Assembly: GCA_022823465.1 (NCBI GenBank)
Contig: JAJEHX010000038.1
Coordinates: 1 to 64,000 of the forward strand
Direction: 5' to 3'
Origin: Candidatus Latescibacterota bacterium
Lineage (GTDB): Bacteria; JAAXHH01
Length of the DNA: 64,000 bases
Shown here: one piece after another, positions 1 to 64,000 of the stretch
Layout of the letters: every line of letters starts with the position of its first letter
How positions within the stretch are numbered: position 1 is the stretch's first letter
Program-made: the position numbers and the translations under genes
The notes under the pieces: model-generated
Told to the model about the DNA's origin: nothing
The model's database searches: none
The model's input: the letters and a program-made list of their open reading frames with translations, nothing else

Positions 1-2
1 CA

Positions 3-977
3 CCGGGAAACCTGAACAGCCAGCTGGGTGTCGCCGAGGCGCTGTTTTCTCTGGAGGAAGACCACGGCGCCGCGGTGGTTGAACTGGGTATGAACCGGGC
101 AGGCGAATTGAACCGGCTGGCCCGCATGACCCGTCCGTCCGTGGGGGTAATCACCAACGTGGGGCCCGCGCATATCGAGTTTTTCGAGTCCATCGAAGGC
201 ATCGCCCGGGCCAAGGGGGAGATCCTGGACCACCTGCCGGCGGATGGCCACGCGGTATTGAACGCAGATGACCCCCTTGTCATGAAGCAGGCGGGCCGCA
301 GTCTGGCGCCGGTGACCACGTTTGGACGCGGCGCCGGGGCGGACGTCAGGCTGACCCGCTCCAGGTCCGAACTGTCCGGATCGACTTTCGCCTTGTCGGA
401 CGGGGCCTCCTTTCGAATAAACCTGATGGGGGAGCACCAGGTCATGAACGCCGCGGCCGCCGTGGCGGTGGGCCGGCTCTTTGGAATCGACGACAGCGGC
501 ATCGCCCGCGCGCTGCGGCGCGTCGAGTCCACTCCCATGCGCATGGAATACAGGAAGGTGGGCGCCGTACACCTGATCAACGATACGTACAACGCCAATC
601 CGCCGTCTATGAAGGCGGCCCTGGACGCGCTGGCAGCCACCGCCGGCCGCAAACTGGCCGTCCTCGGGGACATGCTGGAACTGGGTGAACGGGGCAGGGC
701 GGCGCACAGGGAAGTCGGTAAACACGCCGCCGAGGTGGCGGAACGAATCATCACAGCGGGAGAACTGGCCCGCGACATCGCCGAAGCCGCGGTGGACGAA
801 GGCGGCATGCCGCCTTCTCGCGTCGTGGCCTGTTCATCCAGCGACGAGGCCGCCGCCGCGGTGCTGCAGGAGATCCGGGACGGCGACGTGATCCTGGTCA
901 AGGGATCGCGCGGCATGCGAATGGAAGCTGTCGTTGAGTCCATGGCAGCGGCACTTTGTGAGCCTGTAAAGAGGTAA
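3..977 (+). CDS. murF: MurF, UDP-MurNAc-tripeptide--D-Ala-D-Ala ligase (5' truncated by window edge)
   Basis: Cytoplasmic Mur ligase that adds D-Ala-D-Ala to UDP-MurNAc-tripeptide, the last soluble step of peptidoglycan precursor synthesis. The reading frame is open from base 3 with no stop, so the N-terminal part with the Walker-A ATP loop lies off the window. Visible MurF hallmarks are GNLNSQLGV at the edge, VVELGMNRAGE, the DTYNANPPSMKAAL motif, VLGDMLELG and the C-terminal VKGSRGMRME. The stop is TAA at 975-977, and ftsW begins 5 bp later, so the two are almost certainly co-transcribed. Identity is secure from the central and C-terminal domains. Confidence 0.95.
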   Translation, partial: PGNLNSQLGVAEALFSLEEDHGAAVVELGMNRAGELNRLARMTRPSVGVITNVGPAHIEFFESIEGIARAKGEILDHLPADGHAVLNADDPLVMKQAGRSLAPVTTFGRGAGADVRLTRSRSELSGSTFALSDGASFRINLMGEHQVMNAAAAVAVGRLFGIDDSGIARALRRVESTPMRMEYRKVGAVHLINDTYNANPPSMKAALDALAATAGRKLAVLGDMLELGERGRAAHREVGKHAAEVAERIITAGELARDIAEAAVDEGGMPPSRVVACSSSDEAAAAVLQEIRDGDVILVKGSRGMRMEAVVESMAAALCEPVKR

Positions 978-982
978 TTCCC

Positions 983-2125
983 GTGTTACGTCAGCGCGTT
1001 GATCTTCCCTTGCTGGTATCCTCCCTGCTCCTGCTGGGCGTGGGATCGGTCATGGTCTACAGCGCGAGTTCGGCAGTTGCCGAAGAAATGTTTTCCGGCG
1101 ACAGTGGGTTTTTTGTAAAACGCTACCTGGTCAGGTTGATCCTCGGGATCGTCATCCTGGTCCTGTTCGCCAGCCTGAATTACCAGAAACAGAAAAAGTG
1201 GTCTCCGATATTGCTGGCCGTTGGCCTGGTGTTTCTAATGCTCGTGTTCGTTCCCGGTCTCGGACTGACCATCAGGGGGGCGACCCGCACGTTGAATCTG
1301 TTCTCCATGACGATTCAGCCTGCCGAAGGGATCAAGGTCGCGCTGGTGATATTCCTGGCCTACTGGCTGGATAAGCGCCGGGACGTGATGGACCGTTTTT
1401 TCGTCGGACTGCTGCCCGGACTGGCCGTGGCAGGGGTCACCTGCCTTCTGATCGTGCTGCAGCCGGATTACGGCACCGCGATTGTCCTGGCCGTAACCGC
1501 TTTCGCCATGCTCTACGTGGGCCGGGCCCGATTGCTGCACCTCGCATGCGCGGTGGGGATCATGCTTCCGGTCCTTTTCTTCAAGCTGTACGCCTCGACG
1601 CACAGCCGGCAGCGTCTCATGACCTATTTCGACCGGTTTTTCGGCAATTCCGTCGAACAAGCCGTCAATCTTCAGGGCGCGGATTACCAGTTGCAACAGG
1701 CGCTGATCGGCCTGGGTACGGGAGGCCTCTTCGGCATCGGTCTGGGACAAAGCCGGCAGAAATTCCTGTTTCTTCCCGATCCCCACACTGATTTCGTGTT
1801 CGCGGTGATCGGCGAAGAACTCGGGTTTCTCGGGTCGCTGGCGGTCCTGGGCCTCTTTGCCGTTTTCGTCTGGAGGGGGATCCGCATCGCCCGCCACGCG
1901 CCCGATGCCTTCGGCTTTTTTCTGGCATCGGGGCTGACCATGCTCATCGCGCTGCACGTACTGGTGAATATCGGGGTGGTGACGGGCATGCTGCCCACTA
2001 CGGGACTGCCGCTTCCCTTTCTGAGTTACGGAGGTTCCTGGCTGCTGTTCTGCATGATGAGCATAGGGATCCTGCTGAACATATCCAGAATGACCTACCG
2101 TCGACAGAGACTTCAGTATGACTGA
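983..2125 (+). CDS. ftsW: FtsW, SEDS-family septal peptidoglycan polymerase
   Basis: Integral membrane glycosyltransferase of the SEDS family that polymerises lipid II at the septum with a class B PBP. The 380-residue product has about ten hydrophobic segments and SEDS motifs: QPDYGTAIVL mid-protein, LPDPHTDFVFAVIGEELGF with the likely catalytic Asp in HTDF, and GLPLPFLSYGGS near the C-terminus. The start is GTG, with AGAGG from the murF 3' end about 8 bases upstream. I call it FtsW rather than RodA because it sits between murF and murC; a second SEDS gene follows mrdA further on. The murC start overlaps its last 8 bases. No murG lies between ftsW and murC, unlike the common order. Confidence 0.92.
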   Translation: MLRQRVDLPLLVSSLLLLGVGSVMVYSASSAVAEEMFSGDSGFFVKRYLVRLILGIVILVLFASLNYQKQKKWSPILLAVGLVFLMLVFVPGLGLTIRGATRTLNLFSMTIQPAEGIKVALVIFLAYWLDKRRDVMDRFFVGLLPGLAVAGVTCLLIVLQPDYGTAIVLAVTAFAMLYVGRARLLHLACAVGIMLPVLFFKLYASTHSRQRLMTYFDRFFGNSVEQAVNLQGADYQLQQALIGLGTGGLFGIGLGQSRQKFLFLPDPHTDFVFAVIGEELGFLGSLAVLGLFAVFVWRGIRIARHAPDAFGFFLASGLTMLIALHVLVNIGVVTGMLPTTGLPLPFLSYGGSWLLFCMMSIGILLNISRMTYRRQRLQYD

Positions 2126-3518
2126 ACGGCATGAACCGGTGATTGAAGGCCGCCACGTGCATTTCATCGGCATAGGCGGTATCGGAATGAGCGGACTGGG
2201 TGAACTGATGCTTGGATACGGATACAAAGTAAGCGGATCGGATCTTCGGCGTACGCCGTTGACGGACCGTCTTGGCGGTCTCGGCGCGTCCGTCTTCCAC
2301 GGCCACGGACCGGACAACGCGGCCGGGGCCGATCTGGTCGTATACTCATCCGCCATACCAGCGGACAATCCCGAACTCGCGGCGGCCCGCCGGCGGGGCC
2401 AGCCTGCCGTCACCCGCGCGACTCTGCTCGGTACGCTGATGCGTGGGACACAGGGCATCGCCGTGGCGGGCACCCACGGAAAGACGTCTACGTCGGCCAT
2501 GATTGTCAAGGTACTGTCTGCCGCGGGTCTGGATCCAACCGCCGCGATAGGCGGGGTGATGATGGAGACCGGGTCCAACGTGCGCCGTGGCAACGGCCAC
2601 TGGATGGTCGTGGAAGCCGATGAATACGATCGCTCGTTCCATGCCCTGGCCCCGAAGACGGCCGTGATCACTTCGGTGGATGCGGACCACCTGGAATACT
2701 ACGGTTCACAAGAGGCCATCGACGAAGCCTTCATCGCCTTCGCCCATCTCGTGCCTGTGGACATGCCGGTATTCGTGTGTGCCGACGATCCGGGCATACA
2801 CAGGATAAGTTCCATGATACGGCGCCGGCTGGTCACCTACGGGCTTTCAAGGCACGCCTGTATCCGTGCCGACCAGGTAGTATCGGAGGGCTGGAGCATT
2901 GCCGCCGAGGTACACGTGCGGGACGCTCCGGCCGGCCGGCTGGTATTGCCTCAGCCAGGCGAGTGCAACCTGCTTAACGCCCTGGCGGTCATCGCCGTGG
3001 CCGATTATCTCGAAATACCCGTTGGGCGGGCCCTGGCGGCCCTGGCGGAATACCGGGGACTGAAGAGACGTTTCGAAGTGCTGGACGAGGTCCATGGCAT
3101 CACAGTAGTGGATGACTACGCCCATCATCCCGTGGAAATCGAGGCGGCATTGCTCGCCCTCTCCAACGCGGGCGGGCGGCGCCTCTTCGTGGTATTCCAG
3201 CCGCATCTCTACAGCCGGACACAACACCTGTGCCGTGAATTCGGTCGCGTTCTCGGGCAGTCCCCGGCGTACCGGACGATCGTGACGGACGTATACCCTT
3301 CCAGGGAAGCGCCGCGGGTGGAGGTTACGGGCGAGGTGATCGTTCAGGCTTCGCGTAAATTCGGCGATGACGTTGCCTATGTCCCCGACAAAGATTGTGT
3401 TGCGGCCGCCCTCGTGGACAATCTTGAGGAGGGAGACATGGTGCTGACGCTCGGCGCGGGGGATATCGACGAGGTTGGGCGGCAGATTTGCGATCTGCTG
3501 CGGAATCGCGGGGTCTAG
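2118..3518 (+). CDS. murC: MurC, UDP-N-acetylmuramate--L-alanine ligase
   Basis: ATP-dependent cytoplasmic ligase adding L-Ala to UDP-MurNAc. The 466 residues match the family length. Visible motifs are the N-terminal Rossmann GIGGIGMSGL (residues about 18-27), the ATP loop GTHGKTS (118-124), the EADEYDRSF segment, the VDADHLEYYG region and the C-terminal VDDYAHHPVEI motif. The ATG overlaps the ftsW stop by 8 bases, suggesting translational coupling. murB follows after 4 bases. Confidence 0.96.
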   Translation: MTERHEPVIEGRHVHFIGIGGIGMSGLGELMLGYGYKVSGSDLRRTPLTDRLGGLGASVFHGHGPDNAAGADLVVYSSAIPADNPELAAARRRGQPAVTRATLLGTLMRGTQGIAVAGTHGKTSTSAMIVKVLSAAGLDPTAAIGGVMMETGSNVRRGNGHWMVVEADEYDRSFHALAPKTAVITSVDADHLEYYGSQEAIDEAFIAFAHLVPVDMPVFVCADDPGIHRISSMIRRRLVTYGLSRHACIRADQVVSEGWSIAAEVHVRDAPAGRLVLPQPGECNLLNALAVIAVADYLEIPVGRALAALAEYRGLKRRFEVLDEVHGITVVDDYAHHPVEIEAALLALSNAGGRRLFVVFQPHLYSRTQHLCREFGRVLGQSPAYRTIVTDVYPSREAPRVEVTGEVIVQASRKFGDDVAYVPDKDCVAAALVDNLEEGDMVLTLGAGDIDEVGRQICDLLRNRGV

Positions 3519-3522
3519 TCCC

Positions 3523-4449
3523 ATGGAATTCTTCGATGCGCTCAGTGAGCTGGTCCCCGCGGACCGGCTTCGCCGCAATGAAGCCCTAGACCGCCATACC
3601 ACCTACCGGGTCGGCGGACCGGCCGACGTGATGTGTCTGCCGGAAACCCGGTCGGAACTATTGGAGGTTGTCTCCTGCGCTCGTGTGCGCGAGATCCCCT
3701 GGCTGGTGCTGGGAAACGGAAGCAACGTCCTCTTTTCAGACGAGGGTTTCCGGGGGCTGGTGATCAAGATACGGGGTTCGACCCCGGCGGAGGGGACGCT
3801 GTGGCATTTGAAGCAGGAAGATGAATTCATCCGGGCGGGCGCCGGAGTAAGCCTCCCTCGACTCGCCTGGTCGGCGGCGGCGACGGGACTGAGCGGGCTT
3901 GAGTTCTGCACGGGGATTCCCGGCGTGGTCGGCGGGTCCATCCGGGGCAACGCCGGAGCGCACGGGAGTGATCTGGGCCAGGTGCTGGAGTCGATCGAAT
4001 TGATTCGGCCTTCCGGGGACATTGTGACGATCAGGGCTTCCGAGGCCGGTTTTTCCTACCGGAAGAGTGATATTGACCGGGACGGCATCGTGACCGGGGC
4101 CGTGTTCAGGCTGACGCCGGATGAACCGGAAAACGTGTATGAACGCATCCGGGACTTTACCGAATACAGAAAGCGTACGCAGCCGTCCTCGGACCAGAGC
4201 GCGGGATGCATGTTCAGGAATCCGGAGGGCGACAGGGCCGGAAGGCTGATCGACGCGGCCGGTTGCAAGGGCCTCCAGGTCGGCGGATCAAGGGTGTCCG
4301 ATCTCCATGGGAATTTCGTTGTCAACCAGGGAGGCGCCACGGCTTCGGACGCGTTGCGGCTGATTGATCTGGTTCGCGAGCGGGTCTTCGAGCGGACAGG
4401 CGTGGCCCTTGAGCTTGAGGTGCGCGTGATGAGAACGGGTGTAATATGA
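3523..4449 (+). CDS. murB: MurB, UDP-N-acetylenolpyruvoylglucosamine reductase
   Basis: FAD-dependent, NADPH-using reductase that makes UDP-MurNAc. I chose ATG 3523, four bases after the murC stop; a TTG at 3475 would overlap murC and adds residues unlike the family. The 308-residue protein has FAD-domain motifs YRVGGPADV and LGNGSNVLFSDEGF, then GIPGVVGGSIRGNAGAHG, YRKSD and the C-terminal GRLIDAAGCKG. The catalytic motif reads GCMFRNP, with Cys229 where E. coli has Ser229. Cys is a plausible general acid, so the enzyme is probably active. ftsQ overlaps its stop by 4 bases. Confidence 0.95.
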   Translation: MEFFDALSELVPADRLRRNEALDRHTTYRVGGPADVMCLPETRSELLEVVSCARVREIPWLVLGNGSNVLFSDEGFRGLVIKIRGSTPAEGTLWHLKQEDEFIRAGAGVSLPRLAWSAAATGLSGLEFCTGIPGVVGGSIRGNAGAHGSDLGQVLESIELIRPSGDIVTIRASEAGFSYRKSDIDRDGIVTGAVFRLTPDEPENVYERIRDFTEYRKRTQPSSDQSAGCMFRNPEGDRAGRLIDAAGCKGLQVGGSRVSDLHGNFVVNQGGATASDALRLIDLVRERVFERTGVALELEVRVMRTGVI

Positions 4450-5297
4450 ATATGAACAGGAATCGGTACATATACCGGTTGATGCGCGGACTTGCCGCCG
4501 TCCTGCTCACTGCGGGCATAACGACGGGGCTGGTCCTTGGAAGCCTGGGGATTTCCCGGTGGGCGAACACCTCGCCGGTGTTCAAACTGAACACCATCGT
4601 CGTAGCGGGGAACAGGATCATCGAAAAAGAAGACATCATCAAGGTTGCCGGCCTCGAAAGGGGACGGAACATCTGGTCGGCCAACCTCGTGGAGACCGGA
4701 CGGCGGCTGATGCTGGACCGCCGGTTCGAACACGTCGCGGTGAACAGGAGGTTGCCCGATGCCGTCGTCGTGCGGGTTAAAGAACTGCAGCCCGTCGCCT
4801 TCGTACAGCTGGATCGGCTCTACGGCATCTCCGAGCGCGCCGAGTTGATCCCGCTTTCACCGGGAAACGGACTGCCGGACCTCCCCGTGATAACAATCGG
4901 GGCGTCAGGCGATCAGATCGTGTCAGGCGCCGCGATCCGGCCGGACCGCCCGGACCACGCTTTCGAAACGCTGAGGGACGCCATGCTGGTCAATCCCGAG
5001 GTGGGCCGCGCACTCTACCTGATGCGGGTGCTGAGAACGATTTCTCCGGGGCTGTATGACGAATTGTCCGAGGTGCACGTCTCAAGCCAGAATGATCCGA
5101 TCGCCTACATGGTCGAAGGTGGATTGGCCATTAGATTCGGGACGGGCCACTACCCCAGGAAGATCGAGATGCTGAAACGAACGGTGGAAGAGTTAGAAGC
5201 CGACGCCATCAGGACCCGGCTCATCGACTTGCGGTTCAAGGACCAGGTGATTGTCCGGCCGATCGTGTCCGCCCGGTCCCGGGAGCGGCGTTCCTAG
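4446..5297 (+). CDS. ftsQ: FtsQ/DivIB-type divisome protein with POTRA domain
   Basis: Bitopic inner-membrane divisome scaffold. The 283 residues give a short basic N-terminus, one transmembrane helix at about 13-35, then a POTRA-like segment starting FKLNTIVVAGNRIIEKEDI (residues about 46-65), and an FtsQ-type beta domain. Divergent sequence is normal for FtsQ, so the call also rests on position between murB and ftsA. The ATG lies in the ATGA overlap with murB. Confidence 0.85.
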   Translation: MNMNRNRYIYRLMRGLAAVLLTAGITTGLVLGSLGISRWANTSPVFKLNTIVVAGNRIIEKEDIIKVAGLERGRNIWSANLVETGRRLMLDRRFEHVAVNRRLPDAVVVRVKELQPVAFVQLDRLYGISERAELIPLSPGNGLPDLPVITIGASGDQIVSGAAIRPDRPDHAFETLRDAMLVNPEVGRALYLMRVLRTISPGLYDELSEVHVSSQNDPIAYMVEGGLAIRFGTGHYPRKIEMLKRTVEELEADAIRTRLIDLRFKDQVIVRPIVSARSRERRS

Positions 5298-5301
5298 TGG
5301 C

Positions 5302-5308
5302 AAAGGAG
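5302..5308 (+). promoter_or_regulatory. Shine-Dalgarno site of ftsA
   Basis: AAAGGAG sits 6 bases before ATG 5315. It decides the ftsA start against the in-frame GTG at 5297, which overlaps the ftsQ stop. Confidence 0.7.
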
Positions 5309-5314
5309 TTTCAT

Positions 5315-6535
5315 ATGGGCGGTGAATTTGTAGCAGCCCTCGACATAGGCACCACCAAAACCGCCGTACTGATCGGAGAGACTACAGACGACGGCCTCCA
5401 TATTCTGGGCGAGGGGACCTGTCCTTCACAGGGCATCAGGCGAGGTGTCGTGGTCAACATGGATCAGGTCACGCGTACGATCACGCAGGCCCTCGCCGCG
5501 GCGGAACAGGCGTCCGGCGTCAAGGTAAACGAGGTCGTCGCGGGTATTTCCGGCGAACACGTCGAAAGCGGCAACAGCAGGGGCGTCGTGGGCATCGCGT
5601 CCGACGGAGACTTCGGCGTGACGCGCGAGGACGTTGCGCGCGCCTACGATTCCGCGACGGCCCTGAAGATTCCGACCGACCGCGAGGTGCTCCACGTGAT
5701 CGCACAGGACTACATCGTGGACGATCAGCATGGGATCCCCGATCCCTGCGGCATGTCCGGCGTCCGGCTCGAAGTACTGGTGCACATCGTAACCGGAACG
5801 ACTACCTCCGTTCAGAATGTACGCCGGTGCATCATGCAGTCCGGATTACACGTCAGGGACCTCGTCCTGGATTCGATCGCGGCGAGCCACGCGGTGCTCA
5901 CAGGCGATGAGAAGGAACTGGGGGTCGTGCTCCTCGACCTGGGAGGCGGAACCACGGACGTCGCCTTGTTCCACGAAGGAAGCATCCGGCATTCGGCTTC
6001 AATCCCGGCCGGCGGAGTCAACCTGACGAACGATATCGCCATCGGCCTTCGCACGCCCCACGAGGACGCCGAACGAATAAAACTCCGCTACGCGAGTGCG
6101 GTCTATGTCCGGCCGGACAGGGACGACATGATCGACGTGCCCGGAGTCGGCGGCCGAGAGTCCCGGCAGGTCACGCGGGAAGAACTGGCCTTCGTCACGG
6201 GACCTCGGATCAGGGAGCTTCTGACCCTTGCCCGGGAGGAGATCAGGAGAAGCGGATACGAACACCTGGTCGGTACCGGTATCGTCGTCACAGGCGGCGG
6301 CGCACAGATGCCAGGCATTGCGAAATTCGCGGAACAGATCTTTGGCGTGTCGGCGAAAATCGGTGCGCCGGAGATGGGCCCCGCCCTGGGCGGGGAGGGG
6401 GACGCGCCGGTGTATGCTACATGTGCGGGCCTGTTGCGCTACGCCATGGACAATCCGTCGGGAAAGGAGTGGCAAAACGGTACGGAAGGAGGATGGTTGG
6501 ATCGTGTGAGAAGTCGCATCGTGGCCATGCTGTAG
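5315..6535 (+). CDS. ftsA: FtsA, actin-like membrane anchor of the Z ring
   Basis: Actin-fold ATPase that tethers FtsZ to the membrane. ATG 5315 is preferred because AAAGGAG lies at 5302-5308, 6 bases upstream; a GTG at 5297 in the same frame has no such site. From ATG 5315 the protein is 406 residues. It carries the phosphate-1 motif ALDIGTTKTAVLIGE, the LLDLGGGTTDVALF motif, the adenosine motif VVTGGGAQMPGI, and a C-terminal amphipathic helix (GGWLDRVRSRIVAML) of the type that binds membrane. ftsZ follows after a 90-base gap with its own promoter candidate. Confidence 0.95.
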   Translation: MGGEFVAALDIGTTKTAVLIGETTDDGLHILGEGTCPSQGIRRGVVVNMDQVTRTITQALAAAEQASGVKVNEVVAGISGEHVESGNSRGVVGIASDGDFGVTREDVARAYDSATALKIPTDREVLHVIAQDYIVDDQHGIPDPCGMSGVRLEVLVHIVTGTTTSVQNVRRCIMQSGLHVRDLVLDSIAASHAVLTGDEKELGVVLLDLGGGTTDVALFHEGSIRHSASIPAGGVNLTNDIAIGLRTPHEDAERIKLRYASAVYVRPDRDDMIDVPGVGGRESRQVTREELAFVTGPRIRELLTLAREEIRRSGYEHLVGTGIVVTGGGAQMPGIAKFAEQIFGVSAKIGAPEMGPALGGEGDAPVYATCAGLLRYAMDNPSGKEWQNGTEGGWLDRVRSRIVAML

Positions 6536-6566
6536 AACCCCAGGATACGTCGTAATCATGCAGGTC

Positions 6567-6596
6567 TTGCAGGTAGTAGCCAGTAGTGGCTAGAAT
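6567..6596 (+). promoter_or_regulatory. Candidate ftsZ promoter with overlapping palindrome
   Basis: TTGCAG (6567-6572) and TAGAAT (6591-6596) are separated by 18 bases and lie about 30 bases before ATG 6626. A perfect 6-bp inverted repeat, TAGCCA-gtag-TGGCTA (6577-6592), fills the spacer and touches the -10 box, so it could be an operator. This is pattern inference only. Confidence 0.35.
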
Positions 6597-6625
6597 AGCT
6601 TTAACACCAACCAACGGAGGCAATA

Positions 6626-7798
6626 ATGTCTACTTTCGACTTCGATGCGGAACCGGGGCTGTTTGCCCGCATGAAAATCATCGGCGTGGGAGGCGCGGGT
6701 AAAAACGCCGTCAACCACATGGTTGAAATCGGTGTTCCGGGTGTGGATTTTCTCGTCGCGAACACGGACGCACAGGACCTGGCAGGTTCTAATGTAAAGT
6801 ACAAGATTCAACTGGGGCAGGAAATCACCCGTGGTCTGGGCGCAGGCGCCAATCCCGACGTGGGACGTAAATCCGCGGAGGAGAGCCGGGACGTCATCGC
6901 GGAACACCTGACTGATATCGACATGGTTTTCATTACCGCGGGCATGGGCGGAGGTACGGGAAGCGGCGCCGCGCCGGTGATCGCGCAGATCGCGAAGGAA
7001 CTGGGCGTGCTGGCTGTCGGGGTCGTGACCAAGCCCTTTGCCTTCGAGGGCCCCAAGCGGGCGGCGAACGCCGAAACCGGACTGGCGGCATTGAAGGAAC
7101 ATGTGGATACGGTCGTCATTATTCCGAATCAGAAGCTGAAGGAAGCCGTAAGCCGCAACACTTCCTTCAAAGACGCCCTCAAGGTAGCCGACGAGGTTCT
7201 TTTGCAGGCCACGCGGGGTATTTCGGACCTGGTGACCCAGCCCGGACTGATCAACGTCGATTTCGCCGATATCAGGACGACCATGGAGAACAAGGGCGAA
7301 GCCCTGATGGGGACCGGCGAATCCGAAGGAGACAAGCGGGCGCTCGAGGCGGCGGAACGGGCCATGAAACACCCCCTGCTGGCGGACATGGAAATCGACG
7401 GCGCCAAAGACATCCTGCTCAATATATCGGGCGGCCAGGACATGACCCTGTTCGAAGTAGAGGAAGTAATGACCACGGTTCAGGCGGCCGCGGGCCATAC
7501 CAACATCATCATGGGCACAGTCCAAGACGAAAGCCTCGAGGGCAGGATCCGGGTAACGTTGATCGCCACGGGACTGGACCATGCGGTAGCTTCCCACGAC
7601 GAGATGCTGACGCGCAACATCCTGAAGTTCCAGTCTGACCGCCCTGACGAACTGGAGACTCCGGCCTTTCAGCGGGTCAAACGCAACGGATACGATACGG
7701 AAGAAGTGACCGTTGGCGATCCTTCCGACGACGCGGTCGACAACAACGGACTGGACGTACCGACCTATATGCGTCGCAGGCGGGCCTTCGGTTCGTAG
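6626..7798 (+). CDS. ftsZ: FtsZ, tubulin-like cell division GTPase
   Basis: Polymerising GTPase that forms the Z ring. The 390-residue protein has the N-terminal GTP loop VGGAGKNAVNHM, the tubulin signature GGGTGSG at residues 108-114, and the T7 catalytic loop around NVDFADIRTTM. It ends with a conserved C-terminal peptide (VPTYMRRRRAFG) of the type that binds FtsA. CGGAGG at 6614-6619 is a good Shine-Dalgarno site. It is the last gene of the division block; a 289-base non-coding stretch separates it from valS. Confidence 0.97.
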   Translation: MSTFDFDAEPGLFARMKIIGVGGAGKNAVNHMVEIGVPGVDFLVANTDAQDLAGSNVKYKIQLGQEITRGLGAGANPDVGRKSAEESRDVIAEHLTDIDMVFITAGMGGGTGSGAAPVIAQIAKELGVLAVGVVTKPFAFEGPKRAANAETGLAALKEHVDTVVIIPNQKLKEAVSRNTSFKDALKVADEVLLQATRGISDLVTQPGLINVDFADIRTTMENKGEALMGTGESEGDKRALEAAERAMKHPLLADMEIDGAKDILLNISGGQDMTLFEVEEVMTTVQAAAGHTNIIMGTVQDESLEGRIRVTLIATGLDHAVASHDEMLTRNILKFQSDRPDELETPAFQRVKRNGYDTEEVTVGDPSDDAVDNNGLDVPTYMRRRRAFGS

Positions 7799-7844
7799 TA
7801 TGCCGGCTCGTCTCACACGCAGCGGGGTGAATCGGGTATCTATC

Positions 7845-7898
7845 CGCCCAACCGGGCCGACCTGCCCAACCGGGCCGACTGAACCGACCGGGCCGGCC
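7845..7898. repeat. Tandem repeat, three 18-bp units, ftsZ-valS intergenic
   Basis: Units at 7845-7862, 7863-7880 and 7881-7898 share the core CCAACCGGGCCGAC. Units 1 and 2 match at 16 of 18 positions and unit 3 is more diverged (about 12 of 18). The array lies just upstream of the valS promoter candidate. Confidence 0.8.
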
Positions 7899-7910
7899 GG
7901 GCAATTTAAA

Positions 7911-7939
7911 TTGACAGGCCCACGCCGGGACGATATTTT
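7911..7939 (+). promoter_or_regulatory. Candidate sigma70-type promoter of valS
   Basis: TTGACA at 7911-7916 is a perfect -35 box, followed by 17 bases and TATTTT at 7934-7939. It would give a leader of about 140 bases before valS. No T-box AGGGTGG motif is visible in that leader. The palindrome AATTTAAATT (7903-7912) overlaps the -35 edge. Confidence 0.5.
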
Positions 7940-8087
7940 GAGGCAGGCGATTCTGAGCATTGCTGGTTTCAAGATATCATCCCGATGGAGGGCGTAGTCT
8001 TTCCTGTCCGGCATCCGGTCTGATTACGGTCATTCCATAACCTGTTCTATCCTGTAACGTTCGATGCGGCAGGGAGAAACATCCGAT

Positions 8088-10757
8088 ATGGCCGAGGGCT
8101 TGCCCCCGCAATACGACCCCGGAACCGTGGAACGGAAGTGGTACGCTTTCTGGGAAGAAAACCAGTTCTTTCACGCCGACCCGGCTTCCGACAAGCCGCC
8201 CTACACCATCGTAATACCCCCTCCGAACATTACCGGCATACTTCATCTCGGTCATGTGCTGAACAATACGATCCAGGATATCCTTGTACGCTTCAAGCGC
8301 ATGCAGGGCTTCGAAACCCTCTGGATGCCCGGTTCGGATCATGCCGGTATCGCCACGCAGGTCGTGGTGGAGAGAATGCTCGCCGAGAAGGGCGTCGACA
8401 GAGAACAGATCGGCCGGGAAGCCTTCGTGGAGGAAGTGTGGAAGTGGAGGGAACAGTACGGAGGCACCATCGTCCGGCAGCTGAAGGAACTCGGTTGCTC
8501 CTGTGACTGGCGCCGCGAGCGTTTTACCCTGGACGAAGGACTGTCCAGGGCCGTGGCCACGGTGTTTGTCTCGCTTTTCGAAAGAAAGATGATCTACCGG
8601 GGCCATCGCATCATCCACTGGTGTCCCCGTTGCAACACCGCCCTGTCCAACGAAGAGGCCGTACCCCGCGACGAGCAGGGAAACCTGTGGCATATCCGAT
8701 ATCCTCTGGAAGGCCGGGACGGATGGATCAGCATCGCCACGACGAGGCCCGAGACCATGCTCGGCGATACGGCCGTGGCCGTCCATCCGGACGACGAACG
8801 CCACGCCCACCTGGTGGGCGAACGGGTGAAACTGCCCCTGACGGACCGTACGATCCCGATCGTCGCCGACGGTGAACTGGTCGATCCGGAATTCGGCTCG
8901 GGCGCCGTGAAAGTTACGCCGGCCCACGATTTCAATGATTTCATGCTGGGAAACAGGCACGGCCTGGACCAGGTCGTGATCATGGACGAGAACGGCGTGA
9001 TGAACGAAGCGGCCGGTTCCGCCTACCGGGGCATGGACCGGATGGACTGCAGGCGCGAGGTCGTGAAGGACCTCGAGAACCTCGGCCTGCTTGAGCATGT
9101 CGACGGGCACGTCCACGCCGTCCGCCACTGCCAGCGTTGCGACACCGTACTCGAACCCCGCCTGTCCAGGCAGTGGTTTCTCAAAACCCGTCCCATGGCT
9201 CAGCGCCTCCTTCGCGCGCTGGAAGAAGACGGATGGCCGCGGTTCACGCCGAAGCACTGGGAAAAAACGTACCGGCACTGGCTCGAGAACATCGAGGACT
9301 GGTGCCTGTCGCGTCAACTCTGGTGGGGACACCGCATCCCGGTATGGTACTGCTGCGCGTGCGAACGTGAGCACACGGGTTTCGAATCGCCGCAACAGTG
9401 CGCCGCGTGCGGCCACGGTGAACTGCGCCAGGACGAAGACGTGCTGGACACGTGGTTTTCTTCGGCCCTGTGGCCCTTTTCGACCATGGGCTGGCCCGAG
9501 CGAACCGCGGAGCTCGGTACTTTCTATCCCACGTCGACGCTGGTTACCGGCCACGATATACTGTTCTTCTGGGTCGTGCGCATGATGATGATGGGCTATA
9601 CCTTCATGGACGACCGCCCCTTTGACGAGGTGTATCTCAACAGCCTGGTGAGGGATATCGGGGGGCGCAAGCTGAGCAAGTCGCTGGGTAACTCTCCCGA
9701 TCCGCTAGAGGTCATGGATACCTATGGCACCGACGCGCTGAGATACGCATTGATGCTCATTGCGCCTCACGGCCAGGACCTGCTTTATTCCAACGAGAAA
9801 GTCGAGTCAGGACGGAATTTCGCAAACAAGCTTTGGAACGCCGCGCGGCTCGTCTTCATGCACCAGAAGCAGTCCGAATCCGAGCCGCTGAATCCTGTAA
9901 ACCTCTGGGACCGTTGGATATTATCCAGGCTCTCCCAGGTTGTCGAACAGGTGACGCATTCCCTGGAACAGTTTGCTTTTCACGAAACGGCGCTGCTGCT
10001 CTACGACTTCTTCTGGCACGACTACTGCGACTGGTATCTGGAAGTGATCAAGCAGCGGCTGTATAACGAAGACGACGTCGATTCAGGGGATCAGGCCCGG
10101 CGTACGGCCCTGTTTGTGCTGGAGCGGACACTGCGCCTGTTCCATCCTTTCATGCCCTTTATTACCGAAGAGATCTGGCAGCAACTGAACCGTTTGAAAC
10201 CGGAAGAAGGCAGGTCGCCGGACAGTATCGTCGTCGCACCCTGGCCCGAGGCGGAACCCGGCCGGATCCAGGAAGACGCGATGCGGGATGTGCTTTCCGT
10301 CCAGGAACTTGTCGGGGCCCTGCGGGGCGTGCGCGCCGACTTCCGGGTCCATCCCAACCAGGAAATGACGGTTTTCTGCCGGGTCGGCGATGCCGGCCTC
10401 GAGCAGGTCCTTGCGGATCAGGCGGAGACGGTCCGGTCCCTGTGCAGGAGCGTCCTTGTACTTGGCGACGACGAAGCGGCACGGCCTGCCGGCTGTGCGT
10501 CCGGCGTGCTCCGGGACATGGAGTTCCACGTTCCCCTCAGCGGCTTGATCGACCTGGAAATCGAAACGGAACGTCTGTCCAGGGAGCGGAACCGGGTCGA
10601 GCAGGAATTGCAAAAAGTCCGCAAGCGCCTCTCGAATGGCCAGTTCCTTGAAAAAGCCCCGGCAGAAGTCGTCGAGAAAGAAAAGCAAAAGCAGCATGAC
10701 TACGAGGACATGGTCGGCAGACTGAATCGCAATCTCGAAATGATTTGTGCTGGATAA
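8088..10757 (+). CDS. valS: Valyl-tRNA synthetase
   Basis: Class I aminoacyl-tRNA synthetase charging tRNA-Val, with a CP1 editing domain. I prefer ATG 8088 (AGGGAG upstream, spacing about 11) over ATG 8064, which has no ribosome site. The 889 residues contain the HIGH-type motif HLGH at 53-56, the editing segment TTRPETMLGDTAVAVHP, a Cys-rich zinc ribbon near the middle (CxxC twice) and the KMSKS-type loop as KLSKS at 528-532. The C-terminus has the ValRS coiled-coil arm, rich in Glu, Lys and Arg. Leu in place of Met in KMSKS is a conservative change. Confidence 0.97.
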   Translation: MAEGLPPQYDPGTVERKWYAFWEENQFFHADPASDKPPYTIVIPPPNITGILHLGHVLNNTIQDILVRFKRMQGFETLWMPGSDHAGIATQVVVERMLAEKGVDREQIGREAFVEEVWKWREQYGGTIVRQLKELGCSCDWRRERFTLDEGLSRAVATVFVSLFERKMIYRGHRIIHWCPRCNTALSNEEAVPRDEQGNLWHIRYPLEGRDGWISIATTRPETMLGDTAVAVHPDDERHAHLVGERVKLPLTDRTIPIVADGELVDPEFGSGAVKVTPAHDFNDFMLGNRHGLDQVVIMDENGVMNEAAGSAYRGMDRMDCRREVVKDLENLGLLEHVDGHVHAVRHCQRCDTVLEPRLSRQWFLKTRPMAQRLLRALEEDGWPRFTPKHWEKTYRHWLENIEDWCLSRQLWWGHRIPVWYCCACEREHTGFESPQQCAACGHGELRQDEDVLDTWFSSALWPFSTMGWPERTAELGTFYPTSTLVTGHDILFFWVVRMMMMGYTFMDDRPFDEVYLNSLVRDIGGRKLSKSLGNSPDPLEVMDTYGTDALRYALMLIAPHGQDLLYSNEKVESGRNFANKLWNAARLVFMHQKQSESEPLNPVNLWDRWILSRLSQVVEQVTHSLEQFAFHETALLLYDFFWHDYCDWYLEVIKQRLYNEDDVDSGDQARRTALFVLERTLRLFHPFMPFITEEIWQQLNRLKPEEGRSPDSIVVAPWPEAEPGRIQEDAMRDVLSVQELVGALRGVRADFRVHPNQEMTVFCRVGDAGLEQVLADQAETVRSLCRSVLVLGDDEAARPAGCASGVLRDMEFHVPLSGLIDLEIETERLSRERNRVEQELQKVRKRLSNGQFLEKAPAEVVEKEKQKQHDYEDMVGRLNRNLEMICAG

Positions 10758-10762
10758 GCGTC

Positions 10763-11581
10763 TTGTACTATATTGACTTACACGCCCACACCGACTGTTC
10801 GGACGGCGTCGATTCCCCGGAAGAACTCGTGTCGCAAGCCTGCGGCGCCGGCTTGCGCGCCCTGGCAATCACGGACCACGACGCGGTGGACGGGATCGAG
10901 CGGGCCCGGCGTGTTTCTCCCCGGGAACTGGAGATCGTACCCGGCGTGGAACTCAGTGCGCGGGAAGGCGCTTCCGACGTGCACATCCTGGGTTACTGCT
11001 TCGATCCTGCAAACGAGGATTTGCTTGCGTACCTGGAATCCTTCAGGTCGCACCGGCTGAGCCGGGCGAAGGATATCGTGAAGAAGCTCAACGACCTGGG
11101 AGTGGCCCTTGAGCTGGAGTCGGTTATCGCATATGCGCAAGACGGACGAACCAGCATAGGCAGACCGCATATCGCCCGCGCATTGCTGGAAAACAACCAG
11201 GTCGAATCGATACAGGACGCCTTTACCCGGTACCTCGGCAATCACGCACCCGCTTACGTGCCCAAGGCCTTTTTCGCCGTAGCGGACGCGATTGAGATCA
11301 TACACAGAGCCGGCGGTGCGGCGGTGCTGGCCCATCCGGGATCCCTTCGGCGGGACGAGTTGATCCCTGAGTTTGTCGAATGTGGCTTAGATGGCCTGGA
11401 GGTCATCCATCCGGACCACAGTGAGACCGTCCGTCGCAGCTACGGGCAACTGGCGTCGAAGTACGGATTGATTACAACCGGAGGCTCGGACTATCACGGA
11501 CCGATGCAGAACCGGTGCGGCCTGGGCGGAATGAAGGTGCCTCATCGCCACCTGGCCGATTTGAAGCGAAAACTGGCTTAG
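10763..11581 (+). CDS. PHP-domain phosphoesterase (YciV/RNase AM-like)
   Basis: Metal-dependent PHP-domain hydrolase, likely acting on 3',5'-nucleotide bisphosphates or RNA 5' ends by similarity to the YciV/TrpH family. The N-terminus reads YYIDLHAHTDCSDG, followed by AITDHDAVDGI, GVELSA, GRPHIARAL, VLAHPG, GLEVIHPDH and GGSDYHG: the expected set of metal ligands. I chose TTG 10763, 5 bases after valS, because it places the metal motif at the N-terminus as in relatives. TTG 10745, which overlaps valS, is the alternative. Confidence 0.85.
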   Translation: MYYIDLHAHTDCSDGVDSPEELVSQACGAGLRALAITDHDAVDGIERARRVSPRELEIVPGVELSAREGASDVHILGYCFDPANEDLLAYLESFRSHRLSRAKDIVKKLNDLGVALELESVIAYAQDGRTSIGRPHIARALLENNQVESIQDAFTRYLGNHAPAYVPKAFFAVADAIEIIHRAGGAAVLAHPGSLRRDELIPEFVECGLDGLEVIHPDHSETVRRSYGQLASKYGLITTGGSDYHGPMQNRCGLGGMKVPHRHLADLKRKLA

Positions 11582-11640
11582 GTTCAGCCGGTATTTATGC
11601 GTCAGGTCCTCTGTTTTCGAAGGGATTAAGGAGAAGTAAA

Positions 11641-12675
11641 ATGCGTTTATCCCTGCCGAATTTCTTTTCCAACGACATCGGCATCGATCTGGGTACGGCC
11701 AATACGCTCGTCTATGTGCGCGGCAGAGGCATCGTAATCAACGAACCTTCCGTGGTGGCCGTCAACACCAAGACGGGGAAAGTCGTCGCAGTCGGGGCCG
11801 AGGCCAAAGTCATGCTCGGCAGAGAGCCGCCCGATCTCAAGGCGCACCGCCCGTTACGCGACGGCGTGATCGCCGATTTCGAGTACACGGAAGCCATGAT
11901 TCGGTACTTCATCCGCAAGGTACTCAAGAGTTCGTTCTTCATAAGGCCCCGCGTCGTCGCGTGTATTCCTTCCGGGGTGACCGACGTCGAAATGAGGGCG
12001 GTCCGGGATTCGGCGGAACGAGCCGGCGCCAAGGAAGTGATGTTGATCTCCGAGCCCATGGCGGCGGCGATCGGCTGTTCATTGCCCGTGGAGGAGCCGA
12101 TAGGGAGCATGATCATCGATATCGGCGGCGGGACTTCGGAGATCGCCGTGATCTCCCTGGGCGGAATCGTGACGGCAAAGTCGATACGCATCGGCGGCGA
12201 TGAAATGGACGAGGCCATCATCAACCACATGAAAAACGACTGTAACCTGCAGATCGGTTTCAATATGGCGGAACAGATCAAGTGGAAGCTCGGATCGGCC
12301 TATCCCGTATTTGACAAGGAGCTGGAAATGACGGTCAAGGGGCTTGATCTGATTGACCGGATACCCCGTTCCGTCATGGTCGATTCCCTGGCGATCCGAA
12401 GGGTATTGTCGCAGCCGCTCGACGGGGTGATCATGGCAGTGCGGCAGACCCTGGAATCGACGCCCGCGGAACTGGCGGCCGATATTATCGATCGCGGCAT
12501 CGTCATCAGCGGCGGCGGGTCCCGGCTTCCCGGCCTGGACAGGCAGATCACCAAGGAGACCAAGCTGCCGGTAAGGCTTGATGACGAGCCAATGACCTCG
12601 GTAGTTCGAGGCGCGGGAAAGATCATAGAGAACTTCGCCGCCTTCGAAAACAAGCTGAGCGTCCTAAAAGATTAG
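11641..12675 (+). CDS. mreB: MreB, actin-like rod-shape protein
   Basis: Actin homologue that organises lateral wall synthesis at the inner membrane. AAGGAG at 11628-11633 fixes ATG 11641. The 344-residue product begins with an amphipathic stretch and has IGIDLGTANTLVYV, the IIDIGGGTSEIAVISLGG motif and VISGGGSRLPGLD near the end, a full-length MreB. It starts the elongation block; mreC follows after one base. Confidence 0.97.
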   Translation: MRLSLPNFFSNDIGIDLGTANTLVYVRGRGIVINEPSVVAVNTKTGKVVAVGAEAKVMLGREPPDLKAHRPLRDGVIADFEYTEAMIRYFIRKVLKSSFFIRPRVVACIPSGVTDVEMRAVRDSAERAGAKEVMLISEPMAAAIGCSLPVEEPIGSMIIDIGGGTSEIAVISLGGIVTAKSIRIGGDEMDEAIINHMKNDCNLQIGFNMAEQIKWKLGSAYPVFDKELEMTVKGLDLIDRIPRSVMVDSLAIRRVLSQPLDGVIMAVRQTLESTPAELAADIIDRGIVISGGGSRLPGLDRQITKETKLPVRLDDEPMTSVVRGAGKIIENFAAFENKLSVLKD

Positions 12676-12676
12676 C

Positions 12677-13492
12677 ATGTTCAGGTTTTTTTACGTCCTG
12701 TACCACTACAGGCAGTACACGGCATTCTGCCTCGCCATGGTCATCTCGATCCTGCTTCTGACGGCGTCCCCTCCGAGGCAGGTCAGTATTACACGCATGG
12801 TCTGGCTGGTGGTGCTGACGCCGATTCAGGAAGCCTTCGCCTTCATTCCCTCGTATTTCAACCTGAAATCCGAAAACCAGCTTCTGCGCCAGAAACTCGT
12901 CCAGATGCAATTGCAGGCGGCCGATCTCGAGGAACGCAGATTCGAAAACCAGCGGCTGCGCGGACTGCTCAGTCTGAAAGACAGAAGGCAGTACACCTAT
13001 GTTCCGGCCGAAGTCACGGGCTGGAACACCGACCAGGGGCTGAACACCATGGTCATCGACGTCGGCCGTTCCGATCAGATCCGTAAGTACATGGCCGTGG
13101 TCATGGAAGACGGCGTCCTTGGAAGAATCATCGAAGTCGGCCTTACGTCGTCCTTCGTCCAACTGCTGACCGACAGAAACTGCCGTATCAGCGGTTTGGT
13201 CCAGCGGAGCCGGGAACAGGGGATCATACGCTACCAGAACAACGAATTATACATGCAGTTGCCGTTACGGTCCGATGTCCGTCTCGGAGACCGCGTGGTG
13301 ACTTCCGGCCTGGGAGAGACCTTTCCATCCGGATTACCCGTGGGCAGGGTCAGCCAGATCGCGCTGGGGAGCAGGAACCTGTTCAAACAGGTATCCATCG
13401 TACCGGCGGTGGATCTGAATCGTCTGGAAGAAGTATTTGTCATCGTGGGAGAAGAGACGCCTGTCGCGGCCGATTCGCTCCTGGTCCAGTAA
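12677..13492 (+). CDS. mreC: MreC, rod-shape-determining scaffold protein
   Basis: Bitopic periplasmic scaffold of the elongasome that binds PBP2. The 271 residues start with a cytoplasmic tail and a transmembrane helix (about 14-34), then a coiled coil (about 62-100, including ENQLLRQKLVQMQLQ) and the paired beta-barrel domain. No strong ribosome site precedes it, so translation may be coupled to mreB, whose stop is one base away. Confidence 0.93.
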   Translation: MFRFFYVLYHYRQYTAFCLAMVISILLLTASPPRQVSITRMVWLVVLTPIQEAFAFIPSYFNLKSENQLLRQKLVQMQLQAADLEERRFENQRLRGLLSLKDRRQYTYVPAEVTGWNTDQGLNTMVIDVGRSDQIRKYMAVVMEDGVLGRIIEVGLTSSFVQLLTDRNCRISGLVQRSREQGIIRYQNNELYMQLPLRSDVRLGDRVVTSGLGETFPSGLPVGRVSQIALGSRNLFKQVSIVPAVDLNRLEEVFVIVGEETPVAADSLLVQ

Positions 13493-13540
13493 ACGCGGGT
13501 TATCGGGCCGGGCTCCGGGGGTTTATGGTCCAGCTATTCC

Positions 13541-14044
13541 ATGCATATAAAATACGTTATCCTACTATTTCTGGCGTTTGTGATCGACAGTACCTGGGGG
13601 CACGAAATCGCCATTCGGGGCGTTATCAGACCCGATTTCGTACTGATGATCCTGATCTACGGCGCGATGGGATCGGGGGCTTTTACGGGAACCATCCTGG
13701 GATTCAGCGTTGGCCTATTGGAGGATTTAAACGGCACCCCGGACAATCTGGGACTCAACGCCATGTGCAACACGCTGATCGCATATGGTGTGGGTATTGC
13801 CGGAAACACGCTCTACAGGGACAGCCTCTCCACCCTGCTCCTCACGCTGCTGACCGCCAGCCTGGTCCATGCCGCCATTTACTGGCTCGTATTTACCCGG
13901 TTCCAGTTGACTGAATCGGTGTTCATGCTGGCTACGGTTTCATTGCCCTCGATGCTATATACCATCGCCGTGGCCGTAATACTCATACTCGGTTTGACCT
14001 TTCGACAGGGACAGATCAATGTCCGGTGGCTATTCCCAGAGTGA
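13541..14044 (+). CDS. mreD: MreD, rod-shape-determining membrane protein
   Basis: Small polytopic inner-membrane protein of the elongasome. The 167 residues are nearly all hydrophobic, with about five helices and the family segment RPDFVLMILIYGA followed by GFSVGLLEDL. It lies 48 bases after mreC and overlaps mrdA by 26 bases. MreD is poorly conserved, so operon position supports the call. Confidence 0.88.
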   Translation: MHIKYVILLFLAFVIDSTWGHEIAIRGVIRPDFVLMILIYGAMGSGAFTGTILGFSVGLLEDLNGTPDNLGLNAMCNTLIAYGVGIAGNTLYRDSLSTLLLTLLTASLVHAAIYWLVFTRFQLTESVFMLATVSLPSMLYTIAVAVILILGLTFRQGQINVRWLFPE

Positions 14045-15842
14045 CAACCCCGCGCACAGGGGCCAGTTGTATCTGTTTATCGGCATTGTTACCGCGCTGT
14101 TTCTGCTGCTGGCCGTTCGCCTGTTTTATTTTCAAATCATTTCCGGCGAGGAGTTCCGGGCCCATTCGGAACGGAACCGGATCCGGCCCGTCGTACTCGA
14201 GGCGCTGCGGGGACTGATTCTGGACCGTAACGGCGTCGTCCTGGCTGAAAACAGGCCATCCTATACCATCGCCGCCGCTCCTTTCGAGACTTCCGATGAA
14301 ACCGTGGACTATCTGGGAGAACTGACTGGACGGGACGTCTCGGCCATACGAAACCGTATTCGCGATCCATCCGTGAATCGTTTCAATCCCATACCCGTCC
14401 AACGGGACGTGCCTTTTGAAATCGCGTCCCGTGTAGAAGAACACCTGCTGGAACTGCCCGGTGTCATCGTTCAGATTACCCCCGGCCGGATGTACGGCAA
14501 GGGTACGCTGGCGAGCCATATGCTCGGTTACGTTTCCGAGATCAGCCGGCCGGAGCTCGAGGCACGGGCCGAAGAGGGGTATCGATCCGGCGACATTATA
14601 GGAAAATTGGGTGTGGAGAAGGCCTTTGAACGCCACCTTCGCGGCCAGAACGGCATGGAATTCATGGAGGTCAACGCCCGGGGCGAAGAGCTCGGGCCGC
14701 TTCCCGGCATGCCGGTCCTTCTGCCGGAAACAGGAAAAAACGTGTATCTGACCCTGGATACCAGGATTCAGTCGGTGGCTGAGGAGGCGATCCCCGACAG
14801 CCTGGCAGGAGCGCTGGTCGCCATCGATCCCGCGACCGGCGCGGTGATTGCGATCGTAAGCAGGCCTGGATACGACCCAAATCTGTTTACAGAGCGGATC
14901 CCTCAGGAGACATGGGATGCGCTTCGCGACCATGCACTCAGGCCTCTGCTGGACCGGACGCGGGACGGGCAGTATCCGCCGGCGTCGACGATGAAAATCG
15001 TAACGGCTTCCGCTGCGCTGGAAGAAAGAATGGTAACGCCGACCAGGATTTTCCGATCCTGTAATCGCGGATACCTTTTCGGCAATCGCTGGGCGGGGTG
15101 CTGGACCTCCGGTCACGGCGCGATGTCATTCAGAGATGCCATGACCCACTCATGCGATGTCTATTTCTACCAGGTGGGACACCTGCTCGGGTTGGACCGC
15201 TGGGGAGAGTATGCCCGTGGATTCGGCTTCGGAACCTCGACCGGCTTTGACGCGGGCGACGAACAGCACGGCCTGGTGCCTGACGCCGACTTCTACGATC
15301 CGGCGAAGAACCGCCCCTGGACGCCCGGGAAGATCCTGAACCTGGCGATCGGCCAGGGCGAATTGCTCGTCACGCCCTTGCAGATGGCGACGATGACCGC
15401 TGCGGTGGCGAATGGCGGCTCGCTATACAGACCCTATATACTGGACCGGGTGGAGTCGGCCGAAGGGGAGATACTGGAAACCGGTGAGCCGGAGATCAGG
15501 GACCGGCTTCCCATTTCCCCGGAAACAATGGGCTTGATTCAAGACGCCATGATTGCCGTGGTAAATGAAGGGACCGCGAGGCGGGCGCGTCTGCCCTACG
15601 CGCAAGTGGCCGGAAAGACGGGCACGGCGGAGAATCCGCACGGCCTGGATCATTCCTGGTTTATCGGGTACGCGCCGGCTGATTCGCCGCGAATCGCCGT
15701 GGCGGCGGTCATGGAGAATGCGCCTTCCGGTTCCGCCGTGCCCGTCGTAAGGCGTGTTATCGACGCCTACCTTTCCCTCGACGGGCAAAAACCCGTTGCG
15801 GGTCGCGCCGGCTCCGGGTCCGGAGCATATGCCTTACCCTGA
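14019..15842 (+). CDS. mrdA: PBP2, elongation-specific class B transpeptidase
   Basis: Periplasmic penicillin-binding transpeptidase partnered with RodA. The 607 residues have an N-terminal anchor (about 17-38), the pedestal with RGLILDRNG, and the transpeptidase domain with STMK (Ser323 to Lys326), SCD in the second motif and KTG at 533-535. The start overlaps the mreD end by 26 bases, with AGGGA upstream. The mreBCD-mrdA-rodA order identifies it as MrdA rather than FtsI. Confidence 0.95.
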   Translation: MSGGYSQSDNPAHRGQLYLFIGIVTALFLLLAVRLFYFQIISGEEFRAHSERNRIRPVVLEALRGLILDRNGVVLAENRPSYTIAAAPFETSDETVDYLGELTGRDVSAIRNRIRDPSVNRFNPIPVQRDVPFEIASRVEEHLLELPGVIVQITPGRMYGKGTLASHMLGYVSEISRPELEARAEEGYRSGDIIGKLGVEKAFERHLRGQNGMEFMEVNARGEELGPLPGMPVLLPETGKNVYLTLDTRIQSVAEEAIPDSLAGALVAIDPATGAVIAIVSRPGYDPNLFTERIPQETWDALRDHALRPLLDRTRDGQYPPASTMKIVTASAALEERMVTPTRIFRSCNRGYLFGNRWAGCWTSGHGAMSFRDAMTHSCDVYFYQVGHLLGLDRWGEYARGFGFGTSTGFDAGDEQHGLVPDADFYDPAKNRPWTPGKILNLAIGQGELLVTPLQMATMTAAVANGGSLYRPYILDRVESAEGEILETGEPEIRDRLPISPETMGLIQDAMIAVVNEGTARRARLPYAQVAGKTGTAENPHGLDHSWFIGYAPADSPRIAVAAVMENAPSGSAVPVVRRVIDAYLSLDGQKPVAGRAGSGSGAYALP

Positions 15843-15860
15843 CGAATTCAGTGAGACCCC

Positions 15861-17078
15861 ATGGAAATCCAGCTAAACCGCACCCTCGTCATTGTATCCG
15901 TCCTGTTGTCCTTGTTCGGCATCGTGGTGATCTACAGCGCCACGCAGGATGAAACCGGCATCGGCATGTCGCGGTACATGCTGCAGTCCATGTGGTTCCT
16001 CTTCGGGTTAGGCGTCATGTACGTGACTTCGATGTTGCCCATCCGGTTCCTGCAAGCCATCACCATACCTGTTTTCGTGCTGACGCTGGTCCTGCTGGCC
16101 GTCGTGCTGGCCACGGGGACCGTCAAGGGGGCCAGCCGCTGGATAAGACTGGGTTTTATCGGCATACAGCCTTCCGAGCTGGCGAAGATTGCCGTCATTC
16201 TTGCGCTCGCCCAGTATCTTTCCCAGGTCAGAACCGACTTCCGCCGGCCCTCGGTACTGGCCGTCTGCGGCGTGATCGCGGCCCTGCCCGTTTTCCTCAT
16301 TTTATCTCAGCCCGATCTGGGCACATCCATCGTTTTCGGCGCGATCTTCTGCGGCATACTGCTCTGGGCGGGATTGAGCGTCCTCGAGCTGTTGCTCATG
16401 GTTTCTCCTCTGATTGGCGTTGTAATCGGTGTAGTAAGTGGGTTCAATTGGATCATCTGGTCGGTTTTCATTCTGGTTGTGGCCGGCGTCATGTATCTGA
16501 AATGGCCGCCGCGATTCGTCACCGTATTCCTGATCGTTACCCATCTGGGCGTAGGTCTTGGCGCGGAACCGCTCTGGGACTCGCTGCACGACTATCAGCA
16601 GCGACGCGTCGAAACCTTTCTGAACCCTCAGGTCGATCCGAAAGGCGCGGGTTACCAGATCATCCAGTCCAAGATCGCCATAGGATCGGGTGGACTGCTG
16701 GGACGCGGTTTCCTGCAGGGATCCCAGACCAACCTGGCCTTCCTCCCCGAGCAGCACACCGATTTCATCTTCTCCGTCATCGCCGAGGAATTCGGATTCG
16801 TCGGTTCGATGGGCGTCCTAGCGCTGTATTTCATCTTCATACTCATCGGCATCTATATCGCGATGAATGTCAAGAGCCGGTACCAGAGCCTGCTGGCGGC
16901 CGGTTGCGTTTCCGTTTTCACCTTTCATGTTATCATGAACGTGGGGATGGCCGTCGGAGTGCTGCCCATCGCCGGCATTCCCCTGCCCTTTCTCAGCTAC
17001 GGCGGTTCCTTTCTGATGACCAGCCTGATACTGTGCGGCCTGCTGCTTAATGTCTGGCGTCATCGATTCGACTACTGA
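15861..17078 (+). CDS. rodA: RodA, SEDS-family elongation peptidoglycan polymerase
   Basis: Lipid II polymerase of lateral wall synthesis. The 405 residues are polytopic, with SEDS motifs GIQPSELAKIA, SQPDLGTSIVFG, FLPEQHTDFIFSVIAEEFGF with its catalytic-type Asp, and GIPLPFLSYGGS. It follows mrdA by 18 bases, so it is RodA; the FtsW copy is the first SEDS gene of the window. Confidence 0.95.
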   Translation: MEIQLNRTLVIVSVLLSLFGIVVIYSATQDETGIGMSRYMLQSMWFLFGLGVMYVTSMLPIRFLQAITIPVFVLTLVLLAVVLATGTVKGASRWIRLGFIGIQPSELAKIAVILALAQYLSQVRTDFRRPSVLAVCGVIAALPVFLILSQPDLGTSIVFGAIFCGILLWAGLSVLELLLMVSPLIGVVIGVVSGFNWIIWSVFILVVAGVMYLKWPPRFVTVFLIVTHLGVGLGAEPLWDSLHDYQQRRVETFLNPQVDPKGAGYQIIQSKIAIGSGGLLGRGFLQGSQTNLAFLPEQHTDFIFSVIAEEFGFVGSMGVLALYFIFILIGIYIAMNVKSRYQSLLAAGCVSVFTFHVIMNVGMAVGVLPIAGIPLPFLSYGGSFLMTSLILCGLLLNVWRHRFDY

Positions 17079-17110
17079 TTTCCGACTCCCGTCGAGAACA
17101 AGGAAAGCAA

Positions 17111-17944
17111 ATGCATCCCATACTGTTTGAACTTGGTCCGTTGAGCGTACGAACTTACGGCCTTCTGCTGGCCGTTTCTTTTCTGGTGGGCATTATTCTG
17201 GCGTTGAGACGATCCAGGGCACGCGGCCTGGACCAGAACAAGATGATAAACATGAGTCTGCTCATCATGCTCGCCGGCATTGTCGGGGCAAGGATCATGT
17301 ACGTCATACCGCACTGGAACGAGTTCAGCGCGAATCCCCTGGATATTGTCAGTCCCTTTCAAAGCTCCGGTTCGATCGGCCTGACCGGACTGACCATGTA
17401 CGGCGGGTTCATAGCGGCCGTCCTGGTATCCATACTCTACCTTCGCGTGAACCGATTGTCCGTCTGGAAGGCCTGCGACGCCTTTGCGCCGAGTATCGCC
17501 CTCGGTATCGGGATCAGCCGCGTCGGTTGTTTTATGAACGGTTGCTGTTTCGGACTGCCCACCGAGTCCGCCCTGGGTGTGGTCTTCCCGGCGTTCAGCG
17601 CGGCGGGCTCTTTCTATCCGGACGTAGCCCTGCACCCCGCCCAGCTTTACAATGCGGTGCTGGGATTCGGACTTTTCGGCCTGCTGCTCTGGCTGGACCG
17701 CAAGCCGCGATTCGACGGATTCATCTTCGCCGTGCTGCTCATCAGCGAACCTGTCACAAGGTTTTTCGTCGATCTGTTCAGGTATTATGAATCCAGCATG
17801 ACGCTGGGTAGCCTGGGCGGTTCGGTCCTGTCCGTCAACCAGGGTATCAGTATCGTGCTGTGCGGCATGGGGTTTCTCCTCCTTGGATGGCTCAGAAACC
17901 GCGCGCGGCAGCGGTCGGGGCGAAATCGACCCCGTCGCGGGTGA
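17111..17944 (+). CDS. lgt: Prolipoprotein diacylglyceryl transferase
   Basis: Inner-membrane enzyme that attaches diacylglycerol to the lipobox Cys of prolipoproteins. The 277-residue polytopic protein carries the family signature in the form SRVGCFMNGCCFG, an upstream MYGGF motif and HPAQLYNA. AAGGAAAG lies just before ATG 17111. It is placed directly behind rodA in the envelope cluster. Confidence 0.93.
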   Translation: MHPILFELGPLSVRTYGLLLAVSFLVGIILALRRSRARGLDQNKMINMSLLIMLAGIVGARIMYVIPHWNEFSANPLDIVSPFQSSGSIGLTGLTMYGGFIAAVLVSILYLRVNRLSVWKACDAFAPSIALGIGISRVGCFMNGCCFGLPTESALGVVFPAFSAAGSFYPDVALHPAQLYNAVLGFGLFGLLLWLDRKPRFDGFIFAVLLISEPVTRFFVDLFRYYESSMTLGSLGGSVLSVNQGISIVLCGMGFLLLGWLRNRARQRSGRNRPRRG

Positions 17945-18032
17945 CAATTACAGGCGCGATGGTCCCGCACCCTCCATGATTCTTCTTCGCCGCCGGCCTC
18001 GCGAGCAGGCGCCGATCACGCGCTGAGTGCAC

Positions 18033-18761
18033 ATGACCGTTTTTCTCGACCCGTTACGTACTGCAGGCCGCACGGCGCTGGACCTGGTCTATCCGCCATG
18101 CTGCGTACTATGCAGGGGCCGGATTTCCCATGATCGGATGGTCATATGCGATGACTGCCGGTCCGGACTGCTGCCAATCGATGCGCCGTACTGCGAACGA
18201 TGCGGCCAGCCGCTGGACGCTCCGGTGGCGTCGTGTCCGGCCTGCCCGGGCCGTACCTTTTACTTTGACGGCGCGCTTTCCGGTTTCCAGTTCAACAGGC
18301 CGCTCCAGGATCTCATCCATCAGCTCAAGTACCGGAACCGTCCCGGCATCGGGCGGTTCCTGGGTTCCCTGCTGGCGAAAAGGGTTGAAGGGGAACCGGG
18401 GTTTCCGCATATTACGGCCGTTGTGCCCGTGCCCCTGCATCCCCTGAGAAAGCGGGAAAGGGGGTACAATCAGAGCGCGCACATCGCACGGGGCATATCG
18501 GACGCGACAGGCATTCCGGTCCTGGAGAACGTCCTTGTGCGGAACCGGAACACGCCGACGCAGACTTCTTTGAGTCCCGACGCGCGTATGTCCAATGTCG
18601 AGGGCGTGTTCGAGGCCGGCCGGGTCGAGGCGGTGCGTGACGCCACGGTCTCGCTGGTGGACGACATATTCACGACGGGGGCGACGATGAACAGTTGCGC
18701 CCGGGTCCTGCTTAAGGCTGGCGCCAAAAGAGTATTTGCCCTGACTATAGCGCGCGCCTGA
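18033..18761 (+). CDS. ComF-family amidophosphoribosyltransferase-like protein
   Basis: ComF/GntX family: an N-terminal double zinc ribbon followed by a phosphoribosyltransferase fold, related to DNA uptake or nucleotide salvage. The 242 residues show CxxC pairs (CCVLCRG, CDDC, CERCGQ, CPAC) in the first 75 residues, then VVPVPLHPLRKRERGYNQS and the PRPP loop VSLVDDIFTTGATM. ATG 18033 is preferred over GTG 18027. The stop codon lies within a perfect 16-bp duplication. The biological role is not settled for most members. Confidence 0.85.
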   Translation: MTVFLDPLRTAGRTALDLVYPPCCVLCRGRISHDRMVICDDCRSGLLPIDAPYCERCGQPLDAPVASCPACPGRTFYFDGALSGFQFNRPLQDLIHQLKYRNRPGIGRFLGSLLAKRVEGEPGFPHITAVVPVPLHPLRKRERGYNQSAHIARGISDATGIPVLENVLVRNRNTPTQTSLSPDARMSNVEGVFEAGRVEAVRDATVSLVDDIFTTGATMNSCARVLLKAGAKRVFALTIARA

Positions 18762-18787
18762 GCAGTTGCGTGCCTGAGCAGTTGCGT
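18756..18787. repeat. Perfect 16-bp tandem duplication spanning the comF stop
   Basis: GCCTGAGCAGTTGCGT occurs at 18756-18771 and again at 18772-18787 with no mismatch. The TGA in the first copy is the stop of the ComF-family gene. It lies 53 bases before pfp. Confidence 0.95.
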
Positions 18788-18840
18788 GCGCGGCTAAGCG
18801 GCGTCCGTATCACCCCAGGCAGTTGGAGAGAAGGTTCCAG

Positions 18841-19872
18841 ATGCATATCGGCATATTGACGGGCGGCGGCGATTGCCCGGGATTGAACGCCGCGATCCGC
18901 GCGGTGACACGCCGGTCGATAAAAACCTACGGTTCGACGGTCGTCGGAATACGCAATGGATGGGCCGGGTTGATCAACAATGATACCAGTCCCCTCAGCC
19001 TGGCCTCCGTGTCCGGCATCCTGCACCGGGGCGGCACCATCCTGGGTACTTCCAGGACCAACCCGATGAAGGATGAAGCCGACATCGAACGGATCACGAG
19101 AAACGTCAAGGACCTGGGCCTGGAGGCGGTGGTCGCCATAGGCGGCGAAGATACCCTGGGCGCCGCCGCGGCCCTGAACGAAGCCGGCATCCCCATGGTC
19201 GGTCTTCCGAAGACAATCGACAACGACATTGTCGGGACGGATATGACGTTCGGCTTCGACACGGCGGTGACCATCGCCACCGACGCCATAGACCGTCTGC
19301 ATACCACCGCGGAGTCCCATCACCGGGTCATGGTCATCGAGGTGATGGGCAGGCATACGGGCTGGATCGCGATCAAGTCGGGTATCGCCGGTGGAGCGGA
19401 CTGCATCCTGATACCGGAGGTGCCGATGGACCTGGACGATGTCTGCGCCCTCGTCAAACAGCGCATCGACCGGGGCAAGACGTTCAGCCTCGTCGTGGTC
19501 GCGGAGGGCTTCACGATGAAGGACGCCCCGGGCCAGGTGACCCAGGACGATCAGGTCGACGAGTTCGGACACGTGCGCCTGGGCGGCATCGGCGAGGTGG
19601 TCGGGGCCGAGATCGAACGCCGGGCGCAGATAGAGACCCGGGTGACGATCCTGGGTTACATTCAGCGCGGTGGATCTCCCACGCCCTACGACCGGGTGTT
19701 GGCGACGAGGTACGGTGTTACCGCGGCCGACCTGGTGCACAGCGGGGATTTCGGAAAGATGGTGGCGCTTAAGGGCGCGAAGATCGGAACCGTGCCGCTC
19801 TCCGAAGTGACCGGCCGGATTCGCACGGTGGACATGGAACTGTATGAAATCGCCCAGGTGTTTTTCGGATAA
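18841..19872 (+). CDS. pfp: 6-phosphofructokinase, PPi-type active site
   Basis: Phosphorylates fructose 6-phosphate to fructose 1,6-bisphosphate. The 343-residue protein has TGGGDCPGLNAAIR at the N-terminus. The phosphoryl-donor loop reads GGEDTLG with Asp104, and the next motif PKTIDNDIVG has Lys124. In this family Gly104 and Gly124 mark ATP use, whereas Asp104 with Lys124 marks pyrophosphate use, so a PPi-dependent, potentially reversible enzyme is inferred. ATG 18841 with GGAGAGAAGG upstream is preferred to TTG 18823. tpiA follows, forming a small glycolytic pair. Confidence 0.9.
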   Translation: MHIGILTGGGDCPGLNAAIRAVTRRSIKTYGSTVVGIRNGWAGLINNDTSPLSLASVSGILHRGGTILGTSRTNPMKDEADIERITRNVKDLGLEAVVAIGGEDTLGAAAALNEAGIPMVGLPKTIDNDIVGTDMTFGFDTAVTIATDAIDRLHTTAESHHRVMVIEVMGRHTGWIAIKSGIAGGADCILIPEVPMDLDDVCALVKQRIDRGKTFSLVVVAEGFTMKDAPGQVTQDDQVDEFGHVRLGGIGEVVGAEIERRAQIETRVTILGYIQRGGSPTPYDRVLATRYGVTAADLVHSGDFGKMVALKGAKIGTVPLSEVTGRIRTVDMELYEIAQVFFG

Positions 19873-19884
19873 CATTCCCCCGGA

Positions 19885-20670
19885 GTGAATTTGAAAACGG
19901 CGGCGCGCCGGTTGATCATCGCCGGCAACTGGAAAATGCATACCGACGTGGTCGACGGCGCCTCGCTGGTCGCCGGAGTGATCGAACGCACGGAATCGCT
20001 CGCCCTGGCCGCGGACCTGGTGTTGTGTCCGCCATTCACCCATTTGACCGTCGCGGCCACGCAGTTGTCCGGCAGCTCCATCTCGCTGGGCGCCCAGAAC
20101 ATGCACCCGGCTCCTGAAGGCGCGTTTACGGGGGAAGTGTCCGCCAGAATGCTGTTGACTTCGGGGTGCAGGTACGTTATATTGGGGCACTCTGAAAGGC
20201 GGACGTATTTCGATGAAACGAATGAGTCCGTCAACGGGAAAGTGAGATCCGCGGTTTCCGCGGGCCTTACCCCCATCCTCTGCGTCGGAGAGACGCTGGA
20301 GGAGCGGGAAGCCGGCCGTACCGAGACGGTGGTGGACGAACAGGTCCGCCGGGGTCTCGCCGGTACGGAACCCGAGACGGCAGACGATCTCGTCCTGGCT
20401 TACGAACCGGTCTGGGCGATCGGAACCGGAAGGGTGGCCACTCCGGATCAGGCGGACCAGGTGCACGGTCACCTGAGAGCGATCGTCGCGGATATGTTCG
20501 ACGACGACTTCGCCGGCCGGGTTCGAATACAGTACGGGGGAAGCGTAAAGCCGGAAAACGCGGGCGCCTTGATGGCCCGGCCGAACATCGATGGAGCGCT
20601 CGTGGGTGGAGCCAGCCTGGACGCCTCGTCTTTCGAGGGGATCGTCCGGGCCGGAATCGAAGGCCCCTGA
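19885..20670 (+). CDS. tpiA: Triosephosphate isomerase
   Basis: Interconverts dihydroxyacetone phosphate and glyceraldehyde 3-phosphate. About 260 residues with AGNWKMH at the N-terminus, GAQNMHPAPEGAFTGE, the electrophilic-His motif VILGHSERR, catalytic Glu in YEPVWAIGTG, and phosphate-binding YGGSVKPENA and GALVGGASL. The start is GTG 19885, or TTG 19891, which has GGAG 5 bases upstream; the two differ by two residues. It lies 12 bases after pfp. Confidence 0.95.
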   Translation: MNLKTAARRLIIAGNWKMHTDVVDGASLVAGVIERTESLALAADLVLCPPFTHLTVAATQLSGSSISLGAQNMHPAPEGAFTGEVSARMLLTSGCRYVILGHSERRTYFDETNESVNGKVRSAVSAGLTPILCVGETLEEREAGRTETVVDEQVRRGLAGTEPETADDLVLAYEPVWAIGTGRVATPDQADQVHGHLRAIVADMFDDDFAGRVRIQYGGSVKPENAGALMARPNIDGALVGGASLDASSFEGIVRAGIEGP

Positions 20671-20717
20671 TGTAAGCCGGCGGATTGCAGGCGTTCGCCA
20701 ATCGAAGGATACACACC

Positions 20718-21089
20718 GTGTTTACCTCTGTGGTTACGATCCATGTGCTGGTCTGTCTGGTTTTAATCCTGTCTGTCCTGTTGCAGTCGGGCAAGGGCGG
20801 TGGCCTGTCCAGCGCCTTTGGTACGGGAGGGCCTTCCGGCGGCATGGCCGGCCAGATGTTTGGTGGCCGGGGCGCCGCGACTTTCCTGGGTAAGGTGACG
20901 ACCGTGCTCGCGACGCTTTACATGCTGATCGTCATCGGTCTGAACCTGTTGCCCGACGAGGCGCAGGGCACGCGAAGCATTATCCAGGAAGAAGCCCTGA
21001 GAAACCAGCAGACGTCCCCTGCCCAGGGATTGCCCGAGGCGGAACCGGGCCTGCCCGCCGCTCCCGGAGATCCAGGGTCCACGCCTTAG
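20718..21089 (+). CDS. secG: SecG, protein-export translocase subunit
   Basis: Small partner of SecYE at the inner membrane. From GTG 20718, which has AAGGA at 20704-20708, the 123 residues form two hydrophobic helices flanking a Gly-rich loop (SGKGGGLSSAFGTGGPSGG), the classic SecG plan. A Pro/Glu/Gln-rich tail follows. SecG next to tpiA is a frequent bacterial arrangement. Confidence 0.9.
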   Translation: MFTSVVTIHVLVCLVLILSVLLQSGKGGGLSSAFGTGGPSGGMAGQMFGGRGAATFLGKVTTVLATLYMLIVIGLNLLPDEAQGTRSIIQEEALRNQQTSPAQGLPEAEPGLPAAPGDPGSTP

Positions 21090-21138
21090 TCCGCGGACTG
21101 TCGCGCGACGGCTCCTTCCGCCGCCGGACCGTCCTGAC

Positions 21139-21222
21139 GCCGAAGTGGTGGAATTGGTAGACACGCTGTCTTGAGGGGGCAGTGGGAGAAATCCCGTCGC
21201 GGTTCGAATCCGCGCTTCGGCA
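21139..21222 (+). tRNA. tRNA-Leu (anticodon GAG)
   Basis: An 84-base cloverleaf: acceptor GCCGAAG pairs with CTTCGGC followed by discriminator A at 21222. The anticodon stem CTGTC/GGCAG encloses loop TTGAGGG with anticodon GAG at 21173-21175, reading CUC Leu. A long class II variable arm (GGGAGAAATCCC) and T-arm GCGGTTCGAATCCGC are clear. The 3' CCA is not encoded. Confidence 0.95.
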
Positions 21223-21278
21223 CTTCCGACCTCTATCTAAGCGCTACATACCCGTCTACGTAGATCCGGAGGCGTCCC

Positions 21279-22937
21279 ATGCGTCCGGCGCGTCTTTTTG
21301 TCCCCGTGGTCGCTACCTTGGCGATCTTGGCGATCGTCTCCTGGTCTTCCGGCCAAAGCCCGCAGACGAATTCGGTGGGCAAGATCATGCCGCCGGATGC
21401 CGCTCCCCTGTCCCGACAGATCATCCGCGTGATGAACATGGAGCCGCGAAGCATCGATTCCGGCATCCATCCCTACGATGACGAAGGACTGGTCCTGCGG
21501 CCCTTCGAAATGCTGATGTGGCGCGACGAGTTCATGCAGCCCGTTCCGGGCGCTGCGGAGCGCTACGAACGATCCGAGGATGGCCTGTCCTGGACCTTTC
21601 ACCTGCGGCCCGGAGCCAGGTGGAGCGACGGCCGGCCGGTTACCGCCCACGATTTCGTATACACGTTCCGGCGGAACATCGATCCCGCGTCTGCCAACAT
21701 CTATGCCAATTTCTACTACGACTTCAAAAATGCCCGGGCGATCAACCAAGGCCAGATCGAGGACGTCGAACAACTGGGCGTACGTGCGCTGGACGACCTG
21801 ACGCTGGTCATCGAGACCGAACAACCGACCCCCTACCTGTTGCATATCATATCCTTCCCGGATACGTTCCCCGCGCCCCGCTGGGCGATTGAAAAGCACG
21901 GCAGAAAGTGGACCGAGCAGGGCAACATCGTTACCAACAGCGGGTTCAAGATGGCCGAATGGGTCCCGGGCAGCCATTTAAAATACGTACCGGATCCGAT
22001 GTACAACGGCCCGCACAAGCCCTTTCTGGAACAGGTCGTCCAGCTGTTCCGGGAGCCCGCGGCGGCCAACATCCTGCCCTACGAAAACGACGAAGTGGAC
22101 ATGGAGGCGGTCGACCTGGCGGAACTCCACCGCATCGAGAACGACCCCCGCCTCGGCAGGGAGATCGTCCGTTCGCCGAGTTACCAGACCTGGTACTTTA
22201 TTTTCAGGACCCGGGAACCGCCCTTCGACGACGTAAGGGTCAGGGAGGCCTTTACCCGGGTCATCGACCGGGAGTCGATCTGCCGCGTGATTCTCGGTGG
22301 AGCGGGCATCCCTGCGTATTCCATGATTCCACCCGGATTCGATGCCTACGCGGGGACGGAATATGAGGCGGTACAGGGTTACGATCCGGACCGGGCCAGG
22401 CAGCTCATGGCGGAGACCGGCTACCCGCGTGGACGTGGATTTCCGACGGTCGAAACGTGGCTGAGGGCGCCGAATCCCATCACCCGGAGAATCGCCGAGG
22501 CGATCCAGGGCATGCTGCGGAATCACCTCGGGGTGAACATCACCTTCCGCAGCGCCGATATGGGTTCCTACATGAGCGCCCTTTTCGACTGGCAGATTCC
22601 TCTCGGTTTCATCGCCTGGGGAGCGGATTACCTGGACCCGAGGAACATGCTGGACATGACCTGGCATTCACGCCCGCGCGGGGCGCAGCGCCAGGACTGG
22701 ATCCATCCCGCATTCGACGATCTCGTGGACCGGGCGATCGCGGAGAGGGATCCCGCCCGGCGCACGGAGATGTACAGGCAGGCCGAAACGATCCTGGTGT
22801 CCGACTACGGCGGGGCCTTCGTCTATCATCCGATCGGTTACGGTTTGCGCAAGCCCTGGTTGAAGGGATATTCCCGGCGGCCCGACGGCACGGTCGGAAG
22901 CCTGATGTGGACCGAAGTCTACATTGGCGCGCACTGA
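21279..22937 (+). CDS. ABC-type oligopeptide-like substrate-binding protein, family 5 (orphan 1)
   Basis: Periplasmic solute-binding protein of the OppA/DppA type (SBP_bac_5). The 552 residues start with a Sec signal peptide (MRPARLFVPVVATLAILAI) and carry the family core: WTFHLRPGARWSDGRPVTAHDF, then FRRNIDP, and VREAFTRVIDR mid-protein. GGAGG 7 bases before ATG is strong. No permease or ATPase gene lies beside it. It closely resembles the SBP at 44718-46367, including the mature N-terminus NSVG..(P)DAAPL. Confidence 0.9.
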   Translation: MRPARLFVPVVATLAILAIVSWSSGQSPQTNSVGKIMPPDAAPLSRQIIRVMNMEPRSIDSGIHPYDDEGLVLRPFEMLMWRDEFMQPVPGAAERYERSEDGLSWTFHLRPGARWSDGRPVTAHDFVYTFRRNIDPASANIYANFYYDFKNARAINQGQIEDVEQLGVRALDDLTLVIETEQPTPYLLHIISFPDTFPAPRWAIEKHGRKWTEQGNIVTNSGFKMAEWVPGSHLKYVPDPMYNGPHKPFLEQVVQLFREPAAANILPYENDEVDMEAVDLAELHRIENDPRLGREIVRSPSYQTWYFIFRTREPPFDDVRVREAFTRVIDRESICRVILGGAGIPAYSMIPPGFDAYAGTEYEAVQGYDPDRARQLMAETGYPRGRGFPTVETWLRAPNPITRRIAEAIQGMLRNHLGVNITFRSADMGSYMSALFDWQIPLGFIAWGADYLDPRNMLDMTWHSRPRGAQRQDWIHPAFDDLVDRAIAERDPARRTEMYRQAETILVSDYGGAFVYHPIGYGLRKPWLKGYSRRPDGTVGSLMWTEVYIGAH

Positions 22938-22958
22938 GAACAGGCAGGGAGGCGCGAG

Positions 22959-24257
22959 ATGACTGGTGAACCAACCGCCGTTCCGGCGAAACAGCGTATC
23001 AACATGAGTTGCGGGCAGACGCCGCTTTCACCTTCCTGTCTCGCGGCGATCGGACAGCAGCTAGCAGAACCGGTTTATTTTTCCCATTACCCCGAGGTGG
23101 AAAAAGAGACCTGTCTCATGCTCAAGGAGTTGATGCATACTCGAAACGGCCCCATGCTCATACCTGGTTCCGCCGTCTACGGCCTGGAAGCGGCCATGCT
23201 AAGCACCGTAGAGTCCGGGGACCGCGTGCTGACGGTCCAGACCGGCGTGTTCGGCCGTCTGTTGACGGCGCTGGCCAGGTTCGCGGGAGGCGATACGACC
23301 GAGATCGGCCTAGAGGAAGGGCGGTCGGTCAAGCCCGAAACGATCCGCAGTCACCTGCTCGCCAATCCGGAAACGAAACTGGTCGCGCTGGTGCACTGCG
23401 AAACCACGACCGGCACGCTGAATCCCATCGAGCAAGTCGGGCGGATGCTCAAGAACGAGTTTCCCCACGTGATCTACATGGTGGACTGCGTCTCTTCCTT
23501 CGGGGGCATCGAGGTATGGGTCGACGACTGGGGCGTCGACCTGATGGTCACCACGACCCAGAAGTGCCTGAACGCGCCGCAGGGCCTGGCGATTGTCGTG
23601 GCCAGCGAAAAGGCTTGGGATACGATCGAGAACCTGCGGAACGCGCCGCGCGCCATATGTCTCGATCTCCACTCTTGGCGCCGATACGGCATGGATGGCG
23701 GCGCCGCGCTGGGATACGGCCTGTCTGAAGAGGGAGACGTTCCGCGGGCGCTTAAACCCCATCCACGGGACTGGCCCGCCCACGGGCCCCATGCGTCATA
23801 CACCCTGGTCGTGGGACTGCACGCGTCGCTGAAGGCCATCATGGACGAGGGACCGGACCGGGTATACCGTCGCCAGTTTGTCGCGTCCAGGGCGGTACAC
23901 GCCGCACTCGGTGCGATGGGACTGGGTATTGTAGCCGAGTGCGCGGAAACGGCCGCTCCCGTTGCGACTCGCATAGCATGGTCCGCATTGCCGGATCATC
24001 TCGATATGGACGAGTTGCAGCGCATCCTGTTCGAAGACCACGGCATCGCCATCAGCAGTCTTGCCCGCATCGGGACAATGGGCTTTATGGCCGTTCCGGA
24101 ACACGTGCTGCGGACGATCTCGGCGTTGGAGCAGGCCATGAACAAGATGGGATGGGAAGTGGACGAAGGGGCGGGGGTGGCCGCTGCCCGGGAGGTTTTC
24201 GAGCATTCGGGGGTCTTTACGGGGCAAACAGACGGCACTCAGGACGCGGCCCTGTGA
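22959..24257 (+). CDS. Class V PLP aminotransferase, alanine-glyoxylate/serine-pyruvate type
   Basis: Fold-type I PLP enzyme of the class V family, most like alanine--glyoxylate or serine--pyruvate transaminases. The 432 residues have HCETTTGTLNPIEQVG, the aspartate motif MVDCVSSFGG and the Schiff-base lysine in TTTQKCLNAPQG (Lys202). GGGAGG precedes ATG 22959, and it lies 21 bases after the SBP gene, so they are probably co-transcribed. Substrate is not predictable from sequence alone. Confidence 0.85.
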   Translation: MTGEPTAVPAKQRINMSCGQTPLSPSCLAAIGQQLAEPVYFSHYPEVEKETCLMLKELMHTRNGPMLIPGSAVYGLEAAMLSTVESGDRVLTVQTGVFGRLLTALARFAGGDTTEIGLEEGRSVKPETIRSHLLANPETKLVALVHCETTTGTLNPIEQVGRMLKNEFPHVIYMVDCVSSFGGIEVWVDDWGVDLMVTTTQKCLNAPQGLAIVVASEKAWDTIENLRNAPRAICLDLHSWRRYGMDGGAALGYGLSEEGDVPRALKPHPRDWPAHGPHASYTLVVGLHASLKAIMDEGPDRVYRRQFVASRAVHAALGAMGLGIVAECAETAAPVATRIAWSALPDHLDMDELQRILFEDHGIAISSLARIGTMGFMAVPEHVLRTISALEQAMNKMGWEVDEGAGVAAAREVFEHSGVFTGQTDGTQDAAL

Positions 24258-24347
24258 CCGCTTCAGGCCAATACAACCGCGGATGGGCCGGCCCGGGCCC
24301 GGTCAACCCGGCCAGAAGACCCCGGGTTCCCGTGGTTGTCCCGAACT

Positions 24348-26114
24348 CTACCGTTTGTCCCTTTGGCCGGATCCGAACAGCCAGTCCCAGAATCCCTCGC
24401 TTCGATCCTCGACAGCCCGGTCCTTCACGACCTCCTTCGTGACATACAGCGTCGTCGACAGGTTGAGATGCTTGTCGACGCGTATGGCGTATCCGCCCCG
24501 GTCGTTACGCTCGAGCGCCTCGGTGCGCAGGTAGGGCTTCCATAACTCGTTGTACTGCCCGTGCCACAGGAACACGCCTGCCACGTCCTCGACCAGTATG
24601 CGTTCGGCCTCCCGGTAAAGCGCAATACGGCGCGCCGGATCGCCGATCAGGTGATTGGCGACTGACATGATGGACTCGAAGCGTTCGTCGTACCAGGCAT
24701 GGCGACCCGTCGAGCGCCAGATGCCGAGCAGGTTGCTGGGATCCATGTAATCGTATCCGTAGGGGATCATGGCGAAGGCGATGCCGCCCTGGTACATGGT
24801 TTCCATGAACAGTTTGGCTTCGGTGTTCTGCACGCCGATATCGATGTTCAGGTTGTGTTTCAGCATGGCCTGTACCGCCTGCGGCGCCTGTCCCCCCTGC
24901 AGGTTGGCCCCCCTGATCCACATCACGGTCCGCGGAAACCCTCTGCCGTCCGGATAGCCGGCCTCCGCGAGCAGCTTCCTCGCCAGGTCCGGGTCGTACC
25001 GCTGTATCGGCGCGAGTTCCCGGGTATTGGCTGCGGGAAAACCCTCGGGCAGCATGGACACGGCGGGAACGGCGATCCCCTGGAGGGTGGACTCGACCAG
25101 CGCTTCGGTGTCGACAGCGTGACTGAAGGCCTGTCGCACCCGCAGATCGTTGAAGGGCGGTTTGAACGTGTCCATCATCAGGTAGGTGGTCCCAAAGGCC
25201 ATATAGGTGTCCAACTGGTCCCTGAGCCTGGTATCGGTCTTCACACGGTTGATTTCCGCCTGGTTCGCCAGCGAAACGTGATCCGCCGCGCCTGCCGCGT
25301 AGGACGACAGCATCGGCGGGGGAACCGCGGCGTTGAAGAGCTTTGAGACCACCTTTTCCAGGTAGGGTTTGTGGGGTCCCCGGTAGTGGGGGTTCGGTTC
25401 CAGCACGATCCGGTCCAGCTTGGACCATTCCACCAGCCTGAAGGGGCCGCTGCCCAGCAGCGTTTCCGGCCGGGTCGACCAGCCTGATCCGTATTTCTCG
25501 AACAGGTGCGAGGGCGTTACCCAGCTGAAGGTCAGGATCAAAGGCAGGTAAGGGGTAGGATCTTCAGTGGAAAAGGCGATGGTGTGATCGTCCAGCGCCC
25601 CGACACCCAGGGAATCGAGAGGCAGTTTGGCGGCAACGACCCCACCCCAGTTCCTGATCGACCGGTAGAACCATTCGAGGTCGAACCCCGTGGCGGGATC
25701 CGCCCACCGTTTGAAGGTGTCCTCGAAGTCGTAGGCTGTAAGCGGATGGCCGTCGGCGAAGATCAGGTCGGGTTGCAGGTGGAAAGTCCAGGTGAGCCCG
25801 TCATCGGACACGTCCCACCGGGTCGCGGCGGCTGGCAGCAGGTTGTAGTTCCGGTCCATGCGCACCAGCGGTTCGTTGACCAGGGCGTAATCGTGACCGA
25901 TCACCTGGTAGTGTGAGGTGGCCATGTCCAGGTAGCGGTTCTCGGCCTTGAAGCTGGTAAAGACCTGGTACCCGGGGGGCGCCGCGTCGGGAGGAAGCGG
26001 AACGCCGATGGAGTTGACGTAGGGAACGGGCGGCTCCGTGTCCGGCCAGGCCAACGCCGCCGTGCAGGCCACGCATGCCGCGGAAAAGACCGCAATGGCG
26101 AATCGAACCTTCAC
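24348..26114 (-). CDS. ABC-type oligopeptide-like substrate-binding protein, family 5 (orphan 2)
   Basis: Periplasmic SBP_bac_5 protein, 588 residues from GTG 26114, with AAGGGG about 7 bases upstream. A longer GTG start at 26153 would overlap the Rieske gene. The N-terminus MKVRFAIAVFSAACVACTAA is a signal peptide ending at ALA, followed by NSIG.PLPPDAAP, a motif shared with the other two SBPs here. LTWTFHLQPDLIFADGHPLTAYDF matches the SBP family core. It is the third gene of a minus-strand operon after an amidohydrolase and a Rieske protein. No transporter genes are adjacent. Confidence 0.88.
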   Translation of the reverse strand: MKVRFAIAVFSAACVACTAALAWPDTEPPVPYVNSIGVPLPPDAAPPGYQVFTSFKAENRYLDMATSHYQVIGHDYALVNEPLVRMDRNYNLLPAAATRWDVSDDGLTWTFHLQPDLIFADGHPLTAYDFEDTFKRWADPATGFDLEWFYRSIRNWGGVVAAKLPLDSLGVGALDDHTIAFSTEDPTPYLPLILTFSWVTPSHLFEKYGSGWSTRPETLLGSGPFRLVEWSKLDRIVLEPNPHYRGPHKPYLEKVVSKLFNAAVPPPMLSSYAAGAADHVSLANQAEINRVKTDTRLRDQLDTYMAFGTTYLMMDTFKPPFNDLRVRQAFSHAVDTEALVESTLQGIAVPAVSMLPEGFPAANTRELAPIQRYDPDLARKLLAEAGYPDGRGFPRTVMWIRGANLQGGQAPQAVQAMLKHNLNIDIGVQNTEAKLFMETMYQGGIAFAMIPYGYDYMDPSNLLGIWRSTGRHAWYDERFESIMSVANHLIGDPARRIALYREAERILVEDVAGVFLWHGQYNELWKPYLRTEALERNDRGGYAIRVDKHLNLSTTLYVTKEVVKDRAVEDRSEGFWDWLFGSGQRDKR

Positions 26115-26149
26115 GATAAAGCCCCTTCCTCCACGACAGGTGCTACAGG

Positions 26150-26506
26150 TCACCCCAGGTACAGGATCACCTTGCCGTCTTCAATCTCCACCCGGTAGGT
26201 CTTGACCCGCATGCGGGGATCGTAGAGCGCCTGCCCGGTCGCGAGATCGAACTCCCACTGGTGCCAGGCGCACTTCAGGACCTGTTTCTCGTGATGATCG
26301 ACCGAGTATACTTCGTCCGCCGTTACATGGGGCCTCAGGCGGCCGAGGCAGAGCGGACCGCCTTTGTGCGGACACCGGTTCCTCAGGGCGTAGAACCGGC
26401 CGTTGATGTTGAACACGCCGATCCCGCCCCGTCCGCCCACGGGGACGATTCTGCGTTCACCCGGCGGCAGATCCTTCACGGCGGAAACCTCGTAGCGCTT
26501 GCTCAT
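26150..26506 (-). CDS. Rieske [2Fe-2S] ferredoxin-like protein
   Basis: A 118-residue soluble Rieske domain with Cys45-x-His47 (CPHKGGPLC) and Cys79-x2-His82 (CAWH), the four cluster ligands. It resembles the ferredoxin components or N-terminal domains of ring-hydroxylating oxygenases. ATG 26506 overlaps the upstream amidohydrolase stop by 4 bases (ATGA), a sign of translational coupling. No oxygenase large subunit or reductase is next to it, so its redox partner is unknown. Confidence 0.85.
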   Translation of the reverse strand: MSKRYEVSAVKDLPPGERRIVPVGGRGGIGVFNINGRFYALRNRCPHKGGPLCLGRLRPHVTADEVYSVDHHEKQVLKCAWHQWEFDLATGQALYDPRMRVKTYRVEIEDGKVILYLG

Positions 26507-27612
26507 CCGATTGGGTTTCCCTGCATGTCCAGGTTGTAGAGTTCTCTCGCGGTTTCCACGAATACCCGCCGCTTCAGCCCGGCATCCACGCCGGGCAGCA
26601 CCGAATCCGGTGATTCCCAGTCCCAGTGTGGGTAGTCGCTGGCGTAGACAAGGATTTCGTCCGCGTGCAGCCAGTCCAGGAAGGTCCCGAGGTCCTTGCG
26701 GGTCGGCGGCTGTTCCATGGGCTGGCATCCGAACCGGATGTGTTCTCGTATGTACTCGCTCGGAGGCCGTTTAACCCAGGGCGTGTAGTCGCGGACCGCC
26801 TTCCAGTCCGCGTCCATATGCCACATCAGGCCCGGTACCCAGAAGGTGTCGTGTTCGATGAAGAGGAATTTGAGATCGGGGAATTTCTCGAACGTTCCTT
26901 CGCAGATCAGGCTCGAGACGTGCGCCATGGCGATCTGGGGCCGGGCCATGCGCATTTCCAGGTAGTAGGAAGGATATCCGGCGGCCGTGGGGGCATTGGC
27001 GAAGCCGGCGCCCTCCACGCCGAAGTGCACGCACATGGGAAGCCGGCACTCCTGCGCCGCTTCGTAGATAGGGTCGTAGAACCGGTTCCCGAAGGGCATG
27101 CGCCCCCCGGCGGGCATGATGACCTGGAGCACCTCGGGCCTGTCGCCGATCCGCCGGATCTCCGCGGCCGCCTGCTTGGGATCGGACGGCGCGAGCGCAA
27201 CCGATGCGCGGAACCGTCCGTCCGCCTTGATCCAGGTCTCCAGGGTCCAGTCGTTGAATGCCCGGCACATGGCGGCGCCGAAGTCGGCGTCCGGATGCAC
27301 CGCGGCTCCGTATACCGTTACCCCCGTCAACAGGGCGACATCGATACCGTATTCATCGAGATGGTGCGTGCGGGCCAGCTCGATGTTGCTGCTGGGATGG
27401 GTCTCGGTGTGTTCCCAGAGTTCGGCCCGGCAGCCGCCCTTAGGGAGATTGGTATATACGAGGCCGGGCATCATGGACCCGAAGTCCTTCACGTATTCCA
27501 CGTAATGAGCCGGCAGATAGGGAAAAAGATCTTCAATTTCCACGACGCCGTGGTGCAGGTCGCAGTCGATGAGGTTTATCTTCGGCACGGACTTCGGTAC
27601 GACTTCAGCCAT
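26503..27612 (-). CDS. Amidohydrolase family 2 (ACMSD-like TIM barrel)
   Basis: Metal-dependent hydrolase or decarboxylase of the amidohydrolase-2 superfamily. The 369-residue protein from ATG 27612 has the N-terminal metal motif DCDLHH, then VHFGVEG, EHDTFW and the C-terminal SDYPHWD, the expected ligands of the barrel. Relatives include gamma-resorcylate and amino-carboxymuconate-semialdehyde decarboxylases, so aromatic or ring-cleavage chemistry is possible but unproven. The coupled Rieske gene supports an oxidative-catabolism context. Confidence 0.85.
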   Translation of the reverse strand: MAEVVPKSVPKINLIDCDLHHGVVEIEDLFPYLPAHYVEYVKDFGSMMPGLVYTNLPKGGCRAELWEHTETHPSSNIELARTHHLDEYGIDVALLTGVTVYGAAVHPDADFGAAMCRAFNDWTLETWIKADGRFRASVALAPSDPKQAAAEIRRIGDRPEVLQVIMPAGGRMPFGNRFYDPIYEAAQECRLPMCVHFGVEGAGFANAPTAAGYPSYYLEMRMARPQIAMAHVSSLICEGTFEKFPDLKFLFIEHDTFWVPGLMWHMDADWKAVRDYTPWVKRPPSEYIREHIRFGCQPMEQPPTRKDLGTFLDWLHADEILVYASDYPHWDWESPDSVLPGVDAGLKRRVFVETARELYNLDMQGNPIG

Positions 27613-27974
27613 GATCTCGGACAAACTTCCTGGAACTCGACGGAATTATTCGGAAAGGCGTTTCTGCCATAAACACGCTATACAGCCGTACTGTCAAGCT
27701 GATTCATGGTTTCCGCGCCTAGGCATGGCACCGTCTGGTTGATACGCGAATGCCGGCGTGCCCGGTGCGCGGATGCCGGCGTGCCGGCACGCGGATGCCG
27801 GCTCAAATGTGACGTCCGGCCCGGCTCGAAGAGCCCGCGGGACCGGCTATGTCGGTGAACTGGACGACCCGGATGAATTTCTGCTTTTCATTTGCAGACG
27901 AGACGCTAAATTTCCATACCGTTTCATACTTGCGACTTAAATCGACCGCGCAGCCTGATCTGCATTGGACGCCT
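27613..27974. other. Divergent intergenic region, amidohydrolase / terC
   Basis: 362 bases with no convincing gene. It holds the 22-23-bp tandem repeat at 27745-27803 and, on the minus strand, a TTGACA (27692-27697) with only a weak -10 (GTTTAT, 27669-27674, 17-bp spacer) that could drive the amidohydrolase operon. The terC frame stays open leftwards to 27849, but residues before ATG 27975 do not look like the family. Confidence 0.5.
27745..27803. repeat. Tandem repeat, 22-23-bp units, about 2.6 copies
   Basis: Copies at 27745-27767 and 27768-27789 plus a partial at 27790-27803 share CGCGRATGCCGGCGTGCC (R = A or G). It lies in the divergent intergenic region upstream of terC. Confidence 0.85.
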
Positions 27975-28697
27975 ATGTTATCCTGGATTAACGATCCCGA
28001 GGCCTGGATAGCCCTCGTCACGCTCACGACCCTGGAGATCGTCCTGGGCATCGACAACATTGTCGTGCTCTCGATTCTCGTGGGGCGTCTGCCGGTCCAC
28101 CGCCGGCAACGGGCCCGCATTATAGGACTCGGGCTGGCCATGATCATGCGGCTGGGGCTGCTGCTGACGCTGGCCTGGATAATGACGCTGCAGGCGACGC
28201 TGTTCACGCTGTTCGGCGAGGCTTTTTCGGGCCGGGACCTCATTCTGATATTCGGAGGACTGTTTCTCCTCGTGAAGAGCACGACAGAGATACATGGAAC
28301 ATTCGAGGAACACAAAGCGACCCAGCATACCCCCAAAGTAAGCTCCTACGCCGGCGTCTTGGTACAGATCGCGCTGATCGACATCATCTTTTCGCTGGAT
28401 TCCGTCATTACGGCGGTCGGCATGGCGGAACACGTCCCCGTGATGATGCTGGCGATCATCATCGCCGTACTCTTCATGATGCTGGCCGCCCGATCGATCG
28501 GGGAATTCGTCGACGCCAACCCTACGGTGAAGATGCTGGCGTTGAGTTTTCTCGTGCTGATCGGCGTAGCGCTCATCGCCGACGGATTCGATCTTCATAT
28601 TCCCAAAGGATACATCTACTTCGCCATGGCTTTTTCGGTCGGCGTGGAAATCCTGAACATGAAACTGCGGCGCAGCCAGGACGGTAACGGCCAATAG
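27975..28697 (+). CDS. TerC-family integral membrane protein
   Basis: Polytopic membrane protein of the TerC/Alx family, linked to metal-ion (Mn2+) export or tellurite resistance in characterised members. ATG 27975 gives 240 residues beginning MLSWINDPEAWIALVTLT, as relatives do. Acidic transmembrane motifs LEIVLGIDNIVVLS and DIIFSLDSVITAVGMA are typical. The upstream ribosome site is weak. An aldo/keto reductase follows 26 bases later. Confidence 0.88.
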   Translation: MLSWINDPEAWIALVTLTTLEIVLGIDNIVVLSILVGRLPVHRRQRARIIGLGLAMIMRLGLLLTLAWIMTLQATLFTLFGEAFSGRDLILIFGGLFLLVKSTTEIHGTFEEHKATQHTPKVSSYAGVLVQIALIDIIFSLDSVITAVGMAEHVPVMMLAIIIAVLFMMLAARSIGEFVDANPTVKMLALSFLVLIGVALIADGFDLHIPKGYIYFAMAFSVGVEILNMKLRRSQDGNGQ

Positions 28698-28723
28698 CCG
28701 TGTGCGAAACCGGAGAGGGTCAC

Positions 28724-29704
28724 ATGGAATACCGGCAGCTCGGACGGTACGGCGTGCGCGTGTCTCCCATCTGTCTCGGCACGGCGTTCCGGGGCTTCTG
28801 GGCCGGCCAGACGGACGAGAAGACCTGCATCCGCACGATTGAGACGGCGGTGGACCTCGGGATCAACTTCATCGACTGCGCCAACTTCTACTTCGGCGGC
28901 AGGTGCGAGGAAGTGCTGGGCAAGGCCCTCGTCGGCATGAAGGACAAGCGGGATAACCTGGTAATCACCAGCAAGGTCTGGAGCGAGATCGGGCCGGGAC
29001 CGAACGACAGGGGCACATCGCGCTACCATATCATGCGGGAGATCGACCGCTCATTGAAACGCCTGGGGCTGGACCACATCGACCTCTACCTGCTCCATAA
29101 CTGGGATGCGGACACGCCGCTGGACGAGACGCTGGACGCCATGAACGACGTGGTCAGACAGGGCAAGGCCCGGTATGTCGGCATGTGCAATTACACGGCC
29201 GCGCAGGTCGTCGAGGCGCTGTGGGTGGCCGACAAGCACGGTTTCGCGACGCCGGTCTGCCTGCAGAACCACTACAACCTGATCCATCGTTCCGGCGTGG
29301 AAGATGAGCTCCTCGACCGGTGTCGCCAACATGGCCTGGGGATGATGACGTACAGTCCCATCGCCGTCGGCCTGCTTTCGGGCCGGTGCCGGCGGGGCGA
29401 AGATCCTCCCGCGGACTCGATCTGGGCAAAAGATATCGAGCGGTTCAGGAAAACCATGACTCCGGCCGTCGACCAGGTCATAGCCACGTTGATCGACGCG
29501 GCCGCTGAGCTTGGCAAGACCCCCGCGCAGGTCGCTTTCGCGTGGATCCTGGATCATCCCGAAGTGACAGCCGCCATGACCGGCCCGGACCAGCCGGAAC
29601 ACGTGGAGGAGGTCTGCGGAGGCGCGGGCTGGACGCTGCCCGGCGAGATCCGAAGCAAACTTGACGAGGCTTCCGCCCCGGATCGCCTCGGACCGGTTGG
29701 GTAG
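28724..29704 (+). CDS. Aldo/keto reductase
   Basis: NADPH-dependent oxidoreductase with a TIM-barrel fold. The 326 residues start MEYRQLGRYGVRVSPICLG and have the catalytic set: Asp in FIDCANFY with Tyr nearby, Lys in VITSKVW, and His in YLLHNWDADTP. The C-terminal cofactor loop includes GKTPAQVAFAWIL. ATG 28724, with GGAGAGGG before it, is preferred over GTG 28700. Physiological substrate unknown. Confidence 0.9.
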   Translation: MEYRQLGRYGVRVSPICLGTAFRGFWAGQTDEKTCIRTIETAVDLGINFIDCANFYFGGRCEEVLGKALVGMKDKRDNLVITSKVWSEIGPGPNDRGTSRYHIMREIDRSLKRLGLDHIDLYLLHNWDADTPLDETLDAMNDVVRQGKARYVGMCNYTAAQVVEALWVADKHGFATPVCLQNHYNLIHRSGVEDELLDRCRQHGLGMMTYSPIAVGLLSGRCRRGEDPPADSIWAKDIERFRKTMTPAVDQVIATLIDAAAELGKTPAQVAFAWILDHPEVTAAMTGPDQPEHVEEVCGGAGWTLPGEIRSKLDEASAPDRLGPVG

Positions 29705-29764
29705 CGCAGTCCCCCACAGCCAGAATCCCTGCCGGCATGTGGGACGGTGTGACGGCGCTCCCTC

Positions 29765-31093
29765 TTAATCGTCTTCTAACCGACTCCGGTATCCTTCTTC
29801 ATCCATCCCGGCCATCCGATCGATCCTGAGCCGCTGAACGCGGGTAGGCTCCACGCGCAGCGCCGTCATCAGGTGCGCGCCGGCACGGACCTGTTCCCCT
29901 TGCCTGGGAATGTGACCCAGCAACTCGATCATGACTCCGCCCGTGGTGTCCGAGGTCAGTTCGTCGGGAAGTTGCAGCCCGCAGGCCCTGGTGACCTGGT
30001 CGACGGGACAACTGGCTTCGACCTCGAAGCGGTGGGGCCCCGTCCGCACGATGAGCGGCGCTTCGCTGTCGAATTCGTCCTGTATGGGGCCTACCAGTTC
30101 CTCCAGGACGTTTTCCAAAGTGATCATCCCGGAAACCGTTCCAAACTCGTCCACCAGGACGGCCAGCATGGTATTGCGGCGCTGGAATTCCAGGAGCAGC
30201 GCGTCCAGCCTGATGGTCTCGGGCAGGAACAGCGGGTCCCGTGCGATCTCTTCCAGGCTGGAGGAGCCCTGTTCGTCGAACAGGTTCCGGAACAGGTCCT
30301 TGACATGAACAATACCGACGATCTGGTCCAGGTCCTCGTTGCATAGCGGGAAGCGCGTATGCCCCGACTCGGCCACCACACGCAGTTTCGTTTCCCTGTC
30401 ATCGTGCTGGTTCAGGTAGACGATCTGGTTGCGGGGCAGCATGTACCGGCGCGCGACTTTCTCTTCCAGATCGAGCACGTTTTCCATGATCCGCCGTTCC
30501 CGCCGGGAAACGTGGCCGCCCGCCACCATGGTCACCAAAGTCATCCGCAATTCAGGTTCCGTGATGGATCCAAGCTGCTCGTTCGAGATGCGTATACCCA
30601 AGCACCTCAGCATGAGGTTGGCGCTGACGTTCAGCAACCAGATGAATGGCCGGAACACCTTGTAGAAGACGACGAGCGGAATCCCGATGGCCAGGGCCAC
30701 CTGCCGGTACTTCTGCAGCGCGACGAATTTAGGGACAAGCTCTCCCGCGGTGATCAGCAGGAAAGTCATGATCGCAAAGGCGACCGGGATCGCAATAAGG
30801 TGGGAGGTCTCGGCGGAGAAACCCAGGGAAAGAACAAGCGGTTCGAGAAGCGCGGCCACGGTCCGTTCGCTGAACCAGCCGAGTCCCAGGCTGCCGAGTG
30901 TAACACCCAGTTGACACGAAGAAAGGTAGGTGTCAAGGCTGTGCAGGATGTTACGAACGATCTGTGCCGTCTTGCTGCCGTCCTTCGCCAGCACCTCGAT
31001 TTCAGACAGACGTATCTTTACCAGCGCGAATTCCGCTGCCACGAAGAAGCCGTTGAACGCGACCAGCAGAAGGACGATGATTAAGTCGGTCAT
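29765..31093 (-). CDS. CNNM/CBS/CorC-HlyC domain membrane protein
   Basis: Hemolysin-C/CorC-like family, related to Mg2+/Co2+ efflux. The 442 residues have an N-terminal DUF21/CNNM membrane domain (helices to about residue 160, beginning MTDLIIVLLLVAFNGFFVAAE), a CBS pair (about 205-330, with TRFPLC and DEFGTVSGMITLENVLEELVG regions) and a C-terminal CorC_HlyC domain. It converges on the aldo/keto reductase across 60 bases. Confidence 0.9.
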   Translation of the reverse strand: MTDLIIVLLLVAFNGFFVAAEFALVKIRLSEIEVLAKDGSKTAQIVRNILHSLDTYLSSCQLGVTLGSLGLGWFSERTVAALLEPLVLSLGFSAETSHLIAIPVAFAIMTFLLITAGELVPKFVALQKYRQVALAIGIPLVVFYKVFRPFIWLLNVSANLMLRCLGIRISNEQLGSITEPELRMTLVTMVAGGHVSRRERRIMENVLDLEEKVARRYMLPRNQIVYLNQHDDRETKLRVVAESGHTRFPLCNEDLDQIVGIVHVKDLFRNLFDEQGSSSLEEIARDPLFLPETIRLDALLLEFQRRNTMLAVLVDEFGTVSGMITLENVLEELVGPIQDEFDSEAPLIVRTGPHRFEVEASCPVDQVTRACGLQLPDELTSDTTGGVMIELLGHIPRQGEQVRAGAHLMTALRVEPTRVQRLRIDRMAGMDEEGYRSRLEDD

Positions 31094-31145
31094 GGTCAGG
31101 GGAAGATCGGGGCGTACCTGTGGTGGATGCAGTCAGGACCAGGGG

Positions 31146-31616
31146 CTATCGGCGAACGGGACCACCGAATCTATCGGCCAGCACCTCGCGGCGGTAGTCG
31201 AAAATCGCGTTCAGTTTATTTTTGACGATCGCTGCATGTACCATACGGCCCAGAAATCCAAATGGCAAGGCATAATGGATAAGGTCGGTCATTTCTACCC
31301 CGTGCGTTGTGGACTGCAATCGGTGTTCGTGGTGCCAGAACCTGTAAGGCCCGGATCTCTGCTCGTCAATGAAATAACTAAGTGGTTCTGCCTGAGTGAT
31401 TTCCGTGATCCAGTCAAAGCAGAACATCCTGTAAAGCGTGAGCCTGTACGTGATGAGGAGACCCGGATATACGCGGTCCGGGAGTTCGGAAGTAACGGTC
31501 AGTCCGAGCCCTGGCGGGGTCAGGTCGCGCAGGTGCTCGGGACGGCACAGAAAGTCCCACGCGGAGTCCAGGGATAAGGGCAGAATCTGTTTTCGTCGCA
31601 ACCTGTAGACATGCAT
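31146..31616 (-). CDS. SRPBCC-superfamily protein
   Basis: A 156-residue START-like fold protein. It begins HVYRLRRKQILPLSLDSAWDF with the typical first strand and helix, and has EQRSGPYRFWHHEHRL in the middle. Genes of this type are often fused or adjacent to TIGR01777 epimerases. Here it is divergent from one (31825-32742), so a shared lipid or cofactor-related function is a reasonable guess. No catalytic residues can be assigned. Confidence 0.75.
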   Translation of the reverse strand: MHVYRLRRKQILPLSLDSAWDFLCRPEHLRDLTPPGLGLTVTSELPDRVYPGLLITYRLTLYRMFCFDWITEITQAEPLSYFIDEQRSGPYRFWHHEHRLQSTTHGVEMTDLIHYALPFGFLGRMVHAAIVKNKLNAIFDYRREVLADRFGGPVRR

Positions 31617-31786
31617 GGGATGTAGGCTCTCCAGTTCGCGTTTTCGTCAAGTCGTGGCGCGGCCGGCTGTGATGCCCGACGGACGGGAAAATCCTGTACG
31701 AAGCGGCTCCATCTGAATATTACGGGAATCCTCTGGGCGGGTCAATCCCCATAACCCAGGCGGGGCATTGCGCGGTCTTGCCGACC

Positions 31787-31815
31787 TTGACACCGCGCCG
31801 GCCCGGTTTTACCTT
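31787..31815 (+). promoter_or_regulatory. Candidate promoter of the TIGR01777 epimerase
   Basis: Perfect TTGACA at 31787-31792, 17-base spacer, then TACCTT at 31810-31815. If used, transcription would start almost at ATG 31825, giving a near-leaderless mRNA. The -10 is weak. Confidence 0.3.
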
Positions 31816-31824
31816 CGCCACACT

Positions 31825-32742
31825 ATGGTCATACTCGTTACCGGCGGATCGGGGTTGATCGGCCGCCGGTTGATCCCATACCTCGAAGCGCAGGATCACC
31901 GCGTCATTCGCCTGGTCAGATCCAGGGACCTGGCCAGCGAGAAGGCGGCCTTCTGGTCTACCTCGGAAGGCCGTGTTTACTGGGACGAACCCGGGGGGAT
32001 AGACGCCGTCGTGCACCTGGCGGGCGAGTCGATCCTGGGCCGGTGGACCAAGGCCAAGAAGGCCCGGATACGCGACAGCCGCGTTGCCCCCACCCGCAAC
32101 CTATGCACGTTTCTCGCGGCGATGGAGGCACCGCCCAGAGTCCTGGTGGCCGCGTCGGCCACGGGTTTCTACGGACACCGGGGCGAAGAGTTGCTGGGGG
32201 AAGCGTCCCCGTCGGGAGACGGTTATCTGCCCGAGGTATGCAGGCAGTGGGAAGCGGCTACGGAACCGGCTCGCTCGGCCGGGATTCGGGTCGTGAATCT
32301 GCGCATCGGCATGGTGCTGACTTCGGAAGGTGGTGCGCTGGCCGCCATGCGCACGCCCTTCCGGCTGGCGCTGGGCGGAAAGGTCGGGGACGGGCGGCAG
32401 TACATGAGCTGGATTTCCCGGGACGACCTGGTCGCTGCAATACGTTTCATCCTGGAATCGGACGATCTGGACGGGTCCGTCAACGCCGTTGCCCCCCAAC
32501 CCGTTACCAACGCGGAGTTTACCCGGATACTGGGCCTTGCGCTGCATCGTCCGACCCCTTTTTCGGTACCTGCCTTCGTTATCCGTTTGTTGTTCGGCCA
32601 AATGGGCAGGGACCTGCTCCTGGCGAGCGCACGCGTCGAACCCAGACGTCTCCGGGAAGCGGGTTTCCAGTTCGAGCATGCGGAGCTGGAGGCCGCGCTG
32701 CTCGCCCTGTTGCGGACGAAGCCTTCGAAACTTGCGCACTGA
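31825..32742 (+). CDS. TIGR01777-family NAD(P)-dependent epimerase-like protein
   Basis: Extended-SDR fold protein of the YfcH/TIGR01777 family with a C-terminal DUF1731 region. From ATG 31825 the 305 residues begin MVILVTGGSGLIG (nucleotide-binding GxxGxxG at 7-13), then SATGFYGHRGEE and SWISRDDLVAAI. The reaction is uncharacterised in most bacteria. Confidence 0.88.
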   Translation: MVILVTGGSGLIGRRLIPYLEAQDHRVIRLVRSRDLASEKAAFWSTSEGRVYWDEPGGIDAVVHLAGESILGRWTKAKKARIRDSRVAPTRNLCTFLAAMEAPPRVLVAASATGFYGHRGEELLGEASPSGDGYLPEVCRQWEAATEPARSAGIRVVNLRIGMVLTSEGGALAAMRTPFRLALGGKVGDGRQYMSWISRDDLVAAIRFILESDDLDGSVNAVAPQPVTNAEFTRILGLALHRPTPFSVPAFVIRLLFGQMGRDLLLASARVEPRRLREAGFQFEHAELEAALLALLRTKPSKLAH

Positions 32743-32763
32743 GCAGGCCGGACCGAATCTCTA

Positions 32764-32817
32764 CGACGGCGGTGCCTCCCGCGATGGCGGTGCCTCCCGC
32801 GATGGCGATGCCTCCCG
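32764..32817. repeat. Tandem repeat, three 18-bp units before abgT
   Basis: Units 32764-32781, 32782-32799 and 32800-32817 read CGAYGGCGRTGCCTCCCG (Y = C or T, R = A or G), each differing from the next by one base. The array ends 13 bases before the abgT ribosome site AGGAAGGG. Confidence 0.95.
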
Positions 32818-32842
32818 TCACTAGAAACACTTAGGAAGGGCC

Positions 32843-34477
32843 ATGAGTACCGACAGTCGGAAACAGCAACAACCCGCGCAGGATCAACCGGCACCCGCGG
32901 GCGCAGCGGCTTCAAGCGGATTCCTGGACGCCATCGAGCGGGTCGGGAACCGCCTTCCGGATCCGGCGACGCTCTTCCTGATCGGCGCGCTGTTCATCAT
33001 CGTCCTCTCCGATATCGCGGCCCGCGGCCAGTGGACCGTGGTCCAGCGCCTGCCGGAACAGGTGGTCCTGCAGGATGGTACGACCGGCGTGGAATGGCGC
33101 GAGACCGGGAAGACCTTCACGTCCACCAGCCTGCTTTCCCGGGACGGCCTCTTCTGGGTCGTGGCCAACATGGTGGAGAACTTCATGCGATTCCCGCCGC
33201 TCGGCGTCGTGCTGGTCGGGATGCTGGGCATTGGCGTGGCGGAGCGGACCGGCATGATCGGCGCTCTGCTCAAGGCGTTCATGCTGGCGGTACCGGGCCG
33301 GTTGCTGACCCCGGCCATGGTCTTTATCGGCATCATGTCGTCCATGACGCTCGACGCCGGATACGTCATTCTTCCTCCCCTCGCGGCGGCGCTGTACAAG
33401 GCGGTCGGCCGGTCACCGCTGGCCGGCCTTGCCGCCGTATTCGCGGGCGTATCCGCGGGATTCAACGCCAACCTCTTCGTGACGGGCCTGGATCCCCTGC
33501 TGGCCGGCCTTTCCACGGCCGGAGCGCAGACGATCGACGCGGCCTACCAGGTCGCCGCCACGTGCAACTGGTACTTCATGATCGCATCGACGGTGGTCAT
33601 GACCCTGGCGGGGTGGGTCGTCACGGCCTGGTTCGTCGAACGCCGCCTTGCGGGCAAGTCCCCCGAGGAAGGCGGACCGGCGCCCGCTTCGTCGCCGGAC
33701 CCAGACGAACACGGGCTGACCGAAGTGGAGAAGCGGGGTATGGCCCGCGCGTCGCTGGCGTTCTGCGTGGTGTTCTTCGGCATCGTGTTCATGATCCTGT
33801 GGCCCGGCGCTCCGCTGCACGGCACAGGCAATCTGTTCGACCGGTGGGTGGAGGCCATCGTGCCCCTGCTGCTTTTCTGTTTCATCCTGCCCGGCATCGT
33901 GTACGGGATCTCGGTGGGCGCCGTCAAGAGCGACAAGGACGCGGCCCGGCTGCTCATCGAAACGATCGCCACCATGGCCCCGATCATCGTCCTGGCCTTC
34001 TTCGCCGCCCAGTTCATCGCCTACTTCCAGTATTCGGGACTCGGCCAGATGCTGGCGATGGCCGGCGGCCAGGCCCTCGGCCAAGCGCAGATGCCGGCGT
34101 GGATGCTGATGATCGCCTTCATCCTCGTCACGCTGGTGTTCAACCTGCTGATCGGTTCCATGTCCGCCAAGTACGCCCTCTTCGCGCCGATCTTCATCCC
34201 CATGTTCATGATGGTGGGCATCAGTCCCGAGCTGACCCAGGCGGCCTACCGGATCGGCGACTCCGTCAGCAACACCATTACGCCGCTGAACCCCTACCTG
34301 GTGATCATCCTGGTCTTCATGCGCCAGTTCGTGCCCAAAGGAGGCATGGGCACGCTGATCTCCACGATGCTTCCCTATACCGTGGTATTCGCCGTCATCT
34401 GGACGATTCTCCTCGTGGCCTGGATGGCGATGGGCATTCCCCTCGGCCCCGCGGGCGGACTGGTCTACGTACCCTGA
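32843..34477 (+). CDS. AbgT-family transporter
   Basis: Polytopic transporter of the AbgT family (p-aminobenzoyl-glutamate uptake or sulfonamide efflux in studied members). The 544 residues have a hydrophilic 25-residue N-terminus, then about 11-12 helices. Family features are RVGNRLPDPATLFLIG, the SSMTLDAGYVILPPL segment and the C-terminal GDSVSNTITPLNPYLVIIL. It converges on the SLC13-type gene, leaving only 17 bases between stops. Confidence 0.9.
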   Translation: MSTDSRKQQQPAQDQPAPAGAAASSGFLDAIERVGNRLPDPATLFLIGALFIIVLSDIAARGQWTVVQRLPEQVVLQDGTTGVEWRETGKTFTSTSLLSRDGLFWVVANMVENFMRFPPLGVVLVGMLGIGVAERTGMIGALLKAFMLAVPGRLLTPAMVFIGIMSSMTLDAGYVILPPLAAALYKAVGRSPLAGLAAVFAGVSAGFNANLFVTGLDPLLAGLSTAGAQTIDAAYQVAATCNWYFMIASTVVMTLAGWVVTAWFVERRLAGKSPEEGGPAPASSPDPDEHGLTEVEKRGMARASLAFCVVFFGIVFMILWPGAPLHGTGNLFDRWVEAIVPLLLFCFILPGIVYGISVGAVKSDKDAARLLIETIATMAPIIVLAFFAAQFIAYFQYSGLGQMLAMAGGQALGQAQMPAWMLMIAFILVTLVFNLLIGSMSAKYALFAPIFIPMFMMVGISPELTQAAYRIGDSVSNTITPLNPYLVIILVFMRQFVPKGGMGTLISTMLPYTVVFAVIWTILLVAWMAMGIPLGPAGGLVYVP

Positions 34478-34494
34478 ATACCCGAACTAACGCA

Positions 34495-36273
34495 CTAACT
34501 TGGCCAGAAGAGGGGAATGAAGATAGTGGCGGTGACGAGCAGGATGAGATTGAGCAGGCCGCCGACTTTCACGAAGTCCATGAAGCGGTATCCACCCGGT
34601 CCGTATATGATGACGTTGGTCTGATAGCCGAAGGGTGTAACGAAGGAGGCCGACGCGCCGAACATGACGGCGATCAGGAGCGCGTACGGATTCACACCGC
34701 CTTGTGTAGCCGCGAAGACCGCGACCGGGGTGAGCATCACGGCCGTTGCCGTGTTGGACACTACGGCGGTCATCAGGGCGGTCAAAAGATAGAAGGCCGC
34801 GATGAGTCCGATCTCTCCCAGCGGCGCCGTCAGGCTCACCACCCATACCGCGAGCAATTCCGCGGCCCCGGTAGTCTCGAGCGCCAGGCCGAGCGGAATG
34901 AGCCCGGCCAGCACGAAGACGACCAGCCATTCCACCTCCCTGTAGATCTCTTCGAAGTGCACGCAGCGCGTAAACACCATCAGGACCACCCCCGTGAGCG
35001 CGGCCGTCATGATGTCGAGGACACCAAAACTGGCAATGAGCACGACACCGGCCATGATCGACGCGGCCACACCGGCCGGCGGCCGGTTCCCGGTATGCGT
35101 TTTGACTTCCGAAAGGGGGACGAAATCCGGGTCCTCGGCGAGGACCTGGAGCGCGTCTGGGGTTCCGTGTAAGAGGAGCAGATCGCCGACGCGCAGAGTG
35201 ATCTCGGCCAGTTTCTCATGTAGAGTGGCATGGTGGTGCTGTATGGCGATGACCGTCGCGTCGTAGCGTTGCGCGAAGTTCAGATCATGGAGCGTCCGGC
35301 CAGCGAGACTCGAGCCGGGCGCTACGATTACCTCGACCAGCCGCCCTTGCCCGCCCGTCAGATCGAGGTCGTGGTTTCCTCCTTCTCCGGCGGTCTTGAG
35401 TCGCTGCCGGCTTGCGATCTCCACGAGAGATTCCGCAGAGCCCTGCACAACAAGGATGTCGCCCGTTCGTATGTGGCGTTCTCCGTGCGGCGCGGTGATC
35501 TCCTCCTCGCCTCTTTCGATGTCCAGTACCGTGACGCCAAAGCGTTCGCCCCACTTAAGCTGGGAAAGCGACTGTCCATTCGCCGGAGAATCGTCCGGGA
35601 CGTAAAGTTTCGTGACGAAACGTCGGACATCGTACCTGGCTGACAGGTCAGGAGTCAGCATCCGCCGCGGCAGCAGTATCCTGCCTGCAGTGAATAGATA
35701 CAGCAGACCCACGGCGAGGCAGATCAAGCCCAGTGGTGTGATTGAAAAAATGCCGAGGTCGCCAAACCCTCGTCTCATCGCTTCGCCATGCACGACCAGG
35801 TTGGCGGTGGTGCCCATCAGCGTGACCGTGCCCCCGAGAATCGAGACGAAGGAGAGCGGCATGAGATAACGCGAAGCCGGTTCATCCGCCTGCTCCGCCA
35901 GCGCGACGAATACGGGCAGGAAGACCAGCACGACGGCAGTGGTCATGAGAAAGGGAGAGAGGGCCGCACAAATGAGGCAGAGCGCAAACATGCGCATGTA
36001 CTTGCCGCCCAGGGGCGCGGTTCGCGCCCAGGCCCCGATGGCGGACACGAGGCCGGTCTTGCGGAGTCCCAGGCCGAGCACGAGCATGGAACCGACCGTC
36101 ACGGTCGCGCGACTCGACAGCCCCGATACCGCTTCGGCCGGCGTGAGCAAGCCGCTTAGAAGGAGGATGACCGGGACGGCCAGCGCGACCTGGTCCACCC
36201 GCAGTTTGTCGAGGGAGAACAGGACGAGCGCCGCTAAGGTCAGACCGAACACGAAAGCTATATCGAACGTCAT
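34495..36273 (-). CDS. SLC13/DASS-type transporter with two RCK_C (TrkA-C) domains
   Basis: Sodium- or proton-coupled anion symporter of the divalent anion family (sulfate, dicarboxylate). The 592 residues have two hydrophobic halves separated by a soluble insert (about 205-385) with two TrkA-C-like domains, seen as HIRTGDILVVQGSAE and LRVGDLLLLHGTPDAL. The helical-hairpin motifs MGTTANLVVHG and VSNTATAVMLTP are typical. The RCK_C domains suggest ligand gating. Confidence 0.88.
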   Translation of the reverse strand: MTFDIAFVFGLTLAALVLFSLDKLRVDQVALAVPVILLLSGLLTPAEAVSGLSSRATVTVGSMLVLGLGLRKTGLVSAIGAWARTAPLGGKYMRMFALCLICAALSPFLMTTAVVLVFLPVFVALAEQADEPASRYLMPLSFVSILGGTVTLMGTTANLVVHGEAMRRGFGDLGIFSITPLGLICLAVGLLYLFTAGRILLPRRMLTPDLSARYDVRRFVTKLYVPDDSPANGQSLSQLKWGERFGVTVLDIERGEEEITAPHGERHIRTGDILVVQGSAESLVEIASRQRLKTAGEGGNHDLDLTGGQGRLVEVIVAPGSSLAGRTLHDLNFAQRYDATVIAIQHHHATLHEKLAEITLRVGDLLLLHGTPDALQVLAEDPDFVPLSEVKTHTGNRPPAGVAASIMAGVVLIASFGVLDIMTAALTGVVLMVFTRCVHFEEIYREVEWLVVFVLAGLIPLGLALETTGAAELLAVWVVSLTAPLGEIGLIAAFYLLTALMTAVVSNTATAVMLTPVAVFAATQGGVNPYALLIAVMFGASASFVTPFGYQTNVIIYGPGGYRFMDFVKVGGLLNLILLVTATIFIPLFWPS

Positions 36274-36430
36274 CAGGCGTCCTTATCTCGCGGATCCACA
36301 ATCGGCGTGGCGACCACGAGGTTAACGGGACTACGAATCTTCATCGCACGCAGGCAGTTCATGCCGTCCCGGTTCGAGTTACGCGATGCCCTGCCGTGAC
36401 TCCCGCCTGCCGTTTTCCGCCTGCCCACGT

Positions 36431-37840
36431 CTAATGTCCTTTCGCCGGGCGCCTGCGCAGATACAAGTAGGCGGGGATACCCAGGGCGGTCAGCGCGAGA
36501 CCCGCGATGGATTCGACGGGCGTCTCGAAGAGCATGTTGGCGAGAATCCCGGCGGAACCCGCGATGAACAGCAGGGGGACGACCGGGTAGCCCCAGGCAC
36601 GGTAGGGCCTGGGCAGGTCGGGCCGTTTCCTTCGAAGCGTAAACACCGCTGCGGCGCCGGCGATCCACAGCATGAGATTGGCAAAAGTAACAAAAGTGAT
36701 CAGGTCTTCGAAGGTGCCGCTGAGGGTGAGCACGCAGGCCCAGGCCGCCTGAAACACCACCGCCGGCCCCGGTGTGCGGAACCTGGGATGTACCGATCCC
36801 GCCCGCCTGAAGAACAGCCCGTCCCTCGCCATGGCGAAATAAACACGGGGTCCCACCAGGATGCTGGCGTTCAGCGCGCCCACAATGGACACGACAACGG
36901 CGGCCGACAGCAGGACGGCGCCGGTTTCACCGAACAGCACGTTGGCGGCCGCTTCCCCGACCCGTACGATCCCGGCCATTTCCCCCACCGGTAACGCTTT
37001 CAGATAGATGAAATTCACCAGCAGGTAGACCACGGTGACGCATGCCGTGCCCATGAAAAGGGCGCGCGGCAGGTTCCGGCCTGGGTCCCTGACCTCTCCG
37101 GCGACGAAGGTAACCTCCTCCCAGCCGGCAAAGGCCCAGGACACGGCGATCAGGGCGACGCCGAAGGCGACCACCAGTTGCCCGAAGTCTATCCCCTGCG
37201 CGTTGATACGGAAGTCGATCGGCTGCGTGGACCCGGTCCAGAGCCCGAACAGGATGAACAGCCCGAGCGCGGCGATCTTGATCACCGAGGAGACGTTGGT
37301 GATGTACTTGCTGAAGGTTACGCCGCGGTAGTTCACCACTGTGAGCAGGAGGACCAGGACGAGCGCGGTGAGGTGCCCGGCGGAGAGCGCATACGGGAAG
37401 GTCCGGCCGGGCAGGGCGATTTCGGTTTCGTAGAACACGTTGGTCATCCCGAGCGCAGGGATGAAGTACCCCGCGTACTCGGCGAATCCCACGCCGAGGG
37501 CGGCGATGATGCCGGTCAGGTACATGGTGAAGGACACCCAGCCGAACAGGAACCCGCAGAACGGTCCGTAGGCTTCCCGGAGGTAGACGTACTGGCCCCC
37601 TGCCCGCGGCATGGCGGCGCCGAGTTCACCGTAGGTCAGCGCGCCGGCGAGGGCGTGCAGGCCGCCGAACAGCCAGGCCAGGAGAATCAGCGTCGCGGAC
37701 GGTATGCCCCGGGCCATCAGACCGGTGGTGAGGAAGATCCCCGATCCGATCACGATGCCGATGATGATCATCGTCGTGTCGAAAAGGCCAAGCTGGCGGA
37801 CCAGGCCAGTCTTTTCTTTTTGATCGATTGAAATTGCCAT
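36431..37840 (-). CDS. APC-superfamily amino acid permease
   Basis: Twelve-helix amino acid permease. From ATG 37840, 469 residues begin MAISIDQKEKTGLVRQLG, followed by IIGIVIGSGIFLTTG, the APC motif in helix 1, and YGELGAAMPRAGGQYVYL in helix 3. Strong similarity in plan to LAT/exchanger-type permeases; substrate not assignable. An upstream in-frame start at 37903 would run into the repeat region and is not preferred. 157 bases with nothing recognisable separate it from the SLC13 gene. Confidence 0.88.
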   Translation of the reverse strand: MAISIDQKEKTGLVRQLGLFDTTMIIIGIVIGSGIFLTTGLMARGIPSATLILLAWLFGGLHALAGALTYGELGAAMPRAGGQYVYLREAYGPFCGFLFGWVSFTMYLTGIIAALGVGFAEYAGYFIPALGMTNVFYETEIALPGRTFPYALSAGHLTALVLVLLLTVVNYRGVTFSKYITNVSSVIKIAALGLFILFGLWTGSTQPIDFRINAQGIDFGQLVVAFGVALIAVSWAFAGWEEVTFVAGEVRDPGRNLPRALFMGTACVTVVYLLVNFIYLKALPVGEMAGIVRVGEAAANVLFGETGAVLLSAAVVVSIVGALNASILVGPRVYFAMARDGLFFRRAGSVHPRFRTPGPAVVFQAAWACVLTLSGTFEDLITFVTFANLMLWIAGAAAVFTLRRKRPDLPRPYRAWGYPVVPLLFIAGSAGILANMLFETPVESIAGLALTALGIPAYLYLRRRPAKGH

Positions 37841-37879
37841 ATATTGAGGGTAGAGGTCGTTACGCCGGGCAGCTGAATC

Positions 37880-37979
37880 CGGCAAGTGCGTTGGCCGCCT
37901 CATTCGGCAAGTGCGTTGGCAGCCGCATTCGGCAGGCGCGGTGGCAGCCGCATTCGGCAGGCGCGGTGGCAGCCGGTGC
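37880..37979. repeat. Tandem repeat, four 25-bp units
   Basis: Units start at 37880, 37905, 37930 and 37955. The consensus opens CGGCARGYGCGKTGGCAGCC, ending GCATT (R = A/G, Y = C/T, K = G/T). Units 1-2 and 3-4 form two sub-types, as if a duplicated pair had been duplicated again. Confidence 0.93.
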
Positions 37980-38040
37980 GGGCGTAAAGAAGTCGAAAAC
38001 GAAAGACCATTTTACCGGAACGGCCCGCCAATGTCAAGGC

Positions 38041-38096
38041 GGGACCAGGCGGATCAGGCAAGGCCGGCGGGACCAAGCGGATCAGGCAAGGCCGGC
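38041..38096. repeat. Tandem repeat, two 28-bp units plus degenerate third
   Basis: 38041-38068 and 38069-38096 match at 27 of 28 positions (GGGACCARGCGGATCAGGCA, then AGGCCGGC). A degenerate third copy continues to about 38120, next to the ribosome site of the following gene. Confidence 0.93.
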
Positions 38097-38142
38097 GGAC
38101 CGGACCAGGCGGGCCGCAGGCAAAGCGGAAAGGAACCCCGAG

Positions 38143-38943
38143 GTGAACGATTCGGCGCTGGATCTCATCGACGCGACGACCTATCCCATTCACCGGCCCG
38201 GATCGACCGCATACCGCGCACTGGTCGCCAGGTGCAGGGACGACCTGGCGGCGCAGAGCGCCTGCCTGTTGACCGGCTTCGTCACGGAGGAGGCGAGGGT
38301 TCGCATGGTGGCGGATGTGGACCGCGCCGCCCCGGACGCCTTTTCGTGCCGGAAACCCCATAATGTCTACCTGGAAGAGCACGACGACGCCTTTCCGCCC
38401 GACCACCCGCGGCGAAGGCCCCAGGCCACGGAACTGGATTCGGTCGCCTTCGACCAGTTCCGCCCAACTGACGGCCTGCACCGGCTGTACGTCTGGGATC
38501 CGCTCCTGTCTTTTGTCGCCGATGTGCTCGACAAGGAACACTACTACCGGATGGCGGACCCGCTGGCCGCGCTGACCGTAAACGTGATGCGCGAGGGACA
38601 GAATCACGGCTGGCACTTCGACGAATCCGAGGCGACGACCACTCTGATGCTTCAGGCGCCCGAAGCGGGCGGCGTTTTCGAATATGCCCCGGACGTGCGT
38701 CCCGCGGACGGAGAAAGCTACGAGGTCGTCGACCAGGTGCTGCGTGGCTGCTATCCCGACATACGCACGCTCGCGGTGGAACCCGGCACGCTCATTCTCT
38801 TCGTCGGCTACCGGTCCATGCACCGGGTGACCCCCGTCGAAGGTCCGGTGACCCGGTACGTCGCCGCGTTCTGCTATAAGGACCGACCCAATGTCCGCAA
38901 CAGCCGGGAGGTACAGAAGCTGTTCTACGGGCGAACAGCATGA
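38143..38943 (+). CDS. 2OG-Fe(II) oxygenase-like protein
   Basis: Predicted non-haem iron, 2-oxoglutarate-dependent dioxygenase. GTG 38143 has AAAGGA at 38129-38134; a longer frame from 37828 only translates repeats. In the 266 residues the iron triad is visible as His158-x-Asp160 (HGWHFDES) and His227 (SMHRVTPV), with Arg238 (TRYVAAF) placed to bind 2-oxoglutarate. The full HxD argues for hydroxylation rather than halogenation. Substrate unknown; the gene stands alone between a permease and an oxidoreductase. Confidence 0.75.
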   Translation: MNDSALDLIDATTYPIHRPGSTAYRALVARCRDDLAAQSACLLTGFVTEEARVRMVADVDRAAPDAFSCRKPHNVYLEEHDDAFPPDHPRRRPQATELDSVAFDQFRPTDGLHRLYVWDPLLSFVADVLDKEHYYRMADPLAALTVNVMREGQNHGWHFDESEATTTLMLQAPEAGGVFEYAPDVRPADGESYEVVDQVLRGCYPDIRTLAVEPGTLILFVGYRSMHRVTPVEGPVTRYVAAFCYKDRPNVRNSREVQKLFYGRTA

Positions 38944-39006
38944 CGGCGGCTGGCCGTAGACAGCGGCAGGCCGGAAACGGCAGCCGGCCTCATTTGAGAC
39001 CGCTTC

Positions 39007-39015
39007 AGGAGGTGG
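39007..39015 (+). promoter_or_regulatory. Strong Shine-Dalgarno site before a TTG start
   Basis: AGGAGGTGG ends just before TTG 39020 (7 bases from AGGAGG). It is the strongest ribosome site I saw in the window and supports the rare TTG over the in-frame GTG at 39029. Confidence 0.65.
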
Positions 39016-39019
39016 ACCA

Positions 39020-40294
39020 TTGCACACCGTGATCGTTGGGAACGGCGTAACCGGCGTAACGGCCGCCACGCGGCTCAGGCAGCTTCAGCCGGACTGGAAG
39101 ATCACCCTGGTATCGGGTGAATCGGCCTACCACTATTCCCGCCCCGCCCTGATGTACATATTCATGGGGCACATGACCTACGAGGCGACGAAGCCCTTCG
39201 AGGACCGTTTCTGGCGCGACCAGCGGCTTGACCTGGTCAGGGACTGGGTCACCGGAATCGATATCGAGGACAAGCAGCTGGTTTTGCACCGCAGCGGACG
39301 GCTGCCCTACGACAGGCTGCTGATCGCCACCGGCGCCAAGTCGAACAAGTTCGGCTGGCCCGGACAGGATCTCGAGGGCGTTCAGGGCCTGTACAACCTG
39401 AAAGACCTGCGCCAGTTGTACGAGAACGCCGAGCGGACCAGCCACGCGGTCATCGTCGGCGGCGGGCTAATCGGCATCGAACTGGCCGAGATGCTGCATT
39501 CAAGGCATATCCACGTCACCTTTCTTATACGCGAGGCGTCCTATTGGTGCAACATCCTGCCTATAGAGGAATCGGGCATGATCAACCGCCTGATCGAGGA
39601 GCAGGGCATCGGCCTGATCAGGGAGACTAATCTGAAGGAGATCGTGGACGACGGTTCGGGGAGGGTCGAGGCGGTCGTCACCGAGTTCGACGACCGGATC
39701 GACTGCCAGTTGGTCGGGCTGACGCCGGGCGTTTCGCCCAACACGGACCTGGTCAAGTCGACCCCCATTGAAACGGGCCGGGGCGTCCTCGTCGATAACT
39801 CATTTCGCACGAACATACCCGATATCTACGCTGCCGGGGACTGCGCGGAAATCGTCAGCCGGAACGGGGGACGAAACCTGATCCAGCAGGTCTGGTACAC
39901 CGGCAAGAAGCAGGGTAAAGTCGCCGGCGAGGTGCTGGCCGGGGAAGATACGGCATACAACCCGGGGATCTGGTACAATTCGGCCAAGTTCTTCGATCTG
40001 GAATACCAGACCTACGGCATGATCCTGAGCACGCCCCAGCCTGGCGAACACCACCTTTACTGGGAACATCCGTCCCACCGGCACGCCGTCCGCGTCGTCG
40101 GAACGGACGGGTGCATCAAGGCCTTCAATTTCATGGGAATACGCGCGCGCCACGAAGTGTGCGAACGCTGGATCGCCGAGCGGCGCAGCGTGGAGTACGT
40201 CCTGGGCCACCTGGAAGAGGCCAACTTCGATCCGGAGTTTTTCGTCCGCCACGAGACGGAGATCGTTCGCTCGTTAAAGGAGCAACTCGCATGA
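39020..40294 (+). CDS. FAD/NAD(P)-dependent oxidoreductase (rubredoxin/nitrite-reductase-like)
   Basis: Pyridine-nucleotide-disulfide-type flavoprotein reductase. The 424 residues start at TTG and have the FAD Rossmann motif VIVGNGVTG (G7, G9, G12), the NAD(P) motif VIVGGGLIGIELAE and the second FAD motif IYAAGDCAE. There is no CxxxxC redox disulfide, so it resembles ferredoxin or rubredoxin reductases. The stop overlaps the next ATG by 4 bases, coupling it to a membrane polyferredoxin, which is the likely electron partner. Confidence 0.87.
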   Translation: MHTVIVGNGVTGVTAATRLRQLQPDWKITLVSGESAYHYSRPALMYIFMGHMTYEATKPFEDRFWRDQRLDLVRDWVTGIDIEDKQLVLHRSGRLPYDRLLIATGAKSNKFGWPGQDLEGVQGLYNLKDLRQLYENAERTSHAVIVGGGLIGIELAEMLHSRHIHVTFLIREASYWCNILPIEESGMINRLIEEQGIGLIRETNLKEIVDDGSGRVEAVVTEFDDRIDCQLVGLTPGVSPNTDLVKSTPIETGRGVLVDNSFRTNIPDIYAAGDCAEIVSRNGGRNLIQQVWYTGKKQGKVAGEVLAGEDTAYNPGIWYNSAKFFDLEYQTYGMILSTPQPGEHHLYWEHPSHRHAVRVVGTDGCIKAFNFMGIRARHEVCERWIAERRSVEYVLGHLEEANFDPEFFVRHETEIVRSLKEQLA

Positions 40295-41745
40295 GCACAC
40301 CTCCCGCTGGAACGACGTTGATAGACCCGGAAACCATTTCGTACTTCTACGATGAAGAAGCTGATGGGTTCGGCGAGCCGGCGTCCGCGGCAGAGGCGCC
40401 GAGGAAGCCGGGCATGATGGTTTCCGCCGGCGTGATCGGACTGGGTTTCCTCGTGCTTGTCGTTTCCTTGCTCGGTATGCCGCTCTCCGGCGCCTGGACA
40501 CCCTTCCTGCTGTCCTTCGGCCTGTTGTCGGCCGGAACGATCAGTTACGTCTGGTTCACCTACAAGGACACGGTGCCCGGCATCAAGCACGACGGCGTCA
40601 TGTTCGGAAACACCACGCACCGGGGCGCCATAGCCTGGGCGCTGGGCATCGCGCTCACGGGGTTCTACGTCGTGCTGTACTGGTGGCCCGAATACCTGGC
40701 GCGCACGATCATGCTGGTCGAGCCGCTGTCGCAGGCCCTGGCGGGCCAGCCGGCGAACCAGTGGTTCCTGTACGGCTTCCTCTACACGATGGCCGTGGTC
40801 CTATTCGGTTTCCGCATGTTCATGCGGTACCGCCACAACCGCTATCATATCATTCGGACCATTTCGGTCATGTTCTTCCAACTGGTCCTGGCCTTCGTCC
40901 TTCCCCAGTTCCTCCGCGCGCTCAACGAACCGGAGTTCTATTTCAGCTATTTCTGGCCGCTGAAATACGATTACCTGTTCCCCGGCACTGTGGATTACCT
41001 CGTCAACAGCCCTGGCGCCCTGGGTTCCTTTATGGTCTTCTGGGGCGTGATCTGTTCCTTCATCGCCACGCCCGTGCTGACCTATTTCTACGGCAAGCGC
41101 TGGTACTGCTCCTGGGTATGCGGCTGCGGCGGGCTCGCCGAGACCCTGGGCGATCCCTGGCGGCATCTCACCCCCAAGTCGACCGTGTCCTGGAAGATCG
41201 AACGGGCGATCATATACGCCGTGCTCCTGCTGATCATCCTGACGACGGCCGTGCTCTGGGTGAGCAGCACGTCCCAGGGCGCGCTGAGCGCCATTTCCGC
41301 TCCGCTGAAGCAGTGGTACGGGTTTTACATCGGCGCCGTATTCGCGGGGGTCATTGGCGTGGGGTTCTATCCCGTCCTCGGCAACCGGGTCTGGTGCCGC
41401 TTCGGATGCCCGATGGCCGCGGTGCTGGGCATCATCCAGCGCTTCTTCTCCCGCTTCCGCATCACCACCAACGGCGGCCAGTGCATGTCCTGCGGCAACT
41501 GCACCACCTATTGCGAAATGGGGATCGACGTGCGGGCCTACGCCGAGCGCGGCGAGAACATCGTCCGGTCATCCTGCGTGGGATGCGGGGTCTGTTCGGC
41601 CGTGTGTCCCCGCGGCGTGCTCAAGCTCGAGAACGGCAGGTCCCACGGCGACCGCTACCCGGGGTCCGACAAACCGCTGGGCGCTTTCTCCACGGCCATC
41701 AGCAAGGGCGCCAGGGTATACGGCGACCGGGACGGTTACGTGTAA
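40291..41745 (+). CDS. Membrane polyferredoxin (NapH/NosR-C-terminal-like 4Fe-4S protein)
   Basis: Integral membrane iron-sulfur protein, 484 residues from ATG 40291 (AAAGGAG at 40276-40282). A hydrophilic 45-residue N-terminus precedes about six helices. Two membrane-linked motifs, WYCSWVCGCGG and WCRFGCP, are typical of NapH/NosR/RdxA-type proteins. Two 4Fe-4S motifs follow: CMSCGNCTTYCEMG from Cys398 and CVGCGVCSAVCPRG from Cys429. There is no FMN-binding periplasmic domain as in NosR. Coupled to the flavoprotein upstream, it could exchange electrons between quinone and a soluble donor. Confidence 0.85.
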   Translation: MSTPPAGTTLIDPETISYFYDEEADGFGEPASAAEAPRKPGMMVSAGVIGLGFLVLVVSLLGMPLSGAWTPFLLSFGLLSAGTISYVWFTYKDTVPGIKHDGVMFGNTTHRGAIAWALGIALTGFYVVLYWWPEYLARTIMLVEPLSQALAGQPANQWFLYGFLYTMAVVLFGFRMFMRYRHNRYHIIRTISVMFFQLVLAFVLPQFLRALNEPEFYFSYFWPLKYDYLFPGTVDYLVNSPGALGSFMVFWGVICSFIATPVLTYFYGKRWYCSWVCGCGGLAETLGDPWRHLTPKSTVSWKIERAIIYAVLLLIILTTAVLWVSSTSQGALSAISAPLKQWYGFYIGAVFAGVIGVGFYPVLGNRVWCRFGCPMAAVLGIIQRFFSRFRITTNGGQCMSCGNCTTYCEMGIDVRAYAERGENIVRSSCVGCGVCSAVCPRGVLKLENGRSHGDRYPGSDKPLGAFSTAISKGARVYGDRDGYV

Positions 41746-41803
41746 GGACGCTCGGAAACACCCGGATGGCGGCGCGTGGAAACTCCGGACGGCCGCCCGG
41801 CAC

Positions 41804-42709
41804 TCACCTGACCAGGAAAATAACCACCGCGACGGTGACGATGCTGCAGACGGTGGACAGGAAAACGGCATTGGCCGCGAAGTCCTCCCTGCTGCCGAAT
41901 TCCATAGCGATCAGCACGGTGTTGATCGCGGTGGGATAACTGGTGGACACCACCAGGATCGGGGCGATCCGCGGATCGATGTCCAGCAGGAGCACGAGTC
42001 CGTAACCGATCAGGGGAGAAACCACGAGGCGGCAGACCAGGGACGCCACACTGGCCTTCCACGCCTGGGTGATGCGGGTCCTGGCCAGTTGCATGCCCAG
42101 GGTGACCAGGGCCATGGGAACGAGGGCTTCGGCCAGATACTCGATCGGCAGCCAGATAAAGCCGGGGAGTTGCAGGCCGTAGTTCCGGATCGCGAAGGCC
42201 AGGATCAGCGCGTAGACGAAGGGCATCTTGAAAGACTGCAGGAACGCCCTCCGGGCCGAAATGCGGCCGACCGAGACGAAGAACAGGCCCAGGGTGAACA
42301 CGAGAAAGTTCTGGACGGCCAGGACGATGGACTGTACGGCCAGGCCGAGAGACGGAAAGGCCAGTTCGCTGGCCGGAAAGCCGTAATTCCCGCTGTTGTA
42401 GTACATGACGGACAGGCTGAAGGCCTGTTTCATGTCCTTCCGGTACCGCATGATCAGGGCGCCGACCATACTGAGCCCATAAAGCGCGACCAGCATGAGC
42501 AGGCAGAACACGCTGGTGTCCCAGACGAAGTCGGCGGAGAGCTCGGACTGGGTCAGGGACACGACGAGGGTCGCGGGCATGACCAGGTACAGCAGGACCC
42601 GGGTCAGGGCCTGCAGATCGAAACGCCACTTTTTCTGAAACAGGTACCCGAGGGAGATGAGGACGAAAATCGGGGCGATGATGTCGATCAGGATGTTCAG
42701 AAATGGCAT
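41804..42709 (-). CDS. AEC-family (auxin efflux carrier) transporter
   Basis: Ten-helix membrane protein of the auxin-efflux/malonate transporter family. ATG 42709 gives 301 residues starting MPFLNILIDIIAPIFVLISLGY, with SVMYYNSGNYGFPASELAF in helix 4 and PIEYLAEALVPMALVTLGMQL in the second half, both family hallmarks. Substrate unknown. The upstream SDR gene is on the same strand, 71 bases away. Confidence 0.88.
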   Translation of the reverse strand: MPFLNILIDIIAPIFVLISLGYLFQKKWRFDLQALTRVLLYLVMPATLVVSLTQSELSADFVWDTSVFCLLMLVALYGLSMVGALIMRYRKDMKQAFSLSVMYYNSGNYGFPASELAFPSLGLAVQSIVLAVQNFLVFTLGLFFVSVGRISARRAFLQSFKMPFVYALILAFAIRNYGLQLPGFIWLPIEYLAEALVPMALVTLGMQLARTRITQAWKASVASLVCRLVVSPLIGYGLVLLLDIDPRIAPILVVSTSYPTAINTVLIAMEFGSREDFAANAVFLSTVCSIVTVAVVIFLVR

Positions 42710-42780
42710 CGGATCGCAGAGGAGTGGGTCCGGGCAGGTTGAAGTGCAGTTCCGAGGCCGACGCTGCCAGAGGCAGCCAG

Positions 42781-43566
42781 CTATCCGGCAAAGGGGTCGA
42801 AGCGCCCGTCCGCCGCCGTCCAGCCGCCGTCGACGAACATAACGGAACCCGTGGTGTATGAGCTGGCGTCCGAGGCCAGGTAGAGGACGGCCCCCGCGAT
42901 TTCTTCGGGCCTGGCCCACCGTCGCAGCATGGTCTTGTCGGCGTATGCGCCGTACCAGTCCGGTTGTTGCTTGATCTGGGCAGTCAGCGGCGTGTCCACG
43001 ACGCCGGGCGCGATGGCGTTGGCCCGCACGCCCCTGTCGGCGAGTTCGGCCGCCAGGGCGCGGATCATGAGGATCACGCCGGACTTGGTCGCGGCGTAGA
43101 CGCCCTGTCCCGGCTCCACCACCTGGGAACGGATGCTCGAGAAGACGATGATGCTTCCGCCGCTGTTCTCGGACATGGACCGGGCGACTTCGCGTACCAG
43201 GCGGAAGGTGCCCTTCAGGTTGAGATCGACGACGCGGTCGTATTCCTCGTCCGTGTACTCGATGAGCGGCTTTCGTACATTTACGCCGGGTGTGCTGACT
43301 AGCACGTCGGGGGGACGGATTCGGCCGAGCACGCCCCGGACCTGGTCCGTTTCACGCATGTCGAGCGGCACCGCTTCCGCCGCGCCGCCGTCCGCACGTA
43401 TCTCTTCTGAGACGGATTCCGCCGCCTTCTGTTGCACATCCGCGCAGACCACGTGGGCGCCGAACTGGGCGAGGCACATGGCCGAGCTCCGGCCGATGCC
43501 GCTCCCGGCGCCGACGACCAGCGCGGTGCGGTCCGTCAAATCGAAGAGGTTTCTGTAGTCGGCCAT
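42781..43566 (-). CDS. Short-chain dehydrogenase/reductase
   Basis: Classical SDR of 261 residues. The cofactor motif is GAGSGIG (19-25), with Asp43 after strand 2 suggesting NAD preference. The active site is Asn117, Ser144 or Ser145, Tyr158 and Lys162 (YAATK). The usual NNAG is replaced by STPG near 92-95. A good promoter lies 80-110 bases upstream. Function could be a sugar, alcohol or 3-oxoacyl reductase; undetermined. Confidence 0.9.
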   Translation of the reverse strand: MADYRNLFDLTDRTALVVGAGSGIGRSSAMCLAQFGAHVVCADVQQKAAESVSEEIRADGGAAEAVPLDMRETDQVRGVLGRIRPPDVLVSTPGVNVRKPLIEYTDEEYDRVVDLNLKGTFRLVREVARSMSENSGGSIIVFSSIRSQVVEPGQGVYAATKSGVILMIRALAAELADRGVRANAIAPGVVDTPLTAQIKQQPDWYGAYADKTMLRRWARPEEIAGAVLYLASDASSYTTGSVMFVDGGWTAADGRFDPFAG

Positions 43567-43650
43567 GGGCGCGTCCCGGTCATAGAGCCTGCATGCAATC
43601 CTGGTTCTTCAGGGCCGGCTTTGACTTGAAGAGAGGCCGACCGGCCCACT

Positions 43651-43679
43651 ATCTTAGATTGGCGGACCGTCCCTGTCAA
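43651..43679 (-). promoter_or_regulatory. Candidate sigma70-type promoter of the SDR/AEC operon
   Basis: On the minus strand TTGACA (43679-43674), a 17-base spacer and TAAGAT (43656-43651). It points at the SDR gene starting at 43566, leaving a leader of about 75 bases. Confidence 0.5.
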
Positions 43680-43782
43680 GTTGTTCGGATCTGGACCGGA
43701 TCGGCGCACGAGGGTTGCGGGAGCACTTCATTACAGTCATAAAACAAGCATTAGCGGCGTTCCTGGAAGGAAGGACTTGACC

Positions 43783-44694
43783 GTGAAAACGCTCATTGTC
43801 GTGAATCCGAAATCGGGCAGCGGACGGAGTATGAAACACGCGGAGCGGGTGCGGGCGCAGTTGACGGCGGACGATGTACCGGTCGAGATCCGTCATACCA
43901 CCGCCCGGGGCGACGCGGAGGCTATCGCGTCGGAAGCCGCCGGCAGCGGGTATACCTGCGTCGCCGCCTGCGGGGGCGACGGTACGGTGCACGAAGTGGT
44001 GAACGCACTGGCGGGCACGGATGCCGCCCTCGGCATCCTTCCCTGCGGCCGCGGAAACGATTTCGCCCGGGCGGTTGGCATACCTCGGTCACCCGAGGAA
44101 GCGGCGTCCATCCTGTCGCGGGGTCATATCAACACCTTTGATCTGGGAAAAGTGAACGACCGGTACTTCGCGACGGTGGTGACGCTGGGATTCGATTCGG
44201 AGGTGGCGAGGCTGGTGTACGACGGCGCGGTCCCTTTGAAGGGGACGGCGGCCTATCTCTGGGGCGTGGCGCGTATGCTGCGTATCTATCGCGGCGTGGG
44301 ACTGCGCATGACCGGCGACTTCGGTACCATCAATCAGACCGTCCTGCTTGCGGCCACCGGGAATACCACGACGTACGGCGGCGGGATCAAGATCGTGCCG
44401 AACGCCAGTCCGACGGACGGAGCGCTCGATATCTGTCTCGTGCGCATGATGGGCACTGGCCGTATTCTGCGCGTGTTTCCGAGGGTTTACTGGGGCGGCC
44501 ACCTGAATCACCCCAGCGTATTCTCGTACAGAACGAGCCGCCTGAAACTGGAAACGGAGCAGCCGGTGGTGCTCTTCGCCGACGGCGAGCCCGTGGGCGA
44601 GACACCGGCGGAAATCATCGCGATGCCCGGTGCGTTGCGGGTGATCTGTCCGGACCGTTTCGACCGTCCTGACCATGCGGACCATGCGGTCTGA
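43783..44694 (+). CDS. Diacylglycerol kinase-family lipid kinase (YegS/DgkB-like)
   Basis: Soluble lipid kinase of the DAGK_cat family. GTG 43783, with AAGGA 7 bases upstream, gives 303 residues starting MKTLIVVNPKSGSGR. The ATP motif CGGDGTVHEVVNAL has GGDGT at 64-68, and GRGNDFARAVG follows. The C-terminal domain carries LFADGEPVGETPAEI. It ends in a short HADHADHAV repeat caused by a 9-bp duplication. Confidence 0.9.
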   Translation: MKTLIVVNPKSGSGRSMKHAERVRAQLTADDVPVEIRHTTARGDAEAIASEAAGSGYTCVAACGGDGTVHEVVNALAGTDAALGILPCGRGNDFARAVGIPRSPEEAASILSRGHINTFDLGKVNDRYFATVVTLGFDSEVARLVYDGAVPLKGTAAYLWGVARMLRIYRGVGLRMTGDFGTINQTVLLAATGNTTTYGGGIKIVPNASPTDGALDICLVRMMGTGRILRVFPRVYWGGHLNHPSVFSYRTSRLKLETEQPVVLFADGEPVGETPAEIIAMPGALRVICPDRFDRPDHADHAV

Positions 44695-44717
44695 ACGGTG
44701 TACCGCATCCTTCTTTG

Positions 44718-46367
44718 CTAATCCCTGCTTTTATACAGCCGTGAATACATGAGTCCGCCCACGGTACCGTCAGGATACCGGGTGTATCCCTTGAGGTTCG
44801 ACTTTCGAAGCTGCATCGTCAGGGGGTGGAACACGAAGGCGGCGGCGTAGTCCCCTACCAGGATCTCCTCTGCCTGCCGATAGAGACTCGTGCGCCGTTC
44901 CGGGTCCAGTTCGGCGCCTGCTCTTTCCACCAGCGCGTCGAATTCGGTACTGGCCCAGTCGTGCCGTCCCGCGCCTTTCGGCTGGGAGTGCCAGGTCATA
45001 TCGAGCATGTTCCGCGGATCCATGTAATCGGCGACGAACCGCAGAAACCCGAAATCCATTTCCCAGTTGTACAGTTTGCTCATGTAGGCCGTCCTGTCCA
45101 GCGTACGGATGGTCACTTTGACTCCGAGGTGTTCCAGTAGCATGCTTTGTATGGCCACGCCCGCCATTTGCATCGAAGGCGTCGGAGCGCGAATCCACAT
45201 TTCCTGCCTGGGAAACCCCCGGCCGTTCGGGTATCCGGCCTCCCGCATCAACGCTTCAGCCCGCTGGGGATCGAAGGCCTGGTACGGCTTCATCGCCGCT
45301 CCGTTGTACTCCTTGAAATCGGGGGGCATCATGGAATAGGCCGGCGCCGCTGCGCCGCGCAGGACTACCCGGCAGATGGCGTCCCGGTCCATCGCCCGCG
45401 CGAAAGCCTCACGCACCCGTATGTCGTTGAATGGGGGTTCCGAAACGTTGAAGAAGAGATACCAGGTCGTTCTTCCGGGGGATCTGACGAGTTCCCCGCC
45501 GAGCACCGGATGGCGTTCAATACGGTCCAGGTCGTTGATATCCACCGTCTCCACGTCCACCTCGTTGTTTTCGTAGGCCAGGACGGTCTGCGCCGCGGCG
45601 TAGCGGAAGGGATGGATCACTTTTTCCAGCAAGGGCTTGTGGGGACCGTTGTACATGGGATCGGGCACGAAAGTCATATGGCTGCCCGTAGCCCACTCCG
45701 CCATCCTGAAACCCGAGTTCGACACAATGTTGTCGACTTCAGTCCATTTGCGCCCGTGTTTCTCGACGGCCCAGCGCGGGGTTGGGTAGGCCAGGCCGAA
45801 AGACACGACGTGGGGGAAATGGGGCGCTCCGCGCTCCAGGAGCACCTGCAGCGTGAGATCGTCCACTGCCCGGACGCCCAGTTGCTCGAGGTCCTTGATC
45901 TCTCCGAGGCTGATGGCCCTGGCGTTCTTTATGTCGTAGTAGAAGAAGGCGTAGGGATTGGCATTCGCGGGATCGAGCATCCGCCGGAACGCGTAGACGA
46001 AATCGTGGGCAGTAACGGGCCTTCCGTCGCTCCACCGGGCGCCCCGGCGCAGGTGGAACGTCCAATCCCTGGCGTCATCGGACACGTCGTAACCGGTGGC
46101 GGCGGCCGGTATGGGCTGCCACAACTCGTCCCGGATGAGCAGGGTCTCGAAGGGCAGCAGTGTGGATTCGCCGTCGTACAGGTTGATCTGGATGTCGAGG
46201 CTTCGAGGTTCGGGGCTCATCACGCGGAAGACCTGCCGGTCCAGTGGCGCCGCGTCATCGGGCAGGACGACACCGACCGAATTGGTCAGCTGGGCGTTGG
46301 AAGTGCCGGCCGGCGCCGAAACCGCCAGGACAAGAAGAAAAAGAGATGTGATTCTGAGCAAATCCAA
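44718..46367 (-). CDS. ABC-type oligopeptide-like substrate-binding protein, family 5 (orphan 3)
   Basis: Periplasmic SBP_bac_5 protein of 549 residues. Two TTG codons (46367 and 46361) compete as start; AGGGG lies 6 bases before the second. The signal peptide is LLRITSLFLLVLAVSAPAG, then NSVGVVLPDDAAPLDRQVF. GARWSDGRPVTAHDFVYAFRR and DPRNMLDMTWHSQPKG match orphan 1 at 21279-22937 almost residue for residue, showing a recent paralogue pair. No permease or ATPase genes are near; it converges on the lipid kinase with 23 bases between. Confidence 0.88.
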   Translation of the reverse strand: MDLLRITSLFLLVLAVSAPAGTSNAQLTNSVGVVLPDDAAPLDRQVFRVMSPEPRSLDIQINLYDGESTLLPFETLLIRDELWQPIPAAATGYDVSDDARDWTFHLRRGARWSDGRPVTAHDFVYAFRRMLDPANANPYAFFYYDIKNARAISLGEIKDLEQLGVRAVDDLTLQVLLERGAPHFPHVVSFGLAYPTPRWAVEKHGRKWTEVDNIVSNSGFRMAEWATGSHMTFVPDPMYNGPHKPLLEKVIHPFRYAAAQTVLAYENNEVDVETVDINDLDRIERHPVLGGELVRSPGRTTWYLFFNVSEPPFNDIRVREAFARAMDRDAICRVVLRGAAAPAYSMMPPDFKEYNGAAMKPYQAFDPQRAEALMREAGYPNGRGFPRQEMWIRAPTPSMQMAGVAIQSMLLEHLGVKVTIRTLDRTAYMSKLYNWEMDFGFLRFVADYMDPRNMLDMTWHSQPKGAGRHDWASTEFDALVERAGAELDPERRTSLYRQAEEILVGDYAAAFVFHPLTMQLRKSNLKGYTRYPDGTVGGLMYSRLYKSRD

Positions 46368-46474
46368 CCCCTGGTGCAGGTTACGATTGATATGAAAAGG
46401 ACACGGGTTTAAAGATTAAATATAGGCCGTATTCCGAGCCGTGGTCAAGAGATAGTCCGTCGCCCCATATTTGC

Positions 46475-46503
46475 TTGACATCGCCCTGTCTGACGCCTAC
46501 TTG
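46475..46503 (+). promoter_or_regulatory. Candidate promoter of the AI-2E-family permease gene
   Basis: Perfect TTGACA at 46475-46480, 17-base spacer and TACTTG at 46498-46503. Its location supports ATG 46552 rather than a TTG at 46471, which would lie inside the promoter. The -10 is weak. Confidence 0.35.
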
Positions 46504-46551
46504 ATTACACTGCGATTTGTGCCGAACAGCGTATCGTTCCGGGTCATACCT

Positions 46552-47664
46552 ATGCCGTCCGACAGCCCCTTTACTTTCGACCGGGTAGTCCGCATCGCCA
46601 TCGCCGTGGGGGTGATCTGGCTGTTGATTACCCTTGTCGCCTACCTGAGCGACGTGCTCATTCCCTTCGCCGTCGCTTTGCTGCTCGCCTATCTAATCAA
46701 TCCGTTCACCTCCTGGTTGCAGCGAAAAATGCCAGTAAAGGCCCGGATCGTGTCCGTGCTGCTGAGCCTGACGATCATTCTCGGCGCCGTGGTACTGTTC
46801 CTTTCGATCCTGATTCCCATGATCGCGACCGAGATCGCGCAGATGCAGAAACTGTTGACCGGGCTGGTGGACGCGGATCAATGGCAGGCGAGGCTGCAGG
46901 CCTATGTTCCCGAGGAAATCAGGATCTATATCGCGGACCTCGTGAGTATCGAAGAGCTCGTTCAGTTGCTCAACTTCGAAAATATCCGGGTGTTCATCCA
47001 GCAGATTCTGCCCGGTGTATGGGGCGTGTTTTCGGGTACCATCAGCTTCGTGATCGGACTCGCGGTCGTGATCGTCATCATGCTGTACCTGGTCTTCATC
47101 CTGTTGGATTTCGACGAGATCTCCGAAGGATGGAAGAACCTGATTCCCGAACAGTACAAGCCGGTGGTGCTTGACGTGATTTCGGACTTCACGACGGCCA
47201 TGCGTATCTACTTCCGTGCCCAGGCCCTGATCGCCTTCATCGTCGGCCTGCTCTTCGCGCTGGGGTTCTGGCTGATCGGACTGCCGATGGGGATTCTGCT
47301 GGGGCTTTTTATCGGACTGCTCAACATGGTGCCCTACCTGCAGGTCGTGGGGCTCATCCCGGCCGTGCTGTTCGCAATCACCGGGTCCCTGGGCGCGGGT
47401 GAGAGTATCTGGATCATGCTGGGCCTCGTACTCGTCGTTTTCATCGTCGTTCAGATCATCCAGGACGCCATACTGGTTCCCAGGATCATGGGCAAGGCGA
47501 CCGGGTTCAACCCGGCCGTGATACTCCTGTCCCTGTCCATTTGGGGCAAGCTGCTTGGCATGCTGGGATTGCTGATCGCCCTGCCGGTTACGTTTTTGAT
47601 CCATTCGTACTACAAGCGGTTCCTGAAGGGCTCTCTTCTGGCGAAGAAGCCGGCCGAGCCGTGA
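46552..47664 (+). CDS. AI-2E family transporter (UPF0118/YdiK-like)
   Basis: Polytopic membrane protein of the AI-2E exporter-like family. ATG 46552 gives 370 residues: a double helix at the N-terminus (RIAIAVGVIWLLITLVAYL), a soluble region (about 110-160), then helices including LPMGILLGLFIGLLNMVPYL and GFNPAVILLSLSIWGKLLG, both diagnostic. Members carry out varied transport (autoinducer, Na+/H+), so the name is only a family label. Confidence 0.88.
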   Translation: MPSDSPFTFDRVVRIAIAVGVIWLLITLVAYLSDVLIPFAVALLLAYLINPFTSWLQRKMPVKARIVSVLLSLTIILGAVVLFLSILIPMIATEIAQMQKLLTGLVDADQWQARLQAYVPEEIRIYIADLVSIEELVQLLNFENIRVFIQQILPGVWGVFSGTISFVIGLAVVIVIMLYLVFILLDFDEISEGWKNLIPEQYKPVVLDVISDFTTAMRIYFRAQALIAFIVGLLFALGFWLIGLPMGILLGLFIGLLNMVPYLQVVGLIPAVLFAITGSLGAGESIWIMLGLVLVVFIVVQIIQDAILVPRIMGKATGFNPAVILLSLSIWGKLLGMLGLLIALPVTFLIHSYYKRFLKGSLLAKKPAEP

Positions 47665-47723
47665 ATTGGTCGTGGCGGCTAAAAACCGGACCTGTCCGTC
47701 AATGGCCTGACACTACCTGTAAA

Positions 47724-47753
47724 CAGAAGACGCACACTCAGAAGACGCACAAG
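47724..47753. repeat. 15-bp tandem duplication at the dCMP deaminase ribosome site
   Basis: 47724-47738 and 47739-47753 share CAGAAGACGCACA (13 of 15 identical). The second copy runs into the Shine-Dalgarno AAGGAG (47751-47756) of the next gene. Confidence 0.88.
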
Positions 47754-47762
47754 GAGCGGTTA

Positions 47763-48257
47763 ATGGAAAGAATTTCCTGGGACGAGTACTTCCTCCGCAT
47801 CGCTTACGCCGTTTCCGCCCGTTCGAACTGTATTCGCAGGCATATCGGCGCCGTGATCGTGAACGACAAGATCATCACCAGCACAGGATACAACGGCACT
47901 CCCATGGGCATTCCCAACTGCGCCGATGGCGGATGCAAACGATGCAATTCGGACGGGCCGTCCGGGGCAAATCTCGACGAATGCGTCTGCATACACGCCG
48001 AGGAAAACGCCATCGTCTTCGCCGCGCGGCACGGTTCGTCCACGAGCGGCGCGACGCTTTACACGACGAACAAACCCTGCCTGGGCTGTCTTAAAAAGTC
48101 CATCCAGGCGGGCATTCGCCGGGTTGTATACGCGGAGCAGTACGCCTATACCAGGTCTGTAGAAGAAGTGTACAACTGGCTGGTGGAGGAATCCGGTATC
48201 GAGATGGTCGAACTGAGGTTGGACGAGCTTCCGGAATCCGTTGCGCATACCGCCTGA
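47763..48257 (+). CDS. dCMP deaminase family protein (ComEB-like)
   Basis: Zinc-dependent deoxycytidylate deaminase making dUMP for thymidylate synthesis. The 164 residues begin RISWDEYFLRIAYAVSARS, with the zinc/proton-shuttle motif HAE at 78-80 and PCLGC with Cys106 and Cys109. Additional Cys residues in CADGGCKRCN could bind a second zinc, as in dCMP deaminases. AAGGAG precedes ATG by 6 bases. Confidence 0.93.
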   Translation: MERISWDEYFLRIAYAVSARSNCIRRHIGAVIVNDKIITSTGYNGTPMGIPNCADGGCKRCNSDGPSGANLDECVCIHAEENAIVFAARHGSSTSGATLYTTNKPCLGCLKKSIQAGIRRVVYAEQYAYTRSVEEVYNWLVEESGIEMVELRLDELPESVAHTA

Positions 48258-48262
48258 AGCGG

Positions 48263-49090
48263 GTGAGATTCTGCTTGACGCGTGATCCGAAAGCCCGGAA
48301 ATTACGCGGCGAATCCGCTTATCTGTATTGTACCCCGGCTACGGGTGCCGCATTGCATACCAGCGACCGCATAACGCAATCGGACTTCGTGTATCTCAGG
48401 CTGCAGGGCCCGGGGCAGGTGGGCATGTCGTTTTCCGATGCGTATCCCGACTATCATCCACAGGATCGCGTGGGGTTTGTTTCCCCCCGGCTGGAAGACG
48501 GAATTTACGGGTTGAGCGCCGCCGTTCTGGGTCTGGCGACCGGGTTCTATGACCGTCTCCGGTCGAAAGGCGACGTATTCTTCGACTATCCCCTGCATCA
48601 TGCTTTCATAGGGGCGCAGGGGGCGCGGGTACACACACGAAGCGGGGACCTGCAACTGTCCATCGGGGAGATGGGAGGCGCCTGGGGCTGGTTGGACGTC
48701 TGGCCGGAGACCAATTGGCATCTCTGCCCTGCGACTCCAGTAAGCATGCTCGAAGCAGTATTTCGTCACCAGGTCAACCGGGTATTCTGGCCAGCCTCGT
48801 TCATGCCGGACAAGGTGGATGCGCCGCTTTCGCATTATGCCCGGCAATTGCTAGACGCCCGGCTGAAATCCGTCTGGTATTACGACGGTGAGGATGGGGA
48901 CGTGGAAGTCCGGGCCGCCGGGGCCGCGGCAGACGTGATCAGGGAGAGCCTGGAACGTCTGCCCTCAGGCGGCACAGGAAACCGCCACGCGTTGGACCGC
49001 ACGGCCGGACAACGGATCGATAACCGATTTAAAGCAGTGGAACCTGAAGCGTTTCTTGAAGATATGTCGGCCTGCTTCACTGATGGATGA
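48263..49090 (+). CDS. Unrecognised protein
   Basis: 275-residue protein starting at GTG 48263, 5 bases after the dCMP deaminase stop, so probably co-transcribed. I do not recognise the family. It appears soluble, without signal peptide or membrane helix. Aromatic- and Gly-rich segments (GEMGGAWGWLDVWPETNW, FFDYPLHHAFIG) and regular hydrophobic spacing look like a genuine globular protein, and the codon use matches its neighbours. The N-terminal start has no strong ribosome site. Confidence 0.7.
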   Translation: MRFCLTRDPKARKLRGESAYLYCTPATGAALHTSDRITQSDFVYLRLQGPGQVGMSFSDAYPDYHPQDRVGFVSPRLEDGIYGLSAAVLGLATGFYDRLRSKGDVFFDYPLHHAFIGAQGARVHTRSGDLQLSIGEMGGAWGWLDVWPETNWHLCPATPVSMLEAVFRHQVNRVFWPASFMPDKVDAPLSHYARQLLDARLKSVWYYDGEDGDVEVRAAGAAADVIRESLERLPSGGTGNRHALDRTAGQRIDNRFKAVEPEAFLEDMSACFTDG

Positions 49091-49189
49091 AAGGTGAAGC
49101 CTGGTCGTAATAGCGTTCGAACGAACCACGAAAGGCCTGCCATGTTGTCCTGCACGGCCGGCCGAGATGCAAGAAAGGAGCAGTGACTC

Positions 49190-50590
49190 ATGGTGGACAA
49201 ATCCTTCCTGTTCGACGATGACGCCATGCGCGACTTCATCGTAAACGGCTACCATGTGATCAAGGTGGATAAGCCGGTCGCGCTGCACGATGACATTTAT
49301 GAGAAAACGAAGACGATCATCGACGAAGACGGGAATCCGGGAAACAACCTGTTGCCTCGCGTGCCCGAGATCCAACAGGTCTACGACGATCCCTCGGTTC
49401 AAGGCGCGCTGACGAGTCTGCTCGGACCGGACTACGTCATGCACGCCCACCGCCACCCGCACGTGAATCCGGCGAACAGCCGGGGAGGCAACTGGCACAA
49501 GGACAGCTACTGGGGTTACACCAAGGTGCGGGATCACCATCCGCGCTGGATCATGGCAATGTACTATCCCCAGGACACCCCGGTTGAAATCGGACCGACG
49601 GGGGTAATACCGGGCAGCCATTATATCGAGTCCCGAGAAGAGACCGTCGGCGGGAACGGGTCGGTCCCCGATGGTTTTCCCGCAAGCGGCGAGGCCGGCA
49701 CTGTTACGATTATACATTTCGACCTGTGGCACCGGGCGTTTCCCAATCAGACGGACAAGGTCCGTTACATGATGAAGTTCCAGTTCACGAGAATGACGGA
49801 ACCAGACCGGCCCTACTGGAACAGGCAGCGCGACGATATCGACCTCGGCGACCTGTCGGATCATCCCCGGAGCGCCATGTGGCGAAACACGTGGCACTGG
49901 CTCGCCGGAAACGGGTCGGCCGGGAGCGGGCAGGCAGACGCGGAACACGTCGAGGCGCTCGCCGGAGACCTGACCCATGCACTCGAAGAGAAGCGCCTGC
50001 ACGCGGCCTATACCCTGGCGGAGTGCGGAGAATCCGCCCTTTCCCATCTCCTTGAAGCGCTCCAGCACGAAAATGACGAAGTCCGGCGCGATGCGTGTTA
50101 CGGGATCAGCGCGCTGGGTCCCGCGGCCGTCGAACCGCTGGTTTCCCTGCTCGGACACGGGAACGAACGCGTCCGGGGATACGCGGTCTACGCCCTTGGA
50201 GACATCCGGCACCACAGCCCGTCGGTAGCAGAGCACCTGGCGGGTCTTACGGACGACCCGTCGCCCTTCGTCCGTCAGAACGCGGCCGATGCCCTGGGCC
50301 AGATCAAGCTGGCCGCGGATTCGACCGTCCCCGCGCTGATCGGTTTGATGAAGGACGAGGATGAGCAGGTGCGGTCCAGGACCGCCTACGCGCTGGCCCG
50401 GTTCGGAGACGAGGCCCAGGCGGCCATCCAGGATCTCGCGGACGCGTGTTACGATGAAAACAGGTACGTGCAGGGCCATGCCGCCGTCGCCCTCGAACAG
50501 ATCGGCACGCCGGAAGCCCTGCGCACGCTGCTGCACTGGCTGCAGGCCTCGCGGTGGTGCCCCCTGACGACGGCGAAGAGCACGTATTAG
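49190..50590 (+). CDS. PhyH-type 2OG-Fe(II) dioxygenase fused to HEAT/PBS-lyase repeats
   Basis: A 466-residue two-part protein; AAAGGAG precedes ATG 49190. Residues 1-240 are a phytanoyl-CoA-dioxygenase-like domain with His103-x-Asp105 (NWHKDSYW), distal His181 (LWHRAFP) and Arg192 for 2-oxoglutarate. Residues about 255-455 are HEAT-like repeats of roughly 31 residues with the pattern VRxxAAxALGxI (VRRDACYGISALG, VRGYAVYALGDI, VRQNAADALGQI, VRSRTAYALARFG). The repeats may recruit a protein substrate or partner. Such a fusion is not one I know as standard. Confidence 0.88.
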   Translation: MVDKSFLFDDDAMRDFIVNGYHVIKVDKPVALHDDIYEKTKTIIDEDGNPGNNLLPRVPEIQQVYDDPSVQGALTSLLGPDYVMHAHRHPHVNPANSRGGNWHKDSYWGYTKVRDHHPRWIMAMYYPQDTPVEIGPTGVIPGSHYIESREETVGGNGSVPDGFPASGEAGTVTIIHFDLWHRAFPNQTDKVRYMMKFQFTRMTEPDRPYWNRQRDDIDLGDLSDHPRSAMWRNTWHWLAGNGSAGSGQADAEHVEALAGDLTHALEEKRLHAAYTLAECGESALSHLLEALQHENDEVRRDACYGISALGPAAVEPLVSLLGHGNERVRGYAVYALGDIRHHSPSVAEHLAGLTDDPSPFVRQNAADALGQIKLAADSTVPALIGLMKDEDEQVRSRTAYALARFGDEAQAAIQDLADACYDENRYVQGHAAVALEQIGTPEALRTLLHWLQASRWCPLTTAKSTY

Positions 50591-50667
50591 CGGACGGTTG
50601 CCCGACCAGCTTCATGTTGGGCCGGTGCATGATCGCGCGGTCGGTCTGGGTCGACCCGCGGTTCCTG

Positions 50668-52638
50668 CTACCAGTCGTGCATCATGTGACCCTGCCCAGG
50701 ATAGAACAGGGCATCCGCGATGAAGGACAACACGATGCCGGTCGTATATCCAAGCAGCATGCCCAGGAAGAACCGCTGGCCCGTTCGGTAGGCGCCGGTC
50801 CCGATCTTCAGCAGGATGTATTTGGCGAGCCAGGCGAGGAAGACGGACAGGATCGAGTCTCGGATATTGCTGGCGAAGCAGATGGCGAACCCCACCGGGG
50901 CCAGGGGCCACCAGACCAGCCAGTGTCTGAGTTTGAGCAGGATCAGGAAGATCACCGCGCCCGCCGCCATGAACCAGGGCTCGTTCTGCCCCAGGGAAAG
51001 CGGGTTCTTCATCCAGGTTACGATTTCTTCGTAGTAGAAAGTGTTGAGGTTGGTGAACGCGCCCCCGCCGAAATTGTACGCTCCGATCTCATATCCCGCC
51101 TGTATCGTATAGGCAACAGCCGTGACCATGCTGACCAGGAAGGTGACGGCAAGCACGAGCAGCAGCCCCTTCTTCCGCGGCCAGAACCCATCCGTCAGGC
51201 GATCGGCCAGCACGACCGATCCCATCCCCAGTCCGCGCCAGTTCCGCGCGTAGGCGCTCGCCAGGCCCAGCGACGTCAGACTCGACCTGGAAATGTTGCC
51301 GGATCCAATGGTAAGAACGGAGATCTGGTGCGCGTTCACGGGCAGGTCGAGGAATACCACCCCTGTTTCCGCGATGACCTTCGTCGTGCCGAAGTAAAGG
51401 ATGAACAGGAAGGCCAGGAACACCGCCATCACCGGAAGCGACAGGCCGGACTGGTACAGCCAGGCGCAGATGAAGGCGGATCCCAACAGAAACCCGATCA
51501 CGGCGGTCCTGTAGGAAATGAGTTCCCTGGAATCGTCCAGACCGGCATCCCGCCCCGCCGCTTTCCTCAATACCCCCGCCAGGTGCCGCCTGGCCGCCCA
51601 GAGACTGTAGCCCACATACACGAGGAACCCGCCGAAAAACTGTGCGTTGACACCGCCGCTGCCGCCCGGGCCTCCACCTTCCGTGTTAAGGCCGATAAGA
51701 GTTAATGTTCCTACTTCGAGAATACCCAGCATGAAGAAGACCCAGATGCTCAGCAGGATGTCGACGTTGATGAAGTAGCCGAAGCAGAGCATGTAGGGGC
51801 TGATGCGCAGGGGGATGGAGGGGAACATGGGGCTCAACTGAAGAGGCGTTTCAAAGAAGGTGCCGACGGGCAGTTGCGGCACGATATGGGCGAAGGACAC
51901 GATATTCCAGAGTGCGACGGCCAGCGCGAGGCCGAACCCGATCTGGAAGAGGCGGTCGTAGACCAGCTTCGGCCAGCGTCCAGGCGACTGGTCGCCGGCG
52001 ATGAGCTCGAGGGGGACCTGTACCAGGGGAAAGGTCAACCGCTCGTACTCCACCCACTGCTTCCTGAATATCGTCGCCACGCAGGCGCCGACGACGAAAA
52101 TGGCCACAAAGAAGCTCATCCACCAGGCGACAGGGATGATCCAGGGAGACCAGGGTATGGTCCCGCCCGGGGGAAGGCCTTCGTAAAACCAGCCCATGGC
52201 GTTGTTCTGGTTGCTCGCCACGAGCCATTCCGGCAGAAAAGGATGGAAGAGCTCCACCCACTGGTTTTCCGGCTGGGCGAAGTAGAAGGGCGTCGATATG
52301 ATGGTCAGGAAGTACGATATGAAGGCCTTGCCCGGAATGAGGCTCGAAATGAGCAGTATGCAGAAGATCAGCGCCAGTTCCCTGCCTGTGAAGGCGGCGC
52401 GCTGAGAGATACCTCGGGCAAAGGGGTTGTACACGAAGGTTACGAGCAGGAACAGGGCCAGTGCGGATATGGGCAGGTGGGCCACCGACATGCGGGACGT
52501 GTGCAGGATATAGGTCCCGTAGGTCACCCAGATATTGAGGATGATGGCCAGGACCAGGGCCGTGGCCAGGGACCGCGACGTAATCACCGAGGTCGGCGTG
52601 GGTGCCTTCTGCGGCGTATGCGTGGTTGTGTCAGTCAA
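50668..52638 (-). CDS. Large polytopic membrane protein, DUF6785/DUF6784-like
   Basis: A 656-residue protein with about 14 hydrophobic helices, resembling DUF6785/DUF6784 proteins that recall oligopeptide transporters. The start is TTG 52638, with no clear ribosome site; a later start is possible. Recognisable stretches are GKAFISYFLTIISTPFYFA, FRKQWVEYERLTFPLVQVP and FADGFWPRKKG-like RLTDGFWPRKKG. The function is unknown; transport of peptides or sulfated compounds is only a guess from the sulfatase next door. Confidence 0.75.
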   Translation of the reverse strand: MTDTTTHTPQKAPTPTSVITSRSLATALVLAIILNIWVTYGTYILHTSRMSVAHLPISALALFLLVTFVYNPFARGISQRAAFTGRELALIFCILLISSLIPGKAFISYFLTIISTPFYFAQPENQWVELFHPFLPEWLVASNQNNAMGWFYEGLPPGGTIPWSPWIIPVAWWMSFFVAIFVVGACVATIFRKQWVEYERLTFPLVQVPLELIAGDQSPGRWPKLVYDRLFQIGFGLALAVALWNIVSFAHIVPQLPVGTFFETPLQLSPMFPSIPLRISPYMLCFGYFINVDILLSIWVFFMLGILEVGTLTLIGLNTEGGGPGGSGGVNAQFFGGFLVYVGYSLWAARRHLAGVLRKAAGRDAGLDDSRELISYRTAVIGFLLGSAFICAWLYQSGLSLPVMAVFLAFLFILYFGTTKVIAETGVVFLDLPVNAHQISVLTIGSGNISRSSLTSLGLASAYARNWRGLGMGSVVLADRLTDGFWPRKKGLLLVLAVTFLVSMVTAVAYTIQAGYEIGAYNFGGGAFTNLNTFYYEEIVTWMKNPLSLGQNEPWFMAAGAVIFLILLKLRHWLVWWPLAPVGFAICFASNIRDSILSVFLAWLAKYILLKIGTGAYRTGQRFFLGMLLGYTTGIVLSFIADALFYPGQGHMMHDW

Positions 52639-52729
52639 GCAGGACTCGCATCGGTTTCAGGGTACCGGGTCGCCGTGGTATGCGCGATGTGAGCACTTGC
52701 ATCGCCGGGCCGGCGCGGCGTATGCTGCA

Positions 52730-54112
52730 TCAGGAAGACTGCCGTTCCTGCCATTCGACCTCCATGGGATCGGGTATGGCATAGGGTTTGACGCGTTGTT
52801 CGTGCAGCCATTCCGACAGGTAATGATCCATTCTGTGCAGGTTTTCCGGCTGATCTTCCGCCAGGTTCCTCGTCTGGTACGGATCGTTTCGCATATCGTA
52901 CAGGGCCACCGGGTCGAACCGGTAGCCGAAGTCGTCGTAAGTCCTGATCATGAGATGATCGGCCGTCCGCACCGCCCGCTGCAGCGTGTACAGGCCGTGA
53001 CCCCAGACCAGGTAGTCGTGCAGGCGGCAGTTCCCCGTGGCGAGTCCCTCCGCGAAGGAACGGCCGTCGTAGTATTCGGGCACTTCGTCGCCCGCCAGGT
53101 CGATCAGGGTGGCGCTGAAGTCCACGTTGTACAGCAGATCGCCGCAGGAGGATCCGGGCTTCGTAACCCCCGGCCACTTGATGACCAGCGGAATCCGGTG
53201 TATGCATTCGTCGGCGCAGACGTGGTCGCCGTAGATGCCGTGCTCCCCCATGGCTTCACCGTGATCGGCCGAAATGATGACCGCCGTGTCGTCCAGGTCG
53301 CCCAGGGCGTCCAGTACCTGCTGCACGTGGTGGTCGGTGTACCGGATTTCCGCGTCATAACCGGTCACCATGTGATGCAGATCGTGGGTATCCCGGATGG
53401 CGTCGGGCATGTTCGGCGTGGGGCTGGACCGGTCCTGGGGAAAGAGATGGGACGCGGTAAACCACCCGCTTATGTCCTGGTGGCCGCCTATCGCATCGTT
53501 GTCCGGCCAGTCTGCCGCCGCCGGATGGACCGCCATGCGGTCGAACCAGTCGCGGGGCGCTTCGTAAACCCGGTGCGGGTCCCAGTAGTTGATGTACAGG
53601 AAGTAATCGTCGCGATCGCCGTTCGCGGCGATCCAGCGCAGTACGGCCTCGTTGACTTCGTCCGCCGTCTCCGATCCCGTCTTCAGATTGGGCGAATGGA
53701 ACTCCGACCAGCCCAGGCCGAACCAGGTCGCGCAGTGCCGGGCAGGAAAATTGGAGAAGCAGACGGTATCGTAGCCATGCTGGCGCAGCCTTCGCTGGAC
53801 CAACTGGTTCCGCTCGTCGGGACCGCCGTATCGCTGTTCGAGGATCTGCAGCTTCGAAGCGGGGCCGCCGTGGGTCACCACTCCGTTGTTGATCCCGAAA
53901 CGGCCTGTGATCCAGCCGTGCCTGGAGGGCATGCAGGGGGAGTCCGCGCAGTAGTACCGGTCGAACCGCATCCCCTGCGCGGCGATTTCATCTATGGCGG
54001 GCGAGGTGGGTCGGCCATATCCATAGCAACCCAGGTGGTCGGGCCTCAGACTGTCGATGTCGAAATAGACGATGCGCAAGGAGGAATACCGGTATCCTGG
54101 GTATAAAGACAA
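52730..54112 (-). CDS. Sulfatase (arylsulfatase-type, formylglycine-dependent)
   Basis: Hydrolyses sulfate esters. The 460 residues have the metal motif YFDIDSLRPDHLGCYGY, the formylglycine signature Cys60-Met-Pro-Ser-Arg64 followed by TGRF, and IISADHGEAMGEHG. TTG 54112 is 3 bases after the upstream gene's stop. TTG 54079, giving a typical MRIVYFDID start, is equally possible. No signal peptide is visible, so it may be cytoplasmic. The Cys-type active site needs a formylglycine-generating enzyme, not seen here. Confidence 0.9.
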   Translation of the reverse strand: MSLYPGYRYSSLRIVYFDIDSLRPDHLGCYGYGRPTSPAIDEIAAQGMRFDRYYCADSPCMPSRHGWITGRFGINNGVVTHGGPASKLQILEQRYGGPDERNQLVQRRLRQHGYDTVCFSNFPARHCATWFGLGWSEFHSPNLKTGSETADEVNEAVLRWIAANGDRDDYFLYINYWDPHRVYEAPRDWFDRMAVHPAAADWPDNDAIGGHQDISGWFTASHLFPQDRSSPTPNMPDAIRDTHDLHHMVTGYDAEIRYTDHHVQQVLDALGDLDDTAVIISADHGEAMGEHGIYGDHVCADECIHRIPLVIKWPGVTKPGSSCGDLLYNVDFSATLIDLAGDEVPEYYDGRSFAEGLATGNCRLHDYLVWGHGLYTLQRAVRTADHLMIRTYDDFGYRFDPVALYDMRNDPYQTRNLAEDQPENLHRMDHYLSEWLHEQRVKPYAIPDPMEVEWQERQSS

Positions 54113-54115
54113 CCG

Positions 54116-55378
54116 CTACGCTGCGACGGCCTTGTCGATGATGACCTTCATCTTGTCGCCGTGCTTGTGACGGCTCGCGGCTTCGACGAGGGCTTCGATG
54201 GGCAGGAACCCGTTGTCCTGGAGCCAGTACGCGATGGCGGCCAGGGCCGCGCCTTTCAACCCGCCCGTCTTCCTGAAGTCCCGGGTCAGCAGGTCGGTCG
54301 GACCGGGCGGACCGGCTAGTCCCTCCAGTTCGGGGCCGAGTTTCGTGTCCGCGATGACCAGGGTGTGTTCACCGATGCGGGACCGCACCTTGTCCAGTCC
54401 GTCCTGCGAGATGACGATCATGATGTCGGGGCAGTCGATCCCGGTGTAATGGATGGGCGGTCTGGACAGGATGACCTCCGCGACGGAGAAGCCGGTGCCG
54501 ATCGTGATGGGATAGTCGCCCTTCTTGGTGGCGGACAGGCCGGCCGTGATGCCCGCCGTGGAGAGCAGGTCACCGGCGGACTGGATGGCCTCGCCGGCCG
54601 AACCCGCTATGATGATTTCCAGGCGGCCGTCCAGGGGCGCTTCGCAGGTGTGTTCGATCGGTTTCAGGGCATCCAGCAGGGACCGGCCCTCCGCGCGATG
54701 GGGACCGCCCGTCGGGCGCTGGTTTTTCGATATTACACTCTCATAGTCAGACACGTCGTGCAGTTCCTGGACCTTCCTCAGACCGTAGGCCGGGCACATC
54801 TCGACGATTTCTATGAGTGAGAACCCCGGTGTGGACAGGGCCTCTTTCCATAGCTCGGCCGTATCCTTACCGATAAACGTCCGCGCAGTATACGCCGCGC
54901 CGGCATTGTGGGCAAGTGCGCAAATGTCGTATCCAGGTACCGCCGACTCCGGCCGGTCCGGTTCCTTGAATTCGGTGGAGGAAAGCCCGCTGGTCTGGCC
55001 GCCCGTCATCCCGTAGACCATGTTGTTCTGCACCACGAGGGTGAGGTCCAGATTGTGCCGCGCCGCCTCGAGCAGGTGCTGCAGGCCGATCGTGGCGCCG
55101 CCGTCGCCCTGCAGGGCGATGATCTTCTTGTCCGGATGTTCAAGGCCCATGCGGATGCCCATGGCCAGGGCGACCGCCCGGCCGTGCAGGCCGTGAATGG
55201 TATGGCAGGTCAGCAGGGGGTCCACGAGCCCCGTACAGCCGATGTCGCTCACCACGATGACATCGAGGGGATGCACGTCCATATCCACGAGGGCCTTGCT
55301 CATGGACTTGTTGGCGACGGTATGGCCACAGCCCGGGCAGTAGGGCATTTTCAGGTCATTCAGGATGGCTTCCTGCAT
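54116..55378 (-). CDS. 2-oxoacid:ferredoxin oxidoreductase, fused beta-gamma subunit
   Basis: Thiamine-diphosphate subunit of a 2-oxoacid:acceptor oxidoreductase with the gamma domain fused at the C-terminus, 420 residues. Residues 1-255 are beta: CPGCGH near the N-terminus, GDGGATIG and QNNMVYGMTGGQTSG for TPP binding. Residues about 258-415 are gamma-like (IIAGSAGEAIQSAGDLLS, GTGFSVAEVILSR). In many organisms gamma is separate or fused to alpha, so this order is unusual. AAGGAG is 8 bases before ATG. The start overlaps the alpha gene by 19 bases. Confidence 0.9.
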   Translation of the reverse strand: MQEAILNDLKMPYCPGCGHTVANKSMSKALVDMDVHPLDVIVVSDIGCTGLVDPLLTCHTIHGLHGRAVALAMGIRMGLEHPDKKIIALQGDGGATIGLQHLLEAARHNLDLTLVVQNNMVYGMTGGQTSGLSSTEFKEPDRPESAVPGYDICALAHNAGAAYTARTFIGKDTAELWKEALSTPGFSLIEIVEMCPAYGLRKVQELHDVSDYESVISKNQRPTGGPHRAEGRSLLDALKPIEHTCEAPLDGRLEIIIAGSAGEAIQSAGDLLSTAGITAGLSATKKGDYPITIGTGFSVAEVILSRPPIHYTGIDCPDIMIVISQDGLDKVRSRIGEHTLVIADTKLGPELEGLAGPPGPTDLLTRDFRKTGGLKGAALAAIAYWLQDNGFLPIEALVEAASRHKHGDKMKVIIDKAVAA

Positions 55379-56493
55379 TGCCTTACTCCTTCTGCGATCT
55401 CCTGCGGGGTGATCATGTGGCCTATTTTGTTGACGCCGTGAATGCGATCGTGCTGATGGTTCCCGTAGAGCAGTTCCCGCAGCAGGCCGGCGATATTCTC
55501 CTCCACGACGACGATGTGATCGTATGCCTCAAGCATCTCGTAGATACGGGGCGGTACCGGCAGCAGCGTCTTCATGACCAGGAGCGATACCGATTCGCCG
55601 TTCGCCCGCAGCAGGCCCAACGCCTCCCTGGAGGCCTCCGCGGAGATGCCGTAGGTCAGAATGACCGTATCGGCGCCCTCGTCCGGATCGTGGTCGAAAT
55701 AGGTGTAATCATCGATACTTTGTTCGATCTTGTTCTTGAGCCGTTCGGTATTGCCGAGGGCCTCGGGGCTGTTCTTCTGGGTGATGCCCTCCATGTCATG
55801 GGTCGATGAGTTCAGCCGGACCTGGTGCAGGTCGTTGCCCAGGGGCAGGAAGGGCGGCGCCAGGTTTCCATTGACCCCGTAGGTCTTGTATGCCCCGTTC
55901 CCCTCGTGCAGGTGGCGTTCCGCCAACTGTACATCCTTCAGGCCGGAAACGTCCATGTTTTGATTGGTCATGACCATTTCTTTCGAGGTCAGCAATACCA
56001 CCGGAGTGCGGAGGTTGACCGCCGTGTGCACGCTGGCGGCCGCCATGTCCCAGCAGTCGTTCAGGTTCGAGGGACAGAACACCGGAAGCGAATACCCCCC
56101 GGATATGCATCCCCTGAGCAGGAGCAGGTCTCCCTGGCCGCCCGTCGTGGCCGATCCGGTACTCGGTCCGAGACGCTGGGCGAGGATGATGACCATGGGC
56201 AGTTCCATCATGAAGGACATGTTGATCGATTCGATCATCAGGGCGAAACCAGGAAACGCGGAGGCGGTAACGGGAAACACGCCCGCCGAGGAGAAGCCGG
56301 CGGACCATTGCAGCGCGGTAATCTCGTCCGGGGCCTCCAGGGCGATGGGAATGCGTTGCTTGGCGCCCGCGAAGAGCCAGTTGACCGGCGTGATGGGATA
56401 TCCGATGTAGGCGCTCGCACCGGCCCGGGCCATCGCCTCGATGATCAGCCTGGATCCGTCCAGGAAGACCATGCGTTCCCTAGTCGTCGTCAT
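55360..56493 (-). CDS. 2-oxoacid:ferredoxin oxidoreductase, alpha subunit
   Basis: Alpha subunit of the same complex (KorA/VorA-like), 377 residues, no gamma domain. It begins MVFLDGSRLIIEAMARAG and has YIGYPITPVNW, LEAPDEITALQWSAGFSSAG and RLGPSTGSATTGGQGDLLLL, matching the TPP-clamping half of the family. Substrate (2-oxoglutarate, branched-chain or other 2-oxoacid) cannot be fixed from sequence. No ferredoxin-like delta subunit is nearby. The upstream Fe-S gene stops 15 bases before. Confidence 0.9.
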   Translation of the reverse strand: MTTTRERMVFLDGSRLIIEAMARAGASAYIGYPITPVNWLFAGAKQRIPIALEAPDEITALQWSAGFSSAGVFPVTASAFPGFALMIESINMSFMMELPMVIILAQRLGPSTGSATTGGQGDLLLLRGCISGGYSLPVFCPSNLNDCWDMAAASVHTAVNLRTPVVLLTSKEMVMTNQNMDVSGLKDVQLAERHLHEGNGAYKTYGVNGNLAPPFLPLGNDLHQVRLNSSTHDMEGITQKNSPEALGNTERLKNKIEQSIDDYTYFDHDPDEGADTVILTYGISAEASREALGLLRANGESVSLLVMKTLLPVPPRIYEMLEAYDHIVVVEENIAGLLRELLYGNHQHDRIHGVNKIGHMITPQEIAEGVRQCRKPS

Positions 56494-56508
56494 TGTCCCA
56501 TGCTCCAG

Positions 56509-58524
56509 TCATGCTTTCATGGATTCCGCCACGATCTCGGCGATGTCCCGGACCCGCATGGGTTCGCCGGCCCGCTTGTTGGCGTCGTTCATCATCCTGG
56601 CGCAGAAGGGGCAGCCCACGGCCAGGGTGTCGGCCCCGGTTTCCCTGGCTTCCCGGAAGCGATTGTCACTGACCGCTTCCCTGCCTTTCTCTTCTTCTTT
56701 CCAGACCTGCGCCCCGCCCGCTCCACAGCAGAAGGACCGGTTCCTGCTCCGGGCCATCTCCACCAGGGAGGGCCGGGCGGCGGCGAGCGCTTCCCGGGGC
56801 GCTTCGTACTCCCCGCCGTGGCGTCCAAGGTAACACGGGTCGTGATAGGTGGCCCGCGTCCCTTCCTCTTCCTTTACCTCAATCTTGCCGTCGTTCCTGA
56901 GATCGCCTATGAGCTGCGTGTGGTGCATGACCTCGTAACGCCCGCCCAGCGTGCCGTACTCGTTCTTCAGGGTATGCAGGCAGTGGGGGCAACCCGTGAC
57001 GATGCGCTTGCGGTCGGCGCCTGACGCGTTCAACGTTTCGATGTTCCCTTCGGCAGCTATACTGTAAAGATACTCGTTCCCGGCCCTTCGCGCCAGATCT
57101 CCCGTACAGGATTCGTCGTTGCCGAGCACGGCGAAGTCCACACCGGACCGGTGCAGGACCGTGGCGATGGCCCGCGCCGTATCCTTTGCGCCGGGATCGA
57201 AGGCGCCGGCGCAGCCGACCCAGTACAGCACGTCGTAGTCCGGATTCTCCGCGACAGTCGGCACCTTGAAGTCCAGGGTTTCGGTCCATTCCATCCGGTC
57301 GCCGGCCATCTGCCAGGGATTGCCGTTCCGCTCGATACCGGTAAAGGCGCCTTTCAGTTCATTCGGAAAGGCGCTTTCCATCAGCACCTGGTTCTGACGC
57401 ATGGCGAGGATATCGAACATGGGTTCGTTGCCGACGGGACATGCTTCCGTGCAGGCCCCGCAGGTCGTACACGCCCAGAGGGCGCTTTCGCTCATGGCGT
57501 AGGCGAGCAGCGGTTCCGAGTCGTCCCCGTCCTTTGCCAGGGATTTCATGTGATCGCGGAGGTGATACCGCTTGTTCACCTCCAGGGCCGCGGGAGACAG
57601 CTCCTTACCCGTGGCATAGGCCGGGCAGGCGTCCTGGCACCGGTTGCACATGATGCATGCGAAGGCATCCGTGATGTGGGTCCGGTCCAGGTCGGTGATC
57701 CGGCCCGCGCCGAACTGCTCGACGGTCTCGTCCTCGAAATCCAGGTCGTCCATCGCGCCGGGACTGCTTCGGTCCCGGGACGTCATCAGGTTGAACGGCC
57801 CCATGAAAAGGTGGGCGTGTTTCGAATAGGGGAACCAGGGCAGGAAGACCAGTACCAGCCCGATGGCCATCCACCAGCTGGCGTGCAGGCCGAAAGTCAG
57901 GTATGACGGTTCCATGCCTGTCCAAAGCCCCGCGGCCAGCGCCGCGACGGGTTGCCAGGGGTCCGGTCCGTCTATCGCGATGTCGAAGGAGGCGCCCAAG
58001 AGCCGGAAGCCGACGTGGCCGAGGATGAAGAACCCCACGATCAGGGAATCCCGCCTGATGCCATCCGCCGCCCCCGGGTGCAGCTGGACCTGCGGCGCGA
58101 TGTCGAGGGCCGGGGATTTCACGATGAATCTGCGGATGAGCAGGGCTGCCATCCCCGCCAGCGCGGCCGCGGTCATGAGATCGACGATCAGACGATAGGC
58201 CTGGCCGGCGGCGCCCTCGCCCGGGAAAGCGAAACCGGGTATCATGCCTTCCAGCACGTCCACCAGATTCACCGCCATGTAGAGGATGAATCCCCATGCA
58301 ATCGCGGTGTGCGCCAGGGAGACGAAGGGCCGGTTGCGGATCATGTTGTTCTGGCTTGCCAGGGCCTTGATCCCCGTCATCACCCGGCCGGGCAGGCCGT
58401 CCCGGAACAGGCGTCCCTGTCCTCGCATTATCGTGCGGATCATGCGCCGGAAGGTGACGGACGCCAGGTACAGCGAGACCGCCGCGACGACTGCGAAAAG
58501 GATTTTCTCGTAGGGAGTAAGCAT
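56509..58524 (-). CDS. Membrane Fe-S/CCG-domain oxidoreductase, candidate ETF:menaquinone oxidoreductase
   Basis: 671-residue membrane protein. Six helices in residues 5-240 resemble NarI-type b-haem domains, with histidines such as His72 and His170. Two 4Fe-4S motifs follow: CIMCNRCQDACP (290-301) and CTTCGACTEACP (352-363). Two CCG-type domains (heterodisulfide-reductase D-like) end the protein, with CPHC, CCGAGG and CPFC. This architecture next to etfAB matches the ETF:menaquinone oxidoreductase (EMO/DUF224) family, so it likely passes electrons from ETF to quinone. Confidence 0.85.
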   Translation of the reverse strand: MLTPYEKILFAVVAAVSLYLASVTFRRMIRTIMRGQGRLFRDGLPGRVMTGIKALASQNNMIRNRPFVSLAHTAIAWGFILYMAVNLVDVLEGMIPGFAFPGEGAAGQAYRLIVDLMTAAALAGMAALLIRRFIVKSPALDIAPQVQLHPGAADGIRRDSLIVGFFILGHVGFRLLGASFDIAIDGPDPWQPVAALAAGLWTGMEPSYLTFGLHASWWMAIGLVLVFLPWFPYSKHAHLFMGPFNLMTSRDRSSPGAMDDLDFEDETVEQFGAGRITDLDRTHITDAFACIMCNRCQDACPAYATGKELSPAALEVNKRYHLRDHMKSLAKDGDDSEPLLAYAMSESALWACTTCGACTEACPVGNEPMFDILAMRQNQVLMESAFPNELKGAFTGIERNGNPWQMAGDRMEWTETLDFKVPTVAENPDYDVLYWVGCAGAFDPGAKDTARAIATVLHRSGVDFAVLGNDESCTGDLARRAGNEYLYSIAAEGNIETLNASGADRKRIVTGCPHCLHTLKNEYGTLGGRYEVMHHTQLIGDLRNDGKIEVKEEEGTRATYHDPCYLGRHGGEYEAPREALAAARPSLVEMARSRNRSFCCGAGGAQVWKEEEKGREAVSDNRFREARETGADTLAVGCPFCARMMNDANKRAGEPMRVRDIAEIVAESMKA

Positions 58525-58582
58525 CGGCGTCCTGCGATCTCGATGTGCCGCCGGGGGAAGACGCGATGCACGGTGCGCCGGG

Positions 58583-59569
58583 TTATCGGCCCAGCCGTTT
58601 TTTCACTTCTTCCGCGATGGCGGGCAGGTAACTGAACAGGTCGCCGGCGATACCGTAATGGGCGTACTGGTAAAGCGGCACGTCGGCGTCCTTGTTGATC
58701 GCCACGATCACGCGGGCGTTTTTCATGCCCGCCAGGTGCTGTATCGCACCGGAAATGCCACAGGCGATGTACAGATCGGGCTGTACTGTTTTTCCCGTCT
58801 GGCCGACCTGGTGGGCATAGGGTATCCAACCGGCGTCCACCGCGGCCCGGCTGGCGCCGAGCGCGCCGCCAAGGGCGTCCGCGAGTTCACGTACGGGCTG
58901 GAACCCCTCCGGCCCGCCCACGCCGCGTCCTCCGGAAACAATGATGTTCGCTTCGGTCAGGCTGACCGCGCCGTCCGAGGTCTCCACGGACTCCACGCGG
59001 GTCGGGATTTCGTCTTCGGCCAGGACGGCAGCCACTTCGATCACCTCTCCGGTCCGGGATTCGTCCGGGTCGGCCGGCTGGAAGATGTTCCGTCGCACCG
59101 AGAGAAACCGATGCCCCGTCCCCTTGAACGTAACGGTGGAAACCAGGTTGCCAACCAGCGCCGGACGGACCGCGACCAGTTGGCCGCCTTCGACGCGCAG
59201 GTCCGTACAGTCGGGCGCCAGGCCGGCGCCGGTGAGAGCGGATACGTAGGCCGAAAGCTCCAGGCCGGCCGTACTGGCCCCCATCAGGATCAGGGAAGGC
59301 GGTTCGGTCTCCAGGATCCGGGAGAGGAGTTTCGCGTAGGGTTCCACGCGGTAGCGGCCCAGCGAGGGATCATCCGAGACGTACACGCGGTCCGCCCCGA
59401 CCTGGACTGCCTGCCTGGCGACATCGCCGACCCCGTCGCCGAATACGACGGCGTTCAGGGAACCGCCGAGATCACCGGCGATGTTCCGCGCCGCCGCCAT
59501 CGCCTGCCATGCGACGGCGTCCGCCTGCCCGTCCTCCTGCTCGATCCATACGAATAGATTACTGGCCAT
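58583..59569 (-). CDS. etfA: Electron transfer flavoprotein alpha subunit
   Basis: FAD-binding subunit of ETF, 328 residues. The C-terminal FAD domain is clear: [29 protein letters not shown] and [12 protein letters not shown], followed by [20 protein letters not shown] accepts electrons from acyl-CoA dehydrogenases. etfB lies upstream, 21 bases away, and the membrane Fe-S acceptor gene lies 58 bases downstream. Confidence 0.93.
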
Positions 59570-59590
59570 CCGTCCGCTTTCGCCTGACGC

Positions 59591-60382
59591 CTAAATCACC
59601 TTTTCTTCCATCAGCCGGTCCACCAGGGTCCTGGCCGCGTCCTCGGGGCCGCCATCGATCATTTCCACGTTCGCTTCCCTGGTCGTAGGAAGTTCCGTCT
59701 TCCAGTCGACCCCCGAGGCGCCGGCGCCCACAGTGGACGCGTCGAGTTCGAGGTCGTTGCATCCCCAAACGGGAATGCTTGCCCGGGCCGCCTTGCGTAT
59801 GCCGATGAGACTCGGATACCGGGGCTCGTTGATCTCCTTGACGACGGTGATCAGGGCCGGCAGCCGGCTGGTGACCGTTTCCCGGGCTTTCTCCAGCAGA
59901 CGTACCGCGGAGATCGTCCGGTGCTCGGGATCGAGGCTTCCGATGTCCGCCACGTAGGAGATGAGCGGTACGCCCAGCAGGGCCGCGACCTGCACGGCCG
60001 TCGCCGCGGTATTCCCGTCTATCGCCGCCCTGCCGCCCACGATCAGGTCGAAACGACCGATCTTCCGGATGGCCGCGACCAGAATGCGCGCCGAGGTAAG
60101 GCTGTCGCTGTCCGCCATGGCCGGGTCCGACACCAGGATGGCTTCGTCCACGCCCATGGCCAGGGCGGTCTTCAAGGCATCGGCGGCTTCAGGAGGTCCC
60201 AGGCAAAGGGCGGTCACCTTGCCGCCGTGCTCCTCCCGGGCCTGAATGGCGGTTTCCAGGGTGTATTCATCCCAGGGATTCACGATCCGGGGACCGCCCT
60301 CGGCGGACAGCCTGAGGCCGTCCATGGAGGCGGACAACTGGGCCGTATCGGGAGTCTGCTTAACCAGGGCGATGATGTTCAA
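59591..60382 (-). CDS. etfB: Electron transfer flavoprotein beta subunit
   Basis: Beta subunit of ETF, 263 residues. It begins NIIALVKQTPDTAQ, has NPWDEYTLETAIQARE near residue 37, DLIVGGRAAIDGNTAATAVQ in the middle and the ETF-beta signature region VVKEINEPRYPSL. Whether this ETF is the ordinary or bifurcating type is not decided by the residues I can assign. Confidence 0.93.
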   Translation of the reverse strand: MNIIALVKQTPDTAQLSASMDGLRLSAEGGPRIVNPWDEYTLETAIQAREEHGGKVTALCLGPPEAADALKTALAMGVDEAILVSDPAMADSDSLTSARILVAAIRKIGRFDLIVGGRAAIDGNTAATAVQVAALLGVPLISYVADIGSLDPEHRTISAVRLLEKARETVTSRLPALITVVKEINEPRYPSLIGIRKAARASIPVWGCNDLELDASTVGAGASGVDWKTELPTTREANVEMIDGGPEDAARTLVDRLMEEKVI

Positions 60383-60421
60383 GGGTCGGTTGTCTCGTCA
60401 ATACAGGCGTAACGTGCCTGG

Positions 60422-61624
60422 TCAGTTCTGCCAGTAATCGGGATCGTAGGCGGGCATTTCACATCGCAGCGGGCGGTCGACCCGGTTGCCGAACACGTAA
60501 TCCGCCTGCATGAGTTGGTGGATCTGCGACGTGCCTTCGTAGATTACCGCGCTCTTGCTGTTGCGCAGATGGCGTTCGACGTCGTATTCGTCGGAGTATC
60601 CGTACGCGCCGTGTACCTGGACCGCGTCGCTGGCCGTGGCAAAGGCCGACTCGGTGCAGTACCACTTGGCCATGCTCGTCTCCCGGGTGTTGCGCCTTCC
60701 CTGGTTCTTGAGCCATCCGACCTTGCGCACGGCCAATTCACCCAGGTCGACGCGCTGCTTCATCTGGGCAATCAGCTGTTTCACGAGCTGATGGTCGCCG
60801 ATCGCCTGGCCGAAGGTCCGGCGCTGCCGGGCGTAAGACACGGATGCTTCCAGGCAGTATTTCATCAGGCCGACGGCGCCCGCCGCGACAGTGTAGCGGG
60901 CATTGTCCAGGCAGGACATGGCGATTTTGAATCCTTCGCCCTCTTCTCCAAGGCGGTGGGTTTCGGGGACGGGCACCCCGTCCATGTTGATCCAGCCCGT
61001 GTTGCTGGCCCGCACCCCCATCTTGCCCTTGATGGTGCCGGTGGTCAGTCCCTCCCAGCCGCGCTCCAGCAGGAAGGCCGTGATACCCCGCGTACCTTCC
61101 TCCTGGCTCGTCTTGGCGAAAACGAGAAAGCGGTCGGCCACGTCCGACAGCGTGATCCACATCTTCTCCCCACTGACCACGTAGGTGTCGCCTTCTTTCC
61201 TGGCCCGGCTGGTCATGGCAGCCACGTCCGAACCCGCGCCGGGTTCGGTCAGGCCGAAACAGGCGATGTTTTCGCCGGTGGCCAGGGGCGGCAGGAAGCG
61301 TTCCTTCTGTTCCTCCGTGCCCCATTGAAAGATGGGCAGGGCGTGGAGCCCCAGGTGGACGGCGATCGTCTCCCGTACAGAAGAGTCGGCCCACTCGAGC
61401 CCTTCAGAAAGCAGCCCAAGGGAGATGAAGTCCATGCCGGCCCCGTCGTACTTCGCCGGGAGGCAGATCCCCATGAATCCCTGGGCAGCCATCTTCGGCA
61501 GTAATTCGTGGGGGAAGGTACCGTTTCGGTCGTGCTCCCTGATGGACGGCAGGATCTCGTTGCGGGCGAAATCGTAGACCATCCGCTCCACCATCTGGTG
61601 TTCTTCGCTTAACTCGAAATCCAT
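60422..61624 (-). CDS. Acyl-CoA dehydrogenase
   Basis: FAD-dependent dehydrogenase of 400 residues that oxidises an acyl-CoA to the enoyl-CoA and passes electrons to ETF. It begins [20 protein letters not shown], has [43 protein letters not shown] and the catalytic-Glu motif [12 protein letters not shown]. The upstream in-frame extension to 61978 is not coding. ATG 61624 abuts a 22-bp tandem repeat. Chain-length specificity is not predictable. Confidence 0.93.
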
Positions 61625-61625
61625 A

Positions 61626-61669
61626 GGGTATGCTTCGCTGTTCCTTGGGGTGTGCTTCGCTGTACCGTA
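61626..61669. repeat. 22-bp tandem duplication upstream of acyl-CoA dehydrogenase
   Basis: 61626-61647 and 61648-61669 share GGGTRTGCTTCGCTGT (R = A/G), about 17 of 22 identical. On the minus strand the copies occupy the leader directly before ATG 61624. Confidence 0.85.
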
Positions 61670-61674
61670 AGTAG

Positions 61675-62859
61675 TTAATTCCCGGCCACTCCGGCCGCTT
61701 TGCTGAAGTCTCTGCCCGGCTGGGTCGCCGGCCGTGTCACGGGGATGTCCCGCATGACTTCGAGGAACCGGTCCACGTCCTGGTCCGTGTTGTAAAAATG
61801 GGTGGACACCCTGGCCCGGCCCACGCCGCCGTAAGCTCCGAAGATCAGTACGTTCCGGTCTTCCAGCGCGTGGGTGACCGCGTTCACATCCTCTGCGGTG
61901 AAGCAGACATTTCCCGCCCGTTCCGCCGGCGCCCGGGGCGTGATGACTTCCCAACCCATGTCCGCCAGGCCATCCCACACCCGGGTGCTCAATCGCAGCA
62001 CGTGTTCCTCGATCCGGTCAATGCCGATGCCCAGCAGGCAGTCCAGGGCGTTGTCCAGGATGTAGACCCCGATCCAGGTCTCGTTGCCTGGCGTAAACCG
62101 GCTGGCATCCTCCCGGGGAATGTAAGCGGAGGGATCCTTCCAGTCGGGCAGGTATGCCGGGGTGTGCCAGCCTACGAAGGGTGGATTCAGTTCGGGTACA
62201 CGCTCGCGGTTCCAGTAGAAGATACCTACCCCATGCACTGCCATGAGCCACTTGTAGCAGCTCGACACGACGAAGTCCGCGTACTTCGCTTCGACTGGAA
62301 CGGCGCCTGCGGAGTGGGTGACGTCGAGACAGAGCAGGGCATTCTTGCGGTGCACGAGTTCGGACAGTTCCGGCAGGGGAAGACGCTGGCCCGTGAAGTA
62401 GCTGACATGGCTCACGTTGACCACCCTGGTGTTTTCATCTATCGCTTTATCAAGATCTTCCAAGTCTGTGCGCCAGTTGTTGTTTTCAACGATGCGAAGC
62501 TCCACGCCCCGGTCCTTCAACAGGGTCCATGGCAGCACGTCCGAGGGAAACTCCACGTCGGCGACCACCACGTTGTCGCCGGGTTGCCAGTCGAGGGCAT
62601 AGACGAGCAGGTTGATCCCCTCGGAAGTCGAGGTCAGGAAACCGATGTCGTCCGGCTGCACGCCGAACAGGCGGCCGACCTTCTCCTTGCATTCCCCGGA
62701 TACCACTTCCAGCCGCCTGCGTCCCTCTTCACCCAGAAGCTTGTCTTCGAAGAACCGGTGGACGGCGTCGCCATGGGTTTTCAGCATGGGCGACTCGCCG
62801 CCCGTACACAGGTGGGTTATGCCCTGGGTTCCAATGAACTCGGAAGGATCGATCAACAT
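61675..62859 (-). CDS. Class V PLP-dependent aminotransferase/cysteine-desulfurase-like
   Basis: Fold-type I PLP enzyme, 394 residues from ATG 62859, which has GGAG 6 bases upstream; ATG 62898 gives a longer form. It has [26 protein letters not shown], the Asp motif [14 protein letters not shown] and Schiff-base Lys203 in [12 protein letters not shown]. It resembles isopenicillin-N-epimerase/selenocysteine-lyase-like members rather than the AGT-type aminotransferase at 22959. Substrate unknown. Confidence 0.87.
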
Positions 62860-63143
62860 CGGTGGCTCCATTTTTAAAATACGGTTACGATCAGTCATGA
62901 ACTCACGGCCCAAGATACCTGGTGTGGTTCTGCTTGTACAGAGATTTCGACTTCGTTTTCCAGCCCTTCGGGCATTGCGTTTGAATGGCAACGGCCTATA
63001 TTGAATGAACCCCTTATCTGGCCGTATTGCAGGCCGCATGCGCAACAGCGCATCAGCCTTGAAAACCGACAACCGGATTCGCCCGGGCCGTGTATATTCG
63101 TTGGATGCACGCCTGACAGCGTGGCAGGACGTTGGAGCGTCCC

Positions 63144-64000
63144 TTGATCGTAGATTTCCACACCCATTTCTATACCTCCGCTTACTTCGACGAGATTGAA
63201 AAGGGAGGATACCAGGCGGAACTGGTCAGGGATGCCGACGGCAATCGCCTGCTGAAGCTGGATGGCGATTACAGCATGATCGCGCCGGGTCATTTCGATG
63301 CGGACCGGGTAATCGAGCACATGGACCGGCATGGTGTGGACCGGCAGCTGCTCAGCTTTTCCATTCCGGGACTGCACGTCGAGGATCCGAATGCCGGCCG
63401 TCGCCTCGCCCGGGTCGTGAACGAAAGTCTGGCTGCCACCGTCGACCGCTACCCCGATCGTCTGTCTGCCCTGGCGGTACTTCCCCTGCAGGACCCGGCC
63501 GCATCGGCCGTCGAATTGATGCGTTCCGTGTCCGAACTGAATCTCCGGGGCGGACTGCTGTTTTCCAATGTCAACGGCAAGTCCCCGGGTGACGAGGGTT
63601 TTCACGCCCTCTATGCCGCCGCGGTCTCCCTGGACGTACCGCTCTTTCTTCACCCCACCAGTCCGCCTTCGATCGAACCGTTTCAACAGTACAGGCTGGT
63701 GCCTATCGCGGGATTCCCCTTTGACACAACGCTGGCCGCCATACAACTGGTGATGAGCGGGACGATGGCGGCGTTCCCCGATTTGAGGATCGTACTCGGC
63801 AACCTGGGCGGGACCGTCCCTTATCTTGCGGCCCGCATTGACCAGGGGTATATTTCGTATCCTGAGGCACAGGGGAAACTCGACAGGCCGCCGTCAGAAT
63901 ACCTGAAGAACATGTACTATGAAACAGCGGGCATGCCAGGTGCTGGCGCGCTTCGTTTGGCGATCGACTTTGCCGGCGTCGACCGCATAATGTTCGGTTC
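63144..64000 (+). CDS. Amidohydrolase family 2 protein (3' truncated by window edge)
   Basis: Open frame from TTG 63144 to the end of the window (285 codons, no stop), with GGAG 7 bases upstream. It begins MIVDFHTHFYTSAYFD, where HTH supplies metal ligands of the amidohydrolase-2 barrel, then HFDADRVIEHMDRHGVDRQL, a cluster around FLHPTSP, and LRIVLGNLGGTVPYLAARID. The catalytic Asp motif would lie beyond the edge (DRIMFGS... is the last part visible). It is divergent from the class V aminotransferase with about 245 bases between. Confidence 0.88.
   Translation, partial: MIVDFHTHFYTSAYFDEIEKGGYQAELVRDADGNRLLKLDGDYSMIAPGHFDADRVIEHMDRHGVDRQLLSFSIPGLHVEDPNAGRRLARVVNESLAATVDRYPDRLSALAVLPLQDPAASAVELMRSVSELNLRGGLLFSNVNGKSPGDEGFHALYAAAVSLDVPLFLHPTSPPSIEPFQQYRLVPIAGFPFDTTLAAIQLVMSGTMAAFPDLRIVLGNLGGTVPYLAARIDQGYISYPEAQGKLDRPPSEYLKNMYYETAGMPGAGALRLAIDFAGVDRIMFG

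Follow-up and report, generated by a model that had tools for sequence, protein, structure and literature searches.

A 466-aa protein which combines a PhyH oxygenase domain with a HEAT-repeat alpha-solenoid is encoded on the forward strand at positions 49190..50590 of the window, i.e. the whole analysed stretch of 64,000 nucleotides from a contig of a Candidatus Latescibacterota bacterium. By every feature tested it is both a PhyH enzyme and a HEAT protein, and it is uncharacterised. The explanation that we prefer, with about even confidence, is that it would work as an Fe(II)/2-oxoglutarate PhyH oxygenase on a small polar metabolite, the solenoid being a fixed part of the enzyme and not a docking arm.

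Domain architecture and predicted structure

The gene is an open frame preceded by a ribosome-binding-like AAAGGAG (49174..49180, forward strand), read directly in the sequence, and its product has the order PhyH followed by HEAT. The oxygenase core (residues 57-192; 49358..49765, forward strand) matches the Pfam family PhyH (PF05721) with 57.1 bits against a cut-off of 22, and the solenoid region (residues about 251-453; 49940..50548, forward strand) matches HEAT_2 (PF13646) with 185.8 bits against a cut-off of 27.7, six HEAT units being assignable from their anchor motifs. Both domains were detected at E 1e-5 in 26 of the 27 aligned relatives. The fusion is full length in all 16 genomes of the window's phylum, which cover five of five genera, and this rules out a frameshift or an assembly artefact as its origin.

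The AlphaFold2 model of the fusion (pLDDT 86, pTM 0.88) contains both the PhyH and the alpha-solenoid folds, and the pTM value favours a definite placement of the two domains relative to each other in the predicted chain, with the C-terminal tail modelled at low confidence (pLDDT about 34-55). According to Foldseek, the PhyH half resembles ThoJ (6zyk) and SptF (7eyt) with a probability of 1.00, corresponding to the double-stranded beta-helix fold, and the solenoid half resembles alphaRep proteins, so that the two halves match separate solved structures; among the 50 Foldseek matches listed, none was an oxygenase-solenoid chain by its description. The best match by sequence among solved structures is ThoJ as well (E 1.8e-4, PDB). 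Pfam, AlphaFold2 and Foldseek agree with the sequence-only reading of this stretch, which had described a PhyH dioxygenase with about six HEAT repeats in one chain: the domain search and the structure prediction that it had proposed both recovered the two parts, and the frameshift that it had named as an alternative is at odds with the full-length copies across the phylum.

Conserved residues and the place of the solenoid

Conservation was computed on 29 fusion sequences sharing less than 80% identity. The H103-K-D105 motif (HxD; 49496..49504, forward strand), predicted to provide the first two iron ligands, is invariant in these sequences and in the 27 relatives. Equally invariant are H181, the predicted distal iron ligand, and R192, the predicted 2-oxoglutarate anchor located 11 residues further on (49730..49765, forward strand), both roles being assigned by analogy with EctD and other PhyH enzymes. 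The remaining invariant positions of this half include H87, R88, H91, N93 and the Y125/P127-Q128-D129 core stretch, as well as N49, G51, N52 and N53 of the family-specific GNPGNNLLP motif (residues 48-56; 49331..49357, forward strand), in which P56 is invariant too and L55 is conserved at 97%; in the form GNxGNNxLP this motif is the N-terminal hallmark of the family. The invariance of the HxD...H...R set across 29 diverged sequences is as expected for selection on catalysis. It also speaks against a PhyH fold that has lost catalysis or has a regulatory role, sensing 2-oxoglutarate, oxygen or a metabolite; we consider this highly improbable even though none of the PhyH-HEAT proteins has a known activity.

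Of the solenoid residues, E266, Y274 and Y426 do not vary in the same 29 sequences, R425 is conserved at 97% and Y304 at 93%, and the Asp/Arg ladder of the HEAT fold is represented by the invariant D389, R362 and R395. Six repeats and a structural Asp/Arg ladder are common to the fusion, to HEAT proteins of the PBS-lyase type (PF13646) and to the artificial alphaRep proteins. The alphaRep design randomises defined repeat positions, whereas at these positions the fusion has conserved Tyr, Glu and Arg residues, in addition to a fixed C-terminal tail. Assigned from the alphaRep sequences matched and from the library design, the randomised positions have a mean conservation of 2.42 bits compared with 2.53 bits at the other solenoid positions. 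Conservation is weak in the linker 241-252 (1.12) and highest in the block of the last 13 residues (3.05). This tail (residues 454-466, SRWCPLTTAKSTY; 50549..50587, forward strand) carries an RWC-x-x-T signature with W456, C457 and T460 invariant and R455 at 97%, found at the very C-terminal end of almost every full-length relative. No published report was found of these family hallmarks, namely GNxGNNxLP, the invariant solenoid Tyr/Glu residues and the C-terminal RWC-x-x-T.

From the repeats, the sequence-only reading had proposed a protein or a large complex as the target or docking site of the oxygenase. No support for this was found, and the positions that are variable in a generic binder are conserved here (E266, Y274, Y304, R425, Y426). 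A tail that is kept across phyla with different gene contexts is not what one would expect of a free docking arm; given the conservation of its groove positions and of the tail, and the confident model of the whole chain, the solenoid most likely serves as an integral scaffold or lid. Protein docking is possible but not favoured.

Distribution and ancestry

Outside the window's phylum, the full-length fusion was found in 79 of the 85 genomes of a second phylum, probably Poribacteria judging by its PhyH load, individual genomes having as many as 13 strong matches. The 43 genomes sampled from outside the order yielded a single match, which came from this second phylum, and a search of plasmids gave no match. 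The closest whole-chain relatives share 88-92% identity within the genus and 62-66% within the family, and those with names come from Candidatus Latescibacterota, records labelled Gemmatimonadetes, Handelsmanbacteria, Paenibacillus cremeus and Inquilinus limosus. In the tree, the fusion from the window lies inside a supported clade of Latescibacterota-type sequences, which looks vertically inherited, and on these sequence comparisons the fusion is real and old. One locus of the tree (L068), whose record bears the title Mycobacterium sp. KBS0706, clusters closely with that of Inquilinus limosus, and the record is probably a misnamed or contaminated assembly.

It had been considered at the outset that the fusion might turn out to be very common with a known role. 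It is indeed common in two phyla, but neither a description nor a role of a PhyH-HEAT fusion was found in the open-licence literature. Poribacteria genomes carry PhyH genes in very large numbers, most of them without a known role (PMC3909097), and the window genome (G000, in which the window contig is C54) resembles these expanded sets in possessing very many PhyH genes; the text of that paper does not mention HEAT (PMC3909097). In its 3.86 Mb, G000 has 113 matches to PhyH together with 15 genes for DUF6785 membrane proteins, a double expansion that is remarkable in itself. On its contig C9 there is a third, very divergent PhyH-HEAT fusion of 671 aa (L008:793-2808 and L086:5168-7183), which lacks the RWC-x-x-T tail and has a DECDVCEGNG stretch.

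Gene neighbourhoods in the window's lineage

As noticed from the sequence alone, the fusion gene sits behind an unrecognised protein and a dCMP deaminase. The former is an orphan gene directly upstream (48263..49090, forward strand; true start probably near codon 30) with no Pfam or NCBIfam match above the cut-off and a poor predicted model (pLDDT 48). Its homologues are present in 15 of the 16 phylum genomes; they immediately precede the fusion in three genera (the window's genus, G013 and G015) and lie elsewhere in G012; in two members of the genus, G001 and G011, the gene contains an internal TGA. Judging by this gene order, the orphan and the fusion are a true conserved gene pair, the orphan being the sole conserved neighbour in the window's lineage.

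The dCMP/cytidine deaminase-family gene (47763..48257, forward strand) matches PF00383 with 83.2 bits, with the ComEB model remaining below its cut-off, and an ORF of deaminase size occupies the same place in L037. It was rejected as a partner, being seen beside the orphan-fusion pair within the genus only, although the contigs of G013 and G015 break off before this could be judged. Downstream, on the opposite strand, there are a DUF6785/DUF6784 membrane protein gene (50668-52638) and a sulfatase gene (52730-54112). The DUF6785 gene was also discarded as a functional partner and is likely incidental, having 15 genomic copies and being absent beside the fusion in G013; nor do reciprocal best matches link the fusion-adjacent copies of the two phyla. 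Of 110 genes neighbouring relatives, three encode DUF6785 proteins and three sulfatases. Around the fusion in the window's own clade there is no sugar context.

Gene neighbourhoods of relatives elsewhere

In L079, a solute-binding protein and two sugar-type ABC permeases precede the fusion, and L076 and L077 have a three-gene layout before the fusion which matches this importer. In both of the latter, tandem paralogous PhyH-HEAT genes 66-67 bases apart follow the importer-like trio (L076:5954-8840; L077:4977-7895). The fusion also comes after two ABC permeases in L066 (Inquilinus), where a GntR-family regulator is a further neighbour, and after a PL8 lyase (chondroitin lyase) in L065 (Paenibacillus). 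Other relatives come after a GFO_IDH_MocA oxidoreductase and a CBM9 protein (L083), an aldo/keto reductase and an FAA hydrolase (L087) or an FGGY sugar kinase (L091), are flanked by a Zn-alcohol dehydrogenase and UbiD (L080) or are followed by amidohydrolases (L078, L095), and in L067 the gene of an MR/MLE enolase-type enzyme precedes the fusion and overlaps it by 4 bases.

Neighbour enrichment was evaluated for 19 further relatives' loci, with the ABC-importer clade left out, against 20 random control regions. The commonest neighbours in this sample are other PhyH genes (8/110), no sugar family is strongly enriched over the controls and no pathway dominates. Small-molecule catabolism as the context of the relatives is therefore supported as a tendency of the gene neighbourhoods, and the link to sugars is a lead.

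These contexts bear on the possibility of a protein-modifying oxygenase, in which the solenoid would grip a protein or peptide substrate and present it to the PhyH site. HEAT solenoids do usually bind proteins, a conserved partner might account for the conserved solenoid residues, and ThoJ, the closest solved PhyH relative by sequence, is a tailoring enzyme of a ribosomally made peptide. However, no partner gene is conserved across clades, the orphan being found in the window's order; the contexts of the relatives point to small-molecule, often carbohydrate, catabolism in several independent lineages, which also weakens the protein target suggested earlier; and a genome with as many as 13 strong matches is more readily explained by a diversity of metabolites than by a single target protein. 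We consider such a substrate improbable.

Alternatively, the solenoid could be an assembly module that makes homo-oligomers or tethers the oxygenase to a transporter or a downstream enzyme, taking no part in the active site. HEAT domains commonly oligomerise or scaffold, and it is possible that the tandem paralogues of L076 and L077 form hetero-oligomers. The RWC-x-x-T signature and the invariant solenoid residues nevertheless stay the same despite different neighbours, so the partners would have to be shared, and we regard this arrangement as unlikely.

Comparison with characterised enzymes

The fusion has in common with the PhyH family (PF05721), including EctD and PHYHD1/FJS, the double-stranded beta-helix, the HxD...H triad and the Arg located 11 residues past the distal His, but it shows no close sequence relationship to characterised members and has a HEAT domain, which is not described for EctD or PHYHD1/FJS. 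EctD is a PhyH enzyme whose substrate is the free small molecule ectoine (PMC2871039). The identity of the fusion as EctD was ruled out by the curated models, as there was no ectoine hydroxylase model among the NCBIfam matches at E <= 1 and EctD appeared in the PDB search at E 0.074 only. PHYHD1 and FJS, the latter encoded by an 858 bp ORF (about 285 aa), demethylate free 2'-O-methylated nucleosides, and the same activity was also found in a Poribacteria PhyH protein (PMC12709175). By analogy, 2'-O-methyl nucleoside demethylation of the PHYHD1/FJS type is possible for the fusion. As for sugars, sulfoquinovose dioxygenase was considered as an analogy for their oxidation, and a search for kanamycin B dioxygenase as a precedent for a PhyH enzyme acting on a sugar gave no match.

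An oxygenase and HEAT repeats are also combined in one chain in deoxyhypusine hydroxylase, which acts on eIF5A. Its di-iron site is held by the HEAT repeats themselves, whereas the predicted iron residues of the fusion are in a separate PhyH domain. Paired His-Glu di-iron motifs are absent from the solenoid of the fusion, which has a single HE dipeptide (H293-E294), and the match between the fusion and deoxyhypusine hydroxylase (4d4z) is a weak generic HEAT match (E 0.0011).

Proposed role and significance

Under the preferred explanation of a metabolite oxygenase with a built-in solenoid, the chemistry would be the ordinary Fe(II)/2-oxoglutarate type, as assumed from the PhyH family and the catalytic residues: oxygen and 2-oxoglutarate would give an iron-oxo species that hydroxylates the substrate or demethylates it via hydroxylation. 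The substrate would be a small metabolite, probably derived from a carbohydrate or of comparable polarity. The solenoid may pack against the oxygenase domain with its conserved face, the RWC-x-x-T tail forming a lid close to the active site or above it. That the paralogues have diverged to different substrates is suggested by their number and contexts, and in the window's lineage the orphan upstream protein may act in the same pathway. Against this explanation, the neighbourhoods vary and no single pathway recurs.

More tentatively, and with some doubt on our part, the fusion may represent a distinct family in which the alpha-solenoid folds back on the oxygenase and the Cys-containing RWC-x-x-T tail closes the active site, a modular lid re-used by different lineages of uncultured bacteria for many polar metabolites.

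In uncultured bacteria, sponge-associated ones among them, the PhyH oxygenases have multiplied enormously, and hardly any has been assigned a substrate. A subfamily that combines an unvarying solenoid with a signature at its C-terminus, and whose genes often adjoin catabolic ones, offers a defined and testable entry point into this expansion, and if it is true that the solenoid forms part of the active site, this would be an unusual way of building an oxygenase pocket.
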